From assembly GCF_018613675.1 (NCBI RefSeq), contig NZ_JAGGPQ010000015.1, positions 1 through 64,000 on the forward strand: a stretch of DNA of 64,000 bases, in the 5' to 3' direction. This document shows, piece after piece, positions 1 to 64,000 of this stretch (position 1 is its first letter; every line of letters begins with the position of its first letter). The notes under the pieces were generated by a model. The model saw nothing but the letters and a program-made list of their open reading frames with translations. It did not search any database and was not told where the DNA came from. Source of the DNA: Arthrobacter sp. ISL-85. Its GTDB lineage: Bacteria; Actinomycetota; Actinomycetes; Actinomycetales; Micrococcaceae. The translations under genes were made by a program, and so were the position numbers.

Positions 1-65
1 CTCCTTCACCCATATCGTCTAGGCGGCTTGGTGCCAGGTGGTGGGGGTGTCAGGCCGCTTCGGCG

Positions 66-836
66 TTAGTCCGTCTGGTCCGCGCCGGCTTCAGCTTCGG
101 CCGGAGCCGGCCGCGTTACCAGCCAGGCCACCCAGACCCCAAGGATGTACAGCGGCGCGCCCATGATGAGGCGGGTGGTGGCGAGTGCGGCCAGGCCGTC
201 GGTACCCATCAGGTAGAGGGGCACCTGGACGATGAGCCGGAGCGCCAGAACCGCCACGATGATCCACGTGCCCAGCCGGTAGGCCTTGACCCGGGCCGAC
301 TCCTTGCGCCACTCCACGCCCTCGTTCCGGATGAAGCCGAAGAGGAGGCCCGCCACGGGCCACTTGACCGCGATGGAGAGGACCATCGCCAGGATGTAGG
401 CGCCGTTGGTGAAGAAACCGGGAAGGTAAAAGTCTTCCGCCTTGCCGGTGGTGTTGGCCAGCCAGGCGGAAATGCCGACGCCGACGATGCCGGCCAGCGC
501 CTGGGTCAGGGGACGCCGCTGCACCAGCCGGACAACGGTGAACCCGGCTGCCGATGCCAGGGCGGCCATCAGGGACAGTGAGAGCTCGCGGGTGATGGTG
601 AAGGCCACCAGGAACACGAGGCCGGGCACGATGCTCTCGGCGATGCCCTGCACTCCGCCCGCGCTCTTCAGCACGTCCACCCGTCCGTCGTGGGTGCGGT
701 GGAGCCCGGCTTTGGCAGCATACTCGGCGGCGAGACCGGCAACCGGGGATGGACCTGCAGCCTGGGGTTTGCCCTGCTGCCCGTTCCTGCCGGGGTTCTC
801 GGGGCCCGTGGGCTGTTCGGGAGGGTACGCGGTCAT
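66..836 (-). CDS. DUF3159 family membrane protein
   Basis: This 256-residue protein has a hydrophilic, Pro/Gly-rich N-terminus of about 60 residues followed by five or six hydrophobic segments (from about residue 65 to 245). It matches the actinobacterial DUF3159 integral membrane family, whose function is unknown. The start ATG overlaps the stop of the upstream OB-fold gene by four bases (ATGA), so the two are probably translationally coupled. It is the third gene of a tight leftward cluster with DUF3710 and the OB-fold protein. That arrangement is common in actinobacteria and often sits near potassium-uptake genes, though none is visible here because the window begins 65 bases after the stop. 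The family call is fairly sure; the role is unknown. Confidence 0.85.
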   Translation of the reverse strand: MTAYPPEQPTGPENPGRNGQQGKPQAAGPSPVAGLAAEYAAKAGLHRTHDGRVDVLKSAGGVQGIAESIVPGLVFLVAFTITRELSLSLMAALASAAGFTVVRLVQRRPLTQALAGIVGVGISAWLANTTGKAEDFYLPGFFTNGAYILAMVLSIAVKWPVAGLLFGFIRNEGVEWRKESARVKAYRLGTWIIVAVLALRLIVQVPLYLMGTDGLAALATTRLIMGAPLYILGVWVAWLVTRPAPAEAEAGADQTD

Positions 837-1213
837 TCGTTCTCCTGGCGGGACAGAATCTCGTAGCGGGGATTGAAGATGGTGGGCATGTCCTTGCCGC
901 GGGCCAGCATTCCCTCGACCCGGATTTCCGCACCTGCTTCGATGCCCGGTACGCGGCGGCGGCCCAGCCAGACGACGCGGAGCCGTGGGGGCCTGCCCTT
1001 TTGCGGACCCGCCGGACGCACGGCGTCGTCCTCCGAAACGATGGCGCTGAATTCTGCTGTCCGGTCAGCAGGAACAAACGTCACGGATTCAATGTGCCCC
1101 TGGCACAAGACGCGGCCACGGTCCGGAAGTTGGTCCAAGGGCGTGATTCCACGTAAGGAATGCGCAGGCCCATTCTGGCGGGACTCAGCCGATTTGGGTA
1201 ATTTCGGGACCAC
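833..1213 (-). CDS. OB-fold nucleic-acid-binding domain protein
   Basis: The product is 126 residues. Its C-terminal two thirds read as a single OB-fold, with the family signature RVVWLGRRRVPGIEAG and a terminal FNPRYEIL. This matches small actinobacterial OB-fold proteins related to the RecG/tRNA anticodon-binding wedge. I place the start at a GTG at 1213 because it is preceded by GGAGGAG with a seven-base spacer, and it makes the gene overlap the 3' end of the DUF3710 gene by 29 bases. A longer open frame to 1546 exists but runs antiparallel in meaning to DUF3710 and is not believed. Its stop overlaps the start of the DUF3159 gene. It presumably binds single-stranded nucleic acid, but no partner can be named from the sequence. 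Confidence 0.8.
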   Translation of the reverse strand: MVPKLPKSAESRQNGPAHSLRGITPLDQLPDRGRVLCQGHIESVTFVPADRTAEFSAIVSEDDAVRPAGPQKGRPPRLRVVWLGRRRVPGIEAGAEIRVEGMLARGKDMPTIFNPRYEILSRQENE

Positions 1214-1898
1214 GTTCGGGCTCCTCCAGGGTGGGCGCGGCGGGCGGAGGAGTTGCTGAAGCGTCCTTCGGGAGCCGCAGCTGCAGAAGGTCGCGCGGGG
1301 GCATGGGGCTGTCGCCGCGGACCACGACGACCTGGCGGAACAGGGCCTCAAGCGGTTCGGCGGCCGGGCGTTCCAGCGCCGCGGGTCCACCCAGGACCCC
1401 GCGCAGGAACCAGCGGGGGCCATCGACGCCGATGAAGCGGGCCACACGGTAGCCCTGGCTGCCGTCGGGGAGCCCGGCGGGCAGCTTGGCCACCAGTTCG
1501 GTGCCGAAGGCACCTTCCACCTCTTCAACCTGGCCGCCCTGCGCACCGACCGACTGCCCGATCTGTTCCCGGATCTCGTCCCACAGCGTCTCTGTCTTCG
1601 GAGCGGCGAAGGCCTGCAGCTGGAGGCTGGAGCCGTTCAGGTCCAGGGTCACTGCCACCACCCGCTGCGTTGCCTCTTCCACTTCGAGACGGAGCTGAAG
1701 GCCCTCGCTCGGTGTGATCAGCAGGGCGCCGAGGTCCACGAAGCCGTCACGGCTGCTGATCTCTGCCTCGTCGAAGGGGCCGTCCTGGCGGCGGGCGGCG
1801 GTGCCCGGTTCGCCTTCTCCGGCCTCCGCGATCGTCAGCTCGTCGGCCGGCTGCGCCGGCTCTTCGTTCTTTGCTTTCCTGCCAAGCCCAAAGACCAT
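1185..1898 (-). CDS. DUF3710 domain protein
   Basis: This is a soluble 237-residue protein. It has an acidic N-terminus (about residues 1-45), then a conserved core that starts near FVDLGALLI and contains motifs such as GYRVARFIGVDGPRWFLRG typical of DUF3710. No signal peptide or membrane helix is visible. The ATG is preceded by AAGGAG. It is the first gene of the overlapping trio DUF3710, OB-fold, DUF3159. A 109-base gap holding a possible promoter separates it from dut, which is transcribed the same way upstream. The function of the family is not known. Confidence 0.85.
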   Translation of the reverse strand: MVFGLGRKAKNEEPAQPADELTIAEAGEGEPGTAARRQDGPFDEAEISSRDGFVDLGALLITPSEGLQLRLEVEEATQRVVAVTLDLNGSSLQLQAFAAPKTETLWDEIREQIGQSVGAQGGQVEEVEGAFGTELVAKLPAGLPDGSQGYRVARFIGVDGPRWFLRGVLGGPAALERPAAEPLEALFRQVVVVRGDSPMPPRDLLQLRLPKDASATPPPAAPTLEEPERGPEITQIG

Positions 1899-2007
1899 GG
1901 GTGACTCCTTAATCCTGAAAATGTGCCAGTTCTAAAGTGGTGCCGGCGGGAACCGTGGAAGTCCCGTCGTCGTGCGTTGCTGGCGCGGCAGCGGGTGCGT
2001 CCCTGGG

Positions 2008-2532
2008 TCAGGCTTCGGGAACGTTGAAACCGCCCGTGGAGCCGAAGCCGCCCGTGCCGCGCACGGAACCGCTCAATTCGCTGACAGGAATGAACTGGGC
2101 GTACTCCACCCGCTGGATGACCATTTGGGCAATTCTATCGCCGCGCCGCAGCTCTATTGGCTGGGATGAGTCAGTGTTCAGCAGGGTTACCGAGATCTCG
2201 CCCCGGTAGCCCGCGTCCACGGTGCCGGGAGCGTTGACGATGGTGAGGCCGTGCTTGGTGGCCAGGCCGGAGCGGGGGTGGATCAGCGCCACGAATCCGT
2301 CAGGAAGTGCAATGGCGACGCCGGTGGGCACCAGTTTGCGCTCCCCCGGCAGCAGGACCACGTCCTCGCGGGCACGGAGATCTGCGCCCGCGTCGCCAGG
2401 ATGCGCGTAAGACGGCGCTTCCAGCTCCGGATCCAGCATTTTCAACTGGACCTGCAGGGTGGGGGCCACAGGGGCGGGTGATGCTGGGTCCGGGACAAGG
2501 CCTACCGTGGCGGGATGATCAGTCACAGTCAC
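2008..2532 (-). CDS. dut: dUTP diphosphatase
   Basis: dUTPase hydrolyses dUTP to dUMP and pyrophosphate, keeping uracil out of DNA and feeding dTMP synthesis. The trimeric dUTPase motifs are visible in order: the AGADLRA region (motif 1), [11 protein letters not shown] (motif 2), [11 protein letters not shown] with the catalytic Asp (motif 3), GDRIAQMVI (motif 4), and a C-terminal [11 protein letters not shown] arm (motif 5). The length of 174 is slightly more than usual because of about 25 extra N-terminal residues. Start candidates are two in-frame GTG codons six bases apart (2532 and 2526). A TAGAGT hexamer lies eight bases before the second one, so the mRNA may be leaderless. The gene is divergent from DUF3093. 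Confidence 0.95.
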
Positions 2533-2641
2533 TCACTCTAACCCGCGCCCCCGAATCGGTGCTAAGTAGCCTGGGCCAAGGGGGCCGCCGCAAGGCTGGC
2601 TTCAAGGTGAAATAGCGGACCAAAGGTGGAAAGCTGGGGCT

Positions 2642-3130
2642 ATGCCCGAATCAAGCTCGCCCGCGTCCGTTCCAAGTACGCCCTCCACCGGGGCCCCCGT
2701 TGTTTATCGGGAGAAGCTATGGCCCAACGCCTGGATCTGGGTTATCGCAGCCGGTGTCTCGGCAGCTGGAATCCTGGTGTTTGCACCAATCAGCATGACG
2801 GCAGGCTACATCGCGGCGCTGGTGCTCCTGGCCATCATCACGGTCCTCCTTATCCTTTCCACTCCGGCCATCACCGTCACGGCGGACGCCCTCACTGTTG
2901 GTAGGGCCACCATCGAACGCCGCTTTGTGGGCGGAGTGCAGCAATTTACTTCCGGCGAGGCCACAGCGGAGCGCGGCACGCGGCTGAACGGACTGGCCTA
3001 CCTGTGCATCCGCGGCTGGATCGATCCCGTGGTAAAAATCGAGATCACCGACCCCGCGGACCGCACCCCGTACTGGCTGGCCTCAACCCGTCATCCGGAG
3101 CGGCTGGCGGCGGCCCTGGGCCGGCGCTGA
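2642..3130 (+). CDS. DUF3093 family membrane protein
   Basis: The product is 162 residues, with two adjacent hydrophobic helices (about residues 32-75) followed by a soluble beta-rich C-terminal part containing RGWIDPVVKIEITDPADRTPYWLASTRHP. This is the pattern of the actinobacterial DUF3093 family. The gene is divergent from dut, and the pairing of these two genes is conserved in related genomes as far as I recall. No catalytic motif is evident. Membrane anchoring with a cytoplasmic C-terminal domain is likely. Function unknown. Confidence 0.85.
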   Translation: MPESSSPASVPSTPSTGAPVVYREKLWPNAWIWVIAAGVSAAGILVFAPISMTAGYIAALVLLAIITVLLILSTPAITVTADALTVGRATIERRFVGGVQQFTSGEATAERGTRLNGLAYLCIRGWIDPVVKIEITDPADRTPYWLASTRHPERLAAALGRR

Positions 3131-3259
3131 CGTTGCCGGCATACCCCTTTCGGGCCCGGATCCAGCGGAAAATCACGGCGCGCCCTGCTTCTTGAGCCAA
3201 TTCGGCGCTGCTGGGTGGCAGAGTTTCGCTTGATAGTAATGCCAGGGTGGAGGATTTGT

Positions 3260-4585
3260 ATGCAGGATCTACGGCTTGTAGGCGTGCACGACGACGGGAC
3301 GCATCTCCTGTTGAGCGGGGCCGGCGGCGAGATGTTCCAGCTGCCAATCGACGAGGCCCTTAGGACGGCCAGCCGTTCCACGGCCAAAGCACGGACGGAG
3401 CGGCCTGCCGTTCCCATGTCTCCCAGGGATATCCAGGCGCGGATCCGTGCCGGTGCTACCGCTGCCGACGTCGCGGAGTTGTCCGGGATGCCCCTGGCCA
3501 AGGTGGAGCGCTACGAAGGCCCAGTCCTGGCGGAGCGCGAGTACGTTGCGCAGCAGGCCCGGAAGGTTGAAGTCGCGGCGCCCTCCCCCGGCCACGACGT
3601 CTACCGGTCCGCGTTCGGCGATAACCCGGCAACGCTGGACGACATGGTGGCCCATCGTCTTTCCGCGCACGGCATCGACCCCGGCACGGTGGAATGGGAC
3701 TCGTGGCGGCGCCAGGACGGCACATGGACTGTCTCGGCAAGCTTTGAGGCCAAGCCCGGCGGGACCTCCGGAATTGGGGAAGAACCGCCAGCGCTCTGGA
3801 CATTCAGCCCCGGACGCAAGTCACTGCAGAACACCAACCGCTGGGCACAGCAGCTGAGCGAACTCGAACCGCTGGACGGTCCCGTTCCCGCGCGCCGACT
3901 CACGGCGGTCTCAGACCGCCCGTTCGATTTTGAGACAGATGCGGACTCCTCCAAGGCATCCCCCGGGGGCCAGGCAAGTGCCACACAGGACTCCGGCAAG
4001 GAATCCGACGGTCTTCTGGACATGCTCCGGTCACGGCGCGGCCAGCGGCTGGGCGTGGATGAGGATTCGGACGACGCCCTGGCCCTGCTGCTGGCACATG
4101 GGGTCCCGGCCGCCCACCCGCGGCCTTCCGAGGTGATGGCGGAATCTGAACCGGAAGACACCGAACCGCAGGACGGCCAGCCGGAAGCACCGGCAGCCCA
4201 CCAGGGGGACTCCTTCGTCCGGCGCAGGGACGCAAGGCCGTCCATGCTGTCGAGGCTGAGCCTGATTCCGCCGCACCGGGACGCCCACGATGACGCCTTG
4301 CGGCTGCACGACGGCGTCAGCACCGATACCCGGGAAATCACCATTGCAGCGTCCCCGCAAAAGCCCTCCGCCTCCACGCCTGGTGCGGGCTCCGGCACGT
4401 CGGGCGGAGCCGGGTTGGATGAGCTGTTGGGCAGCAATCCCCGCCGCCCGGCATCCAAGCAAAACGATGCGTCCCCCTCAACCGGACAGCTGCCTGAGAC
4501 GGAGTCACCGGAACGGCCTGCACGGCCTAAGCGTTCCAGCGTCCCGTCCTGGGATGAGATCGTTTTCGGCACGCGAAGCGACTAG
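3260..4585 (+). CDS. sepH: septation protein SepH
   Basis: SepH is an actinobacterial cell-division protein that binds FtsZ and stimulates Z-ring assembly. The product is 441 residues. The N-terminal DUF3071 domain (about residues 1-170) begins MQDLRLVGVHDDG and contains a helix-turn-helix-like stretch (IQARIRAGATAADVAELSG). The C-terminal half is long, acidic, Pro/Ser-rich and probably disordered. It ends in a conserved short motif, SSVPSWDEIVFG, as expected for the family. The ATG at 3260 is chosen over an upstream in-frame start because GGTGGAGG precedes it at good spacing and the family starts here. A TAGTAA hexamer about 20 bases upstream could be the -10. Confidence 0.9.
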   Translation: MQDLRLVGVHDDGTHLLLSGAGGEMFQLPIDEALRTASRSTAKARTERPAVPMSPRDIQARIRAGATAADVAELSGMPLAKVERYEGPVLAEREYVAQQARKVEVAAPSPGHDVYRSAFGDNPATLDDMVAHRLSAHGIDPGTVEWDSWRRQDGTWTVSASFEAKPGGTSGIGEEPPALWTFSPGRKSLQNTNRWAQQLSELEPLDGPVPARRLTAVSDRPFDFETDADSSKASPGGQASATQDSGKESDGLLDMLRSRRGQRLGVDEDSDDALALLLAHGVPAAHPRPSEVMAESEPEDTEPQDGQPEAPAAHQGDSFVRRRDARPSMLSRLSLIPPHRDAHDDALRLHDGVSTDTREITIAASPQKPSASTPGAGSGTSGGAGLDELLGSNPRRPASKQNDASPSTGQLPETESPERPARPKRSSVPSWDEIVFGTRSD

Positions 4586-4689
4586 AAGCGCCTTCTTCCT
4601 TCGCTCGGGGGGCGTTGCTGCCTTCCCCTGCATGCTAGTATCGCCGCACTCGATCGGTCAGAAGCTGCAATCACCCCGGGAGGTTTGCT

Positions 4690-5295
4690 GTGCCGAACAC
4701 CACCTGCCACATGTCGATGTCTTTGGACGGCTTCGTCGCCGGGCCTGACCAGAGCCGCGAGAACCCGCTCGGCAAACGGGGACTTGAACTGCACGGCTGG
4801 CACATCGGCGATCCCCGCGCCAACGAGGCCAACGGGATTGCGGCTGAGTGGCTCATGCGCCCGCGGGGGGCGTATGTGATGGGCCGCAACATGTTTGGCC
4901 CCGTCCGCGGCGATTGGGATGAGGAATGGAACGGGTGGTGGGGCCAGGAACCCCCGTACCACGCGCCGGTTTTCGTCCTGACCCATTACCCGCATGACCC
5001 GATCCAGATGGAGGGCGGGACAACCTTCCACTTTGTCACTGATGGCTTCGATGCCGCCTATGCTGCTGCGGTCCGCGCTGCAGGCGACAAAGGCGTGGAC
5101 ATCGCCGGCGGTGCTTCGACCGTCCGCCAAGCACTGGCCGCCGGCGTGGTTGACGAGCTCACGCTCGACATCGCTCCGGTGCTGCTTGGTTCAGGTGAAC
5201 GGATTTTTGACGGGATCCAATCCTTCGGCTTCGAACCCGTTGAGGTGCTCCACTCGCCATTGGCCACCCATATCCGCTACCGCCGGGTGGACTGA
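4690..5295 (+). CDS. dihydrofolate reductase family protein (RibD-C fold)
   Basis: The 201-residue product has the RibD C-terminal/DHFR-like fold: an N-terminal CHMSMSLDGFVAGPDQ, a central YVMGRNMFGP, a GGASTVRQALAAGVVDEL nucleotide-binding turn and a terminal LLGSGERIFDG. This family includes many NADPH-dependent reductases of unknown substrate, distinct from the housekeeping FolA. The GTG start follows GGGAGG. A TAGTAT hexamer at about 4634 is a plausible -10, giving a leader of about 45 bases. It stands alone between sepH and the divergently oriented HNH gene. Confidence 0.85.
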   Translation: MPNTTCHMSMSLDGFVAGPDQSRENPLGKRGLELHGWHIGDPRANEANGIAAEWLMRPRGAYVMGRNMFGPVRGDWDEEWNGWWGQEPPYHAPVFVLTHYPHDPIQMEGGTTFHFVTDGFDAAYAAAVRAAGDKGVDIAGGASTVRQALAAGVVDELTLDIAPVLLGSGERIFDGIQSFGFEPVEVLHSPLATHIRYRRVD

Positions 5296-5372
5296 CAGCC
5301 AGCTGACGGCCGGATGTCGACACATTCAGCACGCACCGCCAGGCGGAAGAGGGCGGACCGCTTTTTGTACTG

Positions 5373-6908
5373 TCACGAGGCGAGCTGCTGAACGAGGGCT
5401 GCCTCGAGCAGACTTGGTTGTTCGAGGAGTTTCCATTCTTGGCGCACGCTTCCGCCCTCGGAACGGTTTCCTTCTTCAGGTTGGCTCCGTTCACCGGGCA
5501 GCACTCCCTCGGGCCATTGGGGCGGTTCCCAGTCCTGGTGTTCGCTCGCGTAGTGCCGGCCTGATGGCGAGATCCAACCCGGCGGTTCATTCTTCGTGGC
5601 CAGGGTGGGTCTCCAGCCCGTGGTGTGTCTGAGTTTGTGGTGTTTCGGGCAGGGCTGTCCCAGGTTCGAGATGCCTGTTGTGCCACCTTTGGCCCAGGCG
5701 AGGATGTGGTCGGCGTCGTTGTCCAGCGAGTTGTTGCTGCAACCCGGAAACGGGCACTTACCGTCCCGCATCCGCAGCCAGGCCCGCATCGGCCCGGTCA
5801 CCCGGTAACTCGACCGCCCGATCTCCAACGGCGCCCCGTCCCGCGGATCCACCAACACCCGGTAAAACGATCCTGCACCGCCCGCCACCAGGTCCCTAGC
5901 CATCGAGGCCGGGATGGGGCCGTACCCATCCAGCATCGCCGGCTCATCTGCCAGGCCAAGCAGGGAAATCACCGGGACCGTGACCAAAACCTGCGCCCGG
6001 ATCGGCGACGATTGGAAACCTGTTCCTTCCAGGATCCCGGCGGCGGTGTCGCCGGTGTCCGTGGCACCGCTGCCAAGAACCGCGTCGGCGAAGATGTCGG
6101 CCCGCAACTGCGGCATGCCGCGGCACTCCTCCGGTCCCTGCATGGCACGCGAAATAGCCGTGAGCCGGTTCCACCCGGCAAGGGCCTGGGCAGCGGGCAG
6201 GTACGCCGACAGCCACGCCATCCCGTCCTGGTCCGGCCGGTACTCCACCCGCCGGTCAGCGACCCCCTTCGCGTGCCGGGCTTCAACGCTCTCGGCATGG
6301 TGGCGCTCCCGCCAGGTCCGGGCCTTGGCCTTGAACCGGTGCGCCGGCATCTGCCCCACCGGGCACCCCCGGGCCGGGTCCGGTGCGTCCGGGTCCAGGA
6401 AATGGGCTTCCAACGCCGCCGCCCCCGCCGCGTCAAGGCTCATTGTTTCATCGGCCATCACCACCGCATGGCTCCAGGACAGAACCCCGGCCTGCAACGC
6501 CGCCAGGGTCCGCGGCAACGTCCGTGTGACTGCATAGGAGGTGGCCAGAAACGACGACGCGGCCCGCGGCCCCAAAGCCAGGACGCACCCGATCTCCGCA
6601 GCGACCGCCATCTCCTGCGCCCGCACCGGCACATCCGGCCCGGCAACAGCATCGGCACTGTCCGCGTACCCCACCGCAGCCTTCGCTTTCAGAGCCGCGA
6701 ACCCGGCTTCCACCTCCCGGGCACCGGCGAGAATGTCCAGGCAACCATCCACCAAACCAGCCAACGGATCAGCCCCCGAAAACGGCACCGACCCAGAACC
6801 GTCCACCTCAGCATTCAACACAGCAAGGGCAACACGGATATCCCCGAACGCCTTCACCGCCGCCGCTTTCCCCATAGACCCATCATCGTGGGAGGGTCTG
6901 ACATTCAC
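5373..6908 (-). CDS. DUF222 / HNH endonuclease domain protein (13E12 type)
   Basis: This 511-residue protein has an N-terminal DUF222 region (about residues 30-330, mostly helical and Ala-rich). A C-terminal HNH nuclease module follows, with KCPFPGCSNN, DADHILAWAKGGTTGISNLG and CPKHHKLRH carrying the Cys, His and Asn residues expected of an active metal-binding HNH site. Such 13E12-type proteins are multi-copy in many actinobacterial genomes. They look selfish or phage-defence related, but the function is not settled. The first start is GTG at 6908; an ATG at 6875 (MGKAAAVKAF) is an alternative. The gene has no obvious operon partner, and an 11-base C tract lies upstream of it. Confidence 0.85.
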   Translation of the reverse strand: MNVRPSHDDGSMGKAAAVKAFGDIRVALAVLNAEVDGSGSVPFSGADPLAGLVDGCLDILAGAREVEAGFAALKAKAAVGYADSADAVAGPDVPVRAQEMAVAAEIGCVLALGPRAASSFLATSYAVTRTLPRTLAALQAGVLSWSHAVVMADETMSLDAAGAAALEAHFLDPDAPDPARGCPVGQMPAHRFKAKARTWRERHHAESVEARHAKGVADRRVEYRPDQDGMAWLSAYLPAAQALAGWNRLTAISRAMQGPEECRGMPQLRADIFADAVLGSGATDTGDTAAGILEGTGFQSSPIRAQVLVTVPVISLLGLADEPAMLDGYGPIPASMARDLVAGGAGSFYRVLVDPRDGAPLEIGRSSYRVTGPMRAWLRMRDGKCPFPGCSNNSLDNDADHILAWAKGGTTGISNLGQPCPKHHKLRHTTGWRPTLATKNEPPGWISPSGRHYASEHQDWEPPQWPEGVLPGERSQPEEGNRSEGGSVRQEWKLLEQPSLLEAALVQQLAS

Positions 6909-7089
6909 GCCGCGATCATCTCCCGTCTCTCAGTCAGCGGTCGGGTCACGAAGGGCGCGGGCGGCAACCAAGGCCGTGTGCCACTATGCCGCGCCGAGCT
7001 GGACCTGCGATCCTCACACACCTGGCCGGCCGTACCTCTCCTACACCGAGACGACTTCCTGGACCTGCACGGCCCAGACCAGGGAACCT

Positions 7090-7101
7090 ACCCCCCCCCC
7101 C
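7090..7101. repeat. poly-C homopolymer tract
   Basis: A run of eleven C residues (7091-7101) lies between the HNH gene and the tetR gene, about 40 bases before the TetR operator. It is the longest homopolymer I noticed in the window and could vary in length between isolates. Confidence 0.7.
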
Positions 7102-7137
7102 GCCGGCAGCGCTCGTACCGGCATCACGGCGCCGTAC

Positions 7138-7156
7138 AGACCGGTCAGTCTGGTCT
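7138..7156. promoter_or_regulatory. probable TetR-family operator
   Basis: The 19-bp sequence AGACCGGTCAGTCTGGTCT is an imperfect palindrome: outer arms AGACC/GGTCT are perfect, and only three inner pairs are mismatched. It sits directly upstream of the -10 of the adjacent tetR-type gene, over the expected -35. This is the normal position for autorepression. Confidence 0.6.
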
Positions 7157-7161
7157 TGGTG

Positions 7162-7167
7162 TAGTGT
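7162..7167 (+). promoter_or_regulatory. -10 hexamer TAGTGT, leaderless start of tetR-type gene
   Basis: TAGTGT ends seven bases before the GTG start codon and no Shine-Dalgarno sequence is present, so transcription probably starts at or next to the start codon. Confidence 0.5.
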
Positions 7168-7174
7168 CTAGCTG

Positions 7175-7840
7175 GTGACCGAACTCGCTCTTTGCTCTTT
7201 AGCTGACCCCGCGGACCCCTCTTTCCCTCCGCAGAAGGCTCAGGCCGGCGCGCGGGACCGCATATTGGCCGCCGCGTACGAGTTGTTCGCCCAGCGGGGC
7301 ATCCGCGATGTCGGCATAGCTGAGCTGATTTCACGCGCTGAGGTCGCCAAGGCCACGTTCTACGCACACTTCGCCTCCAAAGATGAACTAGTGCTTGCCT
7401 TCCTGGAACACTGCCACCAGGACCTGACCGTCGAGGCGATCATCGCCGAATGCAGAAGAAGCTCCAATGACCCGACCAGCCAGTTGCTCATCATTTTCGA
7501 TGTCCTGGACGGGTGGTTCCGCCAGGACGGCTTTCAGGCCTGCGCCTTTGTGAGCACCATGCTGGAAATGGGTCCCGCGCATCCACTGGGGCAGGCCTCC
7601 ATCAGCTATCTGGCACAGGTGCGGGCCTTCATGCAGGCCCTGGCAGAGGAGGCCGGCCTCTCCCAGCCAGACGTGTTTGCCCGGTCCTGCCACATCCTCA
7701 CAAAGGGCTCCATCATCTCCGCGGTGGAAGGAGACAAAGAGGCAGCCGTGTTGGCCAAACGCATGGCCGTTTCCCTCATCCGGGACCACGGCGGCAGTCC
7801 CGGCCTGGTCGCCAGCGCCACTCACGCCGGCACGACATAG
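7175..7840 (+). CDS. TetR/AcrR family transcriptional regulator
   Basis: The 221-residue product has a TetR N-terminal helix-turn-helix. It runs from ARDRILAAAYELFAQRG through VGIAELISRAEVAKATFYAHFASKDEL (about residues 25-75), followed by an all-helical ligand and dimer domain. An unusual 25-residue N-terminal extension precedes the HTH. The GTG start has no ribosome-binding site but lies seven bases after a TAGTGT hexamer, and a palindromic operator lies just upstream, suggesting autoregulation. The next gene, encoding a small unknown protein, follows after 82 bases in the same direction. The ligand cannot be predicted. Confidence 0.92.
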   Translation: MTELALCSLADPADPSFPPQKAQAGARDRILAAAYELFAQRGIRDVGIAELISRAEVAKATFYAHFASKDELVLAFLEHCHQDLTVEAIIAECRRSSNDPTSQLLIIFDVLDGWFRQDGFQACAFVSTMLEMGPAHPLGQASISYLAQVRAFMQALAEEAGLSQPDVFARSCHILTKGSIISAVEGDKEAAVLAKRMAVSLIRDHGGSPGLVASATHAGTT

Positions 7841-7922
7841 ATTCTGACTGCGTAGGCGGCTGTAGAAAGCCGCGGCAGGGGTATCAACAGCTTCCAAGCG
7901 TCGAGGAAAGCAGGAAACAGAG

Positions 7923-8201
7923 ATGGAAACCTCCGACTACACCCGTTTTATCCAGAACTGCATCGCCGCAGACACGGCAAGAGATCAGGGGCTCACCGAA
8001 GACCAGCTGTACGGGGTGTACCTCAGCTGGTGCCACCTCGGACAGCGGCCGGCTGCATCTTACGAGTCGTTCCAGTCTGCGATGTCCAAGCTGGGTCTAT
8101 CCAGGCGCCAGGACAATCACTGCTACATCTGGCCCAAGCTCCGAATGACTGGCCCTGCGGCCGTGGACTACATCCTCACCAGTCAACCCAGCCTGCTCTG
8201 A
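7923..8201 (+). CDS. conserved small protein, possible winged-helix fold
   Basis: The product is 92 residues with no membrane segment or signal peptide. I do not recognise a named family. The stretch DQLYGVYLSWCHLGQRPAAS followed by FQSAMSKLGLSRRQ resembles the winged-helix domain found at the end of phage P4/D5-type primases and related DNA-binding proteins, so a small DNA-binding role is possible. An AGGAAA-type ribosome-binding site precedes the ATG. Codon use is like its neighbours. It lies downstream of a TetR regulator and may be co-transcribed with it. Confidence 0.6.
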   Translation: METSDYTRFIQNCIAADTARDQGLTEDQLYGVYLSWCHLGQRPAASYESFQSAMSKLGLSRRQDNHCYIWPKLRMTGPAAVDYILTSQPSLL

Positions 8202-8343
8202 CGGGCACGCCGGAGCGGAATCTCCCCTTCGCCGATGGCCCGCATTCACCGTTCTTCTTGCCCTGACGGGGGTGGGCCGGCTTCTGGTCCTTCCCCTCCG
8301 TGCAGCTGTTCGGCGTTCGCAATAGCGGCACGCCGCTCACAGG

Positions 8344-9084
8344 TCAGGCCTCGCTGCCTGTCCCCCGGCTTTCCCCGGGTCCACCGGAGCCGTGCCACAG
8401 GCAGGCATCCACCTCGAACGGCAGCAGTTGGTCCTGCTGTGCCATCAACGAGGCGCCGTGCGCCGTTACCCGCCGCATGAAGTGGCGCCGGCACAGCGTC
8501 TCGTACCCCACCACGGGAACGTGCCCGGCCTCCGGGACAGGAGCCTCGGCCACCATGTCCACGTCGCCCACCACCACCTGCGCACCCTCGGTGACCATGA
8601 CGCCGTCTACCGTCCTGGCATTGTGCGTGGCCCGGCGCCCGCACCAGCACAGGGCCTCGACCTGGAGCACCTGCACCCGGTCCGCGAGTTCGATCAGGCG
8701 CTGTGAGCCGGGAAACAGCCGGGTGCGAAAGTCGGCGGTGATGCCGAACGCGAAGACGTCGACGTCGATTTCATCCACCACCTTGGCCAACTGCTCCACC
8801 TGTTCGGGGGTGTAGAACTGGGCTTCGTCGCAGATCAGGTAGTCAACACGCTGGCCCCGGGTGCGGCGGAGCATGACTTCCTCCCAGAAATCCGTGCCGT
8901 CCAGCACCTCCACCGCGTCCGTCTCCAAGCCCAGCCGGCTGGAGATCCTGGACTCACCGGCACGGTCGTTGCGGCTGAACCGCACCCCGCCCCGGCCGCG
9001 GACCCGGTGGTTGTAGTCCATCTGCAGGGCCAGAGTGGACTTTCCGCAGTCCATGGTGCCGGAGAAGAAGATGAGCTCAGCCAC
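8344..9084 (-). CDS. tdk: thymidine kinase
   Basis: Thymidine kinase phosphorylates thymidine to dTMP in nucleotide salvage. The 246-residue product shows a P-loop GTMDCGKST (residues 9-17), LICDEAQFY with the catalytic Glu, a lasso region near GLETDAVEV, and a C-terminal zinc site formed by CWCGRRATHN and later CRRHF. I chose a GTG start at 9084, preceded by GGAAGGAA. It overlaps the end of the upstream phosphodiesterase gene by eight bases, so the two are probably coupled. Upstream in-frame starts lengthen the protein without homology. Confidence 0.95.
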   Translation of the reverse strand: MAELIFFSGTMDCGKSTLALQMDYNHRVRGRGGVRFSRNDRAGESRISSRLGLETDAVEVLDGTDFWEEVMLRRTRGQRVDYLICDEAQFYTPEQVEQLAKVVDEIDVDVFAFGITADFRTRLFPGSQRLIELADRVQVLQVEALCWCGRRATHNARTVDGVMVTEGAQVVVGDVDMVAEAPVPEAGHVPVVGYETLCRRHFMRRVTAHGASLMAQQDQLLPFEVDACLWHGSGGPGESRGTGSEA

Positions 9085-10300
9085 GCCGGCGGTTCCTTCC
9101 TTCGGCCGTAAAACACAGCAGCGGGACCTCACGCTCGGCCTTGCTCAGCGAGCCATGCTGGCCCACCACCTCCATGGCAGTTGGCCGCATGCGCCGGCCA
9201 TCGTAAAGCGCGACGGCGTCACGCGCCGCGATCATGACGTCGCCTATCCTGCGTTCAACAGCCGGCCGGACGTCACCAAAAAGTCCGCCGGCAAGGGCCT
9301 CGCCGCGGGTGAAGGCCCAGATGCGGTCACCGAACCGCCCCTTCCAGGCGGCCACCAGCCGCTCCCGGCCAGCGTCCGTCAGGTGGGACTCTTCCAGGTA
9401 GAGGTGCACCATCCGCGGTTCACCTGCAGTATGGCGGACGCCCGCCACCAGGGCAGGGTCCGTGGAAAAATCGATCCGCTGCGGTTCGGCCACGTCCAGC
9501 ATCCCGTGGTCTGCCGTGAGCAGGATGGTGGTGCCGGCGGGAAGGCCGGAGTTAAGCCGCTTGACCGTGGCATCGAGCTCTTCCAGCTGGTGCTCCCACT
9601 GCTCGGAGCGGCAGCCGTGGCGGTGGCCGGCCTTGTCGAGGTCGTTGACGTAGAAGTACATCAGGGACGGGCCGGAGGCTGCCATGGCGTCGGCAGCGGC
9701 CGCAGTCCGGGCATGGGCCGTTGCCCCCGGGATGAACCTGCCGCCCCGCAGTGCGGCCCGGGTCATGGGAGAGCCGTCGAACTGGGCGAGGCTGACGGTG
9801 CTGACGTCCACCTGGTGGGCGATCCGCTCAAACACTGTGGGGAATGGCTGCCAGGCGGACGGGTCGACGCCGGGATCCCAGTTCCCCAGCAGGTTGACCA
9901 CCTTGTCCTGGTCCGGGTCCAGGACGTCGTACCCCACCATGCCGTGCTGACCGGCAGGGAGCCCGGTCCCGAAGCTGGACAGTGCCGCAGCCGTGGTGGA
10001 AGGGAAGGCGGAGTCCAGCCACACGGGAACATCACCCTGCCCGGCCTGCTGCACCGAACGCAGGAAGGGCGTGTGCGCGGATTTCTGCTTGAGGAGGTTC
10101 CGGCCCAGCCCGTCCGCAAGTACCACGCAGACCCTTGACGCAGCCGGGAGTCCCAGGGTGTTGCTGAATCCTTCCACGCCAAGGCTGGCAGCTGCGCTGG
10201 TCAGGACCTCAGCGATGGAACGGTGCCCGTAAGCGGGGGCGGGCGGAAGGTCGGGAGTGCGTCCGGGGGCTTGTGCGGCGTGGGGGCGGTCTTCCGGCAT
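9077..10300 (-). CDS. alkaline phosphatase superfamily protein (type I phosphodiesterase / nucleotide pyrophosphatase)
   Basis: The product is 407 residues from an ATG at 10300. Metal-binding and nucleophile motifs of the superfamily are present: VVLADGLGRNLL near residue 60, FPSTTAAALSSFGTGLPAGQHGMVGY with the nucleophilic Thr/Ser, YVNDLDKAGHRHG, and TADHGMLDV with the downstream metal ligands. It has no signal peptide, so the enzyme is probably cytoplasmic. The start lies one base after the stop of the DUF5998 gene, and its 3' end overlaps tdk, so DUF5998, this gene and tdk form one operon. The substrate is not determined. Confidence 0.88.
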   Translation of the reverse strand: MPEDRPHAAQAPGRTPDLPPAPAYGHRSIAEVLTSAAASLGVEGFSNTLGLPAASRVCVVLADGLGRNLLKQKSAHTPFLRSVQQAGQGDVPVWLDSAFPSTTAAALSSFGTGLPAGQHGMVGYDVLDPDQDKVVNLLGNWDPGVDPSAWQPFPTVFERIAHQVDVSTVSLAQFDGSPMTRAALRGGRFIPGATAHARTAAAADAMAASGPSLMYFYVNDLDKAGHRHGCRSEQWEHQLEELDATVKRLNSGLPAGTTILLTADHGMLDVAEPQRIDFSTDPALVAGVRHTAGEPRMVHLYLEESHLTDAGRERLVAAWKGRFGDRIWAFTRGEALAGGLFGDVRPAVERRIGDVMIAARDAVALYDGRRMRPTAMEVVGQHGSLSKAEREVPLLCFTAEGRNRRRG

Positions 10301-10301
10301 C

Positions 10302-11045
10302 TCAGCGCTGCTGGTGCCCGCGGCTGAGCCTGTTGCCGAACACTCCCGAGCGCGGCCTCGGCGCCATGGACTGGGCGTGGGATACGGCGGCAGCGGAACC
10401 GGTGTTGACCGCCCGCAGGGCCCTGGCAAACAGTTTCGCGTCCTGCACGGCCTGGAGCCCGTCCGCCTCGGCGCTGATACGGAGCACAATGTCCTCCTGC
10501 GCGATGGTTCCGGTGTAGCCATGGTCGGCCTCGCACTGCGGATCGCCGCAGCTGGCGGGGCCCATATCCAAGCGCTGGCCGCCGGACCACGCGATGGACA
10601 GCGTCAGTTCCCGGACGGGGTCCGAGGGCTTGTAGTTCTGCGGCTGCGCGTACATGTAGCTGAGCACCACGGACCTGATCTGGGCCACGGGAACGGACTC
10701 GGTGGAGATCTGGGCGACGGTCTGCTCCCCTGCCTCGTCCAGCTGCTGGTCGTCCACGTGCGTGATGACCAGCATGTCCGCTGTCAGGACCAGGACGGTG
10801 ATGTGGCGCCGCACCTCTGCCCGGTCGAAGTGGGTTTCCAGGTGCACCAGGTGGGCCACGCAGTCCCTGCCGTCCAGTGCATCGTCAACGACGTCCGACA
10901 CTAGGCGCGGGTAGAACCCTGCCTTCTGCAGCGCGTCCTCCAGGCTTTGGCCCTGGGCTCCGTGATTGTGTGAGCTGTGCTGTCGGACTGCCTGGTTTTC
11001 ATTGCCGGGCGTTTCGGGCGCCGACGCGGGAGGCTGGAAGCTCAT
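10302..11045 (-). CDS. DUF5998 family protein
   Basis: This soluble 247-residue protein has a disordered N-terminus (about 30 residues) and a conserved core with LEDALQKAGFYPRLVSDVVDDAL near residues 35-60. A CGDPQCEADHGYTG segment has two Cys and a His that might bind metal. The family is found in actinobacteria next to the same phosphodiesterase gene, which follows here after one base. Function unknown. It is first in a three-gene leftward operon ending with tdk. Confidence 0.82.
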   Translation of the reverse strand: MSFQPPASAPETPGNENQAVRQHSSHNHGAQGQSLEDALQKAGFYPRLVSDVVDDALDGRDCVAHLVHLETHFDRAEVRRHITVLVLTADMLVITHVDDQQLDEAGEQTVAQISTESVPVAQIRSVVLSYMYAQPQNYKPSDPVRELTLSIAWSGGQRLDMGPASCGDPQCEADHGYTGTIAQEDIVLRISAEADGLQAVQDAKLFARALRAVNTGSAAAVSHAQSMAPRPRSGVFGNRLSRGHQQR

Positions 11046-11086
11046 GCCCCCATTTTCACAGATCGTCCTGCCACTTGCTAACCGGC

Positions 11087-13771
11087 TCAGCCCCGCATGG
11101 CCCTGCGGGCACTGTCCGTGCGCTGCGCCGCGTTGCCGATCCGCACGTCAGCGGCGAGGATGGTGGCCGCCGCGGTACCGCACAGGACCGGGTTGAACTC
11201 CACCAGAGCGATCTCCGGATGGTTGTCCTTCATGAAGGCGAGCCTGCCGGCGAGGTCCTCCAGGGCCTCCACGTCAACTGCAGGCAGGCCCTGGTAGCCG
11301 AAGAGCTTCCGGGACGCCCGGGGCGCCCGGATGAAATCATGGACGTCCGCCGCGGAGAGCGGGGGAACCCGGTGCGACCAGTCGTCCAGGAGGTTGACGG
11401 CGTCGCCGGCGAGGCCGAACGAAATGACCGGACCCAGCAACGGATCCTCAATGGCCCGGAACGTGCAGGCCTGCCCCACCGGCGCCATGGCCTGGACTTC
11501 GAGCGCCGGGTCCCCGTAGGCGGCGAGCGCGCGCCGCATCTGCAGCACGTTCAGGCGCAGCGATTCGGCGTCCTCGATGCCAAGCCGCACACCGCCTAGG
11601 TCCAGCCGGTGGCGCAGGGTAGGCTCGGTGGTTTTCAACACCACCGGCCAGCCGAGTGAGTCGGCGGCTGCAACCGCTTCATCGGGCGTGGTGAACGGTG
11701 CCGAAGGCAGGACGGAGATCCCGTAATGACCCAGCAGGGAAGCGGTTGCCGCCGGGTCCAGCTGCTTGAGCTGTTCGCCCGTGACATCGTGCAGCAGGTC
11801 GTCGAGCTCAGCCGCCGCCTGCCGGGGGTCGCAGCCTGCAGGTTCCAGGAAGTGCCCCTGGTCGCGGGCGGCCCATTCCGCGTACCGGACCACAGCGGCG
11901 AGGGCGGCCACGGCGGCGCCGGGGCTGGAGAAACAGGGGACGGTGCAGCCGTCCGTGCCCACCAGGCCTTCCACGTGGATGGCGGGGTCCAGGATCCCGG
12001 TGAAAGCCGCCACCACCGGCTTCCCTGCGCTTACTGAGCACTCCGCAAGGACCTGCGCCACCGCGTCGGCGGTCAGCCCGCGGGCCGGCAACAGTGCGGC
12101 GACGGCTGCGTGCACGGCGTCCGAGGCCAGTGCCTCAAGGAGGGCCGTCCGCAGGGCGGGGAGGGCCACCGACTGGCCGGCGTCCAGGTCGAGCCCGGAA
12201 ACCACCTGCGCCACGCCCAGCCCATGCGCTGCGGCACTGTCCGCCACCACGTTGCCCAGCGCCTGGGAGTTGCTGAAAATGGCGACGTCGGGCCCGGCAG
12301 GCAGCTGCTGGCCTGACACCACCTGGGCCACGTCCACGAGCTGTTCAACGGTTTCGACGCGGATCACCCCGGACTGGCGCAGCATGGCGTCCAGCGCCCC
12401 CGCCGGCGCCTGCGTGGTCCGAACGGCGTGGCCGGGTGGCAGGCGCAGCCCCATCGTGTCGGATTTGGCAACGATGACCGGCTTGGTGCGGGCCAGCCGC
12501 CGTGCGATGCGGGAGAACTTGCGCGGGTTGCCGATCGATTCGAGGTAAAGGCCCACGGCGGAGGTATCGGCGTCGTCCTCCCAGTACTGCATCATGTCGT
12601 TGCCGGAGACATCAGCCCTGTTGCCGGCTGAGAGGAGGCTGGAGACACCCAGCCGGCGGCGGCTGGAGGCGGCGTAAAGCGAGACGCCGATGGCCGCCGA
12701 CTGGCTGAACAGGCCCAGGCTGCCGCGCAGCGGCATGGTGGGCGCCATGGAGGCGTTCAGTGACACGTCCGGGTGGGTGTTGGCGATGCCCAGCGACGCC
12801 GGCCCGATCACCCGCATCCCGTTGGCCCGGGCCTGGCGCACCAGGGCGCGCTGCCGCAGCAGGCCGCGTTCGCCGTCGTCCGCGAAGCCTGCGGAGGCGA
12901 CCACCACGCCCTTGACGCCCGCCGCCGCGCATTCTTCCACCACGCCGGCGACTTCCTCGTAGGGCACGGCGATGATGGCCAGCTGGACGGGCTCGGGTAC
13001 CTCTGAGAGCTTGCCGTAGGACATCATGCCTGCCAGCTCCAGCGCTTCCGGGTTGATGGCGTACACGGGGCCGTGGAAACCGCCTTCGATGATGTGTTCG
13101 AGCAGCTGGTACCCCACGGTCCCCCACTTGCGGCTGGCACCGATCACGGCAACGGACGACGGCGCCAGCAGCTCCCGGACGCTCCTCGCCTCCGCGCGGT
13201 GCTCGCGGGATTCCATCACGGCACGGGATTTTTCGGTGGGGTCGACGTTGAACTCCAGGCTGACGACGCCGTCGTCGAAGTGGCGCTTGACGTCGTAGCC
13301 GGCGTCGGAGAAGACCATCAGCATCTTGCGGTTTTCCGGCAGGACCTCCGCGGTGAACTTCCGGATGCCGTTTTCGTGCGCTGCGGCCGCAAGGTGCTCC
13401 AGCAGGATGGAGCCGATTCCCCTCCCCTGGTGGGCGTCGGCGATGTTGAAGGCGACCTCGGCCTCCGTGGGATCGGTGAGGCGGTCGTAGCGTCCGATGC
13501 CGATGATTTCGCCGTGGATGGTGATCACGAACGCTACCCGGTCCTTGTAGTCCACCTCGGTGAAGCGCTTGAGCTCCTTGGCGGACAACCTGGCCTTGAA
13601 CGCGAAGAAGCGCATGTAGATTGAATTCTGCGACTGCCCGGTATGGAAGGCCTGGACGGCGTCCGCGTCCGACGGGTGGATGGGCCGCAGGTGTGCTGTC
13701 CCGCCGTCACGCAGGACGACATCGGCTTCCCAATGTTCCGGATATTCGCCGTCCCCGGGCTGATCCACCAT
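11087..13771 (-). CDS. GNAT acetyltransferase fused to NDP-forming acyl-CoA synthetase (Pat-like)
   Basis: This 894-residue fusion has a GNAT N-acetyltransferase domain at residues about 20-175, with the acetyl-CoA loop HQGRGIGSILLEHL. It is followed by a CoA-binding Rossmann domain (SSVAVIGASRKWGTVGYQ), succinyl-CoA-ligase-like domains, and a C-terminal ATP-grasp half. Family knowledge: proteins of this order (GNAT first), such as PatA of Streptomyces, acetylate and silence AMP-forming acyl-CoA synthetases; a true ADP-forming ligase activity is the alternative. A histidine (PPGHAVRTT) lies near the phospho-histidine position. The ATG follows a TAGGCT hexamer by six bases and lacks a ribosome-binding site. 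Divergent from topoisomerase IV subunit A, 76 bases apart. Confidence 0.88.
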   Translation of the reverse strand: MVDQPGDGEYPEHWEADVVLRDGGTAHLRPIHPSDADAVQAFHTGQSQNSIYMRFFAFKARLSAKELKRFTEVDYKDRVAFVITIHGEIIGIGRYDRLTDPTEAEVAFNIADAHQGRGIGSILLEHLAAAAHENGIRKFTAEVLPENRKMLMVFSDAGYDVKRHFDDGVVSLEFNVDPTEKSRAVMESREHRAEARSVRELLAPSSVAVIGASRKWGTVGYQLLEHIIEGGFHGPVYAINPEALELAGMMSYGKLSEVPEPVQLAIIAVPYEEVAGVVEECAAAGVKGVVVASAGFADDGERGLLRQRALVRQARANGMRVIGPASLGIANTHPDVSLNASMAPTMPLRGSLGLFSQSAAIGVSLYAASSRRRLGVSSLLSAGNRADVSGNDMMQYWEDDADTSAVGLYLESIGNPRKFSRIARRLARTKPVIVAKSDTMGLRLPPGHAVRTTQAPAGALDAMLRQSGVIRVETVEQLVDVAQVVSGQQLPAGPDVAIFSNSQALGNVVADSAAAHGLGVAQVVSGLDLDAGQSVALPALRTALLEALASDAVHAAVAALLPARGLTADAVAQVLAECSVSAGKPVVAAFTGILDPAIHVEGLVGTDGCTVPCFSSPGAAVAALAAVVRYAEWAARDQGHFLEPAGCDPRQAAAELDDLLHDVTGEQLKQLDPAATASLLGHYGISVLPSAPFTTPDEAVAAADSLGWPVVLKTTEPTLRHRLDLGGVRLGIEDAESLRLNVLQMRRALAAYGDPALEVQAMAPVGQACTFRAIEDPLLGPVISFGLAGDAVNLLDDWSHRVPPLSAADVHDFIRAPRASRKLFGYQGLPAVDVEALEDLAGRLAFMKDNHPEIALVEFNPVLCGTAAATILAADVRIGNAAQRTDSARRAMRG

Positions 13772-13777
13772 AGGCTT

Positions 13778-13783
13778 AGCCTA
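13778..13783 (-). promoter_or_regulatory. -10 hexamer TAGGCT, leaderless start of GNAT/ligase gene
   Basis: On the minus strand TAGGCT is followed by six bases and then the ATG at 13771, with no Shine-Dalgarno sequence between. Confidence 0.5.
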
Positions 13784-13847
13784 GCCAAAAACTATCGCAG
13801 CACACCCTAAGGCTGCGCAGTAACCGCAGAAGGATTCACCACACCCC

Positions 13848-16367
13848 ATGGCCCGCCGGCAAAGTTCAAAACCCATCGTGGACGACAGCTACACGGAAAA
13901 CATCGTCGATATCGATGTGACGTCCGAAATGCAGGGCTCCTTCCTGGAGTACGCGTACTCGGTGATCTACTCCAGGGCCCTCCCCGACGCACGCGACGGG
14001 CTCAAGCCGGTTCAGCGCCGCATCCTGTACATGATGAGCGACATGGGCCTGCGCCCGGACCGCGGCCACGTCAAGAGCGCCCGTGTGGTGGGCGAGGTCA
14101 TGGGCAAGCTGCACCCGCACGGTGACGCCGCCATCTACGACGCCATGGTGCGCATGGCGCAGGACTTTTCGCTGCGCCTTCCGCTGATTGACGGGCACGG
14201 CAACTTCGGCTCGCTCGACGACGGCCCTGCGGCACCGCGGTACACCGAGGCCCGGCTGGCGGCGGCCGCACTCACCCTGACCAACCACCTGGATGAAGAC
14301 GTGGTGGATTTCGTCCCCAACTACGACAACCAGCTGACCCAGCCGGATGTCCTGCCCGCCGCCTTCCCCAACCTGCTGGTCAACGGCGCCACCGGCATCG
14401 CCGTCGGCATGGCCACCAACATGGCCCCGCACAACCTGGTGGAGGTCATCTCCGCGGCCCGGCACGTGATCGCGAACCCGGATGCCACCCTCGATGACCT
14501 CATGCGCTTCGTCCCGGGCCCGGACCTGCCCAGTGGCGGCCGGATCGTAGGCCTGGACGGCATCCGGGACGCGTACGCCACCGGCCGCGGATCCTTCAAG
14601 ACCCGCGCCAAGGTGGAGGTGGAACAGCTCTCCGCGCGCCGCACCGGCGTGGTGGTCACCGAACTGCCGTACATGGTGGGCCCGGAGAAGGTGATCGAGA
14701 AGATTAAGGATGCCGTCAACGCCAAGAAGCTGACGGGCATCAGCGACATAGTGGACCTGACGGACCGCAAGCACGGGCTGCGGCTGGTCATTGAACTCAA
14801 GAACGGCTTCAACCCGAACGCGGTCCTCCAGCAGCTCTACCGGTACACGCCGATGGAGGACTCCTTCGGCATCAACAACGTCACCCTGGTGGACGGCCAG
14901 CCGCAGACGCTGGGGCTGGTGGAGTTGCTCTCCGTCTACGTCAACCACCGGATCAACGTGGTCCGCCGCCGGACCGTCTACCGGCTTGGGAAGAAGAAGG
15001 ACCGCCTCCACTTGGTGGAGGGCCTGCTCATCGCCATCGTGGACATCGACGAGGTCATCCAGATCATCCGGTCCTCGGACGAGGCCGCGGCAGCCCGCGA
15101 GCGCCTGATGTCCATCTATGACCTCACCGAGGTCCAGGCCAACTACATCCTTGAGCTGCGCCTGCGCCAGCTCACCAAGTACTCCCGGATCGAACTGGAG
15201 AAAGAGCAGGACGAGCTTCGCCGCGAGATCGCGGAGCTGCAGGCCATCCTGGACTCCGAGGAACTGCTCCGCACCGTTGTCTCCGACGAGCTCGCCGCGA
15301 TAGCGGAGGAACACGGCACCCCGCGCCGCACCGTGCTGCTGGAGTCCGAGGCCGTGTCCCCCACCGTAGCGGCTGCCGAACTCGCGGGGGCCAACGGCAA
15401 AAAGGGCAAGGCCGCGCCGCTGTCCCTGGAGATTGCGGACGACCCGTGCTGGGCCATCCTCACCGCCTCCGGGCAGGTGGCACGCACCAGCAACCAGGAG
15501 CCGCTGGCCGAGGCAGGCCCGCGCAGCAAGCACGACGTCTACGCCTCGGTGGTGAAGACGTCAGCCCGCGGCGAAATCGCGGCCGTCACCTCACAGGGCC
15601 GCATGCTCCGGCTGCAGGTCATGGACATGCCGGTGCTTGCGCCGATGGCCGGGCTGCCCAACCTGGCCGGAGGCGTCCCGGCCAGGGAATTCCTCACCCT
15701 GGTGAAGGGTGAGTCCCTGGTGGCTTTCGTGCGGCTGGACGAGGTCCTGGCCATCGGCACGGCCCAGGGCGTGGTGAAGCGCGTCCAGCCGGATTACCCC
15801 CTGAACCGCGAAGATTGGGAAGTCATCACCCTCAAGGACAAGGACTTCGTGGTGGGCGTGGCTCCGGCCGGTGCCGACGACGCCGAACTGGTGTTCCTCA
15901 CCCGGGAGGCCCAGTTACTGAAGTTCCCCGCCGCCGTCGTCCGTCCCCAGGGGCGCACTGCCGGGGGCATGGCGGGGATCAAACTGGCCGCGGGTGACCA
16001 GGCGATCTTCTTCGGTGCCGTCCAGCCCAAGGATGAGTCCGCCGTCGTGGTGACCATCGCCGGCACCAACGGCGCCCTCCCCGGGACGGCCCCGGGCACT
16101 GCCAAGGTCACGGCCTTCTCCGAGTACCCGGCCAAGGGACGTGCCACCGCGGGGGTCCGGGCGCACCGGTTCCTCAAGGGCGAGGACATGCTGCTGCTCG
16201 CCTGGGCAGGGCATGGGCCGGCCAAGGCTTCCTCCGCCGCCGGAGTGGCGCGGTCGCTCCCCCAGGAGCACGGCCGCCGCGACGGCTCGGGCGTCCCGCT
16301 CTCCCAGGCCGTGGAAGCCGTGGGGCCGGCCATGGCGTGGCCGGACGCACCGCCGGCAGAGGACTAA
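13848..16367 (+). CDS. parC: DNA topoisomerase IV subunit A (ParC/GyrA-like)
   Basis: This type IIA topoisomerase cleavage subunit has 839 residues. The winged-helix active site is clear: the PRYTE motif puts the catalytic tyrosine at Tyr132. The quinolone-resistance region reads [13 protein letters not shown] (Ala94 where E. coli GyrA has Ser83, Asp98 at the Asp87 position). The C-terminal half contains beta-pinwheel repeats but no canonical QRRGGKG GyrA-box, favouring topoisomerase IV (decatenation) over gyrase. The matching B subunit is at 24858-26966. The two genes are separated by the cytochrome bd region. The chromosome should also carry gyrAB outside this window. Confidence 0.9.
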
Positions 16368-16434
16368 CGCGCCGCCGGCGGAGGACTGACGTGGCGGCGC
16401 GGCCTGAAGCGCTGCTGCGCTCCACCGCACGCCT

Positions 16435-16440
16435 TAGACT
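16435..16440 (+). promoter_or_regulatory. -10 hexamer TAGACT, leaderless start of DinB gene
   Basis: TAGACT is followed by six bases and the ATG at 16447. No ribosome-binding site is visible. Confidence 0.5.
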
Positions 16441-16446
16441 GCTCCC

Positions 16447-16965
16447 ATGCCTATCGTTCCTGATGCCAAGGACTGGACCTGGGTCCTCTCGCGCCCCTGC
16501 CCGGAATGCTCCTTCGACGCTTCCTCCGCCACGCCGGCCACGGTTCCCGGGAGCATCGAAAGCATGATTCCCCGCTGGCTGGCCGTCCTCCGCCGGCCGG
16601 ACGCGGCGCAGCGCCCCGACGACCAGACATGGTCGGCGCTCGAGTACGCATGCCACGTGCGGGACGTCTTCTCCCTATTCAACCAGCGGCTGAACCTGAT
16701 GCTCGTGGAAGATGCCGCCCGCTTCGCGGACTGGGACCAGGACCTGACAGCCGTAGAGGAGGACTACGCGAATGCGGACCCGTCCGTGGTGGGCCCGGAA
16801 CTGGCGGCGGAAGGACACGAGGCCGCAGAGTCCTTCGCCGGCGTCCCCGAAGATGACTGGGGACGCAAGGGGCTGCGCAGCAACGGCTCGGAGTTCACCG
16901 TCCTGACGCTCGCCCAGTATTTCCTGCACGACGTGGTCCACCACCTGCACGACGTCGACGGCTGA
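16447..16965 (+). CDS. DinB family protein (DUF664-like four-helix bundle)
   Basis: The product is 172 residues with the metal-binding histidine pattern of the DinB/YfiT superfamily. There is one His in YACHVRDVF (about residue 70) and a pair in the C-terminal HDVVHHLHDV. Members are metal-binding four-helix proteins, some of which act as thiol transferases (mycothiol or bacillithiol dependent), but the reaction of this one is not known. The N-terminus contains WVLSRPCPECSFDAS, a Cys pair often seen in the actinobacterial branch. It stands alone between parC and the convergent cydDC gene. Confidence 0.82.
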   Translation: MPIVPDAKDWTWVLSRPCPECSFDASSATPATVPGSIESMIPRWLAVLRRPDAAQRPDDQTWSALEYACHVRDVFSLFNQRLNLMLVEDAARFADWDQDLTAVEEDYANADPSVVGPELAAEGHEAAESFAGVPEDDWGRKGLRSNGSEFTVLTLAQYFLHDVVHHLHDVDG

Positions 16966-17015
16966 CGCTGGGCCCCTTGCCCCCCGTGCGTGGCGGCGAG
17001 GCCGCAGTAACGGGC

Positions 17016-20000
17016 TTAGCGGGACGGCGCCAGGGATCCCCGGGGCTGTCCGGCGGAGGCCGAAAGCTCCAGCCGGGCATCACCGGGGTGGATGTCAGCG
17101 GGGTTGTGCGTCACCAGCACCACGGTGCGGTCCCGTAGTCCCGCGCGCAGGTCCGCCAGCATGGCGGCCGCTGATTCCGCATCCAGGTGGGCGGTGGGCT
17201 CATCCAGCAGGATGACTTCCGCACCGGTCAACAGGGTCCGCGCCACGGCCAGGCGCTGGCGCTCGCCGCCGCTCAGGAAGGCGCCGCCCGGACCGATCCG
17301 GGTGTCCAGCCCCGACGGCAGCCGGCCCACCAGCGCGGAAAGTCCGACGGCGGCCAGGACGGCCTCCAGCTCGTCGTCCATAACCGGCGGTGCGCCGTTT
17401 GCTGCCGGCCGTCCCAGCAACAGGTTTCCCCTGATGGTGGAATCGAACAGGTGCGCCTCCTGCGGGCACCACGCAGCCCGGCCAGTAACCTTCACCTGGC
17501 CGGCCGCGGGCGGCAGGAAGCCCAGCAGCACGGAGAGCAGCGTGGATTTCCCGGAACCGGACGGTCCGGTGACCGCCAGCCAGCGCCCGGGAGCTGCCAC
17601 GGCATCCACGCCCGAGAAGACCGCGGAGCCGCCCGGCCAGGCCGCGGCCAGGTCCACGAGCTCAACGCCTGGCGCGCCGCCGGCCCTACGCGGAACGGGC
17701 TGCAGGCCATCGCCGGCTTCGCTGGCCCCCTCAAGGGCCCCCGACTCCCCCACCCGGCGCATGACGGAACGCAGCGCAGGGAACTGGCGCACCGCCGTCG
17801 TCATCGCTGCGTAGGGTTCCACCAGCGCGAGCAGCAGGAGGACCACCACGGCCGCCGTTTCCGGGGCTACCTGGGTTGTGAGAACCCCGGGGCCCGCCAG
17901 CCACGCGGCCGCCAATGCAGCCGTACCGCAAGCCGCGGTAGCCACTGCATGGCCAAGCCCATCCGCCCAGGCGGAGCGCTGCGACGCACGGGTGGCCTCC
18001 CGGTCCTCCGCCAGCAGTGCATCAAGCACGCGGGGCGCAACGCCGTTTGCGTGCAGTTCGGCCCGGGCATCGAGGGCAGCGGCTACCCGACGCAGGACGC
18101 CGGAGCGCAGGGACTGCTCGGCGGCGGCGGATTTGCGGTCACCGAACAAGGCAGCGGCAGGAGCCAGCATTAGGCCGCCGATGGCCGCGCCGGCCACGGC
18201 TGGAAGGGCGGCAGGCACCAGGATGCCGGTAGCGGCCACGGCCAGGACGGACACGGCAACGGCCGTGACGGGCGGCAGGACTACGCGGGGCAGGAGGTCG
18301 CGGATGGTGTCGACGTCGTCGATTACCGTGCCCAGCACGTTGCCGCCCTGCAGGAGCCGGCGCAGTGACAGCGCCCTGCGGCTCAGTGACTCCCAGAGCC
18401 GGCCGCGGAGGCGGGTGAGTGCGGCGAACACGGCGTCGTGCAGCAGCAGCCGCTCCCAGTAGCGGAACACCCCCCGGCCAATGCCGAAGAACCGGACGCC
18501 GACGATGGCGGTCAGGAGGTACAGGATGGGCGGCTGCTCGCTGGCGCGGATAATGAGCCAGCCGGAAAGGCCGGAAAGCGCGACGGCGAAGACGGCCGCC
18601 AGGGTGCCGACGAAGGCCGCGGCCGCGAACTTGCCCCGGACCGGTGCCAGGAGTGCGGCCAGGAGCCGGCAGGCTCCGGGGGTGGCCTGCCCGGGCTTGC
18701 CCACGGGGAGGTCACCTGCTTCGTCCGTGAAAGCGCTGCCGACGTCGGCGTCCCCCTCTGCTGCACGGCTTCCTGTTGAGCCGGCGGGCAGCAACGCGGG
18801 ACGGCCGCGCAGGTCGGCGGGGGCGCCGCCGTCCTGTTTCGCTTCAGCGGTGACCCGGGCTGCCGGCGAAACCGGAACCAGCAGGTCCGCGAGCTGCCGG
18901 GTGCGCTGGTTGTGGGCCACCAGGATCACGGTGACCTGGCCGCGGAGCCGGCGGATGGCGTCCTCGACGATGACCGCGGACGCGTCGTCCAGGTGTGCGG
19001 TGGGCTCGTCGAGCAGCAGGAGGGTGGCACCGGCGTCGATTTTGGCAAGGCCGCGGGCCAGTGCCACGCGGCGCAGCTCGCCCGGGCTCAGCTCCGCCTG
19101 GTGCTTTGCTGCCAGGTGCCCGGCTCCGGCGCGTTCCAGGCAGCGGCGGGCAGCCGCTTCAGCTGTGAACCTGTCGGGACCGTGGCTGGGGTCCGGTGAG
19201 AGGTACAGCAGCACCTCGTCCAGGACGGTCCCGGCCACCATGACGGGGTGCTGCGGCACCCAGGCCACGGCGCTTCGGTCCAGGCCGCTGATGGATCCGG
19301 TAATGCTGGTCCCTGCGCCGCCCGTTCCGCCGCCGTGGCCGATGGTCCCCGCCAGGACGCCCAGCACGGTACTCTTGCCGGCGCCGCTGGGGCCATCCAG
19401 GGCGGTGATCCTGTCCTGCGGTGCGGTGAACGAAAGGGGTCCGACGGCGGCTCCGGACCGTCCGGCGTATGTCACGGAGAGTCCGGTGACCTCAAGCGGG
19501 GCGCCCGGCCTGCCGGCCTTGGCCGCGGGCAGGGGTGTTGCCTCGGGGGCTCCGGTCACGGCGGCTGTTTCGGCGAGCGCCACCCTGCCGTCGTCGCTGG
19601 CGTGGTGGGCGGTGCCCAGCTCCCGCAGCGGAAGGTAGCAGTCCGGGGCAAGGAGGAGCGCCAGCAGCCCGGCTTCCAGCGGCATGTCGCCGTGGACCAG
19701 CCGGACGCCGATGAAGACGGCCACCACGGCCACTGAAATGGTGGCGATCAGTTCCAGGGCCAGCGCCGACAGGAAAGCGGTCCGCAGGGCGCCCATGGTG
19801 CGGGAGCGGTACTCCTCGGAGATCTCCTCCAGGGCCTTGCGCTGGGCGGTGGCACGTCCCAGCCCCACCAGGACCGGCAGTCCCTTGGCGAGTTCCAGCA
19901 TGTGCGCCGACAGCCGTGCCAGCGAGGCCTGGGCCTGGCGAACGCTGTCCTCGGTGTACCGGCCAATCAATGCCATGAACACCGGGATCAGCGGCACCGT

Positions 20001-20474
20001 CAGCACGATGACCAGTGCGCTGACCCAGTCCGCGAAGAGGATCCGGGCCCCCAGCAGCAGCGGAACGGCGGCGCAGTTGACCAGCGCGGGAAGGAACTGG
20101 GTGTAGTAGCTGTCCAGGGCGTCCAGGCCGCGGGTCGCAAGGACCGCCAGGCCGCCGTCGCCCGGGCCGGCGCCGCGCACGCCGGTGCGCAGGGCCCGCT
20201 GCAGGAGCTCGGCCCGGAGCTCTTCCTTGACGCCCAGTGCCGCACGGCGCGCGGCGACTGCCTGTCCCCAGACCGTCAGGGAGCGGAGGACGACGCCGGC
20301 CAGGCCTGCCGCGATCTGCTGCGCCCAGGCAGGGTCCCCGGCAACGAGGCCGGCAAGGACGGAGGCCACCGCTTGGCCGATGAGGACCAGGGACAGGGCC
20401 TTGAGCGCAGCGAGCAGGCCCAGCCAGTAGATTGCGGACCGGGTTGCGGGGCCGGCGGGAAAGGTGGGCCGCAT
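17016..20474 (-). CDS. cydDC: fused CydD-CydC heterodimer-type ABC exporter
   Basis: CydDC exports thiols (glutathione or cysteine in E. coli) to the outside and is needed for cytochrome bd assembly. Normally two proteins of about 560-580 residues, here both halves are in one 1152-residue frame. The first half has a membrane domain and an ATPase domain with Walker A GPSGAGKST, signature SPGELRR and Walker B LLLLDEPTAH. A hydrophilic linker of about 60 residues follows. The second half has membrane helices and GPSGSGKST, LSGGERQRL and VILLDEPTAH. All catalytic motifs are intact in both halves. The ATG lies one base after the cydB stop, so it is the last gene of cydA-cydB-cydDC. Confidence 0.93.
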   Translation of the reverse strand: MRPTFPAGPATRSAIYWLGLLAALKALSLVLIGQAVASVLAGLVAGDPAWAQQIAAGLAGVVLRSLTVWGQAVAARRAALGVKEELRAELLQRALRTGVRGAGPGDGGLAVLATRGLDALDSYYTQFLPALVNCAAVPLLLGARILFADWVSALVIVLTVPLIPVFMALIGRYTEDSVRQAQASLARLSAHMLELAKGLPVLVGLGRATAQRKALEEISEEYRSRTMGALRTAFLSALALELIATISVAVVAVFIGVRLVHGDMPLEAGLLALLLAPDCYLPLRELGTAHHASDDGRVALAETAAVTGAPEATPLPAAKAGRPGAPLEVTGLSVTYAGRSGAAVGPLSFTAPQDRITALDGPSGAGKSTVLGVLAGTIGHGGGTGGAGTSITGSISGLDRSAVAWVPQHPVMVAGTVLDEVLLYLSPDPSHGPDRFTAEAAARRCLERAGAGHLAAKHQAELSPGELRRVALARGLAKIDAGATLLLLDEPTAHLDDASAVIVEDAIRRLRGQVTVILVAHNQRTRQLADLLVPVSPAARVTAEAKQDGGAPADLRGRPALLPAGSTGSRAAEGDADVGSAFTDEAGDLPVGKPGQATPGACRLLAALLAPVRGKFAAAAFVGTLAAVFAVALSGLSGWLIIRASEQPPILYLLTAIVGVRFFGIGRGVFRYWERLLLHDAVFAALTRLRGRLWESLSRRALSLRRLLQGGNVLGTVIDDVDTIRDLLPRVVLPPVTAVAVSVLAVAATGILVPAALPAVAGAAIGGLMLAPAAALFGDRKSAAAEQSLRSGVLRRVAAALDARAELHANGVAPRVLDALLAEDREATRASQRSAWADGLGHAVATAACGTAALAAAWLAGPGVLTTQVAPETAAVVVLLLLALVEPYAAMTTAVRQFPALRSVMRRVGESGALEGASEAGDGLQPVPRRAGGAPGVELVDLAAAWPGGSAVFSGVDAVAAPGRWLAVTGPSGSGKSTLLSVLLGFLPPAAGQVKVTGRAAWCPQEAHLFDSTIRGNLLLGRPAANGAPPVMDDELEAVLAAVGLSALVGRLPSGLDTRIGPGGAFLSGGERQRLAVARTLLTGAEVILLDEPTAHLDAESAAAMLADLRAGLRDRTVVLVTHNPADIHPGDARLELSASAGQPRGSLAPSR

Positions 20475-20475
20475 G

Positions 20476-21525
20476 TCAGCCCTTGGTGGTGAACGCCTTG
20501 GCGGCCACGGCCGGGAGGAAGCTGTGGGCTGCCGGGATATGGGCGGCGCTGACGCGGCGGCGGAACACCCAGTAGGTCCAGGCCTGGTAGGCGATCACCA
20601 GTGGAAGCCCAAACGCCGCCACGATGCTCATCAGCCCCAGGGTGTAGTCCGAGGAGGAGGCGTTGGAGATGGTGAGGTCAAAGGCCCTGTCCAGCGTGGA
20701 GGGAAGCACCACTGGGAACACGGCCCCGAAAATGGATGTCGTGCCCAGGACCAGGAAGGCACCCAGGGCCAGGAAGGCCCTGCCTTCGGAACCGCCCCGG
20801 GCCAGCAGCCAGGCAGTGACGGCGGCACCGACGGCCAGGATGACGGCGGCCCAGGTCCAGGGCTTGCCTTCCATGAACTGGATGGCGAGGGCCCACGAAG
20901 CGATCGGGAGGAGCAGGACCGGCAGGAGGCGCACGAACCACTGGCGTGCCCGGTGCCGGACTTCCCCGTCCGTCTTGAGGGCCAGGAAGGCCAGAGCGTG
21001 GAGCAGCGAGAAACCCACCACCGCGATCCCCCCGAGCAGGGCGTAGCCGCTGAACCAGGCCAGGGGGCCGCCTTCGCGGTCACCGTTGGCGTTCAGCGGG
21101 AGGCCGGTGGTGGTGAGGGCCAGGGCGGCACCTACGCCGAAGGCGGCGAAGAAGGAACCCAGGGCGATGGCCCAGTCCCACCGGTTCCGCCAGCTGTCGG
21201 TGTCCACCTTGCCGCGGTATTCGAACGCCACGGCGCGGAAGATCAGGGCCAGCAGGACCACCAGCAGGGGCAGGTAGAGCGCGGAGAACAAGGACGCGTA
21301 CCAGAGCGGGAAGGCAGCGAAGGTGGCGCCGCCGGCGGTCAGCAGCCACACCTCGTTGCCGTCCCAGACGGGTCCGATGGTGTTCAACAGGACGCGGCGC
21401 TCGGTGTTGTTGCGCGCGAAGAGCTTCATCAGCATCCCGACGCCGAGGTCGAAGCCCTCCAGGAAGAGGTAGCCGGTCCACAGCACCGCGATGGCGATGA
21501 ACCAAATGGTGGGAAGCAGTTCCAT
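20476..21525 (-). CDS. cydB: cytochrome bd ubiquinol/menaquinol oxidase subunit II
   Basis: CydB is the second membrane subunit of cytochrome bd. The 349-residue product starts MELLPTIWFIAIAVLWTGYLFLEGFDLGVGM in overlapping short motifs (FLEGFDLGVG is the family hallmark). It contains GPVWDGNEVWLL and eight or nine predicted membrane helices. It lies 39 bases downstream of cydA and one base before cydDC, so all three should be on one mRNA controlled from the cydA promoter. The oxidase has high oxygen affinity and supports growth at low oxygen or when the aa3 branch is inhibited. Confidence 0.97.
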   Translation of the reverse strand: MELLPTIWFIAIAVLWTGYLFLEGFDLGVGMLMKLFARNNTERRVLLNTIGPVWDGNEVWLLTAGGATFAAFPLWYASLFSALYLPLLVVLLALIFRAVAFEYRGKVDTDSWRNRWDWAIALGSFFAAFGVGAALALTTTGLPLNANGDREGGPLAWFSGYALLGGIAVVGFSLLHALAFLALKTDGEVRHRARQWFVRLLPVLLLPIASWALAIQFMEGKPWTWAAVILAVGAAVTAWLLARGGSEGRAFLALGAFLVLGTTSIFGAVFPVVLPSTLDRAFDLTISNASSSDYTLGLMSIVAAFGLPLVIAYQAWTYWVFRRRVSAAHIPAAHSFLPAVAAKAFTTKG

Positions 21526-21564
21526 TGTGTGTTTCCTCTGCTCGGTCTTTGGAACCGGATGCGG

Positions 21565-23169
21565 TTAGTAGGCGAAGGCCAGGACGTCGTCGGCCGGTTT
21601 AGTGTCCCCGTTGCCGCCGGCGCCGGGCGTTTCATCCTCGTTCTCGTCCGCCGGTGCGTGGCCCAGCTCCGGCATGGCGGACACCACGCCGCCGCGGATG
21701 TACGTGACCAGCAGTTTCACTTCCACCACCAGGAGGACGGCGTATACGGCTGTCAGGGCAACCAGCGAGGTGATCAACTCCCCTGCGGAAACACCCGGCG
21801 ACACGGCGGCAGCGGTGAACATGAACACCTGGTCAATGCCGCTGGGATCAGGGTTGGGGGCCACCACGAACGGCTGGCGGCCCATCTCGGTAAAGATCCA
21901 GCCGGCGGCGTTGGCCCCGAAGGGGGCCAGGATGCCGAAGACTGCCAGGCGCATGAGCCACCTTGCCTCCGGTACGGTCCCCTTGCGGGTGAGCCAGAGG
22001 GCCACGAGTGCGGCGAGGGCGGCGAGGCCGCCGAAGCCGATCATCATCCGGAAGCCCCAGTAGGTGACCTCCATGACGGGCACGTACTGGATTTCCTGGC
22101 CGGCGCGCTCGCCGTAGATGGGGTTGTCCGGCAGGTGGGTTCCGTAGTTGGCCTTGTACTCGGGCAGCAGGCTGTTGACGCCCTGGACCTCGGTGGTGAA
22201 GTCCCCCTTGGCCAGGAAGGACAGGATGCCCGGAACTTCGATCACGGCCACTACGTCGTCGCAGTTCTTGGATCCCACGTTGCCGATGCTCAGGACCGAG
22301 AAGCCCGTGCCGTCGTGGCAGGCCGCCTCGGCCGCGGCCATCTTCATGGGCTGCTGCTGGAACATCAGCTTGCCCTGCAGGTCGCCGGTGACGGCGGTGC
22401 CGGCGAAGGAGATCATGGCCACCACGGCGCCGATGCGCAGGGACCGGATCCACACCTTGTGGTCGGCACGGTCGCGGCCGGGGATCCGGGCGTCTTCCCC
22501 GGGGATGACCCGGCCGTCGGCACCTACTGTGTCAACGCCGTCGTGCCGCCTCCGCCACAGGTGGTACCAGGCGATGCCCAGGAGGAAGCCGCCGGCCACT
22601 GCGAGGGCGCCGAACAGGGTGTGCGGGACGGCCACGAGGGCCGTGTTGTTGGTGAAGACGGCCCAGGCGTCGGTCATGACGGGCCGGCCGTTGATCATTT
22701 CGACCCCCACCGGGTGTTGCATCCAGCTGTTGGCCACGATGATGAAGTAGGCCGAAAGCGCCGATCCAATGACGGCCACCCAGAGGCAGGCGAGGTGGAT
22801 GGCGGGCTTGAGCTGCTTCCAGCCGAAGATCCACAGGCCCAGGAAGGTGGACTCGACAAAGAAAGCGAGGAGGGCCTCGAGGGCCAGCGGCGCACCGAAG
22901 ACATCACCCACGAAGCGGCTGTACTCGCTCCAGGCCATACCGAACTGGAACTCCTGCACGATGCCGGTGGCGACGCCCATGATGAAGTTGATGAGGAAGA
23001 GCTTTCCCCAGAACTTTGTCATGCGCAGGTACTCGGGCTTGCCGGTGCGGTACCAGGCCGTCTGGATAACGGCCACTACGAGGCCCAGGCCGATGGTCAG
23101 GGGCACCATCATGAAGTGGTACACCGTGGTGATACCAAATTGCCAGCGTGCGATTTCCAAGGCGTCCAT
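21565..23169 (-). CDS. cydA: cytochrome bd quinol oxidase subunit I
   Basis: CydA carries the haems (b558, b595, d) and the quinol site. The 534-residue product begins MDALEIARWQFGITTVYHFMM, with His18 matching the conserved haem ligand (E. coli His19). The quinol-site loop is the short type, with GWIFTEMGRQPFVV. An in-frame start seven codons upstream exists but ATG at 23169 is the family start. Two perfect TTCTAC-N5-GTAGAA palindromes flank a TATAGT -10 hexamer within 60 bases upstream, so repression by the adjacent BlaI is likely. First gene of cydA-cydB-cydDC. Confidence 0.97.
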   Translation of the reverse strand: MDALEIARWQFGITTVYHFMMVPLTIGLGLVVAVIQTAWYRTGKPEYLRMTKFWGKLFLINFIMGVATGIVQEFQFGMAWSEYSRFVGDVFGAPLALEALLAFFVESTFLGLWIFGWKQLKPAIHLACLWVAVIGSALSAYFIIVANSWMQHPVGVEMINGRPVMTDAWAVFTNNTALVAVPHTLFGALAVAGGFLLGIAWYHLWRRRHDGVDTVGADGRVIPGEDARIPGRDRADHKVWIRSLRIGAVVAMISFAGTAVTGDLQGKLMFQQQPMKMAAAEAACHDGTGFSVLSIGNVGSKNCDDVVAVIEVPGILSFLAKGDFTTEVQGVNSLLPEYKANYGTHLPDNPIYGERAGQEIQYVPVMEVTYWGFRMMIGFGGLAALAALVALWLTRKGTVPEARWLMRLAVFGILAPFGANAAGWIFTEMGRQPFVVAPNPDPSGIDQVFMFTAAAVSPGVSAGELITSLVALTAVYAVLLVVEVKLLVTYIRGGVVSAMPELGHAPADENEDETPGAGGNGDTKPADDVLAFAY

Positions 23170-23198
23170 GGCAGTCCCAACTGTGAGCAAATGCAGTT

Positions 23199-23215
23199 TT
23201 CTACGCTTCGTAGAA
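23199..23215. promoter_or_regulatory. BlaI-type operator O1 (cydA proximal)
   Basis: TTCTACGCTTCGTAGAA is a perfect inverted repeat with 7-bp arms and a 3-bp centre. It lies 30 bases upstream of the cydA ATG, overlapping the predicted transcription start. It shares the TTCTAC-N5-GTAGAA pattern with O2, O3 and, with one arm mismatch, O4 at 38510. Confidence 0.75.
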
Positions 23216-23220
23216 CTATA
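23215..23220 (-). promoter_or_regulatory. predicted -10 of the cydABDC promoter
   Basis: On the minus strand TATAGT lies between operators O1 and O2. A bound repressor at either site would block RNA polymerase. The -35 would fall inside or next to O2 and is not a good match to TTGACA. Confidence 0.5.
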
Positions 23221-23222
23221 AC

Positions 23223-23239
23223 TTCTACACAGTGTAGAA
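23223..23239. promoter_or_regulatory. BlaI-type operator O2 (cydA distal)
   Basis: TTCTACACAGTGTAGAA is a perfect inverted repeat with 8-bp arms around a single central base. Its centre is 24 bp from the centre of O1, slightly more than two helical turns. It covers the expected -35 region of cydA. Confidence 0.75.
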
Positions 23240-23310
23240 CATGGTCGGCGGGGGACGAAAACCGATCACCCTCCCCCAGGATCGCGCACTGGGCCGCGGG
23301 GCGCCACATG

Positions 23311-23327
23311 TTCTACCCCATGTAGAA
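23311..23327. promoter_or_regulatory. BlaI-type operator O3 (blaI side)
   Basis: TTCTACCCCATGTAGAA has perfect 6-bp arms and a 5-bp centre. It lies about 100 bases upstream of the blaI start and about 20 bases before a TAAATT hexamer that may be the blaI -10, so it fits autorepression. Confidence 0.7.
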
Positions 23328-23429
23328 GCTTCGGCGGTTTCGGGGTAAATTTAGTTCTGTAGTTGAACGACAGCACGAGGTCACCGGGCGCGCCAGGGCG
23401 TACGGTGCGGGGAAATAAAGGAATGTGAA

Positions 23430-23813
23430 ATGGCTAGTCTTGGTGAACTGGAACGGTCAGTGATGGACCTGCTCTGGGCGGGCCAGGAAGCGGCTACGGC
23501 CAATACCCTGAGGGACCAGCTGGCCCGAACGTCGGCGGCACGGGGCGGACCGGGCCACGAAGGCAAGGAACTGGCCGTCACTACGGTGCTCACCGTCCTC
23601 TCCCGCCTGGAGAAGAAAGGGCTGGTGGAACGCGAACGCGGCACCCGCCCGCACCGCTACCAGGCAGTGTCCAGCCGTGCAGACCACACCGCCGAACTCA
23701 TGCATGAGGTCCTTGGTTCAGCCCCGGACCGCGAGGCCGTCCTGGCCCGCTTCATTGGGTCTGTCTCCGAAGGTGAAGCCGAGACGCTGCGCAAACTGCT
23801 GGGCCACCTCTAA
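23430..23813 (+). CDS. blaI: BlaI/MecI/CopY family repressor
   Basis: The 127-residue product is a BlaI-type winged-helix repressor. The N-terminal DNA-binding domain runs from LGELERSVMDLLWAGQEA through VTTVLTVLSRLEKKGLVERERG (recognition helix and wing). A C-terminal dimerisation helix region (residues about 85-127) contains the site normally cut by the partner protease. AAAGGAA precedes the ATG. It is followed after six bases by an M56 metalloprotease gene, the classical BlaI-BlaR pairing. No beta-lactamase gene is nearby. Instead it is divergent from cydABDC, with three matching palindromes between them. Confidence 0.93.
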   Translation: MASLGELERSVMDLLWAGQEAATANTLRDQLARTSAARGGPGHEGKELAVTTVLTVLSRLEKKGLVERERGTRPHRYQAVSSRADHTAELMHEVLGSAPDREAVLARFIGSVSEGEAETLRKLLGHL

Positions 23814-23819
23814 CACACC

Positions 23820-24812
23820 ATGTTCTGGGCCTCGTACCTGCTGGCGGTCCTTGCGATCATCCTTGCCTGGCCCGTGCCAATACTTCTGTCTCGGGCGCAG
23901 TGGCCGGCCAGGTCGCCCTTCACGGCAATGCTGTTGTGGCAGGCAATCGCGCTTGCAGGTGGACTGTCCATGATCGGCGCCATGCTGGTCTACGGCCTGG
24001 AACCTGTCGGCGACAACCTCATCGCGGGACTGCGCGCCCTTGCCGGGATGGTGCTTTTCAATGCGCCCACCACCGCGCTGGGGTTCTGGCATATCTTCGC
24101 GCTGTCCACTGCCGCCCTGCTCACGGCCCACCTGGTCTTCACGCTGCTGCTGACGTACTACAAGATCCAGCGGCAGCGGCGCCGGCACCGCGAACTGCTC
24201 GCGCTCCTGGCTTCGCCTTCCGGCCAGAACGCCGGAACGCTCGTCATCAGCCACGACTCCCCTGTCGCCTACTGCCTTCCGGGCGGCGCCCGCTCCGTGA
24301 CCGTCCTGTCGGACGGCCTGATGGCGGCGCTCGAACCGGCCGAACTGCGTGCCGTCCTCATCCATGAGAACGCCCACCTGAGCCAGCGGCACCACCTGCT
24401 GCTTTGGGCCTTCGCAGCCTGGCGGCAGGCCCTTCCCTGGCTGCCCACCACGCGTTTGGCGCAGGAGTCGGTCAACTCGCTGATCGAGATGCTGGCCGAC
24501 GACGTCGCCCTCCGGACCGAGAGCAAAGCCACCCTCATCAAGGCCATCGCCATCGTGGCAAGCGGTTCAGCGGGGGGTGCCGGCGCCGGTGATGTCCGGC
24601 CTTCCTCGCCTACCCTGGCCCTCTCCGGACTTGAAGCGGCATCAGGCGGACCCGGCTCGGACGCCGTCCGTACCGCAGCTTCGCGGGTCAGCCGCCTCCT
24701 GACTCCCCAGCCCCCGCTTCCTGCCGCCGTCCGCAGTGCGGTCATGGCCGGCTGCGTCCTGCTGCTTGCACTGCCCACCGCGCTGCTGGTGGTTCCCGGG
24801 CTCCTCGGCTGA
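23820..24812 (+). CDS. M56 family membrane metallopeptidase (BlaR1/MecR1-like, no penicillin-binding sensor)
   Basis: This 330-residue membrane protein has three N-terminal hydrophobic segments (about residues 2-24, 35-58, 92-114) and a gluzincin motif HENAH at residues 182-186, with a likely third zinc ligand at Glu223 (LIEMLADD). A last helix covers residues about 305-328. It is about half the length of staphylococcal BlaR1 and lacks the extracellular penicillin-binding domain, so it should not sense beta-lactams the classical way. By analogy it would cleave BlaI to relieve repression. The trigger is unknown; a respiratory or membrane signal is inferred from the divergent cyd operon. Confidence 0.9.
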   Translation: MFWASYLLAVLAIILAWPVPILLSRAQWPARSPFTAMLLWQAIALAGGLSMIGAMLVYGLEPVGDNLIAGLRALAGMVLFNAPTTALGFWHIFALSTAALLTAHLVFTLLLTYYKIQRQRRRHRELLALLASPSGQNAGTLVISHDSPVAYCLPGGARSVTVLSDGLMAALEPAELRAVLIHENAHLSQRHHLLLWAFAAWRQALPWLPTTRLAQESVNSLIEMLADDVALRTESKATLIKAIAIVASGSAGGAGAGDVRPSSPTLALSGLEAASGGPGSDAVRTAASRVSRLLTPQPPLPAAVRSAVMAGCVLLLALPTALLVVPGLLG

Positions 24813-24857
24813 CGCCGCCCGGGGCGGCGCCAGCCACGGCCCGACGCCCGCCGGGCA

Positions 24858-26966
24858 TCAGGCGTCGATGCGTTCCCGGTCCAGGCTGGACGCGCCGGCG
24901 ATGATGAAGTCCTTGCGCGGAGACACATCCGAGCCCATCAGCAGGTCGAAAATTTCTTCCGCCTGCTGCGCATTTTCGATTCCCACTTTGCGCAGCGTGC
25001 GGTGCCGCGGGTCCATGGTGGTTTCGGCCAACTGCTCGGCATCCATCTCCCCCAGGCCCTTGTACCGCTGGATGGGTTCCTTGTACCGCTTGCCTTCCTT
25101 GGCCAGGCGGGCCAGCAGCACGTGAAGTTCGGCCTCCGAGTAGGTGTAAATCATCTCGTTGGCCTTCTGGCCGGCGTTGATGACCTCCACCCGGTGCAGC
25201 GGCGGAACCGCGGCAAACACCCTTCCCTCCAGGATCATGGGCCGCATGTAGCGGAAGAACAGCGTCAGCAGCAGCGTCCGGATGTGGGCACCGTCCACGT
25301 CGGCGTCGGTCATGAGGATCACCTTGCCGTAGCGGGCGGCACTGATGTCGAAGCTGCGGCCGGAGCCTGCACCCACCACCTGGATGAGGGCCGCGCACTC
25401 GGCGTTGGAGAGCATGTCCCCCACCGATGCCTTCTGGACGTTGAGGATCTTGCCGCGGATGGGCAGCAGGGCCTGGAAGTCCGAGGAGCGGGCCAGCTTG
25501 GCCGTACCCAGCGCCGAGTCGCCTTCCACGATGAACAGTTCCGAACGTTCGACGTCGTCCGTCCGGCAGTCAGCGAGCTTGGTGGGCATCGAGGAGGTTT
25601 CCAGCGCGTTCTTGCGCCGCTGGGTCTCCTTGTGCACGCGGGCCGAGATGCGGGACTTCATCTCGTTGACGATCTTTTCCAGCAGCAGCGCGGACTGCGC
25701 TTTGTCGTTCCGGTTGCTGGCCGACAGCTTGGCGGAGATCTCCTTCTCCACCACCTTGGCCACGATCGCGCGGACCGCACTGGTGCCGAGGATCTCCTTG
25801 GTCTGGCCTTCGAACTGTGGCTCCGCGAGCCGGACGGTCAGCACTGCAGTCAGTCCGGCGAAGATGTCGTCCTTTTCGATCTTGTCATTGCCGGCCTTGA
25901 GCTTGCGGGCATTGGCCTCCACCGCTTTGCGGAAGGTCTTGATCAGTGCCTGTTCGAAGCCTGACTGGTGGGTACCCCCCTTTGGCGTGGCGATGATGTT
26001 CACGAAGCTCCGCACCGTGCTGTCATAGCCGATCCCCCAGCGGAGCGCCACGTCCACCTCGCAGTCACGCTCAACCTCGGCCAGCTGGCTGTGCCCCCGT
26101 TCGTCCAGGACCGGCACCGTCTCCTTGAACTTCCCTGACCCATGCAGCCGCCAGACGTCAGTGACCGCCGGATCGGCAGCAAGGAACTCGACGAATTCGG
26201 AAATGCCGCCGTCGTGGTGGAACACCTCTTCGTGCGGGCCGGCTTCGCCCGGGGTCCCGGGGACCTTGCGCTCGTCACGCACCGTGAGCTTAAGGCCGGG
26301 CACCAGGAAGGAGGTCTGGCGTGCACGGGCAACCAGGTCCTCGTAGGAGAACTTGGCGTCGGAGGTGAAGATCTGCCGGTCCGCCCAGTAGCGGATCCTG
26401 GTGCCGGTGACACCGCGCTTGGCCTTGCCCACCACGTCGAGGACAGAGTCGTTGACGAACGGCGTGAACGGCGCTGCCGGATCCAGCCTGGAACCAGTGT
26501 CCTTGAAGCGGCCGGGTTCACCCCGTCGGAAGGACATCTTGTACGTCTTTCCGCCGCGGTCCACCTCTACGTCCAGGCGGGAGGACAGTGCGTTCACCAC
26601 GGAGGCGCCCACACCATGGAGTCCGCCGGAGGCGGTGTAGGAGCCGCCGCCGAACTTACCGCCGGCGTGCAGCTTCGTGAAGACCACCTCGACGCCGGTG
26701 AGTCCCGTCTTGGGCTCCTTGTCGACGGGGATGCCGCGGCCGTCGTCGTGGATCTCCACGGAGTTGTCCGCATGGAGGATGATGCGGATGTCGTGGCCGA
26801 ACCCGGCCAGGGCCTCGTCCACGGAGTTGTCGATGATTTCCCAGAGGCAGTGCATGAGGCCGCGCGAGTCGGTTGAGCCGATGTACATGCCCGGGCGCTT
26901 GCGGACGGCTTCGAGGCCTTCCAGGACGGAGAGGTGCCGGGCGGTGTACTCAGAGCTTGGTGCCAC
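24858..26966 (-). CDS. parE: DNA topoisomerase IV subunit B (ParE/GyrB-like)
   Basis: The ATPase subunit of a type IIA topoisomerase, 702 residues. The GHKL ATPase begins with VRKRPGMYIGSTDSRGLMH and contains NSVDEALAG, DDGRGIPVD and the GLHGVGASVVNAL loop. The TOPRIM part has FIVEGDSALG, LPIRGKILNVQKA and the TDADVDGAHI metal site. The EGDSA-type Toprim with LPIRGK, together with the separate ParC-like gene at 13848, fits topoisomerase IV. It is convergent with the M56 gene. A short inverted repeat GCCGCC-CGG-GGCGGC after the M56 stop might end transcription, but this is weak. Confidence 0.92.
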   Translation of the reverse strand: MAPSSEYTARHLSVLEGLEAVRKRPGMYIGSTDSRGLMHCLWEIIDNSVDEALAGFGHDIRIILHADNSVEIHDDGRGIPVDKEPKTGLTGVEVVFTKLHAGGKFGGGSYTASGGLHGVGASVVNALSSRLDVEVDRGGKTYKMSFRRGEPGRFKDTGSRLDPAAPFTPFVNDSVLDVVGKAKRGVTGTRIRYWADRQIFTSDAKFSYEDLVARARQTSFLVPGLKLTVRDERKVPGTPGEAGPHEEVFHHDGGISEFVEFLAADPAVTDVWRLHGSGKFKETVPVLDERGHSQLAEVERDCEVDVALRWGIGYDSTVRSFVNIIATPKGGTHQSGFEQALIKTFRKAVEANARKLKAGNDKIEKDDIFAGLTAVLTVRLAEPQFEGQTKEILGTSAVRAIVAKVVEKEISAKLSASNRNDKAQSALLLEKIVNEMKSRISARVHKETQRRKNALETSSMPTKLADCRTDDVERSELFIVEGDSALGTAKLARSSDFQALLPIRGKILNVQKASVGDMLSNAECAALIQVVGAGSGRSFDISAARYGKVILMTDADVDGAHIRTLLLTLFFRYMRPMILEGRVFAAVPPLHRVEVINAGQKANEMIYTYSEAELHVLLARLAKEGKRYKEPIQRYKGLGEMDAEQLAETTMDPRHRTLRKVGIENAQQAEEIFDLLMGSDVSPRKDFIIAGASSLDRERIDA

Positions 26967-27222
26967 GGGTGATGAACTCCTTCAGGGACGTCAATGCGGC
27001 GCTGGAACCGCACCTTCCAGACTAGTCGGCAGCGGCGGTGACAGCCGCCTGCCACACCCACCGGCGCCTGTGCGGCGCACCACCAGCCCCCGTGACCGGC
27101 GGAACTTGGCCATTCTTGACCGAACCTTGTGGATACGCGCACAGCGAACTTGCCCCATCCTTGCGATGGTTTGGATACGAATGCTGGTTATATAGATGTA
27201 CTGATCTACTAAGGAGGCCGAC

Positions 27223-27444
27223 ATGACAACAGCAGTGGCAGACCGCACACTCAACGCACTCGACCGGTGCGACCGTTGCGGAGCCCAGGCATATGTGCGG
27301 GTTGTACTCGAGTCCTCCGGCGGTGAGCTGCTGTTCTGCGGCCACCATGCCCGTGCAGTCGAGGCGACGCTCAAGCCGTTGAGCTCCGACTGGCACGATG
27401 AGACGGGAAAGCTTCACGAGAAAGCTGCCGTGGAAATCGACTAG
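27223..27444 (+). CDS. small zinc-ribbon-like protein (DUF7455)
   Basis: The product is 73 residues with CDRCGAQAYVRVV near the N-terminus and LLFCGHHA about 20 residues later, which would form a four-ligand zinc site. It matches a small actinobacterial family placed near the primary sigma factor gene. AAGGAGG precedes the ATG. A strong bidirectional hairpin terminator follows. Function is unknown; binding to RNA polymerase or nucleic acid is a guess from size, zinc motif and position. Confidence 0.85.
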   Translation: MTTAVADRTLNALDRCDRCGAQAYVRVVLESSGGELLFCGHHARAVEATLKPLSSDWHDETGKLHEKAAVEID

Positions 27445-27467
27445 ATGAGGCATCGGTAACAACAAAA

Positions 27468-27504
27468 CCTGCGGGGCCCTTCCGCCACGGAAGGGCCCCG
27501 CAGG
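27468..27504. terminator. strong hairpin terminator after DUF7455 gene
   Basis: A 17-bp perfect stem (CCTGCGGGGCCCTTCCG and its complement) with a three-base loop follows the DUF7455 stop by 23 bases. It has an A-rich flank on the left, so it could stop transcription from both directions. Confidence 0.85.
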
Positions 27505-27583
27505 CGTTTAAGAAAACCCATCGGATCGTGCCCTTGCCACGGCCGAACGCGACAGACACTAAGACAACAGGGGGCCGAAGACA

Positions 27584-27632
27584 ACAGGGGCCGTCCCAAA
27601 TCCACTGGCAGTGGATTCGGGACGGCCCCTGT
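27584..27632 (-). terminator. hairpin terminator of the sigma factor gene
   Basis: A long stem, ACAGGGGCCGTCCC paired with GGGACGGCCCCTGT and an inner ATCCACTG/CAGTGGAT arm, lies 17 bases beyond the sigA stop codon. Confidence 0.8.
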
Positions 27633-27649
27633 TTGGTCCTGCTGGAGAC

Positions 27650-28960
27650 TTAGTCCAGGTAGTCCCGCAGCACCTGCGACCTGGAGGGGTGGCGGAGCTT
27701 GGACATGGTCTTCGATTCGATCTGGCGGATCCGCTCGCGGGTGACGCCGTAGACCTTTCCGATTTCGTCTAAAGTCTTCGGCTGTCCGTCCGTCAGGCCG
27801 AACCGCATGGCCACCACGCCGGCCTCTCGCTCGGAGAGGGTGTCCAGCACCGAGTGCAGCTGCTCCTGCAGGAGGGTGAAGCTCACGGCGTCAGCCGGGA
27901 CAACGGCCTCGGAGTCCTCGATCAGGTCGCCGAACTCCGAATCGCCGTCCTCGCCCAGGGGCGTATGGAGCGAAATCGGTTCGCGGCCGTACTTCTGGAC
28001 TTCGACAACCTTTTCGGGCGTCATGTCCAGTTCCAGCGCCAGTTCCTCGGGCGTGGGTTCGCGGCCCAGGTCCTGCAGCATCTGGCGCTGGACACGTGCC
28101 AGCTTGTTGATGACCTCGACCATGTGCACCGGAATGCGGATGGTGCGTGCCTGGTCGGCCATGGCGCGGGTGATGGCCTGGCGGATCCACCAGGTGGCGT
28201 ACGTGGAGAACTTGAAGCCCTTGGTGTAGTCGAACTTCTCCACGGCGCGGATCAGGCCCAGGTTGCCTTCCTGGATCAGGTCCAGGAACAGCATGCCGCG
28301 GCCGGTGTAGCGCTTGGCCAGCGAAACCACCAGGCGCAGGTTGGCCTCCAGCAGGTGGTTCTTGGCGCGCTTGCCGTCGTGGATGATGAACTCAAGTTCA
28401 CGCTTGTACTTCGGATCCATGGACCCGTCGTCGGCGGCGATCTTCTCCTCGGCAAACAGCCCGGCTTCGATCCGCAGCGCAAGGTCCACTTCCTGCTCCG
28501 CGTTGAGCAGTGCCACCTTGCCGATCTGCTTCAGGTAGTCCTTGACGGGGTCAGCCGTGGCGCCGGCAGACATGACCTGCTGCACAGGAGCGTCGTCGTC
28601 ATCCGCGTCGGAGTAGACGAAGCCCGTGCCGGAGCCGGCTGCGCCCTTTACGGGGTCAGCTTCGGCATCCTCCTCGACGACTTCGGCGCCTTCGAGTGCG
28701 GTCTCGTCGAGGTCTTCCTCGACTTCTCCGGCCGCGTCATCGTCGTCGGCGTTCTTTCCCGCGGCCGCTGCTGCAGCCTTGGCGCCGGGCTTGGGCCCAC
28801 GCTTCTTGGGCTCGCGCTTGCCGTCCGCTCCAGCTTCGCCGGCCGACGCCTTGTTGGCTGCCCGCGTGGCTGCCCGCTTGGCGTTGGTCGCGGCCTGCTT
28901 CTCCTCAGGGGACAAGACGTCCTGGGCGGCGGAATCCTTCTTCGTGGAAGACGGGGTCAC
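27650..28960 (-). CDS. sigA: primary RNA polymerase sigma factor (SigA/HrdB)
   Basis: The 436-residue product is a group 1 sigma-70 factor. A lysine/alanine-rich N-terminal arm (about 100 residues) and an acidic stretch precede region 1.2 ([16 protein letters not shown]). Region 2 includes [19 protein letters not shown] and the -10-recognising [15 protein letters not shown]. Region 3 follows, and region 4.2 contains [20 protein letters not shown] for -35 recognition. The upstream region has a TTGACA element and a GGGAAC-N18-GTTG element of the SigR/SigH type, so housekeeping sigma production may rise under thiol stress. It is monocistronic with its own terminator. Confidence 0.97.
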
Positions 28961-29275
28961 AGAAAACCTTTCTAGCGGTGGTCTGTGGAATCACCATACG
29001 GGCAACACCACTATGACCCTGTCAAGTCCGTGATGAAAACCTAGCGCCACCACGGCCGGCAGAGTCACTTAAGACAACTCCCGGAGCGGCTGTAATGTTC
29101 CCTTGCGGGGACGGTTACAAGCACTCGATACACGGACCCAACCGGGTCTCGGCATCTATTGTCTCATGATTTGCCCGGATCCGGCCTCTCCTGCTGCCAT
29201 CCGTTCCCACTGCCTTTCAAGGACCGCCCGTGCCGGGGTTGCCTCCGCCGATCCCCCAGCGTGGCTCCCCTCCGC
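28961..29275. other. 315-base intergenic region upstream of sigA
   Basis: This is the longest stretch without a gene. It holds the sigA leader, a TTGACA hexamer reading leftward about 60 bases before the sigA start (no well-spaced -10 found), and the SigR-like promoter at 29075-29102. I see no small ORF worth calling and no tRNA. Confidence 0.6.
29075..29102 (-). promoter_or_regulatory. SigR/SigH-type promoter element upstream of sigA
   Basis: On the minus strand GGGAAC is followed by 18 bases and GTTG. This closely matches the actinobacterial oxidative-stress sigma consensus GGGAAT-N18-GTT (one mismatch). The predicted start gives a leader of about 105 bases before sigA. Confidence 0.45.
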
Positions 29276-30613
29276 TCAAAGGGCCGCTGTCTCCCCCGTT
29301 CCTTCCCCTCCGGGTTCCTCCCGGAACTTCTGCCAGGCCGCGTCCTTCCGCGCAGCCCAGCCGCAGAGCGTTCCCCTGCCTACAAGGTCCAGCAAAAGCT
29401 CCGCGAGGCGGTAGCCCGGTTCGAGCTCAAGAGCCTGGTTCAGGTAGGCAGCAGAGTAAGACCCGCGGCCCCTGCACCACGCGACCCAGCCCTGAAGGGT
29501 CAGTGCTGCGGCCGCCGGGCGCCCACCCAGCACAGCCAGTTGACCAAGAATCCCGTCCAGGGCGTCCAGGCCCTGCCAGTCGGGAACCTCGGGCGCCATC
29601 CCCATGAGGACCTCGCCGTAGCCGGCAGGAGCGGAGCCAGAAGTCCTCCCGGTTCCCCGCGCCTGGCGCAAGTCGTTGGGACGGCCGGCCGTAGTCCCCG
29701 CCGCTTCGGCCATCCGGCCACTCCTCGCAAAGCGGCGGCGCGCGAACTCCACCGGAGGCAGCAGCGGCAGCGAGACCACCGGGATCCCGTCGCCGTCCCC
29801 GCCGCCGTCCCGAAGCACGCCGAACTGTTCGGCACCGGCCTCCGCAGCGTTCCTGCCGGCCGCTGCCATCACCAGCACCGCGTCGCGCCAGGTGGGGCAG
29901 AGCAGCGTGGCGCGGAGGAAGGCGTCGCGGTCAACGTCCGGCATCCATGGGCCGGCCTGGGACCGGTCCAGCAGCATCTCCCAAAAATCGAGCACGGCAT
30001 TGAACTGCGTCCTGGATCCGAACCTCCCGCCAAGTTCCTCCTCCCAGCCAGCCTGCGCCTCAAGGACGGCGGCCAGGTGCATGGCGGGAACCGCTGGTGC
30101 CGGGCCGCCGCCTGCCCTTGGCGCTGGACCAACGCTGCTGCCCCGGTAAACCATTTCAGTGTTCAGCATGCTGTCCCTGATCTGCTGCACGGGGCGCCCC
30201 GGAAGCGGGCAACAGGAAGTATCGGAGCACAACGCGTCACGCCAATATTCATCCCCCACCAACCAGGCATCGCGGACGGGCATCCCGCCTTGGGCCAGTG
30301 CTGACTGCACCACCGAGATCAGGCGGCGGTAAGCGGACGGGGGAACCATGGCGGCGTCGCTGGTGAAAACGGCCAGCAAGGCGCCGTCAGCGTCATGGTC
30401 CGACGCAAGGTAACGGCGGACGGCCCGGGCGAACGCGGCCTGGTCTGCCTGTGCCTCCCGGCCCGGGAGGTCGAGCCGCAACGTGGCGCCGAGCCTGGTG
30501 CCGTGCAGCGTCATGGCCACCAGGCTGGAGGCGGGCCAGTACCCCAACGAGTGCGGAATGAAGCCAAGGATGTCTTCCGGCCCGCGGACTGTTAGTCGAT
30601 CTGAAGCTGTCAT
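29276..30613 (-). CDS. DUF4192 family protein
   Basis: This soluble 445-residue protein has the family opening LTVRGPEDILGFIPHSLGYWPASSLVAMTLHG and a C-terminal tetratricopeptide-like helical region (ALTLQGWVAWCRGRGSYSAAYLNQALEL). DUF4192 proteins are widespread in actinobacteria and have no assigned function. The ATG is at 30613. The gene lies 112 bases from the 3' end of the MFS gene, in the same direction, and precedes the sigA upstream region. The family call is firm. Confidence 0.88.
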   Translation of the reverse strand: MTASDRLTVRGPEDILGFIPHSLGYWPASSLVAMTLHGTRLGATLRLDLPGREAQADQAAFARAVRRYLASDHDADGALLAVFTSDAAMVPPSAYRRLISVVQSALAQGGMPVRDAWLVGDEYWRDALCSDTSCCPLPGRPVQQIRDSMLNTEMVYRGSSVGPAPRAGGGPAPAVPAMHLAAVLEAQAGWEEELGGRFGSRTQFNAVLDFWEMLLDRSQAGPWMPDVDRDAFLRATLLCPTWRDAVLVMAAAGRNAAEAGAEQFGVLRDGGGDGDGIPVVSLPLLPPVEFARRRFARSGRMAEAAGTTAGRPNDLRQARGTGRTSGSAPAGYGEVLMGMAPEVPDWQGLDALDGILGQLAVLGGRPAAAALTLQGWVAWCRGRGSYSAAYLNQALELEPGYRLAELLLDLVGRGTLCGWAARKDAAWQKFREEPGGEGTGETAAL

Positions 30614-30724
30614 GGCTCCAGCATTCGCCGCTGGCCGGGCAGCGGGCAGTGCTGGATTCCGCTATGTGGGTAAATGGCACGGTGGAGGAACAGTGCCGGT
30701 AAGAACAGCTAAAGCCGGGCAGGC

Positions 30725-32071
30725 TCAGTCGTCGGTGGGGGTGGTCTGCCGGCGGCGCGCCAGGCTTTCGCGGCGCTGCCGGGCCAGGGCGCTGCGCAGT
30801 GGAGGCACCACGATCCCCTGGTCGGCCATCTGCCGCCGCACCTTCCGCCGGGAGGCCAGGATGGCGGCGGCGCCCACCGCCAGGAGCACGAACTGGACGC
30901 TTAGTGCCAGCCGGAAGGGGGCCAGGCCGTACAGCACCCCCTGCGAGAATCCGGTGGCGTAGAGGACGTCAAGCACCAGGCCGATGAGGAAAATGGACAC
31001 CAAGGCCGCGATGAAGCCGCCAACATTGACGATCCCGGTGGCGGTGCCGATCCGGTGCGCGGGATTGAAGGTCCGTGCAAAGTCGAAGCCGATCATGGAG
31101 CCTGGGCCACCGATTGCGAGGACCACCACCAATCCGGCCAGCAGCCACAGCGGAGCGCGGCCGGGCACCAGCAGCACGGCGGCCCAGGCGGCGGCGGTGC
31201 CGGCAGCAATCAGCAGCACCATGGTGGAACGGCGCAGCGGGTGGCGCGAGACGAAGCGCCCGATGAAGGGGCCCACCGCCATGGCAGCAGCGACGTACAG
31301 CGCCATCAGGGCGGCAACGGTACCGGCGTCCAGGCCCTGTGCCGAGATAAGGAACGGATAGCCCCAGGTCATGGCGAAGACGGTGCCGCTGAACTGGATG
31401 GTGAAATGGCTCCACATCCCCAGCCGTGTCCCGGGTTGCCTCCAGGCGCGGGCCAGCGAGGCCCCTGTGGCCCGGAGGCCTTGCCGGGCGTGCGGCCGCT
31501 CCGTGCCCGGGGGAGCATCCTGCAGCAGCAGGACGACGAGCACGACGGCGAGCGCTGACATACCGGCCAGCATCAGGAAGGCAGGGGTCCAGCCGGACAG
31601 GTGCAGGACCAGAGCGAACGGCAGGACGCTGAACAGCTGCCCCAACTGGCCGGACATGCCAGTCAGCTGCGTGACAAGCGGGACCCGGGCGGGCGCGAAC
31701 CACAGCGGGATGAGGCGAATCACTGAGATAAAGGTCATAGCATCGCCGGCGCCCACCAGGACGCGGCCCAGAACTCCCCCGGGGATGCTTTCGGCGAAGG
31801 CCAGCTGCAGCTGTCCGAGTCCCATCAGGACTGCACCGCCGGCGATCATGGCCCGCGATCCGAGCCTGTCCACCAGCAGGCCCACGGGAATCTGGAGACC
31901 TGCGTAGACCAGCAGCTGCAGGACGGTAAAGAAGGAAATAGCGGACGCCGAGGCGTGGAACCGCTCCGTGGCCTCGAGTCCCACCACACCGAACGAGGTA
32001 CGCTGCGCCACGGCCACCAGGTACCCGAAAATTCCAATTGTCCAGATAAGCCAGGCGCGGGGTGCAGTCAC
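30725..32071 (-). CDS. major facilitator superfamily transporter
   Basis: The 448-residue product has twelve predicted membrane helices, an MFS loop 2-3 motif (VGLLVDRLGSRAM) and a hydrophilic central loop near GTERPHARQG. It resembles drug/anion-type MFS carriers, but the substrate cannot be predicted. Two GTG codons are possible starts. I prefer the second (32071) because a CATAAT hexamer lies exactly six bases before it, matching the leaderless spacing of other genes here; the alternative is 32074. A basic, arginine-rich C-terminal tail of about 40 residues is cytoplasmic. Confidence 0.88.
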   Translation of the reverse strand: MTAPRAWLIWTIGIFGYLVAVAQRTSFGVVGLEATERFHASASAISFFTVLQLLVYAGLQIPVGLLVDRLGSRAMIAGGAVLMGLGQLQLAFAESIPGGVLGRVLVGAGDAMTFISVIRLIPLWFAPARVPLVTQLTGMSGQLGQLFSVLPFALVLHLSGWTPAFLMLAGMSALAVVLVVLLLQDAPPGTERPHARQGLRATGASLARAWRQPGTRLGMWSHFTIQFSGTVFAMTWGYPFLISAQGLDAGTVAALMALYVAAAMAVGPFIGRFVSRHPLRRSTMVLLIAAGTAAAWAAVLLVPGRAPLWLLAGLVVVLAIGGPGSMIGFDFARTFNPAHRIGTATGIVNVGGFIAALVSIFLIGLVLDVLYATGFSQGVLYGLAPFRLALSVQFVLLAVGAAAILASRRKVRRQMADQGIVVPPLRSALARQRRESLARRRQTTPTDD

Positions 32072-32077
32072 CACTTC

Positions 32078-32083
32078 ATTATG
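32078..32083 (-). promoter_or_regulatory. -10 hexamer CATAAT, leaderless start of MFS gene
   Basis: On the minus strand CATAAT (five of six bases of TATAAT) is followed by six bases and a GTG codon, which helps decide the start. Confidence 0.5.
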
Positions 32084-32122
32084 CCCGTCCAGGGCGCGCG
32101 CACCCGCAGCTGTGACGCCGGG

Positions 32123-33061
32123 CTACTGCCCCGGGTTCTCCCTGGCCAGGTAGGCCTCCACGGCGGCGCCGATGTCGTCGGCGTCGGGAAGCTCGTCATT
32201 CTCGTTGGCCAGGAGCGACCGGCGCACCATGCCGTCTGCTTTCTCGTCGTACCGGGTTTCGAGGCGGGAAACCACTTGCTGGACCTCCTCGGAGGCCTCG
32301 ATCTGCTCGGCGATCTGGCGGCTGACTTCGCGGCCCGCTTCGCGGAGCCGGTCGGTGGGCAGCATGAGGGACGTCGCTGCACCCAGGTATTCCAGGCCGG
32401 CGACGGCGGCGGTCGGGTACTCGGCTTCGGCCAGGTAGTGCGGGACGTGGATGACATACCCGGCAACATTGCGTCCGGCTTCCACAAGGCGCAGTTCGAG
32501 GATGTGGCCCACAGCGGCAGGAACTTCGACCGTGGGCTTCCACACCGAGATGCCCTCAATCAGCTCAGGCCGGTTCCCGTGCACCGTCACGCCTACGGGG
32601 CGGGTGTGCGGTACGGGCATGGGGATGGAGTGGATCCAGGTAACCAGGTTGACATCCAGTTTCTCCACGATGTTCACCACAGCGCGGGCGAACCGCTCCC
32701 ACTGCAGGTCGGGTTCGAAACCAGCCAGCAGGAGGAATGGCTTCCCCAGGCCGTCCACCAGGCGGTAGAGGGCCAGCCGGGGCTCCTGGTAGTCCTGGAT
32801 GTGGTCCTCCACGAAGCTCAGGTGCGGCCGCCGGGACCTGTAGTCGATCAGCTGGTCAGCGTCGAAGACCGCTACGGGTTTGGCTTCGAGGGTGTCCAGC
32901 AGTTCGGCGTTGATCTGCTTCACCACGTGTCCCGCGTCGGCGAAACCGGTGAAACCCATGACCAGGTTCAGCCCCTGGAGTTCGGGGCTGTGGAACAGCT
33001 CGATGTTGCTGGCATAGAGCGCGTCGGGGTCCAGCAGGGAGCCGGAAATCCGTTCAAGCAC
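32123..33061 (-). CDS. PAC2 family protein (proteasome assembly chaperone-like)
   Basis: The 312-residue product matches the PAC2 family. It has LNLVMGFTGFADAGHVVKQ near residues 30-50, a central FLLLAGFEPDLQWERFARAV, and a helical C-terminal tail. Actinobacterial PAC2 proteins are related to archaeal/eukaryotic proteasome-assembly chaperones, but their bacterial role is unproven. The GTG start at 33061 is preceded by GAAAGGAA. It is divergent from pepA across 256 bases, pairing two protein-turnover genes. Confidence 0.88.
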   Translation of the reverse strand: MLERISGSLLDPDALYASNIELFHSPELQGLNLVMGFTGFADAGHVVKQINAELLDTLEAKPVAVFDADQLIDYRSRRPHLSFVEDHIQDYQEPRLALYRLVDGLGKPFLLLAGFEPDLQWERFARAVVNIVEKLDVNLVTWIHSIPMPVPHTRPVGVTVHGNRPELIEGISVWKPTVEVPAAVGHILELRLVEAGRNVAGYVIHVPHYLAEAEYPTAAVAGLEYLGAATSLMLPTDRLREAGREVSRQIAEQIEASEEVQQVVSRLETRYDEKADGMVRRSLLANENDELPDADDIGAAVEAYLARENPGQ

Positions 33062-33317
33062 GGCATGTTCCTTTCAGGGTGCGGGTGGACATCATTCATA
33101 ACGCTGCGCGGGCACGGGGCATTCCACCCGGCGGTGTGGCGCACCTCTCAGGAAATTCTCCCGGGGCGCCAGGGAAGGGCTACGATCGGAACTGGCCTGC
33201 CAGGCGGGCCTGCACCCACCCGGTGACCGTCCGGAACGGCCGGATCCGGGCCACCATGGCAGAGCGCCCAACATGCATCCCTGCCCGAAACGTTTCGAGA
33301 ATTGAGGACTCATCCCT

Positions 33318-34841
33318 GTGGTCAAGAATACTGAAGTCAACCTTAGTACCGTCTCGCGGGACCTGAAGAAGAGCCCCAGCGACGCAGTGGTCATCGGGGT
33401 GGGGCAGGGCACTGACGGGCCCGTCCTGCTGGACAACCCGCTGACGGCGAAGTCCGCGGAGGCACTCGGAGACTCGCTCAAGGCACTCGGAGTGACCGGC
33501 GCTGCCGACCAACTGGTCCGCCTGCCGGGCCTGCCCGAAACCGGTGCCGGCATCCTGGTCCTCGCCGGCGTTGGCAAGGTTCCCGCCACGGGGTCGCTCA
33601 CAGGCGAGGCACTCCGCAGGGCCGCGGGGTCGGCGGTCCGGCAGCTGGCCGGCATGGCCACGGTCACCCTGGCGTTCCCGACGGCGACAGCGCAGGACGT
33701 CACGGCTGTCGCCGAGGGCGCCGCACTGGGCGCCTATTCCTTCACCGAATTCCGTTCCTCTGCGGACGGACTCAAGGATCCTGTCCGCAATGCGGTCATC
33801 TTCACCGACCTGGCCGGCAGCGCGGACCTGGACGCCGCCCTTAAGCGTGCCGGGCTGGTGGCCAAGGCCGTGAACCACACCCGCTCGCTGGTCAACACCC
33901 CGCCCAGCCACCTGTACCCGGAATCGTTCGCGGAGGCCGCCAAGGAACTGGCCAAGGGCCTGCCCGTCAAGGTCACAGTCTGGGACGAGAAGCGACTTGA
34001 AAAGGAGGGTTTCGGCGGCATCATGGGCGTGGGCAAGGGCTCCACCCGGCAACCCCGCCTGGTTAAGGTCGAGTACGCCCCCGCCAAGGCGACCGCCAAG
34101 ATCGCCCTGGTCGGCAAGGGGATCACGTTCGACACCGGCGGAATCTCCCTCAAGCCGGCCCTGAACATGGGCGACATGAAGAGCGACATGGCGGGCGCTG
34201 CCGTCGTCCTTAACACTGTCCTGGCCCTCGCCGGGTTGGGCCTGCCGGTAAAGGCGACTGCCTGGCTCTGCATCGCGGAGAACATGCCCGGCGGTGGCGC
34301 CTCACGCCCCGCGGACGTCCTGACCATGTTCGGCGGCAAGACCGTGGAAGTCCTCAATACCGACGCCGAAGGCCGGCTGGTCATGGCGGACGGCATCGTC
34401 GCTGCCAGCCGCGAATACCCGGACGCCATCATCGATGTCGCCACCCTTACCGGCGCGCAGCTGATCGCACTGGGCAACCGCACCGCAGGAATCATGGGAT
34501 CCGAGAGCGTCACCGATGCGCTCAAGGCAGCAGCGGACCGCGCCGGTGAACTGGTGTGGCCCATGCCCCTGCCGGAGGAACTGCGCCCCACCCTGGATTC
34601 GCAGGTGGCGGACCTGGCGAACATCGGCGAACGGCACGGCGGCATGATGACCGCTGCCGTGTTCCTGCGCGAGTTCGTGGGTAAGGACAAGGCAGGCGAG
34701 CAGATTCCCTGGGCGCACATCGACATTGCGGGACCGTCCTTTAATAACGGCAGCCCTTACGGCTACACGCACAAGCAGGGCACCGGATGCACCGTCCGAA
34801 CTCTGGTTGCCTACGTGGAGGACATCCTGGCCGCCGCCTAG
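33318..34841 (+). CDS. pepA: leucyl aminopeptidase (M17)
   Basis: This cytosolic di-metal aminopeptidase removes N-terminal residues from peptides. The product is 507 residues, with an N-terminal macro-like domain (about 1-170) and a C-terminal catalytic domain. The catalytic domain has VGKGITFDTGGISLKP (metal and catalytic Lys region), MKSDMAGAA, and the signature NTDAEGRLVMAD. All expected metal ligands appear present. The GTG start follows GAGGAC. A Cys-free, Ala-rich N-terminal half is normal for actinobacteria. Divergent from the PAC2 gene. Confidence 0.96.
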   Translation: MVKNTEVNLSTVSRDLKKSPSDAVVIGVGQGTDGPVLLDNPLTAKSAEALGDSLKALGVTGAADQLVRLPGLPETGAGILVLAGVGKVPATGSLTGEALRRAAGSAVRQLAGMATVTLAFPTATAQDVTAVAEGAALGAYSFTEFRSSADGLKDPVRNAVIFTDLAGSADLDAALKRAGLVAKAVNHTRSLVNTPPSHLYPESFAEAAKELAKGLPVKVTVWDEKRLEKEGFGGIMGVGKGSTRQPRLVKVEYAPAKATAKIALVGKGITFDTGGISLKPALNMGDMKSDMAGAAVVLNTVLALAGLGLPVKATAWLCIAENMPGGGASRPADVLTMFGGKTVEVLNTDAEGRLVMADGIVAASREYPDAIIDVATLTGAQLIALGNRTAGIMGSESVTDALKAAADRAGELVWPMPLPEELRPTLDSQVADLANIGERHGGMMTAAVFLREFVGKDKAGEQIPWAHIDIAGPSFNNGSPYGYTHKQGTGCTVRTLVAYVEDILAAA

Positions 34842-34863
34842 GCACGGGCTGTAGCGCCGGTGC

Positions 34864-34909
34864 CACGCGGCTTTGCGGGCAGGTGATCCCTGTACCACAG
34901 AGCCGCGTG
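34864..34909 (+). terminator. possible terminator hairpin after pepA
   Basis: CACGCGGCT pairs with AGCCGCGTG across a 28-base loop, 22 bases after the pepA stop. There is no T tract, so this is a weak call. Confidence 0.35.
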
Positions 34910-35095
34910 ACACTGGACACAAGCGCTCCACAAAGGCAGTGCCAGGGTGGAGCATGGATAGGTGGTTCGCTAAGGTGAACCACGGTAGTCACAAATGCAA
35001 GAGAGTTGCCCTGCTGACATAATCACGGCAGTGCAAGTTCCAAGACCAGATGATGCGCGACGATCGCGTCATCGTTCACGCGAGGGAGCGTTTTA

Positions 35096-36478
35096 GTGGC
35101 CGATCAGGCAACTGCGCAAGAATTCGACATCCTGGTACTCGGTGGCGGCAGCGGCGGGTACGCTGCTGCGCTGCGTGCGGTACAGCTCGGCCTCACCGTC
35201 GGCCTCGTGGAGAAGGGCAAGCTGGGCGGCACCTGCCTCCACAACGGCTGCATCCCCACCAAGGCCCTGCTGCACTCCGCAGAGCTCGCCGACCACGCCC
35301 GTGACTCCGCCAAATACGGCGTGAATGTCACCCTCGACAGCATCGACATCAATGCTGTCAACGCGTACAAGGACGGCATCATCGCCGGCAAGTACAAGGG
35401 CCTGCAGGGTCTCATCAAATCCAAGGGCATCACCGTCATCGAGGGTGAAGGCAAGCTGCAGGGCACCGATACCGTCGTGGTGAACGGCACCGCGTACAAG
35501 GGCAAGAACATCGTCCTGGCCACCGGCTCCTACTCGCGCACCCTTCCTGGACTGGAAATCGGCGGCAAGGTCATTACCTCCGACCAGGCCTTGACCATGG
35601 ACTTCATCCCCAAGAGCGCCATCATCCTGGGCGGCGGCGTCATCGGCGTCGAGTTCGCCTCGGTCTGGAAGTCGTTCGGCGTGGATGTCACCATCGTCGA
35701 AGGCCTGCCCTCCCTCGTTCCCAACGAGGACGCCACCATCGTCAAGAACTTCGAGCGGGCATTCAAGAAGCGCGGCATCAAGTTCTCCACCGGCATCTTC
35801 TTCCAGGGCGTGGAGCAGAATGACGACGGCGTCAAGGTCACCCTGGTGGACGGCAAGACGTTCGAGGCGGACCTGCTGCTGGTCGCCGTGGGCCGCGGCC
35901 CCGTCACTGCGAACCTGGGCTACGAGGAAGCCGGCGTCACCATCGACCGCGGCTTCGTCATCACCAACGAGCGCCTCCACACCGGCGTCGGCAACATCTA
36001 CGCGGTCGGCGACATCGTCCCCGGCGTGCAGCTGGCCCACCGCGGCTACCAGCAGGGCATCTTCGTGGCCGAGGAAATCGCGGGCCTCAAGCCGGTGGTT
36101 GTCGAGGACATCAACATCCCCAAGGTCACCTACTCCGAACCCGAAATCGCCACCGTCGGCTACACCGAAAAGGCTGCCAAGGAAAAGTTCGGTGAAGACC
36201 AGGTGCAGACCCAGGAATACAACCTGGCCGGCAACGGCAAGAGCTCCATCCTGGGCACCTCCGGCCTGGTCAAGCTGGTCCGCCAGAAGGACGGCCCCGT
36301 GGTGGGCGTCCACATGATCGGTGCCCGCATGGGCGAGCAGGTGGGCGAGGCCCAGCTGATCGTGAACTGGGAAGCCTACCCGGAGGATGTGGCGCAGCTG
36401 GTGCACGCACACCCCACCCAGAACGAAGCCCTCGGCGAAGCCCACCTGGCGCTGGCCGGCAAGCCGCTGCACGGCTAG
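35096..36478 (+). CDS. lpdA: dihydrolipoyl dehydrogenase (E3)
   Basis: E3 reoxidises the dihydrolipoyl groups of 2-oxoacid dehydrogenase complexes and passes electrons to NAD. The 460-residue product has the FAD-binding [13 protein letters not shown], the redox disulfide [13 protein letters not shown], an NAD-binding [10 protein letters not shown], a second FAD motif ([11 protein letters not shown]) and the C-terminal His-Glu region [14 protein letters not shown]. The GTG start is preceded by GAGGGAG. The E2 gene follows after 113 bases on the same strand, and lipB and lipA lie 8-10 kb on, so enzymes that make and use lipoate are grouped. Confidence 0.96.
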
Positions 36479-36591
36479 TTCCCCCAGCATTACCAGGCCA
36501 GGTGCACCCGGTCGCACAGACCGGGTGCACTAGGCTTCCAACAAGGCAGCAATCATTCGCACTAAAGATCAATAAGGAGAACGGGGACGAC

Positions 36592-38385
36592 ATGTCTGAA
36601 TCCGTTAACTTGCCCGCCCTCGGTGAGAGTGTCACCGAAGGAACCGTCACCCGCTGGCTCAAGCAGGTAGGTGACCGGGTAGAGGTGGACGAGCCGCTGC
36701 TCGAAGTCTCCACCGACAAAGTAGACACTGAAATCCCCTCTCCTGTAGCTGGCGTGATTGAAGAAATCCTGGTCGCTGAAGATGAGACCGCCGAGGTAGG
36801 TGCGCCGCTGGTGCGCATCGGCGACGGCTCCGGCGGCGGCTCCGCGGCCGCCGGGGAAGCTCCCACTGCGGCACCGGCCCAGGAGGCTCCCGCCCAGGAA
36901 GCGCCCGCTGAAGCAGCACCGGCCCAGGAGGCTCCTGCCCAGGAAGCCCCGGCCCAGGAAGCTCCCGCGGCCGGCGGTGGCGAAAGCCACGAGGTAACCC
37001 TCCCCGCCCTTGGCGAGAGCGTCACCGAAGGTACCGTCACCCGCTGGCTTAAGGCCGTTGGCGACTCCGTCGAGGTGGACGAGCCCCTGCTCGAGGTTTC
37101 CACTGACAAGGTGGACACCGAGATCCCGTCCCCCGTTGCCGGTACCCTCCAGGAAATCAAGGTCAACGAAGACGAAACCGCCGAGGTTGGTTCCGTGCTC
37201 GCAGTCATCGGCTCCGGCGCTCCCGCTGCCGCAGCTCCCAAGGCTGCACCGGCACCGGCCGCAGCTCCCCAGCAGGAAGCCCCCAAGCCCGCACCGGCGG
37301 AGGCGGCTCCCGCACAGACCGCACCCGCGGAGGCGGCACCCGCACAGACCGCACCGGCCCAGGCGGTACCTGCACAGCAGGCCCCCGAGCAGGCTGCCCC
37401 CGCCCCGGCCCCTGCTGCTCCGGCAGCCCGGGAAGCCGCACCGGCCTCAGGTTCCGAGTCCGGCTACGTCACTCCCCTGGTCCGCAAGCTGGCCAACCAG
37501 CACGGCGTGGAGATTTCTTCGCTGTCCGGCACCGGAGTTGGCGGCCGCATCCGCAAGCAGGATGTCATTGCCGCCGCTGAAGCGAAGGCTGCTCCCGCAG
37601 CCGCTCCGGCCGCAGCCCCTGCTGCGTCCGCCCCGGCGGCCGGCGGAGGACAGGTTTCCTCGCTGCGCGGCACCACCCAGAAGGCTCCCCGCATCCGGCA
37701 GGTCATCGCCCGCCGCATGCGCGAGTCCCTCGAGGTCTCCACGCAGCTGACCCAGGTCCACGAAGTGGACATGACCAAGGTGGCCAAGCTCCGCCTCAAG
37801 GCCAAGAACTCGTTCCAGGCCCAGAACGGCACCAAGCTGACCTTCCTGCCGTTCATCGCCAAGGCAGTGGCGGAGGCCCTCAAGCAGCACCCCAAGCTCA
37901 ACGCTGCGTACGACGAGGACAAGCAGGAAATCACCTACCACAACGCCGAGCACCTGGCGATCGCCGTCGACACCGACAAGGGCCTGCTGGTTCCGGTCAT
38001 CGCCGACGCCGGCAACCTGAACCTGGCCGGGCTGGCCGGTAAGATCGCCGATGTTGCGTCCCGTACCCGCGACGGCAAGATCGGTCCGGACGAACTGTCC
38101 GGCGGCACGTTCAGCATCACCAACATCGGTTCGGTGGGCGCCCTGTTCGACACCCCGATCATCAACCAGCCGCAGGTTGGCATCCTGGGTACCGGCGCCA
38201 TCGTCAAGCGCCCCGTTGTGGTCGCTGACGAAAACGGCGATGACTCGATTGCCATCCGCTCCATGATGTACCTGTCGCTGACGTACGACCACCGCCTGGT
38301 GGACGGCGCTGACGCGGGCCGGTTCCTCCAGACCCTGAAGGCACGCCTCGAAGAAGGCGCGTTCGAAGCAGACCTGGGACTGTAA
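36592..38385 (+). CDS. sucB: 2-oxoacid dehydrogenase E2 (dihydrolipoyl acyltransferase)
   Basis: E2 carries acyl groups on lipoyl-lysine and transfers them to CoA. The 597-residue product has two lipoyl domains (lipoyl-lysines Lys43 and Lys173, exactly 130 residues apart, both in [13 protein letters not shown]), two Ala/Pro-rich linkers, an E3-binding domain ([21 protein letters not shown]) and a catalytic domain ending with the active-site [14 protein letters not shown]. The ATG at 36592 is chosen by homology; the open frame extends 30 codons upstream. In actinobacteria such an E2 is often shared by pyruvate and 2-oxoglutarate dehydrogenase, so sucB is a conventional label and aceF is equally possible. 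Confidence 0.93.
36868..36981 (+). repeat. in-frame PAQEA linker repeats
   Basis: The first inter-lipoyl linker of the E2 is built from repeats of the five-codon unit PAQEA or a near variant (about six copies, 15-base period). A second linker at about 37285-37440 contains [10 protein letters not shown] repeats with a 30-base period. These are flexible swinging-arm linkers. Confidence 0.8.
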
Positions 38386-38402
38386 CCTCTCCGGGACATC
38401 AA

Positions 38403-38455
38403 CGACGGCGGCGCCGGCAAGGGTGGGATACCTCCCCCAGCCGGGGCCGCCGTCG
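38403..38455. terminator. hairpin terminator after E2 gene
   Basis: CGACGGCGGC pairs with GCCGCCGTCG, followed by CGGTTT. It lies 18 bases after the E2 stop. Confidence 0.6.
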
Positions 38456-38509
38456 CGGTTTAACCACAAGCAGCCCGCCAGCGGCCGGGCATGGCCGCCC
38501 GCGTGGCTT

Positions 38510-38526
38510 TGCTACGCAGCGTAGAA
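38510..38526. promoter_or_regulatory. BlaI-type operator O4
   Basis: TGCTACGCAGCGTAGAA matches the cydA operator O1 (TTCTACGCTTCGTAGAA) at 14 of 17 positions. It keeps the CTACG/CGTAG palindrome and the 3-bp centre, with one mismatch in the arms. It overlaps the expected -35 to -10 spacer of the following membrane-protein gene, whose -10 (TAAGCT) begins ten bases later. Confidence 0.6.
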
Positions 38527-38535
38527 AACACTGGC

Positions 38536-38541
38536 TAAGCT
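38536..38541 (+). promoter_or_regulatory. -10 hexamer TAAGCT, leaderless start of membrane-protein gene
   Basis: TAAGCT is followed by six bases and the ATG at 38548, and lies immediately downstream of operator O4. Confidence 0.55.
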
Positions 38542-38547
38542 GAAGCC

Positions 38548-38919
38548 ATGACTATTCTCCTCAACATTTTGGTGTTCCTGCACGTCGTAGGCGCCGCCAT
38601 GATCGTGGGCTACTGGATCGCCACCATGCGGACCCCTACGGTGCACCCGCGCCAGCGTGACGGCGCCTTCCTGCAGCTCCTCACCGGCATCGCCATGATG
38701 GGCATCCTGCCCGTCCTGCACAACCAGGATCCTGCCCATTTCGGCGACCTGAACTACGCCAAGCTGGGCATCAAGTTCGTCATCGCCGTTGTGGTTGCAG
38801 TCCTGGCCGTTATCGGAACTCGCAAGGTCAAGAACGGGGAGCCCGTGTCCACCGGCGTGGCCCATGGCGTCGGCGGCCTGGCCTTGATCAACATCGCCAT
38901 CGCCACCATCTGGCAGTAA
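38548..38919 (+). CDS. small four-helix membrane protein, putative BlaI-regulon member
   Basis: The 123-residue product has four predicted membrane helices (about residues 2-24, 45-58, 70-90, 105-122). The first helix contains FLHVVGAAMIVGYWIA, with a His and small residues, as in haem- or quinone-linked membrane proteins such as DUF2269 or CopD-like proteins. No named family is certain. There is no ribosome-binding site; the start follows TAAGCT by six bases. A palindrome nearly identical to the cydA operators covers its promoter, suggesting co-regulation with cytochrome bd. A respiratory-chain role is an inference from that only. Confidence 0.8.
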   Translation: MTILLNILVFLHVVGAAMIVGYWIATMRTPTVHPRQRDGAFLQLLTGIAMMGILPVLHNQDPAHFGDLNYAKLGIKFVIAVVVAVLAVIGTRKVKNGEPVSTGVAHGVGGLALINIAIATIWQ

Positions 38920-38943
38920 CCGCCCTGGTTCGGCCACCCGGTC

Positions 38944-38966
38944 ATAATCCTCTGAGAGCGGATTAT
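38944..38966. promoter_or_regulatory. inverted repeat upstream of osmC-type gene
   Basis: ATAATCC and GGATTAT form perfect 7-bp arms separated by nine bases, about 95 bases before the osmC start. It is AT-rich compared with its surroundings, so it is more likely a regulator site than a terminator. Confidence 0.4.
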
Positions 38967-39058
38967 CCGTGCAAGGCGGGGGCCGGATCCCTAGGATGGG
39001 AAACGGTGGGCCCGGCCGCGGATGCCGGACCCGGATCGAACCGACGTCGAGGAGAGAC

Positions 39059-39487
39059 ATGGCTACAACACGCAACGCCCACACCGTATGGACCGGAAGC
39101 CTGACTGAAGGCTCGGGCAACACCACCCTGGACAGCTCCGGCCTGGGCACCTTCGAGGTCACCTGGAAGGCGCGCACCGAAGCTGCCGGCGGGAAGACCA
39201 GCCCTGAAGAGCTGATCGCCGCTGCCCACTCGGCATGCTTCTCCATGGCCTTCAGCCACGAACTCAGCCAGGCAGGCTTTACGCCCGAGGAAGTGAACAC
39301 CAAGTCAGAAGTTGGCTTCCAGCCCGGCACTGGCATCACCGGCAGCCACCTGACCCTGAACGCCCGCATCCCCGGCATCTCGCAGGAAGACTTCCAGCGC
39401 ATCGCCGAGGCCGCGAAGAAGGGTTGCCCCGTATCCCAGGCCCTGGCCGGCATCGAGATCACCCTCGACGCCACGCTGCAGTCCTAG
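39059..39487 (+). CDS. OsmC family peroxiredoxin
   Basis: OsmC/Ohr proteins reduce organic hydroperoxides with a reactive Cys pair. The 142-residue product has the first Cys in AAHSACFSMAFSHEL (about residue 60) and the second in KKGCPVSQAL (about residue 125), with a conserved Glu in TSPEELI, so the active site looks complete. The ATG at 39059 is preceded by GGAGAG; an upstream frame extension of 30 codons is not supported. An AT-rich inverted repeat lies upstream and a strong hairpin lies after the stop. Confidence 0.92.
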   Translation: MATTRNAHTVWTGSLTEGSGNTTLDSSGLGTFEVTWKARTEAAGGKTSPEELIAAAHSACFSMAFSHELSQAGFTPEEVNTKSEVGFQPGTGITGSHLTLNARIPGISQEDFQRIAEAAKKGCPVSQALAGIEITLDATLQS

Positions 39488-39511
39488 GCTGCACCACCCA
39501 GCACAACAGCA

Positions 39512-39551
39512 AAGGCCCTGCCCTCCCGGACATCCGGGCGGGCAGGGCCTT
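39512..39551. terminator. bidirectional terminator between osmC and tricorn-like gene
   Basis: AAGGCCCTGCCC pairs with GGGCAGGGCCTT, with an inner CCGG/CCGG pairing, between two convergent genes. Confidence 0.8.
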
Positions 39552-39568
39552 CGTTGTTGCCGGCGGGG

Positions 39569-42500
39569 TCAGCCTTCGTGCCGGCGGGCCGGCAGCGGCG
39601 CGGGCTTCAACCGGCGGTAACCGGAGCGCGCCGGGGGCCGGTCGGTGGGCAGTTCCTGGATCATTTCCTTCAGCGCCCCGATGCCGTACTCCAGTTGGGG
39701 GTCGCGTCCCGCGGCATACGCGTGCGGCGGGTAGGTCACCTCAATGTCCGGATCGACGCCGTAGTTCTCCACGCTCCAGCCGACGCCACCGCCAAACCAG
39801 TTGGCGTAACGTGGCTGGGTGACGCCGGTGCCGTCCGCCAGCGCAAACCGGTTGTCAATGCCCACTACGCCGCCCCAGGTGCGCGTTCCGATCACGGGGC
39901 CGATGCCCCGCAGCTTGGACACCTGGGTGATGATGTCGCCGTCGGAGCCTGCAAATTCGTCCGCAAGGATGATCACGGGACCCCGTGGCGCGTGGTGCGG
40001 GTACGTGCGTGGCTTCTCCCCGCGCGGCATGCTCCATCCCGTGACCTTGCGGCCGATGAGTTCGGCGACAAGCTGGGAAGTATGTCCACCGCGGTTGCGG
40101 CGCACATCGACGATCAGGCCATCGAATGCGGTTTCCGTGTCCAGGTCCCGGTGGAGCTGGGCCCAACCGTTGGCCATCATGTCCGGGATGTGCAGGTAGC
40201 CGAAGGTTCCATTGGAGGCCTCGCGGACGGTCCGCCGGTTGCCGGCCACCCACTCCTGGTACCGCAGGCGCTCCTCATCTTTGACGGGCACGACGGCGAC
40301 CCGGCGCTGGGTGCCTTCAGCACCGGCATGTCCGGGGCCGTTGAGGAGGGTGAGCTCCACGGCGCGGCCGGCGGCTCCCACCAGCTGCATGGCAGGGGTG
40401 ACGTTTTCGGACAGCGGGACGCCGTCAATGGCCAGCAGGACATCCCCCGCCTTGGCACCGACGCCCGGCCTGGTGAGTGGGGAGGTGGCCAGCGGGTCCG
40501 AGGACTCGCCGGCCAGGATGCGGGTGATTTCCCAGCCGCGGGCGCTGTGGGCGAGGTCGGCGCCGAGCCTTCCCTGCCCCCGGCTGCCGCGTTCGGTCAC
40601 CGCGGCGGGGCGCACGTACGCGTGGGATGTACCCAGTTCGCCGTGCAGTTCCCACAAAAGGTCCACCAGGTCATCATGCGAGCCCAGCCGTTCCACCAGG
40701 GGGCGGTAGCGGGCATGGATGGATTCCCAGTCCTGGCCGGCCATGTCTTCGGTCCAGAAGAAGTCGCGCTGCAGGCGCCAGGCCTCGTCGAATGCCTGTC
40801 CCCAAACGCTGAGCGGATCCATCAACACGCGGATGCGGCCCAGGTCCACCTTGACCACTTTCCCGGATTCCTCGTCCGCCTTGGCGTCCGACGGAACCAC
40901 GGTCACCTGCTTGTCAGCGACAAGTACCACCCTGCTGCGGTCGCCGGAAAGACGATAGCTGTCCACGGCATCCACCAGCGTGGCCTGCTTGCGCCGCGCG
41001 ATGTCGTACCGGACCAGGCTGGGACGTGCGTCCTTGTCCTCCTGGCTGGCCTTCCCGTCGCCAGTCACGCCGGCCAGGACGGAGTCGAGCCACAGAAGAG
41101 CACCATCAACAGCCTTCAACGAGCTGTAGTTGCCCTGCGGCACGGGAACGCTGATCACGCGGTGGGCCAGGCCGTCCGCGTCCACCTTGACAGCCCGCAC
41201 GGGGATTTCCTTGGTTTCCCCTGACTCCGGGCCATCCCCGTCTGCTTCGGGGTTCCCCGCGGGATCAACCGAAGGGCCAAAGGGCGACGGCGTCTCAGCC
41301 GCGAGTGCCACCAGGTATGGCTTGATGGGGCTGGGAAAGGAGAGATCGAACGAATGTCCGTCGTACACGGGGTCGAAGCTGCGGTTGGACAGGAAGGCAA
41401 GGAATTTTCCGTCAGGCGTGAAGGCCGGGGAGGCGTCACGGAAGCGGCCGTCGGTTACCTCCACGGGGTCGGCGTCGAGCCGGTCCACGGTGGCCAGGCG
41501 CAGCCGGCTGCGCGAACCGAAGGACGTGACCGGCTCGGACCAGGCCAACCAGCGCGAGTCCGCGGACCAGGCCAGTTCTGAGATGCTGCCTTCCCCGATG
41601 CTGGCTACCCGTGAGAGGTCTCCGCTGCGGGTGTCCATGATGTACACGTCGCCAAAGGAGGTCCCCAGGGCAACCCAGCGGCCGTCGGGGCTTGCCTCCA
41701 GTGAACTGGCACGCGACGGCGTCGGCACCGTGATCCCCGTGTCCGCAGAGGTTGCCTCGACGTCAGCCGCGGGTGCTGCGGCCTGTGGTGCAACGTCAGC
41801 CTGCTGCTCGTCATCGGAGGGAACGTGGGCCGGGGCTACCGCCGGTGGGTTGGCGCCGGACGCAGGAACAGGCTGCGGAAGGCTGACTGCCTCAGCCTCC
41901 TCCCTGCCGGTTGCTGCTGCCTCTGCCGAACCACTGGCGGGAGCGTTGGCGGCAGCGGTCCGGGAATCGCCGGCCTGCCCGTCCACCTGCCCAACGGCGT
42001 GCGGAACTGGTGCAGCAATGTCCTTGATGTGCAGCGCTTCCACACCGCCGTGGTCGGCAATGTAGGCGATGCGGCCGTCCCCGAGCGGCCTTGGCAGCCG
42101 GCCACGGACTCCCGGGGTAGCCTCGATGATGCGGGACGGACCGTCCTTGTGCCGCAGCCAGTGGATGGTGCCGTGCGACTCCACGGCGCTGGCGGCGCCC
42201 GCCGCATCCGGCGCCACCGCGCCCAGGTGCTTGACGGCGTCGAGCAATGCGGGGCGCCTGGTCTGTGAGGCGGAGCCAAGGGTGATGTCCAGCTTTACCG
42301 CGTCCGAGCCAAGGTCTTGGAGGACCCAAAGTTCGCCGGCGGATTCAAAGATGACCCGCTTGCCGTCCGTGGCTGCATGCCGGACGTAGAAGTCCTGGTG
42401 GTCGGTGTGCCGGCGCAGGTCCTTTCCACTGGGAAGGACCGAGTACAGGTTGCCGCAGCCCTCGTGGTCGGACAGGAAGGCGATACGGCCGTCCACCCAC

Positions 42501-43096
42501 AGGGGATCGGCAAGGTTGCCGTCGAGGTCCGGCAGCAGGCGTTCGAACTCGCCGTTGCCGTCGCGGTCGATCCACAGCTTTCCGGCTGTCCCGCCGCGGT
42601 ACCGCTTCCACCACGCGGGTTCGCGGGAGAGTACGCTGGCCAGCACTACAGGCCGTTCATCGCCAATCTCCGGACCGAAGGCAACGGACTCCACCGGCCC
42701 GTACGGGAGTTCCTGGGCCCACCCGCCCTCAAGCGGAACGCTGTAGGCGTGGGTGTGCCGGCTTTCGGCCTGGCGGAAAGCACTGGTGACCACCACGGAG
42801 CCGCCGGTGGTGAAGCCCTTGACCTTTGTGGTGCTGTGGCCGAAGTAGGTGAGTTGCCGGTACCCGCCCCCGTCCACCTGTGCGGACACAACCTCCGGCG
42901 CCGTTCCCTGGACTACGCTCCACACCAGGCGCTTGCCGTCGGGGGTGAAACGCGGGTTGCGGGCTGGAAGCTGGAGCGACGAGACACGCCAGGCCCGGCC
43001 GCCGTCCAGGGGCGCAATCCACACGTCGTCCTCGGCCACGAAGGTGACCAGATCGCCGTGCAAATGCGGGAAACGGAAGTAGCTCGAAGAGGTCAT
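39569..43096 (-). CDS. tricorn protease-like S41 peptidase
   Basis: Tricorn proteases degrade peptides released by proteasomes. The 1175-residue product has N-terminal beta-propeller repeats (FTPDGKRLVW, LWIDRDGNGEFERLLPDLDG, WSADSRWLAWSEP). A PDZ domain (GAKAGDVLLAIDGVPL) follows, then an S41 core with GLIVDVRRNRGGHTSQL and the nucleophile region ILADEFAGSDGDIIT. A low-complexity Ala/Pro/Glu-rich insertion of about 90 residues (about residues 380-470) splits the two propellers. I chose ATG at 43096, which follows TATGAT by six bases; the open frame goes 132 codons further without homology. Convergent with osmC, divergent from the epimerase-like gene. Confidence 0.92.
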   Translation of the reverse strand: MTSSSYFRFPHLHGDLVTFVAEDDVWIAPLDGGRAWRVSSLQLPARNPRFTPDGKRLVWSVVQGTAPEVVSAQVDGGGYRQLTYFGHSTTKVKGFTTGGSVVVTSAFRQAESRHTHAYSVPLEGGWAQELPYGPVESVAFGPEIGDERPVVLASVLSREPAWWKRYRGGTAGKLWIDRDGNGEFERLLPDLDGNLADPLWVDGRIAFLSDHEGCGNLYSVLPSGKDLRRHTDHQDFYVRHAATDGKRVIFESAGELWVLQDLGSDAVKLDITLGSASQTRRPALLDAVKHLGAVAPDAAGAASAVESHGTIHWLRHKDGPSRIIEATPGVRGRLPRPLGDGRIAYIADHGGVEALHIKDIAAPVPHAVGQVDGQAGDSRTAAANAPASGSAEAAATGREEAEAVSLPQPVPASGANPPAVAPAHVPSDDEQQADVAPQAAAPAADVEATSADTGITVPTPSRASSLEASPDGRWVALGTSFGDVYIMDTRSGDLSRVASIGEGSISELAWSADSRWLAWSEPVTSFGSRSRLRLATVDRLDADPVEVTDGRFRDASPAFTPDGKFLAFLSNRSFDPVYDGHSFDLSFPSPIKPYLVALAAETPSPFGPSVDPAGNPEADGDGPESGETKEIPVRAVKVDADGLAHRVISVPVPQGNYSSLKAVDGALLWLDSVLAGVTGDGKASQEDKDARPSLVRYDIARRKQATLVDAVDSYRLSGDRSRVVLVADKQVTVVPSDAKADEESGKVVKVDLGRIRVLMDPLSVWGQAFDEAWRLQRDFFWTEDMAGQDWESIHARYRPLVERLGSHDDLVDLLWELHGELGTSHAYVRPAAVTERGSRGQGRLGADLAHSARGWEITRILAGESSDPLATSPLTRPGVGAKAGDVLLAIDGVPLSENVTPAMQLVGAAGRAVELTLLNGPGHAGAEGTQRRVAVVPVKDEERLRYQEWVAGNRRTVREASNGTFGYLHIPDMMANGWAQLHRDLDTETAFDGLIVDVRRNRGGHTSQLVAELIGRKVTGWSMPRGEKPRTYPHHAPRGPVIILADEFAGSDGDIITQVSKLRGIGPVIGTRTWGGVVGIDNRFALADGTGVTQPRYANWFGGGVGWSVENYGVDPDIEVTYPPHAYAAGRDPQLEYGIGALKEMIQELPTDRPPARSGYRRLKPAPLPARRHEG

Positions 43097-43102
43097 CGTT
43101 TG

Positions 43103-43108
43103 ATCATA
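43103..43108 (-). promoter_or_regulatory. -10 hexamer TATGAT, leaderless start of tricorn-like gene
   Basis: On the minus strand TATGAT is followed by six bases and the ATG at 43096. This decides the start against the longer open frame. Confidence 0.6.
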
Positions 43109-43169
43109 GTCATCCCCTCCCCTGCCCCGCGGGAGGTACACAGGCCGGGATGCCGTGGTGTGATGGACC

Positions 43170-44072
43170 ATGCATATCGTCATGGCCGGCGCCTCCGGGC
43201 TCATTGGCACTTCCATGTCCGCAACGTTCCGCAATGCCGGCCACTCGGTGGTGACGCTGGTCCGGCGGCCCCCTGCCAATGCCGCCGAAGTCCGCTGGGA
43301 CCCGGCGGCCGGCGTCCTGGATCCCGGGGTGTTGGCCGGTGTTGACGCCGTGGTGAACCTTTCCGGTGCCGGCATCGGTGACAGGCCGTGGACGCGGAGG
43401 CGCGTGGAGGAGTTGTTCAGTTCCCGGTTGGGACCAACCAGGACGCTGGTGAAGGCCATGGCACGGGCCGATATGCCACCGGCGACTTTCATCAGCCAGT
43501 CAGGTTCGGGCTACTACGGCGATGCGGGCAACACAGTCCTGCGGGAGGATGCCGCAGCGGGCTCCGGCACCCTGTCCCAAATCTGTGTTGAGTGGGAGCA
43601 GGCCGCGTTGATGGCGCCCCCGGGGGTTCGGGTGGTGACGCCCCGGACCGGGCTGGTGTTCAGCCGTTCCGGCGGTGCGCTGGGCAAGCTGCTTCCGCTG
43701 CTGCGCCTGGGTGTGGGTGGGCCGTTCGGCAACGGGCGCCAATTCTGGCCTTGGGTGACGCTTCCCGATGTTTCGGCTGCCTTCCTGTTCCTCCTGGACT
43801 CCCCGGTCTCGGGCCCCGTCAACCTGGCCGCACCGGAGCAGGCGGACGTTAACACCATCGTGGCGGCGCTGGCCCACGCTCTGCACCGCCCCGCCGTGCT
43901 GCGGGTTCCGGCCCCTGTGCTTCGCACCGTGATGCCCGGTCTTGGTGAGGAGCTTTTGCTGTACAGCCAGCGGATGGAGCCGGCACTCCTTACAGCCGCC
44001 GGATTCACGTGGCAGCACGGGGGCCTGCCAGACGCTGCCCATTGGGTGGCCGGAAAGGCCGGTACCGTATAG
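43170..44072 (+). CDS. TIGR01777 family NAD(P)-dependent epimerase/oxidoreductase
   Basis: The 300-residue product is a Rossmann-fold short-chain dehydrogenase-like protein: MAGASGLIGTSMS at the nucleotide site, VVNLSGAGIGDRPWT, SQSGSGYYGD carrying the Ser/Tyr region, and a C-terminal DUF1731-like part (VPAPVLRTVMPGLGEELLLYSQRMEPALLTAAGF in pieces). Related to cell-division-inhibitor SulA-like epimerases of the YfcH group; the substrate is unknown. The start lies 73 bases from the divergent tricorn-like gene. Confidence 0.9.
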   Translation: MHIVMAGASGLIGTSMSATFRNAGHSVVTLVRRPPANAAEVRWDPAAGVLDPGVLAGVDAVVNLSGAGIGDRPWTRRRVEELFSSRLGPTRTLVKAMARADMPPATFISQSGSGYYGDAGNTVLREDAAAGSGTLSQICVEWEQAALMAPPGVRVVTPRTGLVFSRSGGALGKLLPLLRLGVGGPFGNGRQFWPWVTLPDVSAAFLFLLDSPVSGPVNLAAPEQADVNTIVAALAHALHRPAVLRVPAPVLRTVMPGLGEELLLYSQRMEPALLTAAGFTWQHGGLPDAAHWVAGKAGTV

Positions 44073-44123
44073 CCCTGCACGAGGGAATCCGACAACCGCT
44101 GTGCCCGTCCAGGGCCCGGAGGT

Positions 44124-45851
44124 TCATGGCGCGGGAGGCTCATGGCCCGGCAGGATGTCACTGACCCGCCACCGCCCATCCACGGACACCAGGACCAGCC
44201 GAAGCAGCTGTGGCGCCCCCGGTGCTCCCGTGGCCAGCACCGTGCCTTCAGCGTTCATCGTCCGGTATCCGGACGTAGCGGACACCGCCCGCACCACGGC
44301 GTGCATCTCGGTGGCCCCGTCTTCCACTGTCAGCCCTGAAAGCGTGGTGCTGAATCCGGCAAAGCGCTGGCCGGACGTCGCGAATTGGCTGGCAATTCGC
44401 TGGTCAGCCGCAGCTGCGGGTGATCCCGGGGCGTTCACATCCGCCAGCAGTTCCACACTCCCGCTGCTGAAGGCGAAGTCACGAACCGCCGCCAGTCCCT
44501 GCACAGCTGCCACGGGATCAGCTGCTTCGGCCTGCTGCCGCGCAGCGTCCACCGGGACAGCAGCGTCGTTCGCTCCACCGGCACCGGCCGCGGTTGCCGG
44601 GGCAGCTGCTGGTGGCAGCCCGTTTCCGGCGCCCCCGGCCCAATTGTCATCCCCTGCGGATGCCGACAGCCACCACACCACCGCAGCGGCCGCGGCAAGG
44701 AGCGGCAGGACAGACCGCAGCAGCACCCGCCGCGCCTGGCCGCCCGTGGGCGCGTCCACGTGTTTTCCGCGGGAAGGAGCAGCGGTTTTCGGCCCCGGCA
44801 GCGTTTTAATCCCTGCCGGCGATGGGGTTCCGCTCCCTGCCGGTGGCGCCGTTGCGTTCCCTGCCGGTGGCGCCGTTGCGTTCCCTGCCGGTGACCGTGA
44901 TGCAGACCAGCGGGATGTCGCCGCGCGGCGGCGCAACGCCTGGAGTTTTATACGCAGCCCGCTTCCCTTTGAAGCAGCCGGAAGGTGATGCCGGGTCAAC
45001 AACTCAGGCAGGACAGTGGGGTGGACGGCGTCGGAGAGGTCCACGGGCTGCGGTTCGGCGCTGCGGTATACGGCCGTGGCCAGCGCCAGCGCGTCAGGGC
45101 GACGCCGCCGCTCATCGTTCAGTCCTGCCTCCAGGGCGGCGGCGAGGTCTTTTGGGACGCCGGGAACCAGGAGCGACAACGGCGGGCGGTCGGCCGTACG
45201 TCCCGGCGCTTCACCTGTCAGGCAGAACCACCCCAGGGCAGCCACTGAGTACACATCGCGTTCCGGCTGGAGACCGGCGCGAACTGCGTCGACCGGGGCG
45301 GGGTCAAGGAAGCCACGCGTCCCGGCGGTCCCGGTGGGGCCCGGATCACCGAGCATTCGGGCGACGCCGAGGTCGGAGAGCATCGGTTTTCCGTGCCTGG
45401 TGAACAGGACGTTTCCCGGCGAGACGTCCGAGTGCGTGAAGCCTTTTCCGTGGAGGTAGGCCAGGGCCTGGGCGATGGGCGTCAGGACTGTGACCGTCTC
45501 CCCTACGCTGAGCCTGCCGCGGGCGGACACCAGCTGCGCCAGCGAACCGCCGGCAGCATAATCCATGGTCAAGGCCGTACCGCTGCCGGGTTCCGTCACG
45601 TGCAACGCGTGGTGGGCCCTGACCAGGTGCTGGTGGTCCAGGACCGACAGGATGCGGATCTCCCGCCGCACGTCCTCCTCGGTGACGGCAGTCCTGCTGT
45701 GCGTCCTGGTTCGTGCGGCGCGGAAGCATTTGAGTGCGTATTCCTTGCCCGTACGTTGTTCTCTGGCCAGCCACACGTCCGCGCTGCCACCCCGCCCCAG
45801 CAACCGGCCGACGTCGTAACCGGGAACCTCGGGTGCCTTTGCATCGTCCAT
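44124..45851 (-). CDS. membrane-anchored Ser/Thr protein kinase (non-RD)
   Basis: This 575-residue PASTA-less kinase has a Gly-rich loop (LLGRGGSADVW), ATP lysine Lys41 (YALKCF), a catalytic loop HSDVSPGN at residues 140-147 and the metal site as DLG (160-162) instead of DFG. HRD is therefore HSD, a non-RD kinase that would not need classical activation-loop phosphorylation. A Pro/Ala-rich linker with two copies of PAGNATAP (residues about 320-340) leads to one membrane helix (about 385-402, LLRSVLPLLAAAAAVVWWL) and an extracytoplasmic C-terminal domain of about 165 residues. Convergent with the epimerase-like gene and divergent from lipB. Confidence 0.9.
   Translation of the reverse strand: MDDAKAPEVPGYDVGRLLGRGGSADVWLAREQRTGKEYALKCFRAARTRTHSRTAVTEEDVRREIRILSVLDHQHLVRAHHALHVTEPGSGTALTMDYAAGGSLAQLVSARGRLSVGETVTVLTPIAQALAYLHGKGFTHSDVSPGNVLFTRHGKPMLSDLGVARMLGDPGPTGTAGTRGFLDPAPVDAVRAGLQPERDVYSVAALGWFCLTGEAPGRTADRPPLSLLVPGVPKDLAAALEAGLNDERRRRPDALALATAVYRSAEPQPVDLSDAVHPTVLPELLTRHHLPAASKGSGLRIKLQALRRRAATSRWSASRSPAGNATAPPAGNATAPPAGSGTPSPAGIKTLPGPKTAAPSRGKHVDAPTGGQARRVLLRSVLPLLAAAAAVVWWLSASAGDDNWAGGAGNGLPPAAAPATAAGAGGANDAAVPVDAARQQAEAADPVAAVQGLAAVRDFAFSSGSVELLADVNAPGSPAAAADQRIASQFATSGQRFAGFSTTLSGLTVEDGATEMHAVVRAVSATSGYRTMNAEGTVLATGAPGAPQLLRLVLVSVDGRWRVSDILPGHEPPAP
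44835..44886. repeat. 24-bp tandem repeat in kinase gene
   Basis: The unit TGCCGGTGGCGCCGTTGCGT plus four bases (TCCC) occurs twice head to tail, with a third partial copy. It encodes the duplicated PAGNATAP of the kinase linker. Copy number could vary without breaking the frame. Confidence 0.7.
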
Positions 45852-45977
45852 GGTCCATGTCTAGCCCAGTTTGGACCCGGCTGCAGAAGTTATCCACAGC
45901 CCCTGGCGGGGCCGCAGTCATAAAGGGTGCAACCGGTGAGCTTGGACACTAAACCGGGCCGGTGTGACTCCGGGGTC

Positions 45978-45983
45978 TAAGCT
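45978..45983 (+). promoter_or_regulatory. -10 hexamer TAAGCT, leaderless start of lipB
   Basis: TAAGCT is followed by seven bases and the lipB ATG. The hexamer is identical to that of the gene at 38548. Confidence 0.5.
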
Positions 45984-45990
45984 GGATGCC

Positions 45991-46659
45991 ATGACTCTTG
46001 AGTTTTCACAGCTGGGTCTTGCCCCCGACTTCGTTGATTACATGGAGGGCTGGGATGCCCAGCGCGAACTCCATGAAAAGGTTGTCGCCGGAAGTGCGCC
46101 CAGCACAGTCCTTCTTTTGGAGCACGCCGCCGTCTATACGGCCGGCAAACTCACCGAGGACCACGAGCGGCCCTTTGACGGTACGCCGGTCGTCCCTGTG
46201 GACCGCGGCGGCAAACTTACCTGGCACGGCCCCGGCCAACTGGTTGCCTACCCCATCCTGAAGCTGAAGAACCGCTCCGGTATCAGGGATTACGTGGAGC
46301 GCCTTGAAGAAATCATGATCACTGTCATGGCGGACTACGGCATCAACGCCGAACGCATCAAGGGCCGCGCGGGCGTGTGGATCACGGCCGACTCCAAAGG
46401 CCCGGACCGCAAGATCGCCGCGATCGGGATCCGCGTCCTGAACGGCGTCACCATGCACGGCGTCGCCATCAACTGCAGCAATGACCTGGCACCCTATGGC
46501 CAGATCATTGCTTGCGGCATTACCGACGCCGGGGTGACCACCATGTCCCTGGAAACGGGCAAGGACATCCATCCCGCGGACATCGCGGGACGGTTTATAG
46601 AGGAATTCCGCAAGCACGAAGAAGCATTGGTTTCGAGCCCTGAAGGAGCTCTACTGTGA
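45991..46659 (+). CDS. lipB: lipoyl(octanoyl) transferase
   Basis: LipB moves octanoyl from acyl carrier protein to lipoyl domains. The 222-residue product shows [23 protein letters not shown], the catalytic Lys in KIAAIGIRV and the catalytic Cys in [12 protein letters not shown]. The ATG at 45991 is chosen because it follows TAAGCT by seven bases and fits the family; a frame start nine codons earlier lacks support. Its stop overlaps the lipA GTG by four bases (GTGA). It works with lipA to modify the E2 encoded 8 kb upstream. Confidence 0.96.
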
Positions 46660-47675
46660 CATTGGCACCTGAAGGCCGGAAGATGCTGCGGATCGAGCAG
46701 CGCAACGCTGCGGTCCCGGTGGAGCGCAAGCCGGAGTGGATCAAGGCCAAGGTCCAAATGGGCCCGGAGTTCGTCGGCCTGAAGAACCTGGTGAAGAAGG
46801 AAGGCCTGCACACCGTCTGCGAAGAGGCCGGCTGCCCCAACATCTTCGAATGCTGGGAAGACAAGGAAGCCACCTTCCTGATCGGCGGCTCCGAATGCAC
46901 CCGCCGCTGCGACTTCTGCCAGATCGACACCGGCAAACCCTCCCCCGTGGACATGTTCGAACCCACCAAGGTGGCCCGCTCCGTCCAGTCCATGGCCCTC
47001 CGCTACGCCACCGTCACCGGCGTGGCCCGTGACGACCTCGAAGACGAAGGCGTCTGGCTCTACGCCGAAACCGTCCGCAAAATCCACGAACTGAACCCCG
47101 GCACCGGCGTGGAACTGCTCATCCCCGACTTCTCCGGCAACCCCGACCACATCCAGGCGATCTGCGACTCTAAGCCCGAAGTCTTCGCCCACAACGTCGA
47201 AACCGTCCCGCGGATCTTCAAAAGGATCCGCCCCGCGTTCCGGTACGAACGCTCCCTGGACGTCATCACCCAGGGCCGGAACCTGGGCATGGTCACCAAG
47301 TCCAACCTCATCCTGGGCATGGGCGAAACCCGCGAGGAAATCTCCGAAGCCCTCCGCGACCTGCACGCCGCCGGGTGCGACCTGATCACCATCACCCAGT
47401 ACCTCCGCCCCTCCGAACGGCACCTGCCCGTGGACCGCTGGGTCAAACCCCAGGAATTCGTGGACCTCCAGCACGAAGCCGAAGACATCGGCTTCCTCGG
47501 CGTCATGTCCGGACCCCTGGTCCGCTCCTCCTACCGCGCCGGCCGCCTCTGGGCCACCGCCATGCGCAAAAAAGGCCGCGACATCCCCGCCGAACTCGCC
47601 CACATCGCCGACGGCATCCAGGACTCCGGCACCACCCGCCAGGAAGCCAGCACCCTCCTCGCCAGCCACTCCTGA
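46656..47675 (+). CDS. lipA: lipoyl synthase
   Basis: LipA is a radical-SAM enzyme that inserts two sulfurs into the octanoyl group. The 339-residue product has both iron-sulfur sites: the auxiliary cluster cysteines in [12 protein letters not shown] and the radical-SAM [10 protein letters not shown]-terminal conserved Ser in [11 protein letters not shown] is also present. The GTG start overlaps the lipB stop, so lipBA is one translationally coupled operon. It ends 23 bases before a strong hairpin. Confidence 0.97.
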
Positions 47676-47697
47676 CCTCACCTTCGAACGTGGCCGC

Positions 47698-47731
47698 GGG
47701 CCGGACACCGGAAGATTCCGGCGTCCGGCCC
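47698..47731 (+). terminator. terminator after lipBA
   Basis: GGGCCGGAC-A-CCGGAA pairs with TTCCGG-C-GTCCGGCCC, followed by a short T run. Confidence 0.75.
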
Positions 47732-47762
47732 TTTGGTTTAAGTCACGTAGAATTGAGGCACT

Positions 47763-48515
47763 ATGGCGAAATCCCCTGACTCCAGCAACTCCTCTTCCGC
47801 GGGCTCAAGCGCGGTGAAGCGCAGCATGTTCACGCGCAAGCCGAAGGAAGCCAAAGCCAAGAAGCCCAGCAGGCTCAAGCAGATCGGCGAGGTCTTCACC
47901 ATGACCCGCCGCCACGATCCCATGGTTCCGTGGCTGATGCTCGCGGTCTTCCTGGGTGTCGTGGCCGTGAGCTTCCTGGTAGGTTTCTGGCTGGATAACT
48001 GGATCACGGGCCTGATCATCGGTATTCCGCTCGGTCTGCTGGCGGCAACCTTCATTCTGTCCCGCCGCGCCGAGCGTGCTGCCTTCGCGCAGATCGAAAA
48101 CCAGCCCGGCGCCTCCGGCGCTGCCCTGGGCACGCTCCGCCGCGGCTGGATCACCGAAGAACAGCCTGTGGCCGTCAACCCGCGCACGCAGGATGCCGTG
48201 TTCCGCGCTGTGGGCCGTCCCGGCGTCGTCCTTGTCAGTGAAGGCCCCACCCACCGGGTGAAGCCGCTGCTCGATGCCGAGCGCAAACGCCTGGCGCGCA
48301 TCCTGCCCAACGTTCCTGTCCACACCATCCAGACTGGCCGCGGCGAAGGCCAGGTGCCGCTGAGCCAGGTGGCCAAGCAGATGGGCAAGATGAAGAACGA
48401 ACTGACCAAACTTGAGGTCAGCACGGTGTCCAAGCGCATCGCGTCCATGGGCACCAGGCTTCCCATTCCCAAGGGCATCGATCCCTACAAGGCCCGTCCC
48501 AACCGCGGACGCTAG
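47763..48515 (+). CDS. DUF4191 family membrane protein
   Basis: The 250-residue product has a basic N-terminus, two closely spaced membrane helices (about residues 55-100, PWLMLAVFLGVVAVSFLVGF and the next), and a soluble C-terminal domain with DAVFRAVGRPGVVLVSEGP and PVHTIQTGRGEGQVPL. It matches DUF4191, commonly placed next to lipA in actinobacteria. Function unknown. A TAGAAT -10 hexamer lies nine bases before the ATG, with GAGG between them. A terminator follows. Confidence 0.9.
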   Translation: MAKSPDSSNSSSAGSSAVKRSMFTRKPKEAKAKKPSRLKQIGEVFTMTRRHDPMVPWLMLAVFLGVVAVSFLVGFWLDNWITGLIIGIPLGLLAATFILSRRAERAAFAQIENQPGASGAALGTLRRGWITEEQPVAVNPRTQDAVFRAVGRPGVVLVSEGPTHRVKPLLDAERKRLARILPNVPVHTIQTGRGEGQVPLSQVAKQMGKMKNELTKLEVSTVSKRIASMGTRLPIPKGIDPYKARPNRGR

Positions 48516-48522
48516 CTGGTGG

Positions 48523-48564
48523 AACGCCCCGGTACCGGCACTGCCGGCAGCCGGGGCGTTTTTT
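48523..48564 (+). terminator. intrinsic terminator after DUF4191 gene
   Basis: AACGCCCCGG pairs with CCGGGGCGTT and is followed by a run of six T residues, the clearest rho-independent terminator in the window. Confidence 0.9.
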
Positions 48565-48638
48565 GGTGTGCCCGCACCGACTCCACCAGGGCCTTTCACC
48601 ACCTGTGGCCCGCGCATCAACCACGACAGGACAAGACC

Positions 48639-48992
48639 ATGCACCTCAGGACAACAGTGATCCGCGCCTTCCGTATCCTCGCCGTGGCCGAGGCCTGCAG
48701 TTGGGCGGCGCTCCTGGCCGGCATGTATGTCAAGTGGATCGCCGGCGCCACGGAGTTCGGCGTCCAGGTGGCAGGACCTGTCCACGGTGCCCTCTTCATC
48801 GGCTACGGGATTGCCGCGCTCATGCTGTGGCGGGTGCAGCGCTGGCCGTTCCTGGTGGCCGTGCTGGCCGGTGCCTCCGCCATCTTCCCGTTCGCCACCC
48901 TGCTGTTCGAGCGCTGGGCCGGACGCCGCGGATATCTTAGCGCGGCCCGGACCGCGGAACCATCAGCCGCCCTCGAGCCCAGCCGCGCCTAG
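48639..48992 (+). CDS. DUF3817 family membrane protein
   Basis: The 117-residue product has three membrane helices (about residues 8-27, 42-63, 68-88) and the DUF3817 pattern FRILAVAEACSWAALLAGMYVKW and GPVHGALFIGYG. The ATG at 48639 follows AGGACA; the upstream frame extension runs through the terminator and is rejected. Function unknown; family proteins are small actinobacterial membrane proteins. An EamA transporter gene follows after 18 bases and is probably co-transcribed. Confidence 0.85.
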   Translation: MHLRTTVIRAFRILAVAEACSWAALLAGMYVKWIAGATEFGVQVAGPVHGALFIGYGIAALMLWRVQRWPFLVAVLAGASAIFPFATLLFERWAGRRGYLSAARTAEPSAALEPSRA

Positions 48993-49010
48993 CGGATCAG
49001 GCCCGCCACC

Positions 49011-49994
49011 ATGGAACCCGTTGAACAGGAACTGGGCGCACGCCCATCGCACCCGGCGGAAGCGCTGCCCGCGACCGCCCCGGGCCGTAAGCGGCTGGCC
49101 GCTATCCTTTCCCTGCTGGGGGCAACGCTGTTCTGGGCGGGCAACTATGTTGTGGGCGCTGGTGCCGTCCACAGCATCGACCCCCTGAGCCTGGTTTTCC
49201 TGCGGTGGGCCATCGCGCTGGTGCCGCTGCTCCTGATCGCACAGCTTGTGGAGCGGCCCTGCTGGCGGTCAGTTTTGGCTGCGTGGCCGTGGCTGCTGGC
49301 GCTCGGCGTGTTCGGGCTGCTCGGCTACAACCTTCTCCTGTACTTTGCCTTGGAACACACCGATGCGTTCAATGCGTCGCTGATCAACGCGTTCAATCCC
49401 GCGCTGATCACGCTGGCGGCCGCGCTCTTCCTCCGCGAACGGCTGACGCCTCTGGCAGTGGCCGGCGTCCTGACGGCCCTGGTGGGCGTCCTCATCGTCA
49501 TAAGTGGAGGGAATGTTGGCCGGCTGGCCACCACCGCGTTTGGCACGGGAGAGGTGCTGATGGTGGGCGCTGTGGTTGTCTGGACGGCCTACACGGTCAT
49601 CGGCCGCCTGGCACCGAAGATCCCGCCCATTACGGCTACAGCCGTCCAGGCAGCTGTGGCGGTGGCTCTGCTCGCCCCGGTGCGTTTCGCAACGGGCGGC
49701 CTGGCCCTCCCCGCGACAGACAGTACGTTGGCGTCCCTGCTCTTTATCGCCGTCTTCCCATCGGTACTGTCCTACGTGCTGTCGAACCGCGCCCTGACGG
49801 TCCTGCCGGCAGGCGGCGCAGGCGTATTCCTCAACCTGATCACCGTCTTCACCGCGGTCCTCACCATTCTCGCCGGGCACGTCCACACAGCCGCGCAGCT
49901 GGTGGGTGGCGCCATCGTGATCGGCGGTGTGGTTGTCACGAACGCGCCGGCCTTCCGCCGGCAGCGGCGGGCCAAGGAGATGCCTGGCGCATAG
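49011..49994 (+). CDS. DMT superfamily transporter (EamA)
   Basis: This 327-residue protein has ten predicted membrane helices arranged as two EamA repeats (AAILSLLGATLFWAGNYVVG at the start of the first, GEVLMVGAVVVWTAYTVIG at the start of the second). Such carriers usually export amino acids or metabolites; the substrate is not predictable. The start follows the DUF3817 stop by 18 bases. It is convergent with the RDD gene, 20 bases apart. Confidence 0.9.
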   Translation: MEPVEQELGARPSHPAEALPATAPGRKRLAAILSLLGATLFWAGNYVVGAGAVHSIDPLSLVFLRWAIALVPLLLIAQLVERPCWRSVLAAWPWLLALGVFGLLGYNLLLYFALEHTDAFNASLINAFNPALITLAAALFLRERLTPLAVAGVLTALVGVLIVISGGNVGRLATTAFGTGEVLMVGAVVVWTAYTVIGRLAPKIPPITATAVQAAVAVALLAPVRFATGGLALPATDSTLASLLFIAVFPSVLSYVLSNRALTVLPAGGAGVFLNLITVFTAVLTILAGHVHTAAQLVGGAIVIGGVVVTNAPAFRRQRRAKEMPGA

Positions 49995-50014
49995 GACGGG
50001 CGCCGGCGCGGGCC

Positions 50015-50452
50015 TTACCGCCGAATGAGGAGTGTGTTCCTGGCCTTGTCATGCAGGCCGCGCTGGTCCGGGTCGAAAATGACGGCGGGGATGACCAGGC
50101 AGAGGAGCACCGCCCGCACCAAACCAGCCAGCGGCCCCGGAGTGCCGCCTCCCGGCCGTATCACGGCAATGCCCATGATGCGGTGGCCAATGCTGTACCC
50201 GAGGGTTCCCACTAGCAGGATCTGTTCGATGGCGAAGACCGCCAATGTGGCCCAGGAATCGCCACCAAAGGCAAAGTTGCTGATCAGCAGTGCAATGCCC
50301 CAGTCGATGCAGATGGCCACGATGCGCCTGCCTGCCCGGGCAATGGAACCGGGACCGGACTCCGGCAGGCCCAGGCGCTCCCCCGGATACTTCGAGATGC
50401 CGGAGGTATCCGGTCCGGTGAGCCATGAGCCAATGTCTTTGCGATCTACCAC
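50015..50452 (-). CDS. RDD family membrane protein
   Basis: The 145-residue product has the RDD family pattern: RAGRRIVAICIDWGIALLI in the first helix (Arg and Asp spaced as in the family), a second helix near ATLAVFAIEQILLVGTLGYSIGHRIMGIAVIRP and a third near the C-terminus. The function of RDD proteins is mostly unknown; some are linked to sodium/proton transport. The GTG follows TAAACT by six bases. Two CCACACTGTGGA palindromes lie at -37 to -70 relative to the start. Divergent from glnA. Confidence 0.88.
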   Translation of the reverse strand: MVDRKDIGSWLTGPDTSGISKYPGERLGLPESGPGSIARAGRRIVAICIDWGIALLISNFAFGGDSWATLAVFAIEQILLVGTLGYSIGHRIMGIAVIRPGGGTPGPLAGLVRAVLLCLVIPAVIFDPDQRGLHDKARNTLLIRR

Positions 50453-50458
50453 CGTCCA

Positions 50459-50464
50459 AGTTTA
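50459..50464 (-). promoter_or_regulatory. -10 hexamer TAAACT, leaderless start of RDD gene
   Basis: On the minus strand TAAACT is followed by six bases and the GTG at 50452. Confidence 0.55.
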
Positions 50465-50488
50465 CCGAGCGGCGCGGCGGCAGCGCGC

Positions 50489-50522
50489 CCACACTGTGGA
50501 TGCGGCTCGACCACACTGTGGA
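50489..50522. promoter_or_regulatory. tandem palindromes CCACACTGTGGA
   Basis: CCACACTGTGGA occurs at 50489-50500 and 50511-50522, 22 bp apart (two helical turns). Each is a perfect 5-bp palindrome around a central C (CCACA-C-TGTGG). They cover the expected -35 region and upstream of the RDD promoter, and lie 33 bp from the GlnR site of glnA. Confidence 0.55.
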
Positions 50523-50554
50523 CGGACGGTACGGTGGTCGTAGCAGGGCATTCT

Positions 50555-50592
50555 GTAACCTGCCAGAAACAATGCGGACACGGACGGGAAAT
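50555..50592 (+). promoter_or_regulatory. GlnR operator upstream of glnA
   Basis: The sequence reads GTAAC-N6-GAAAC-N6-GACAC-N6-GAAAT. Actinobacterial GlnR sites are gTnAC-N6-GaAAC repeated with a six-base spacer. The first pair is an exact match and the second differs by one base in each half. It ends about ten bases before a TAGTCT -10 hexamer (50603-50608), a position suited to activation. Confidence 0.7.
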
Positions 50593-50737
50593 GCCGGATC
50601 CATAGTCTGTTAGCAGTTTCAAGCAATCCCACGGCAGGTACAGGCAACAGGGACAACCGTGCGTTCTCCCTGATTTTGGATTGCGCTGGATCCCATGGCT
50701 TGCATGCCAGATATTTACATATGCGTTAGGAGCATAG

Positions 50738-52162
50738 ATGTTCAAGACTGCGGACGAAGTCCTCAAGTTCATCAAGGACGAAGATGTAAAGTTCGTCGAT
50801 ATCCGCTTCACCGACCTCCCGGGCGTCCAGCAGCACTTCAACGTCCCCGCGAAGAGTGTTGACGCTGATTTCTTCGTCAACGGACAGCTCTTCGACGGGT
50901 CCTCCATCCGCGGATTCCAGGGCATCGCCGAATCTGACATGCAGCTGATCCCGGACGTCACCACCGCGTTCCTGGACACCTTCCGCATGGAGAAGACCCT
51001 CGCGCTAAACTTCTCGATCGTGAACCCCCGCACCGGCGACCCCTACCACCGCGACCCCCGCGGCGTTGCCGAGAAGGCTGAAGCCTACCTGGCCTCCACC
51101 GGCATCGCCGACACCGCGTTCTTCGCTCCGGAAGCCGAGTTCTTCGTGTTCGACAACGTCCAGTACCAGTCCTCCCCGCAGGGCAGCTTCTACAAGATCG
51201 ATTCCGAGGAAGCCCACTGGAACACCGGCCGCGAGGAAGAGGGCGGCAACCTGGGCTACAAGACCCCGGTCAAGGGCGGCTACTTCCCGGTCTCCCCCAC
51301 GGACAAGCAGGCTGACCTGCGCGACGCCATGTGTGTTGCCCTGGACGAAGCCGGCCTCGAGGTCGAGCGCAGCCACCACGAAGTTGGATCCGCCGGCCAG
51401 GCCGAGATCAACTACAAGTTCACCACCCTGACCCACGCTGCCGATGACCTGCAGAAGTTCAAGTACGTCATCAAGAACACCGCAGACGCCTGGGGCAAGT
51501 CCGTGACCTTCATGCCCAAGCCCGTCTTCGGTGACAACGGCTCCGGCATGCACTGCCACCAGTCGCTGTGGAACGGTGGCGAGCCGCTGTTCTACGACGA
51601 GAAGGGCTACGCCGGCCTGTCCGACACCGCCCGCTGGTACATCGGCGGCCTGCTGAAGCACTCCTCCGCAGTGCTGGCCTTCACCAACCCGACGGTGAAC
51701 TCCTACCGCCGCCTGGTCAAGGGCTTCGAAGCTCCGGTCAACATGGTCTACTCGCAGGGCAACCGCTCTGCCGGTATCCGAATCCCCATCACGGGCACCA
51801 ACCCCAAGGCCAAGCGCATCGAGTTCCGCGCGCCGGACCCCTCCTCCAACCCGTACCTGGCGTTCGCCGCCCAGCTGATGGCCGGCATCGACGGCATCCG
51901 CAACCGCATCGAGCCGCCGGCACCGATCGACAAGGACCTCTACGAGCTCCCGGCCGAAGAAGCCAAAGACATCCCCAAGGCTCCGGGCACGCTGGAAGAG
52001 GCACTGGAGGCCCTGGCCGAGGACAACGAGTTCCTGCAGGCCGGCGGCGTGTTCACCCAGGACCTGATCGACACCTGGATCGAGTACAAGTACGAGAACG
52101 AGATCCGCCCGCTGTCCCTGCGCCCGAACCCTTACGAGTTCGAGCTCTACTACGCCGTCTAG
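50738..52162 (+). CDS. glnA: glutamine synthetase type I (GSI-beta)
   Basis: GlnA makes glutamine from glutamate, ammonia and ATP. The 474-residue product has the beta-grasp signature [14 protein letters not shown], the metal site [27 protein letters not shown] and the substrate-binding NRSAGIRIP. The adenylylation loop is intact, with Tyr402 in KDLYELP, so it is a target of GlnE (52952-55972). AGGAG precedes the ATG. A four-half-site GlnR operator lies 145 bases upstream. Confidence 0.98.
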
Positions 52163-52184
52163 CACCACCGCTTCCTGAAGCGGC

Positions 52185-52220
52185 AAAGGCGGCCACCGGT
52201 TCAATCCGGTGGCCGCCTTT
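52185..52220 (+). terminator. terminator after glnA
   Basis: AAAGGCGGCCACCGG pairs perfectly with CCGGTGGCCGCCTTT across a six-base loop. From here to the next gene at 52426 I see nothing further. Confidence 0.88.
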
Positions 52221-52425
52221 CGCGTTGCCCGGGCGCTCAAGGCCGCGGCCGGAGACCGTGAAGGTGGGGGCCCGCCTCCAGACGTGCTGAGACCGGGAGC
52301 CGGACCCCCTGACGGATGCCCCCCGAGACGAAGACTGTCCAGCCTTCCCCCCAAACAAGGTTGAAGAACACCGCCATCCACATAATCGGGCAAACGCTTG
52401 CTGAGCGCAATGGCGGTGCGGCGCG

Positions 52426-52962
52426 TTACGCCGCCCCGGGGGCGGCAAAGCTCTGGAACATGGTCCGCTGCGGCCCCGCGGAGCCGCCCAGGTAGGGCCC
52501 TGCATCGATGAAACCAGCGCGGCGGTACGCTGCCATTCCCGCAGTATTTTCGTCATTGACGGACAGCACGACGCCGGTCTCGGAGCCTTGGCACCGGGCG
52601 GTGAGTTTGCGGGCAGCTTCCACAGCAGCGGCAGCTGCAAGGGTACCCAGCCCTTTTCCCTGGTGCCGCCCGTCGATGAGGAATCCCCGGAGCAGCCAGG
52701 CTGACTGGTCGTCAGGCCAGCCGGCGAGTCCTGCCGCTCCCGTCTGGAGGGTCAACAGGCCCACTGCCTCACCGCCGGCTTCCACCACGTAGGGGCGCCG
52801 TGATTCGTCCGCCAGTCCTGCCAGGGCCATGCGCAGGGGGTCACCCACGAAACGCTCCTGGCCGGGCAGCAGCGACATCTCCGCGACGGCGCCGAACTGG
52901 ATGGCGCGGGCATCTGCGTCCAGGTCCCGCAGCGAAATGAGCCAGACCCAGTCAGTGCCCAT
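52426..52962 (-). CDS. GNAT family N-acetyltransferase
   Basis: The 178-residue product shows an N-terminal sensor part and the acetyl-CoA loop HQGKGLGTLAAAAAVE. A conserved C-terminal region, LSVNDENTAGMAAYRRAGFIDAG, places it in the RimI-like group. I prefer ATG at 52962 over a TTG at 52977; it overlaps the 3' end of glnE by 11 bases, so expression probably follows glnE. The substrate is unknown. The placement between glnA and glnE is conserved in relatives as far as I recall. Confidence 0.85.
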   Translation of the reverse strand: MGTDWVWLISLRDLDADARAIQFGAVAEMSLLPGQERFVGDPLRMALAGLADESRRPYVVEAGGEAVGLLTLQTGAAGLAGWPDDQSAWLLRGFLIDGRHQGKGLGTLAAAAAVEAARKLTARCQGSETGVVLSVNDENTAGMAAYRRAGFIDAGPYLGGSAGPQRTMFQSFAAPGAA

Positions 52963-55900
52963 AGAAGACGCGTTCAAAGACTGCCCGGGCCCGCCGGCTC
53001 ACCCGCAGGTAGTCCTCCTCCAGCGCGGCTGCGTGCCCGGGCTCGTAACCGCACCAGCGCGCCACGGCCTCAAGGTCGCGCCGCGAAGACGGCAGGAGGT
53101 CGGAGGCCTTGCCGTTCCAGATGACGTTGGCGGACCGGATGCGGCTGGCCAACCGCCAGGCCTCGGCAAGGAGCCCGGCGTCGGCGGCGTCCAGCAGGCC
53201 AAGTTCCACGGCCGCGGCGAGGGCTTCCAGCGTGGAGGTGGTCCGCAGTTCGGGATGTTTGCCAGCGTGCTGGAGCTGCAGCAACTGCACCAGCCACTCA
53301 ACATCGCTGAGGCCGCCGCGGCCCAGTTTCAGGTGCCGTGCGGGGTCGGCGCCGCGCGGCAGCCGCTCCGACTCCACCCGGGCCTTGATGCGCCTGATTT
53401 CGCGCACGTCCTGCTCCGCCACAGTTTCCGGGTACCGGATGGGGTCGATCAGCTTGAGGAAGTCAGCGGCCAGGGCATCGTCACCGGCCATGGGGCGTGC
53501 CCGCAGCAGGGCCTGCGCTTCCCAGATCAGGGACCAGCGGCGGTAATACTCGGCAAAGGAGTCCAGGGAGCGCACCATGGCGCCGTTCTTGCCCTCGGGA
53601 CGGAGGTCGGCGTCCATCTGGAGGACGCGTTCTGCCATGATGGCCGGTTTCAGCGGCTGGGTAAGCAGGCTGGACACTTTCGCCACGATGCGGGAGGCCT
53701 GTTCCTGCGCTTCCGCGTCGGAGAAGCCCGGCAGCGCGCGGTGGACGTACATGACATCGGCGTCGGAGCCGTAGCCGATCTCGCGGCCGCCCTGGCGGCC
53801 CATGGCCACCACCAGCACCGTGGTTTTGAGCGGACCGGCCCTGGAAACAATTCCCTCCGCCACCCGCAGGGCGCCCAGGACCGCAGCCCGGTCCGTGTCC
53901 GCCAGGGCTTTGCCCACGTGGTCCTGGTCCAGGAGGCCGGCGGAATCGGCGATCGCTATGCGCAGGATTTCCCGCCGCCGGATCAGCCGGATCAGGCGCA
54001 TGGCACTTTCCGGGTCCTCGTGCCGGGACATCTTTGCGATGATCTCCTGCCATTGGGCTTCGAAGCCCACGGGCAGCAGGTCCTTGTCCTGTCCCAGCCA
54101 TGCCACGGATTCCGGCGAGACCTCCAGCAGGTCCGCGATCAGCCGGGAATTGGACAGCATGTGGCACAGGCGTTCGGCGGCGGCATTGGAGTCGCGGAGC
54201 AGGCCCAGATACCAGTGGGTGGTGCCCAGCGCCTCACTGACCCTTCGGAAGGCGAGGAGGCCGGCGTCGGGGTCCACGCCTTCCGCGAGCCAGTCGAGCA
54301 GGATCGGCAGGAGCTGGCGCTGCAGGGCGGCCCGGCGGCTTACACCGGCCGTCAGGGCCTCGATGTGGCGCATGGCGCCCCGGGGGTCCCGGTATCCGAG
54401 CGCCGCCAGCCGGCCCTGCGCCGCTTCTGGGGTCAGCTTGGCGTCTTCGCTGCTCAGTTTGGCGGCCGTGTTAAGCAGCGGCCGGTAGAAGATGCGCTCG
54501 TGCAGTTCCCGGACCGAGCGCTTGGTCCGCTGCCATGTGGACAACAGGGAGTCCGGACTGGGCCTTTCGTTGGAGAACGGGCCCAGCACGGCTTTGGCCA
54601 ACGAGCGCAGCGCCGGTTCCGCCACCGGCATGAGGTGGGTGCGGCGCAGCTGGAACAGCTGGATACGGTGTTCCAGGAGCCGCAGGTAGCGGTAGGCGTT
54701 GTCGAAGGCTGCCGCATCGGAACGGCCGATGTAACCGCCCGCTGACAGGGCAGCGATCGCAGAGGTGGTGTCCCGCCGTCGTAATGTCTCATCCGCCTTG
54801 CCGTGCACCAACTGGAGCAACTGGACGGTGAATTCGACGTCGCGCAGTCCGCCGCGGCCCAGCTTGATCTGGCGCTGCTCTTCCGCGGGCGGAATGTGCT
54901 CCGTGACCCGGCGGCGCATCGCCTGGACGGATTCCACGAAGCCGTCGCGCCCCGCCGAACTCCAGATCAGCGGTGCCACGGCTTCCTCGTAGGCCTGGCC
55001 CAGTGCGGCGTCGCCGGCAATGGTACGGGCCTTGAGCAGCGCCTGGAATTCCCAGCTCTCGGCCCATCTGGCGTAATACGTCTCGTGGGAGGCGAGGGTG
55101 CGGACCAGCGGACCCGATTTGCCCTCGGGCCTCAGGTTCGCGTCCACTTCCCACAGGCCGGGTTCCCTGGCGACGGAGGAGATGGCCCGTGAGATGCCGC
55201 TTGCCAGCACCGTGCCAATCGTGTTGGCGTGCGCGTCCTCCAGGCTGCCCGGGTCCACCACGTAGATGACGTCGACGTCGGAGATGTAGTTCAGTTCCCG
55301 GGCTCCGCATTTGCCCATGCCGATGACGGCAAGCCCGACGTCGGCGACGTCGGCAGCGCTGTGCTGCTCCGCCGCTTCAGCACGGGAGACGGCAAGGGCA
55401 GCCTCAATGGCGGCAGCGGCCAGGTCAGCCAGTTCACCGCCCACCGAGGGCAGGAAGTCCAGCGGATCCGCAGCGCAGAGGTCTTTGACGGCGAGGTCCA
55501 CCAGCCCGCGCCGGTACGCGGTTCGCAGGGCGGCGTAAGCGTCCACGCCGGTGACGGCGGCAACGGGACGTGCGGCGCGGGGGTCGGCGCCGACGGCCTG
55601 CAGGAGCGTGGCGCGCAGCCGGACCGGGTCGGCGGGGAGGGGCTCGGGACTGGCCCGGACCCGGAAGGCCTCCAGGTGTTCCGGGTGCCTGATAAGGAAC
55701 TCCCCCAGGGCCTCGGAGGCGCCCAGGACCCGGTACATCGGCTCGCTGGTCTCCGTGTCGGCGGCCGCCAGGTCCCGCAGCTGCGGGTGCTTTTCAATCA
55801 GCCGGACCAGCGACTGCAGGGCGGTGTCCGGACTGGCCGCCAGTTGCAGCCCGGCAAAAAGCCTGTCCGGGTCCAGCCCCTCGAGTTCGCGCGCGGCTAG

Positions 55901-55972
55901 GAACCGCTCGCCCTTCTCCAGATCGCTGAATCCGGCCGCGATCAGGCGGCGTGCCAGGCTCACGCCGGGCAC
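52952..55972 (-). CDS. glnE: glutamine synthetase adenylyltransferase / deadenylase
   Basis: GlnE adds AMP to a tyrosine of glutamine synthetase and removes it. The 1006-residue product has two nucleotidyltransferase halves. The first has GMGKCGARELNYISDVDVIYV with KSGPLVRT and ALLKARTIAGD. The second has AMGRQGGREIGYGSDADVMYVH, then QMDADLRPEGKNGAMVRS. Each is followed by a helical region (LGRGGLRDVEF and LGRGGLSDVEWLVQLLQLQH). The GTG start abuts the glnA2 stop directly (TAGGTG), so the two genes are one operon. Its target site is present in GlnA at 50738 but not in GlnA2. Confidence 0.97.
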   Translation of the reverse strand: MPGVSLARRLIAAGFSDLEKGERFLAARELEGLDPDRLFAGLQLAASPDTALQSLVRLIEKHPQLRDLAAADTETSEPMYRVLGASEALGEFLIRHPEHLEAFRVRASPEPLPADPVRLRATLLQAVGADPRAARPVAAVTGVDAYAALRTAYRRGLVDLAVKDLCAADPLDFLPSVGGELADLAAAAIEAALAVSRAEAAEQHSAADVADVGLAVIGMGKCGARELNYISDVDVIYVVDPGSLEDAHANTIGTVLASGISRAISSVAREPGLWEVDANLRPEGKSGPLVRTLASHETYYARWAESWEFQALLKARTIAGDAALGQAYEEAVAPLIWSSAGRDGFVESVQAMRRRVTEHIPPAEEQRQIKLGRGGLRDVEFTVQLLQLVHGKADETLRRRDTTSAIAALSAGGYIGRSDAAAFDNAYRYLRLLEHRIQLFQLRRTHLMPVAEPALRSLAKAVLGPFSNERPSPDSLLSTWQRTKRSVRELHERIFYRPLLNTAAKLSSEDAKLTPEAAQGRLAALGYRDPRGAMRHIEALTAGVSRRAALQRQLLPILLDWLAEGVDPDAGLLAFRRVSEALGTTHWYLGLLRDSNAAAERLCHMLSNSRLIADLLEVSPESVAWLGQDKDLLPVGFEAQWQEIIAKMSRHEDPESAMRLIRLIRRREILRIAIADSAGLLDQDHVGKALADTDRAAVLGALRVAEGIVSRAGPLKTTVLVVAMGRQGGREIGYGSDADVMYVHRALPGFSDAEAQEQASRIVAKVSSLLTQPLKPAIMAERVLQMDADLRPEGKNGAMVRSLDSFAEYYRRWSLIWEAQALLRARPMAGDDALAADFLKLIDPIRYPETVAEQDVREIRRIKARVESERLPRGADPARHLKLGRGGLSDVEWLVQLLQLQHAGKHPELRTTSTLEALAAAVELGLLDAADAGLLAEAWRLASRIRSANVIWNGKASDLLPSSRRDLEAVARWCGYEPGHAAALEEDYLRVSRRARAVFERVFYGH

Positions 55973-57313
55973 CTAGAGGATGCCGAGGTTGCGCTGCAGC
56001 TCGTAGGGCGTCACCTGCAGCCGGTAGTCCTGCCATTCGGCGCGCTTGTTGCGCAGGAAGTGCTCGTAGACCTGCTCGCCCAGGATCTGCGGCATCAGCT
56101 CCGAGTCCTCCATGGAGCGGATGGCGTCATGGAGGCTGGCTGGAAGCGGATCGTGGCCCATGGCGCGGCGTTCCGCGGAGCTCAGCGACCAGACGTCGTC
56201 CTCGGCTGCTGCCGGCAGGTCATAGCCCTCCTCGATGCCCTTCAGGCCGGCGCCGAGCAGGACGGCGTAGGCCAGGTACGGGTTGGCTGCGGAATCGATC
56301 CCGCGGTACTCGATCCGGGCGGACTGGCCCTTGCCTGGCTTGTACAACGGCACGCGGACCAGCGCGGAGCGGTTGTTGTGGCCCCAGCTGAGGTAGCTGG
56401 GTGCCTCGCCGCCGCCCCACAGGCGCTTGTAGGAGTTGACGAACTGGTTGGTGACGGCCGTGAATTCCGGGGCGTGCTTGAGGATGCCGGCAATGAACTG
56501 GCGTGCCGTCTTGGAAAGCTGGAACTCTGCTCCGGCCTCGAAGAACGCGTTGCTGTCACCTTCGAACAACGAGAAGTGCGTGTGCATGCCGGACCCCGGG
56601 TGATCGGTGAACGGCTTGGGCATGAACGTGGCGTATGTGCCCTGCTGCAGTGCCACTTCCTTGATGACGGTGCGGAACGTCATGATGTTGTCTGCCGTCT
56701 GCAGGGCGTCAGCGTAACGGAGGTCGATTTCGTTCTGGCCCGGGCCTGCCTCGTGGTGGCTGAATTCCACGGAAATGCCGACGGATTCCAGCATGGTCAC
56801 CGCGGTGCGCCGGAAGTCCTGGGCCACGCCGCCCGGCACATGGTCGAAGTAGCCGCCCTCGTCGACCGGCACCGGAGCGCCGTTCGGGCCCGGCTCGTGC
56901 GATTTGAGCAGGTAGAACTCAATTTCGGGGTGGGTGTAGCAGGTGAACCCCATGTCTGCTGCCTTGGCCAGGGTCCGCTTGAGTACGTTCCGCGGGTCGG
57001 CAGCGGAGGGTTCGCCATCGGGGGTGAGGATGTCGCAGAACATCCTGGAGGTCTGCTCCGTCTCACCGCGCCATGGCAGGATCTGGAAGGTTGCGGGGTC
57101 CGGCTGGGCCAGCATGTCGGATTCGAAAACACGGGCCAGGCCCTCGATGGAGGAACCGTCGAACCCGAGTCCTTCCTCGAACGCACCCTCAACTTCGGCC
57201 GGTGCCAACGCCACGGACTTCAGCGACCCAACGACGTCGGTGAACCACAGGCGCACGAAACGTACGTCGCGCTCTTCGATTGTGCGCAGGACAAACTCTT
57301 GCTGGCGGTCCAT
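55973..57313 (-). CDS. glnA2: glutamine synthetase type I, GlnA2 (non-adenylylated)
   Basis: The 446-residue product has the family length and motifs: LWFTDVVGSLKSVALAP, a glutamate-rich metal site (PEIEFYLLK), FMPKPFTDHPGSGMHTHFSLF and HNNRSALVRVP. The adenylylation loop reads DDVWSLS, with Trp (about residue 375) where GlnA has Tyr, so GlnE should not modify it. ATG at 57313 follows AGAGG; the frame continues 43 codons upstream without homology. In mycobacteria the equivalent enzyme is dispensable for ammonia assimilation. The stop is contiguous with the glnE start. Confidence 0.95.
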   Translation of the reverse strand: MDRQQEFVLRTIEERDVRFVRLWFTDVVGSLKSVALAPAEVEGAFEEGLGFDGSSIEGLARVFESDMLAQPDPATFQILPWRGETEQTSRMFCDILTPDGEPSAADPRNVLKRTLAKAADMGFTCYTHPEIEFYLLKSHEPGPNGAPVPVDEGGYFDHVPGGVAQDFRRTAVTMLESVGISVEFSHHEAGPGQNEIDLRYADALQTADNIMTFRTVIKEVALQQGTYATFMPKPFTDHPGSGMHTHFSLFEGDSNAFFEAGAEFQLSKTARQFIAGILKHAPEFTAVTNQFVNSYKRLWGGGEAPSYLSWGHNNRSALVRVPLYKPGKGQSARIEYRGIDSAANPYLAYAVLLGAGLKGIEEGYDLPAAAEDDVWSLSSAERRAMGHDPLPASLHDAIRSMEDSELMPQILGEQVYEHFLRNKRAEWQDYRLQVTPYELQRNLGIL

Positions 57314-57424
57314 GATGGCCTCTTCTCCGGTCAACGTCCATGCTCCGGGTCCGCGCAAAGGGGAAAGCCGGCAGCAATTCATCTTCACTGTACTAATCAT
57401 TCGGCGCCGATGCTTGTGCCTGCG

Positions 57425-57440
57425 CCGTGCGTAACACAGC
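57425..57440. promoter_or_regulatory. weak GlnR-like half sites upstream of glnA2
   Basis: GTAAC-N6-TTAAC on the plus strand keeps the six-base spacing, but the second half matches GAAAC at only three of five positions. It lies about 115 bases before glnA2. Uncertain. Confidence 0.25.
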
Positions 57441-57577
57441 ATTAACCTGCCGCGCCCTCCGGGTCACCCACGCTCGCGGTTCCCGGCGACACCTGGTACC
57501 CCTCACAGGGCGCCGGCTATGACGCTAATCACCTTTTGGCGGGATGCCTGCGGTGGCTAGTCCGGCGGGTACCGCAC

Positions 57578-57583
57578 TACGCT
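57578..57583 (+). promoter_or_regulatory. -10 hexamer TACGCT, leaderless start of panB
   Basis: TACGCT is followed by six bases and the ATG at 57590. It favours this start over the longer frame from 57536. Confidence 0.5.
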
Positions 57584-57589
57584 TCTCCC

Positions 57590-58480
57590 ATGGCCTCCAG
57601 CAGCAGTTCCGATTCCAGCGCGTCCGCAGAAGTACCCGCCCCCTACGGCAACGGCCCCGACGCAGCGGCCGCGGCCGAACGGAAACCCGCCAGGGTCCGC
57701 ATCCACCACCTGCAGCAGGCAAAGCGTGACGGCACCAAGTTCGCCATGCTCACGGCGTACGAGCAGTACACGGCCGAAATTTTCGACGCCGCCGGCATCG
57801 AGGTGCTCCTGGTGGGTGATTCCGCGTCCAACAATGTTTTTGGCAATGAGACCAGCCTTCCCGTGACCGTGGACGAGTTGCTCCCCCTCTGCCGGGCGGT
57901 GGCCAGGTCCGCCAGGCGCGCCTTGGTGGTGGCTGACCTGCCGTTCGGCAGCTACGAGGTAAGTGCCGAACAGGCCGTGGCCGCCGGAGTCAGGTTCCTG
58001 AAGGAAGGGTTGGCGCACGCGGTGAAGATCGAGGGCGGGAAGTACTACGCACCCACGGTCCGGGCCATGGTGCAGGCAGGCATTCCGGTGATGGCGCACA
58101 TCGGCTTCACACCCCAAAGTGAACATGCACTGGGCGGGTACCGCGTCCAGGGCCGTGGCGACGACGCCCAGCGGCTGATTGACGACGCCCTGGCGCTCGA
58201 AGAGGCCGGCGCGTTCTGCGTGCTGATGGAAATGGTGCCGGCGGAGACGGCAGCTGCCGTGGACGCCGCAGTGGCCGTCCCCACGGTGGGCATCGGTGCG
58301 GGGAAGGCAACCACGGGCCAGGTCCTTGTGTGGCAGGACATGGCAGGGCTTCGGGGCGGGCGGATGGCCAAGTTCGTCAAGCAGTACGCGGACTTGCGCA
58401 GCACGCTGCACGACGCCGCCACCGCCTATGGCAACGACGTCCGGTCAGGTGAGTTCCCCGGCCCGGAACACTCGTTCTAG
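57590..58480 (+). CDS. panB: 3-methyl-2-oxobutanoate hydroxymethyltransferase
   Basis: PanB transfers a hydroxymethyl group to 2-oxoisovalerate, the first step to pantoate and coenzyme A. The 296-residue product has the catalytic-region motifs [29 protein letters not shown] (metal Asp), [33 protein letters not shown] and [19 protein letters not shown] Ser/Ala-rich N-terminal extension of about 35 residues is not part of the fold. The start follows TACGCT by six bases without a ribosome-binding site. A small hairpin lies after the stop. Confidence 0.96.
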
Positions 58481-58494
58481 GCCGGGCCCCCAGA

Positions 58495-58514
58495 GGGTGC
58501 CCGTCGTGGCACCC
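58495..58514. terminator. small hairpin between panB and SPOR gene
   Basis: GGGTGCC pairs with GGCACCC across a six-base loop between the convergent genes. There is no T run. Confidence 0.4.
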
Positions 58515-58520
58515 AGCTGT

Positions 58521-58685
58521 TCAGTCGTCGTCGCCCTTGTCCCAGGCCTCGTTGCGCGCCTGGACCTTCTCCATGGCATGCTCCGCTTCAGCCCGGGTCT
58601 TGTACGGCCCAATGAGCTGGCTCCAGTCCGACAGCCGGTCCTCTTCCACCTCGTGGGTCTTGATGTTGAACCAGTACTCAGTCAT
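58521..58685 (-). CDS. small SPOR-domain-like protein
   Basis: This very short protein of 54 residues begins MTEYWFNIKTHEVEEDR and contains GPYKTRAEAEHAMEKVQARNEAW, the core of the SPOR-like peptide family often found before map in actinobacteria. GAGGAG precedes the ATG at good spacing, supporting this start against an 18-codon longer frame. There is no membrane anchor, so binding to peptidoglycan seems unlikely. Function unknown. Divergent from map. Confidence 0.82.
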   Translation of the reverse strand: MTEYWFNIKTHEVEEDRLSDWSQLIGPYKTRAEAEHAMEKVQARNEAWDKGDDD

Positions 58686-58794
58686 CGTTGCTCCTCGTTC
58701 CGGCGACAGTAAGTCCAGGGGGTGATCCACGTAACACAAACACTTACGCGCCCTTCCCCAGCTTGTCGGTTGTTAGGCCTTCTGTGGTGCCTTA

Positions 58795-58800
58795 TATGAT
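58795..58800 (+). promoter_or_regulatory. -10 hexamer TATGAT, leaderless start of map
   Basis: TATGAT is followed by six bases and the map ATG. Confidence 0.6.
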
Positions 58801-58806
58801 CAATCT

Positions 58807-59685
58807 ATGCCTTCCCTTGCCTCCACTGCACCCATTGGCACCCTCACCCCGGGTACCCTGAGTCCGCAGCGTCCCGTCCCGGCGTCCATCCCCCGTCCGG
58901 AGTACGTCGGCAAGCCGGCCCCTGCCAAATTCACCGGCTCCGAGGTCAAATCCGCGGAGACCATCGAGAAGATCAGGATTGCCGGGAAGATCGCGGCGCA
59001 GGCCATCGTGGAAGTTGGCAAGCACATCCAGCCGGGTGTCACCACCGACGAACTGGACAAGGTGGGCCACGAATTCCTGCTGGACCACCATGCCTACCCA
59101 TCCACGCTCGGTTACCGCGGATTCCCCAAATCGCTGTGTTCCTCGTTGAACGAGGTTATTTGCCACGGCATCCCGGACAGCACCGTGGTCCAGGACGGCG
59201 ACATCCTGAACATCGACATCACCGCCTACCTTAACGGCGTCCACGGAGACACCAACTACACGTTCCTGGTGGGCGATGTGGACGAGGAATCCAGGCTGCT
59301 GGTGGAGCGCACCCAGGAGTCGCTGAACCGGGCCATCAAGGCCGTGGCGCCGGGACGTGAAATCAACGTCATTGGCCGCACCATCCAGTCCTATGCCAAG
59401 CGCTTTGGCTATGGCGTGGTCCGCGACTTCACCGGCCACGGCGTCGGGGAGGCCTTCCACACCGGACTCATCATCCCGCACTACGACGCCGCCCCTGCCT
59501 ACAACACAGTGATCGAGGCCGGAATGGTGTTCACCATCGAGCCGATGCTTACGCTGGGCACGGTGGAGTGGGATATGTGGAGCGACGACTGGACCGTGGT
59601 CACGCGGGACCACAAGCGCACCGCCCAGTTCGAGCACACCCTGCTGGTCACCGAGACCGGCGCCGAAATCCTTACCCTGCCGTAG
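58807..59685 (+). CDS. map: methionine aminopeptidase type I
   Basis: MetAP removes the initiator methionine of new proteins. The 292-residue product carries the five metal ligands in the usual order: [22 protein letters not shown] (two Asp), [10 protein letters not shown] (His), TIEPML (Glu), and a Glu in QFEHTLLVT. An N-terminal extension of about 45 residues, rich in Pro, is typical of the actinobacterial type 1c enzymes. The ATG follows TATGAT by six bases. Divergent from the SPOR gene. Confidence 0.97.
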
Positions 59686-59793
59686 CCTGTCCCATGCCCG
59701 CAGGGCATGCTGCCGGTGCAGACCGGACACCTGTCATGGGCCGCCCCAAGCCGCCCCCTTTTCCTGCCCGCCCCTGTCAAGAACGGAATCCCA

Positions 59794-60597
59794 TTGGCCA
59801 AGAAGGACGAGAAGTCGCACAAGAACGCACCGCTGATCGGCATCGACATCGGTGGTACGGGCATCAAGGGCGGCATTGTCGACCTGAAGAAGGGCAAGCT
59901 GCTGGGCGAACGCTTCCGGGTGCCCACCCCGCAGCCTGCCACCCCCGAGGCCGTGGCGGAGGCCGTGGCGCTTGTGGTGGCCGAGCTCTCGGCACGCCCC
60001 GAAGCCCCGGAGGCCGGCTCCCCCGTGGGCGTGACCTTCCCGGGGATTATCCAGCACGGCGTGGTCCACTCCGCTGCCAACGTGGACAAGAGCTGGCTTG
60101 ATACCGACATTGATGCGCTCCTCACCGCCCGGCTGGGCCGCCCCGTGGAGGTCATCAACGACGCCGACGCCGCAGGCCTGGCAGAAGCACGGTTCGGTGC
60201 CGGCGCCGGCGTCTCCGGCACCGTCCTGGTGATCACCCTGGGCACCGGAATCGGCTCCGCCTTCATCTTCGACGGAAAGCTGGTCCCCAACGCAGAACTG
60301 GGGCACCTGGAAGTTGACGGTTTCGATGCCGAATCGAAGGCGTCCGCTGTGGCCCGCGAACGGGACGGACTCTCATGGGACGAGTACAGCGTGCTCCTGC
60401 AGCGCTACTTCTCGCATGTGGAATTCCTGTTCTCGCCGGAACTGTTCATTGTGGGCGGCGGAATCTCGAAGCGCGCCGACGAATATCTTCCCAACCTCAA
60501 GCTGCGCACGCGGATTGTTCCTGCCGTCCTTCGGAATGAGGCAGGCATTGTGGGGGCAGCGCTGGAAATCGCCCTCCAGCACAAGCTGGCCAAGTAG
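59794..60597 (+). CDS. ppgK: polyphosphate glucokinase (ROK family)
   Basis: PpgK phosphorylates glucose using polyphosphate or ATP. The 267-residue product has the ROK phosphate loop [13 protein letters not shown], the second phosphate motif LGTGIGSAF, catalytic Asp in [12 protein letters not shown] and a lysine-rich region. I chose a TTG start (protein beginning with AKKDEKSHK), as homologues begin there. An in-frame ATG at 59707 would add 29 residues with no family similarity. A perfect hairpin separates it from nrdR. Confidence 0.88.
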
Positions 60598-60605
60598 GCG
60601 TGGTG

Positions 60606-60645
60606 CCGGTGGCGGCAGCGGCTTCCCCTCCGCTGCCGCCACCGG
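60606..60645. terminator. bidirectional terminator between ppgK and nrdR
   Basis: CCGGTGGCGGCAGCGG pairs perfectly with CCGCTGCCGCCACCGG across an eight-base loop, between convergent genes. Confidence 0.85.
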
Positions 60646-60649
60646 AGTC

Positions 60650-61153
60650 TTAGAGGGGGCTCTTCTCCGAGCTCTTGGCTGCGCGCGGTCCGCCCTTGGC
60701 GCCTTCCTCGGCCTCGCGGCGGAGCAGTGCTATGGCGGTCTCGAAGTCCTCGAGCGACTCAAAGGCCTGGTACACGCTGGCGAAGCGCAGGTAGGCAACC
60801 TCGTCGAGTTTCTGCAGCGGCCCAAGGATGACCAGGCCTACCTCGTGGGCCTCGATTTCAGCGGCCCCTGAAGCCCGGATCTGCTCTTCGACTTCCTGGG
60901 CCAGCATGGCGAGGTCGTCTTCGCTCACGGGACGGCCTTGGCAGGCCTTGCGTACGCCGTTGATCACCTTGCTGCGGCTGAAGGGTTCCCCGACGCCGGA
61001 ACGCTTGATCACGGACAGGCTGGTGGTTTCCACCGTGGTGAACCGGCGGCCGCATTCAGGGCATTGCCGCCGCCTGCGGATGGCCGAGCCGTCGTCCGTC
61101 ATCCGGCTGTCCACTACGCGCGAATCGGGGTTGCGGCAGAACGGGCAGTACAT
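60650..61153 (-). CDS. nrdR: transcriptional repressor NrdR
   Basis: NrdR represses ribonucleotide reductase genes when dATP and ATP fill its ATP-cone. The 167-residue product has an N-terminal zinc ribbon ([15 protein letters not shown] and [12 protein letters not shown]), then the ATP-cone ([24 protein letters not shown] and [11 protein letters not shown]). A basic, low-complexity tail of about 20 residues is extra. A palindrome like an NrdR box lies about 120 bases upstream, so it may regulate itself. It follows hisD in the same direction. Confidence 0.96.
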
Positions 61154-61274
61154 GGCGTTCCCCCTTTTCGTTTATGGTGCAGCGACGTTTGAAGCCATCA
61201 GCACCGCCGGGGGGCGATGCCGTGGCATCTCCCAGTTTACGGGCAGATCTGGGGGAATAACAATCCTGTAATTA

Positions 61275-61284
61275 CTACATGTAG
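61275..61284. promoter_or_regulatory. NrdR-box-like palindrome upstream of nrdR
   Basis: CTACATGTAG is a perfect palindrome matching the NrdR box core CwAtATaTwG at eight of ten positions. A second, weaker palindrome CAGATCTG lies 32 bp away (61244-61251), the spacing known for paired NrdR boxes. Confidence 0.5.
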
Positions 61285-61289
61285 TGGTT

Positions 61290-62663
61290 TCAGCGGTCGC
61301 CAGGGAACCGGGCCGTGACGGCGTCCCCGTGGGCCGGGAGGTCCTCGGCCCGGGACAGGCTCACAATGTGTCCGCTGACCTCGGCCAGGGCTTCCCTGCT
61401 GTAGTTGACCACCTGGATGGCGCGCAGGAAAGTGGTCACGTTCAGGCCGGACGAAAAAGCGGCCGTCCCGCTGGTAGGCAGCACGTGGTTGGAGCCGGCA
61501 CAGTAGTCGCCCAGGCTGACCGGGCTGTAGTCGCCCACGAAAATGGCGCCCGCGTTCCGGATCCGAGCGGCCACGGCGGCAGCGTCACGGGTCATGATTT
61601 CAAGGTGTTCGGCGGCGTAGGCGTCACAGGCAGCGATGCCCTGCTCCAGGCCCTCCACCAGCACGACGCCGGACTGCGGACCGGAGAGCGCTTCCTGCAC
61701 CCTGGCAGCGTGCTTGGTCGCGGCAGCCTGCAGGGCGAGTTCCGCATGCACCGCTGTGGCAAGGTCCTCGGAGTCGGTAATGAGGACCGATGCCGCCTTG
61801 GGATCGTGTTCGGCCTGGCTGAGCAGGTCGGCAGCAACCAGCGCGGGCTGGGCGGAGTCGTCCGCGAGGATGGCGATCTCCGTGGTTCCTGCCTCGGAGT
61901 CAATGCCGACGACGCCCTTGACCAGTCGCTTGGCCGTGGCGACGAAGATGTTGCCGGGCCCGGTCACCACGTCCACGGGTTCCAGTGCCGGCCCCGCCTC
62001 CGTTGCTTCGATGCCATAGGCGAAGGCGGCGATGGCCTGGGCCCCGCCGATGGCGTAGACCTCCGTGATGCCCAGCAGCGCGGCCGCCGCGAGGATGGTG
62101 GGGTGCGGCAGCCCGCCGAATTCCTTCTGGGGCGGCGAGGCCAGGGCAATGGATTGCACGCCCGCAGCAAGTGCGGGCACCACGTTCATGATCACCGACG
62201 ACGGGTACACGGCAAGGCCACCGGGAACATACAGTCCCACCCGGGCCACGGGCACCCAGTTCTGGCTGACCATGGCGCCGTCGCCCAGTTCGACGTCGAC
62301 GTTGCGGGGCCTCTGCCCGTCCGCGAACTTCCGTGCGCGGCTGATGGATTCTTCCAAGGCAGCGCGCACGTCCGGATCCAACTGGTCCAGGGCTGCGGCG
62401 ATTGCCTCGCGGGAGACCAGCGGATGCTGCTGTGTGACGCCGTCGAACCGTTCGGCCAGCTCAGCCAGTGCCGTGAATCCCTGCTGCCGGACGGCGGCGA
62501 TGATCTGCAGGACATTCTCCTCGGCGTCCGCCACGGTCTGGCCCTTGGCACGGGGCACCGCGGCGCGCAGGGCCGCGAGGGTCAGGTTGCGGCCCCGAAG
62601 GTCAATGGTGCGGAAGTGGACGGCGGCTGTCACGGGGGCGGGAAACTCCGGGGGTGTGGTCAC
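61290..62663 (-). CDS. hisD: histidinol dehydrogenase
   Basis: HisD oxidises L-histidinol to histidine in two NAD-dependent steps. The 457-residue product has [45 protein letters not shown] and [17 protein letters not shown], the expected conserved blocks, and catalytic Glu/His residues near ALLGITEVY. The GTG start is at 62663. It is followed by nrdR in the same direction after 136 bases and preceded by DUF2567 after 21 bases. Confidence 0.97.
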
Positions 62664-62684
62664 CGCTCTATTTTACGGGGCTGT

Positions 62685-63200
62685 TCACGCCTGCCGTTCC
62701 CGCGCCGCGGCGCCGGGCTTTCCGCCTGCGGCGCCCAGCAGCTCCAGGATGAAGACCGACACGGCCGTGGCGGCGGGCCAGAGCAGCAGCACCGGCCACG
62801 CACGCAGCGAGAAGGCAATGCTGGCGTTGGCGGAAGCGTCGACGGCCGGACCCCAGAGCCGGGCCGCAAGGATTCCTGTGCCCCATGCCACAACACTCCC
62901 GGCCAGGGCCCCCGCAAGGCCGGCCAACAGTGCGGCCTGCGGGTACGGGCGCTTGCCGTCAGCGAGGAACACGGCCAGCAGGCAGCCAGCCAATACCAAA
63001 AGTCCGGCGAGGGTCAGATCCCGCGGCAGCCAGACCATGGGAACGGTGCCGGAGGCCAGGGCGGGGTCACGCGTGATCAGGTTTAATCCGCCCGGCGCCA
63101 GGAGCCACCACAGCAGGCCGGCGGGAACTCCCGCCGCGGCCGGGACCAGCAGCAGGGACCATGGCAGCGGGCGTCCGGCGGGGCGGGCGAAGTGCGTCAT
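62685..63200 (-). CDS. DUF2567-like membrane protein
   Basis: The 171-residue product has four predicted membrane helices (about residues 14-34, 56-78, 86-108, 132-155) and resembles actinobacterial DUF2567 proteins found beside hisD. I assign the family with moderate confidence. ATG at 63200 follows TAAGGT by seven bases; the frame continues 69 codons upstream without support. It lies 21 bases before hisD and is likely co-transcribed. Function unknown. Confidence 0.75.
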   Translation of the reverse strand: MTHFARPAGRPLPWSLLLVPAAAGVPAGLLWWLLAPGGLNLITRDPALASGTVPMVWLPRDLTLAGLLVLAGCLLAVFLADGKRPYPQAALLAGLAGALAGSVVAWGTGILAARLWGPAVDASANASIAFSLRAWPVLLLWPAATAVSVFILELLGAAGGKPGAAARERQA

Positions 63201-63207
63201 GAAACAC

Positions 63208-63213
63208 ACCTTA
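63208..63213 (-). promoter_or_regulatory. -10 hexamer TAAGGT, leaderless start of DUF2567-like gene
   Basis: On the minus strand TAAGGT is followed by seven bases and the ATG at 63200. Confidence 0.5.
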
Positions 63214-63327
63214 ACAAAGGTTCCTCCAAGGTCATCCGGCGTGATGCTGCCATGAGCTGTTTTCCGGCGTTGACCGCGGGCCAATACGCTTGGGGAAAGA
63301 CCTACGCCACTTAGTCCAGGAGTTCCG

Positions 63328-63828
63328 GTGACCGACAACAGCGAGCCCTTCGAGCAGACCTTCAGGGAGATGTTCCGCCGGCACGCCGCTGGCGTGGCCA
63401 TCATCACGGTGAATTACCAGGATGAGCCCTACGGCTTTACCGCCACCTCCGTTGCGTCCCTGTCCGCGAAGCCGCCGCGCTTCACGTTCAACATGGCGCG
63501 CAGTTCCAGGTCCTGGCCGGCGGTGGCCAACACCCAGTACCTGGGGGTGCACATGCTGGGCCTGGACAACCAGGAGTTGGCCGCCCGCTTTGCCCGCCCC
63601 GGCAACCGTTTCGAAGGCAACCATTGGGAAATAGGTCCGCACGGGGTGCCCATCCTCAAGGACGTGGCCGGGTGGCTGGTCGGCGAGATCCAGATGCGGC
63701 TTTCGTTCGAGAACAACGCCGTGGTGGTGGTCCAGGTCGTGGACGGGCAGGTGGGCGGCGACGGGTCGCCCTTGCTCTACCACGGCGGCGCCTACGGGCA
63801 GCCGATCCCGCTGGACTACGAAATTTAG
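63328..63828 (+). CDS. flavin reductase family protein
   Basis: The 166-residue product has the flavin-binding beta-barrel features of the flavin reductase/FMN-binding family: REMFRRHAAGVAIITVNY, YGFTATSVASLSAKPPRFTFN, and a C-terminal PLLYHGGAYG. These enzymes reduce FMN or FAD with NAD(P)H, often for a partner monooxygenase, but no partner is encoded nearby. The GTG start is preceded by AGGAG. Divergent from the DUF2567-like gene. Confidence 0.9.
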   Translation: MTDNSEPFEQTFREMFRRHAAGVAIITVNYQDEPYGFTATSVASLSAKPPRFTFNMARSSRSWPAVANTQYLGVHMLGLDNQELAARFARPGNRFEGNHWEIGPHGVPILKDVAGWLVGEIQMRLSFENNAVVVVQVVDGQVGGDGSPLLYHGGAYGQPIPLDYEI

Positions 63829-63874
63829 TCCCGGCTGGTTCCGACGCCTCGCAGGCCTGCGCGGCACAAAGACA

Positions 63875-63910
63875 CGGACGACGCCGGGAGGTGCTTCCCG
63901 GCGTCGTCCG
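63875..63910. terminator. bidirectional hairpin terminator
   Basis: CGGACGACGCCGGG pairs perfectly with CCCGGCGTCGTCCG across an eight-base loop, between the flavin reductase and the convergent partial gene. Confidence 0.85.
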
Positions 63911-63917
63911 CGTCTTC

Positions 63918-64000
63918 CTAGGCGTCCAGGCAGGCCGGGCCCAGCAGGACCTTCAGGTCGCCGAACAGCGACGGGCTGGGGTTCACCCTGAGGTGGACTG
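63918..64000 (-). CDS. dnaE: C-terminus of probable DNA polymerase III alpha subunit (partial)
   Basis: Only the last 26 codons are in the window: the frame reads VHLRVNPSPSLFGDLKVLLG then PACLDA and a TAG stop. The SLFGDLKxLLGP ending resembles actinobacterial DnaE1, and dnaE near hisD fits the usual order in relatives. The identification rests on this short tail alone. The rest of the gene lies beyond 64000. Confidence 0.55.
   Translation of the reverse strand, partial: VHLRVNPSPSLFGDLKVLLGPACLDA

Follow-up and report, generated by a model that had tools for sequence, protein, structure and literature searches.

Palindromic operators at the cydA-blaI locus of Arthrobacter sp. ISL-85 point to a respiratory BlaI regulon

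Described BlaI systems and the locus in Arthrobacter

The staphylococcal repressors BlaI and MecI bind dyad operators with a TAC/GTA core. They are PF03965 proteins that share one operon with a membrane metalloprotease, BlaR1 or MecR1, and the locus described here has the same arrangement, but we found no beta-lactam sensor domain and no beta-lactamase or PBP2a target in our case, and the arms of the operators are five bases apart. CopY, a copper repressor of the same superfamily, is also related in that our BlaI gives a weak match to its profile (TIGR02698, 25 bits against a cut-off of 122). In contrast to CopY, the BlaI here has no cysteines, and hence no CopY metal motif, and it has a protease as a partner.

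In Mycobacterium tuberculosis, BlaI (of the pair BlaI-BlaR, Rv1846c-Rv1845c) is already known to bind the promoters of cytochrome bd and ATP synthase, according to PMC5473688, which cites Sala 2009 for this. A sequence-only reading of our locus had mentioned broader, respiration-linked BlaI regulons in mycobacteria, and rightly so. The same paper states that M. tuberculosis BlaI controls blaC, that amoxicillin-clavulanate raises blaI-blaR and cydAB, and that mycobacterial BlaR has no sensor domain. Overexpression of BlaI lowers Rv1303-atp transcription, with promoter binding seen by EMSA, and knockdown of BlaI in M. smegmatis leaves the ATP level unchanged, as PMC12565901 reports; the latter counts against the mechanism we propose below. 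In M. abscessus, clofazimine raises the ATP synthase and cyd genes together (PMC8765290), a response that a regulon of this kind would also give.

Our system is like that of M. tuberculosis (as described in PMC5473688, PMC12565901, PMC7924339 and PMC8265638) in its sensor-less BlaR and in having operators at both cytochrome bd and ATP synthase, the former an exact triple and the latter with one mismatch. It differs in that blaI-blaR is divergent from cydABDC and in that the outer operator bases are TT/AA, where loci of the family we call f19, two genomes of which we take to be mycobacteria, have TA/TA. A further difference is that hemQ-hemH, hmp, resA/ccdA-like genes, sucCD and others carry sites here and no beta-lactamase was found at one. 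BlaI_0696 of Clostridium thermocellum is a more distant case: its DAP-seq motif consists of GTCTAT repeats five nucleotides apart, and the EMSA difference is called modest (PMC8457756). It shares with our system the CTAT inverted repeats with N5 spacing, two dyads per target promoter and autoregulation, but its regulon comprises three operons, and we found no respiratory targets described for it.

We found no description of a BlaI-cyd system in this genus in the openly accessible text of the literature searched. As far as that literature reaches, the cyd-linked regulon in Arthrobacter relatives is new, with its heme, cytochrome c, hmp and suc branches, and so are the graded operators, the linkage of blaI and cyd across families, and the concordance of recognition helix and operator.

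The window, by which we mean the whole 64-kb stretch of DNA that was analysed, has the genes for cytochrome bd on its minus strand: cydA (subunit I, 21565..23169), cydB (subunit II, 20476..21525) and a cydDC fusion for the thiol reductant ABC exporter (17016..20474). On the plus strand lies blaI (23430..23813), which encodes 127 amino acids with no cysteine and scores 74.5 bits against PF03965 (cut-off 22.6); its best sequence match is PDB 2g9w. It is followed by a gene for a BlaR-like membrane metalloprotease of 330 amino acids (23820..24812, plus strand) with four predicted transmembrane segments and HExxH at residue 182. This protein scores 38.3 bits against PF01435 (M48, cut-off 20.3) and 22 bits against PF05569 (M56), which is below the cut-off of 31. 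Pfam gave only these M48/M56 matches, and no beta-lactam sensor or penicillin-binding domain was matched.

The sequence-only reading had seen three copies of TTCTAC-N5-GTAGAA between the divergent cydA and blaI, and on re-reading the sequence we found all three to be exact and at the positions it gave. The operators, to which we assign no strand, are O1 (23199..23215, TTCTACGCTTCGTAGAA), which stands before cydA at 29 bp from its ATG; O2 (23223..23239, TTCTACACAGTGTAGAA), at an O1-O2 distance of 24 bp; and O3 (23311..23327, TTCTACCCCATGTAGAA), 102 bp upstream of the blaI ATG. When up to three mismatches are allowed, the whole window has 19 matches against a mean of 4.6 in shuffled sequence, and 19 or more were reached in 0 of 100 shuffles.

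It had also been proposed that O1 and O2 flank the -10 of cydA. This is plausible, as a candidate TATAGT lies between O2 and O1 (23215..23220, minus strand) and the consensus of aligned relatives has TAAAGT at this position, but a sigma-70 consensus promoter scan found no promoter. For blaI, a candidate -10 with the sequence TAAATT (23346..23351, plus strand) is largely conserved across an alignment of 75 loci, and the -35 that would belong to it at 17-bp spacing would fall where O3 overlaps.

Conservation of the sites and the genes behind them

For conservation we used the best 80 of 165 relatives, which are named loci of the Arthrobacter/Pseudarthrobacter/Paenarthrobacter type. In all of these 80, cydA and blaI are divergent and cydA, cydB, blaI and blaR are present. 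Three exact palindromes occur in 79 of the 80 and two in the remaining one, so that every locus has at least two between cydA and blaI, and the gene blaI has a dyad operator (O3) ahead of itself. Each of the 239 palindromes in these 80 loci lies between cydA and blaI, with exact arms and variable bases in the 5-bp spacer, and the O1-O2 spacing is 23–26 bp in 79/79 triples. When the intergenic region was aligned for 75 of the 80 loci (those with three sites and full length), the palindromes were the main conserved blocks, together with the TAAATT before blaI.

A genome-wide search, which the sequence-only reading had suggested, found eight exact copies of TTCTAC-N5-GTAGAA in the 4.53-Mb genome, three of them at cyd-blaI, and all eight directly upstream of genes. 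The other five are 10–81 bp ahead of predicted starts. One is before hemQ, with the ferrochelatase gene hemH next; one is before the flavohaemoglobin-like hmp, beside an Rrf2-family gene; one is at a cluster of histidine-phosphatase, resA-like and ccdA-like genes that is divergent from yceI; and the last two precede a PNPOx-like gene and a gene for a 134-aa membrane protein of unknown kind. Across 25 same-genus genomes, with our own among them, exact copies number 188 and those of a reversed control 33, and the same search of 14 genomes from other families of the order gave none (though loci of family f17, described below, have them). When one mismatch is tolerated, our own genome has 11 matches against 13 for the reversed control, which is no excess, and the case therefore rests on exact matches, on position and on conservation.

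Three one-mismatch sites in this genome have a gene behind them. The first is 76 bp ahead of a 150-aa frame that has no Pfam match and sits in the position of atpI, before atpB (confirmed by Pfam). The second is 197 bp ahead of sucC. The third (TGCTACGCAGCGTAGAA, 38510..38526, no strand assigned) has its next open reading frame 21 bp downstream, which encodes a 123-aa membrane protein with no Pfam match (38548..38919, plus strand). At a locus from another family (L379), a protein 25% identical to this one is likewise found behind an operator with TA/TA outer bases (TA-type). The palindromes are 10–102 bp from the predicted start codons, except for the 197 bp at sucC, and this closeness fits repression. 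No beta-lactamase is among the identified genes at the 11 sites (eight exact and three one-mismatch) of our own genome.

These promoters keep their sites in relatives. Eight same-genus genomes have 35 exact sites apart from the cyd triple, and every one of them belongs to one of these five promoters (hemQ 8, histidine-phosphatase/yceI 8, membrane protein 8, hmp 7, PNPOx 4). Among 31 genomes searched, the atp site reads TTCTAT-N5-GTAGAA in 30/30 loci and the suc site TTCTAC-N5-ATAGAA in 30/30, our own included in both counts. The off-consensus half-site, TTCTAT, is thus always the same at atp and suc, and its retention suggests that these operators were selected for lower affinity.

Two of the target genes deserve a separate mention. 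The 134-aa protein (L006 1545-1949) has two transmembrane segments and no Pfam match, its gene has an exact operator in our own genome and in 8/8 relatives, as does its homologue in G049 and G046, two genomes of other genera; we consider it a candidate for a new respiratory protein. The hmp gene (L007 1526-2034) has a BlaI-type operator despite an Rrf2-family (NsrR-like) gene directly upstream, and the response to NO may be shared by two regulators there.

In G049 and G046, 21 of 25 sites were read, the remaining four being at blaI/cyd. Both genomes have an exact site at COX2/ctaC, and exact sites in the pair are also found at SURF1, a UbiA/ctaB-like gene, sdhC, hemA and isocitrate lyase, as well as at a CopD/CtaG gene in G049. 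Shared in kind with our genome are the sites at hemQ, the resA-like gene, the PNPOx gene, the unknown membrane protein and the atp operon. Six of the 21 sites have no clear respiratory gene (L335, L337, which is within a predicted ORF, L342, L344, L348 and L351). The sites at COX2/ctaC, SURF1, the UbiA/ctaB-like gene and sdhC imply that both respiratory branches are served. The earlier proposal of a switch between branches is thus too narrow, and the regulon reaches beyond a choice of bd or aa3 oxidase, as operators are also on ATP synthase and sucCD and on the genes for heme synthesis, flavohaemoglobin and the assembly of cytochrome c. A further genome, G139, has eight sites.

Linkage of blaI-blaR to cydA occurs in several other actinobacterial families. 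In f17, 9/9 loci have cydA beside blaI and exact sites. In f33, a cydA-like neighbour is present in 16/17 loci (two were checked, and Pfam confirmed both), and TTCTAC-N5-GTAGGA lies near blaI in 16/17, with exact palindromes as well in four. One f6 locus has cydA and no site like TTCTAC-N5-GTAGGA. In f35, blaI is 113–179 bp from cydA in 19/20 genomes with a BlaI match, where G336 was left out, coordinates were joined by hand, and 19 were checked. We also looked at 20 further loci from nine families. Eight of them contain cydA, and in 15 a TWCTAC-N5-GTAGWA with no more than one mismatch is found up to 400 bp from blaI; an operator-like site before blaI was absent in the other five (L219, L225, L226, L229 and L231). 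In a mismatch scan with fixed spacers over the same 20 loci (at most two mismatches, overlaps counted), N5 gave 31 matches before blaI against one for N4 and one for N6. One of these loci, L226 from an f42 genome, has blaI-blaR near ccdA/tlpA-like genes for cytochrome c assembly and not near cydA.

Two f19 genomes, which we take to be mycobacteria from the similarity of their BlaI to 2g9w, have TAC(T/G)AC-N5-GT(A/C)GTA at three places: 31 bp ahead of the cydA start, some 230 bp ahead of an ATP synthase I gene, and some 60 bp ahead of blaI, which is not beside cydA. In both (L369 and L376) a TA-type site is also found about 20 bp ahead of a small membrane protein (DUF3817 by Pfam in L369), followed by a frame that is thioredoxin-like by eye. 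Counted over four other-family genomes, the TA-type pattern has no clear excess over its reversed control (7/5, 7/2, 3/4 and 4/1).

BlaI as the probable binder and the rival explanations

That BlaI controls cydA and itself through these dyads was the central claim of the sequence-only reading, and it is strongly supported by co-occurrence, conserved spacing and concordance with the recognition helix, all of which are comparisons. Among 120 family genomes, at least two exact sites are present in 100/104 that have a BlaI match of at least 80 bits and in 0/16 below this (12 without a match and four at 37–42 bits); these are raw counts that ignore kinship. The bit-score cut was chosen after the data were seen, and with a cut at 100 bits the same genomes give 99/101 against 1/19, again with kinship ignored. 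A palindrome ahead of cydA (at most two mismatches, within 700 bp) was found in 0/7 genomes that have cydA without BlaI, and in 4/4 BlaI-bearing genomes from two of those same genera, once with a mismatch. This count left out G070, which has a match of only 24 residues, and G043, G051, G105 and G120, which have no cydA. In the best 30 family loci with blaI, the exact palindrome is present in 30/30 and cydA adjoins in 27/30.

The presumed recognition helix of BlaI is in the TTVLTVLSRLE region from residue 51. The outer base of the operator goes with this helix: TT/AA pairs with RLE in 11 loci and TA/TA with RL(A/G/S) in 13, in a comparison that excluded L215. L230, with an RLH helix and a mixed site, fits neither class.

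A different transcription factor might bind TTCTAC-N5-GTAGAA and blaI be a mere neighbour. The link of BlaI to the palindromes is comparative, and genus g25 gives this idea some ground, since its cydA site is kept in 4/4 genomes and its only BlaI is divergent (37–42 bits) and located elsewhere, in all four with a BlaR-like neighbour. The BlaI of g25 has an RLE helix, and its sites are TT/AA. Against this idea, the outer base of the operator tracks the BlaI helix, in the family the sites come and go with BlaI, and at loci where cydA is not a neighbour (L090, L092 and L105) blaI still has its operator. The distant BlaI of C. thermocellum has a CTAT motif with the same N5 spacing (PMC8457756). 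In our own genome a search with the BlaI sequence found no other relatives, and the sole other PF03965 match (23.9 bits, cut-off 22.6, profile positions 6–58) is in a frame (G000 C4:103755-103904, L315) that by eye resembles a regulator of the MarR type. We consider this explanation very improbable. A role as RNA hairpins or terminators, which the inverted arms and the short loop between them might suggest, is hardly credible: the arm letters are constant in 79/80 triples from the best 80 of 165 relatives and the loops vary, the repeats are directly upstream of genes, and the one terminator-like match starts just after O3 and coincides with none of the palindromes.

The remaining two explanations accept BlaI and concern its signal. 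In a classical beta-lactam response, BlaR would sense cell-wall damage and cyd would be a side target, as the family name and the BlaI-BlaR pairing suggest, along with the control of blaC and the response to amoxicillin-clavulanate in M. tuberculosis (PMC5473688). We find this improbable, as BlaR has no matched beta-lactam-binding domain and no beta-lactamase is among the identified genes beside the sites. The other is that BlaR answers heme or copper supply, the oxidase cofactors, and not electron flow, which we regard as unlikely though worth keeping in mind. Its appeal lies in the number of heme makers, carriers and users among the targets (hemQ-hemH, hemA, cyd, hmp, cytochrome c assembly, sdhC, UbiA/ctaB-like, SURF1), in the CopD/CtaG protein that is also a target in G049, and in two reports from the literature: TnSeq found M. 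tuberculosis blaR to be required with heme or haemoglobin as iron source (PMC7058343), and blaI is named within the IdeR regulon (PMC7924339). However, ATP synthase and sucCD are free of heme and have their operators in 30/30 loci each, and the lack of cysteine makes CopY-like metal sensing by BlaI itself unlikely.

Proposed mechanism and its meaning

Taken as a whole, we believe the best explanation is that BlaI represses a regulon for respiratory capacity and that the BlaR metalloprotease releases it, to which we give a probability of roughly 0.8. BlaI, a repressor of the winged-helix type, would bind TTCTAC-N5-GTAGAA, presumably as a dimer. With O1 and O2 over the start region of cydA it would repress cydABDC, and through O3 it would repress blaI-blaR. 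It would likewise repress hemQ-hemH, hmp, the resA/ccdA-like cytochrome c cluster with yceI, the PNPOx-like gene and two small membrane proteins, and also ATP synthase and sucCD by way of operators that are one base off. The sites, the regulon, their conservation and the link to BlaI come from comparison of sequences, and from these we infer direct binding, repression, cleavage by BlaR and the signal.

The likely sensor is the BlaR metalloprotease, which has no extracellular beta-lactam domain. Release by proteolysis, as the sequence-only reading had proposed, is suggested by the adjacent M56/M48-type peptidase. Since BlaI has no cysteines, and so no thiol for metal or redox sensing, the cue most likely reaches the system through BlaR. 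When electron flow or the supply of heme or oxidase fails, BlaR would inactivate BlaI and respiratory capacity would go up.

A broader reading, to which we give somewhat less than an even chance, is that BlaI-BlaR arose early in actinobacteria as a pair of sensor and repressor for respiratory capacity. A cue from within the membrane or the cytoplasm, either failing electron flow or failing supply of oxidase cofactors, would cause BlaR to inactivate BlaI. The one-base-off operators would grade the affinity, cytochrome bd and ATP synthase would rise together with heme and the assembly of cytochrome c, and control of beta-lactamase would have come later in some lineages.

In these soil bacteria, a repressor known for penicillin resistance appears to govern instead the genes for the bd oxidase and ATP synthase and those for making heme and assembling cytochromes. 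The labels 'BlaI' and 'penicillinase repressor' in Actinobacteria may thus misguide resistance surveys. How actinobacteria, mycobacteria among them, increase cytochrome bd and ATP synthase once their main respiratory chain is blocked matters for drug tolerance. These harmless soil bacteria have a conserved regulon defined by sequence, in which the operators, the repressor and a candidate sensor can be named, and this turns it into a testable question.
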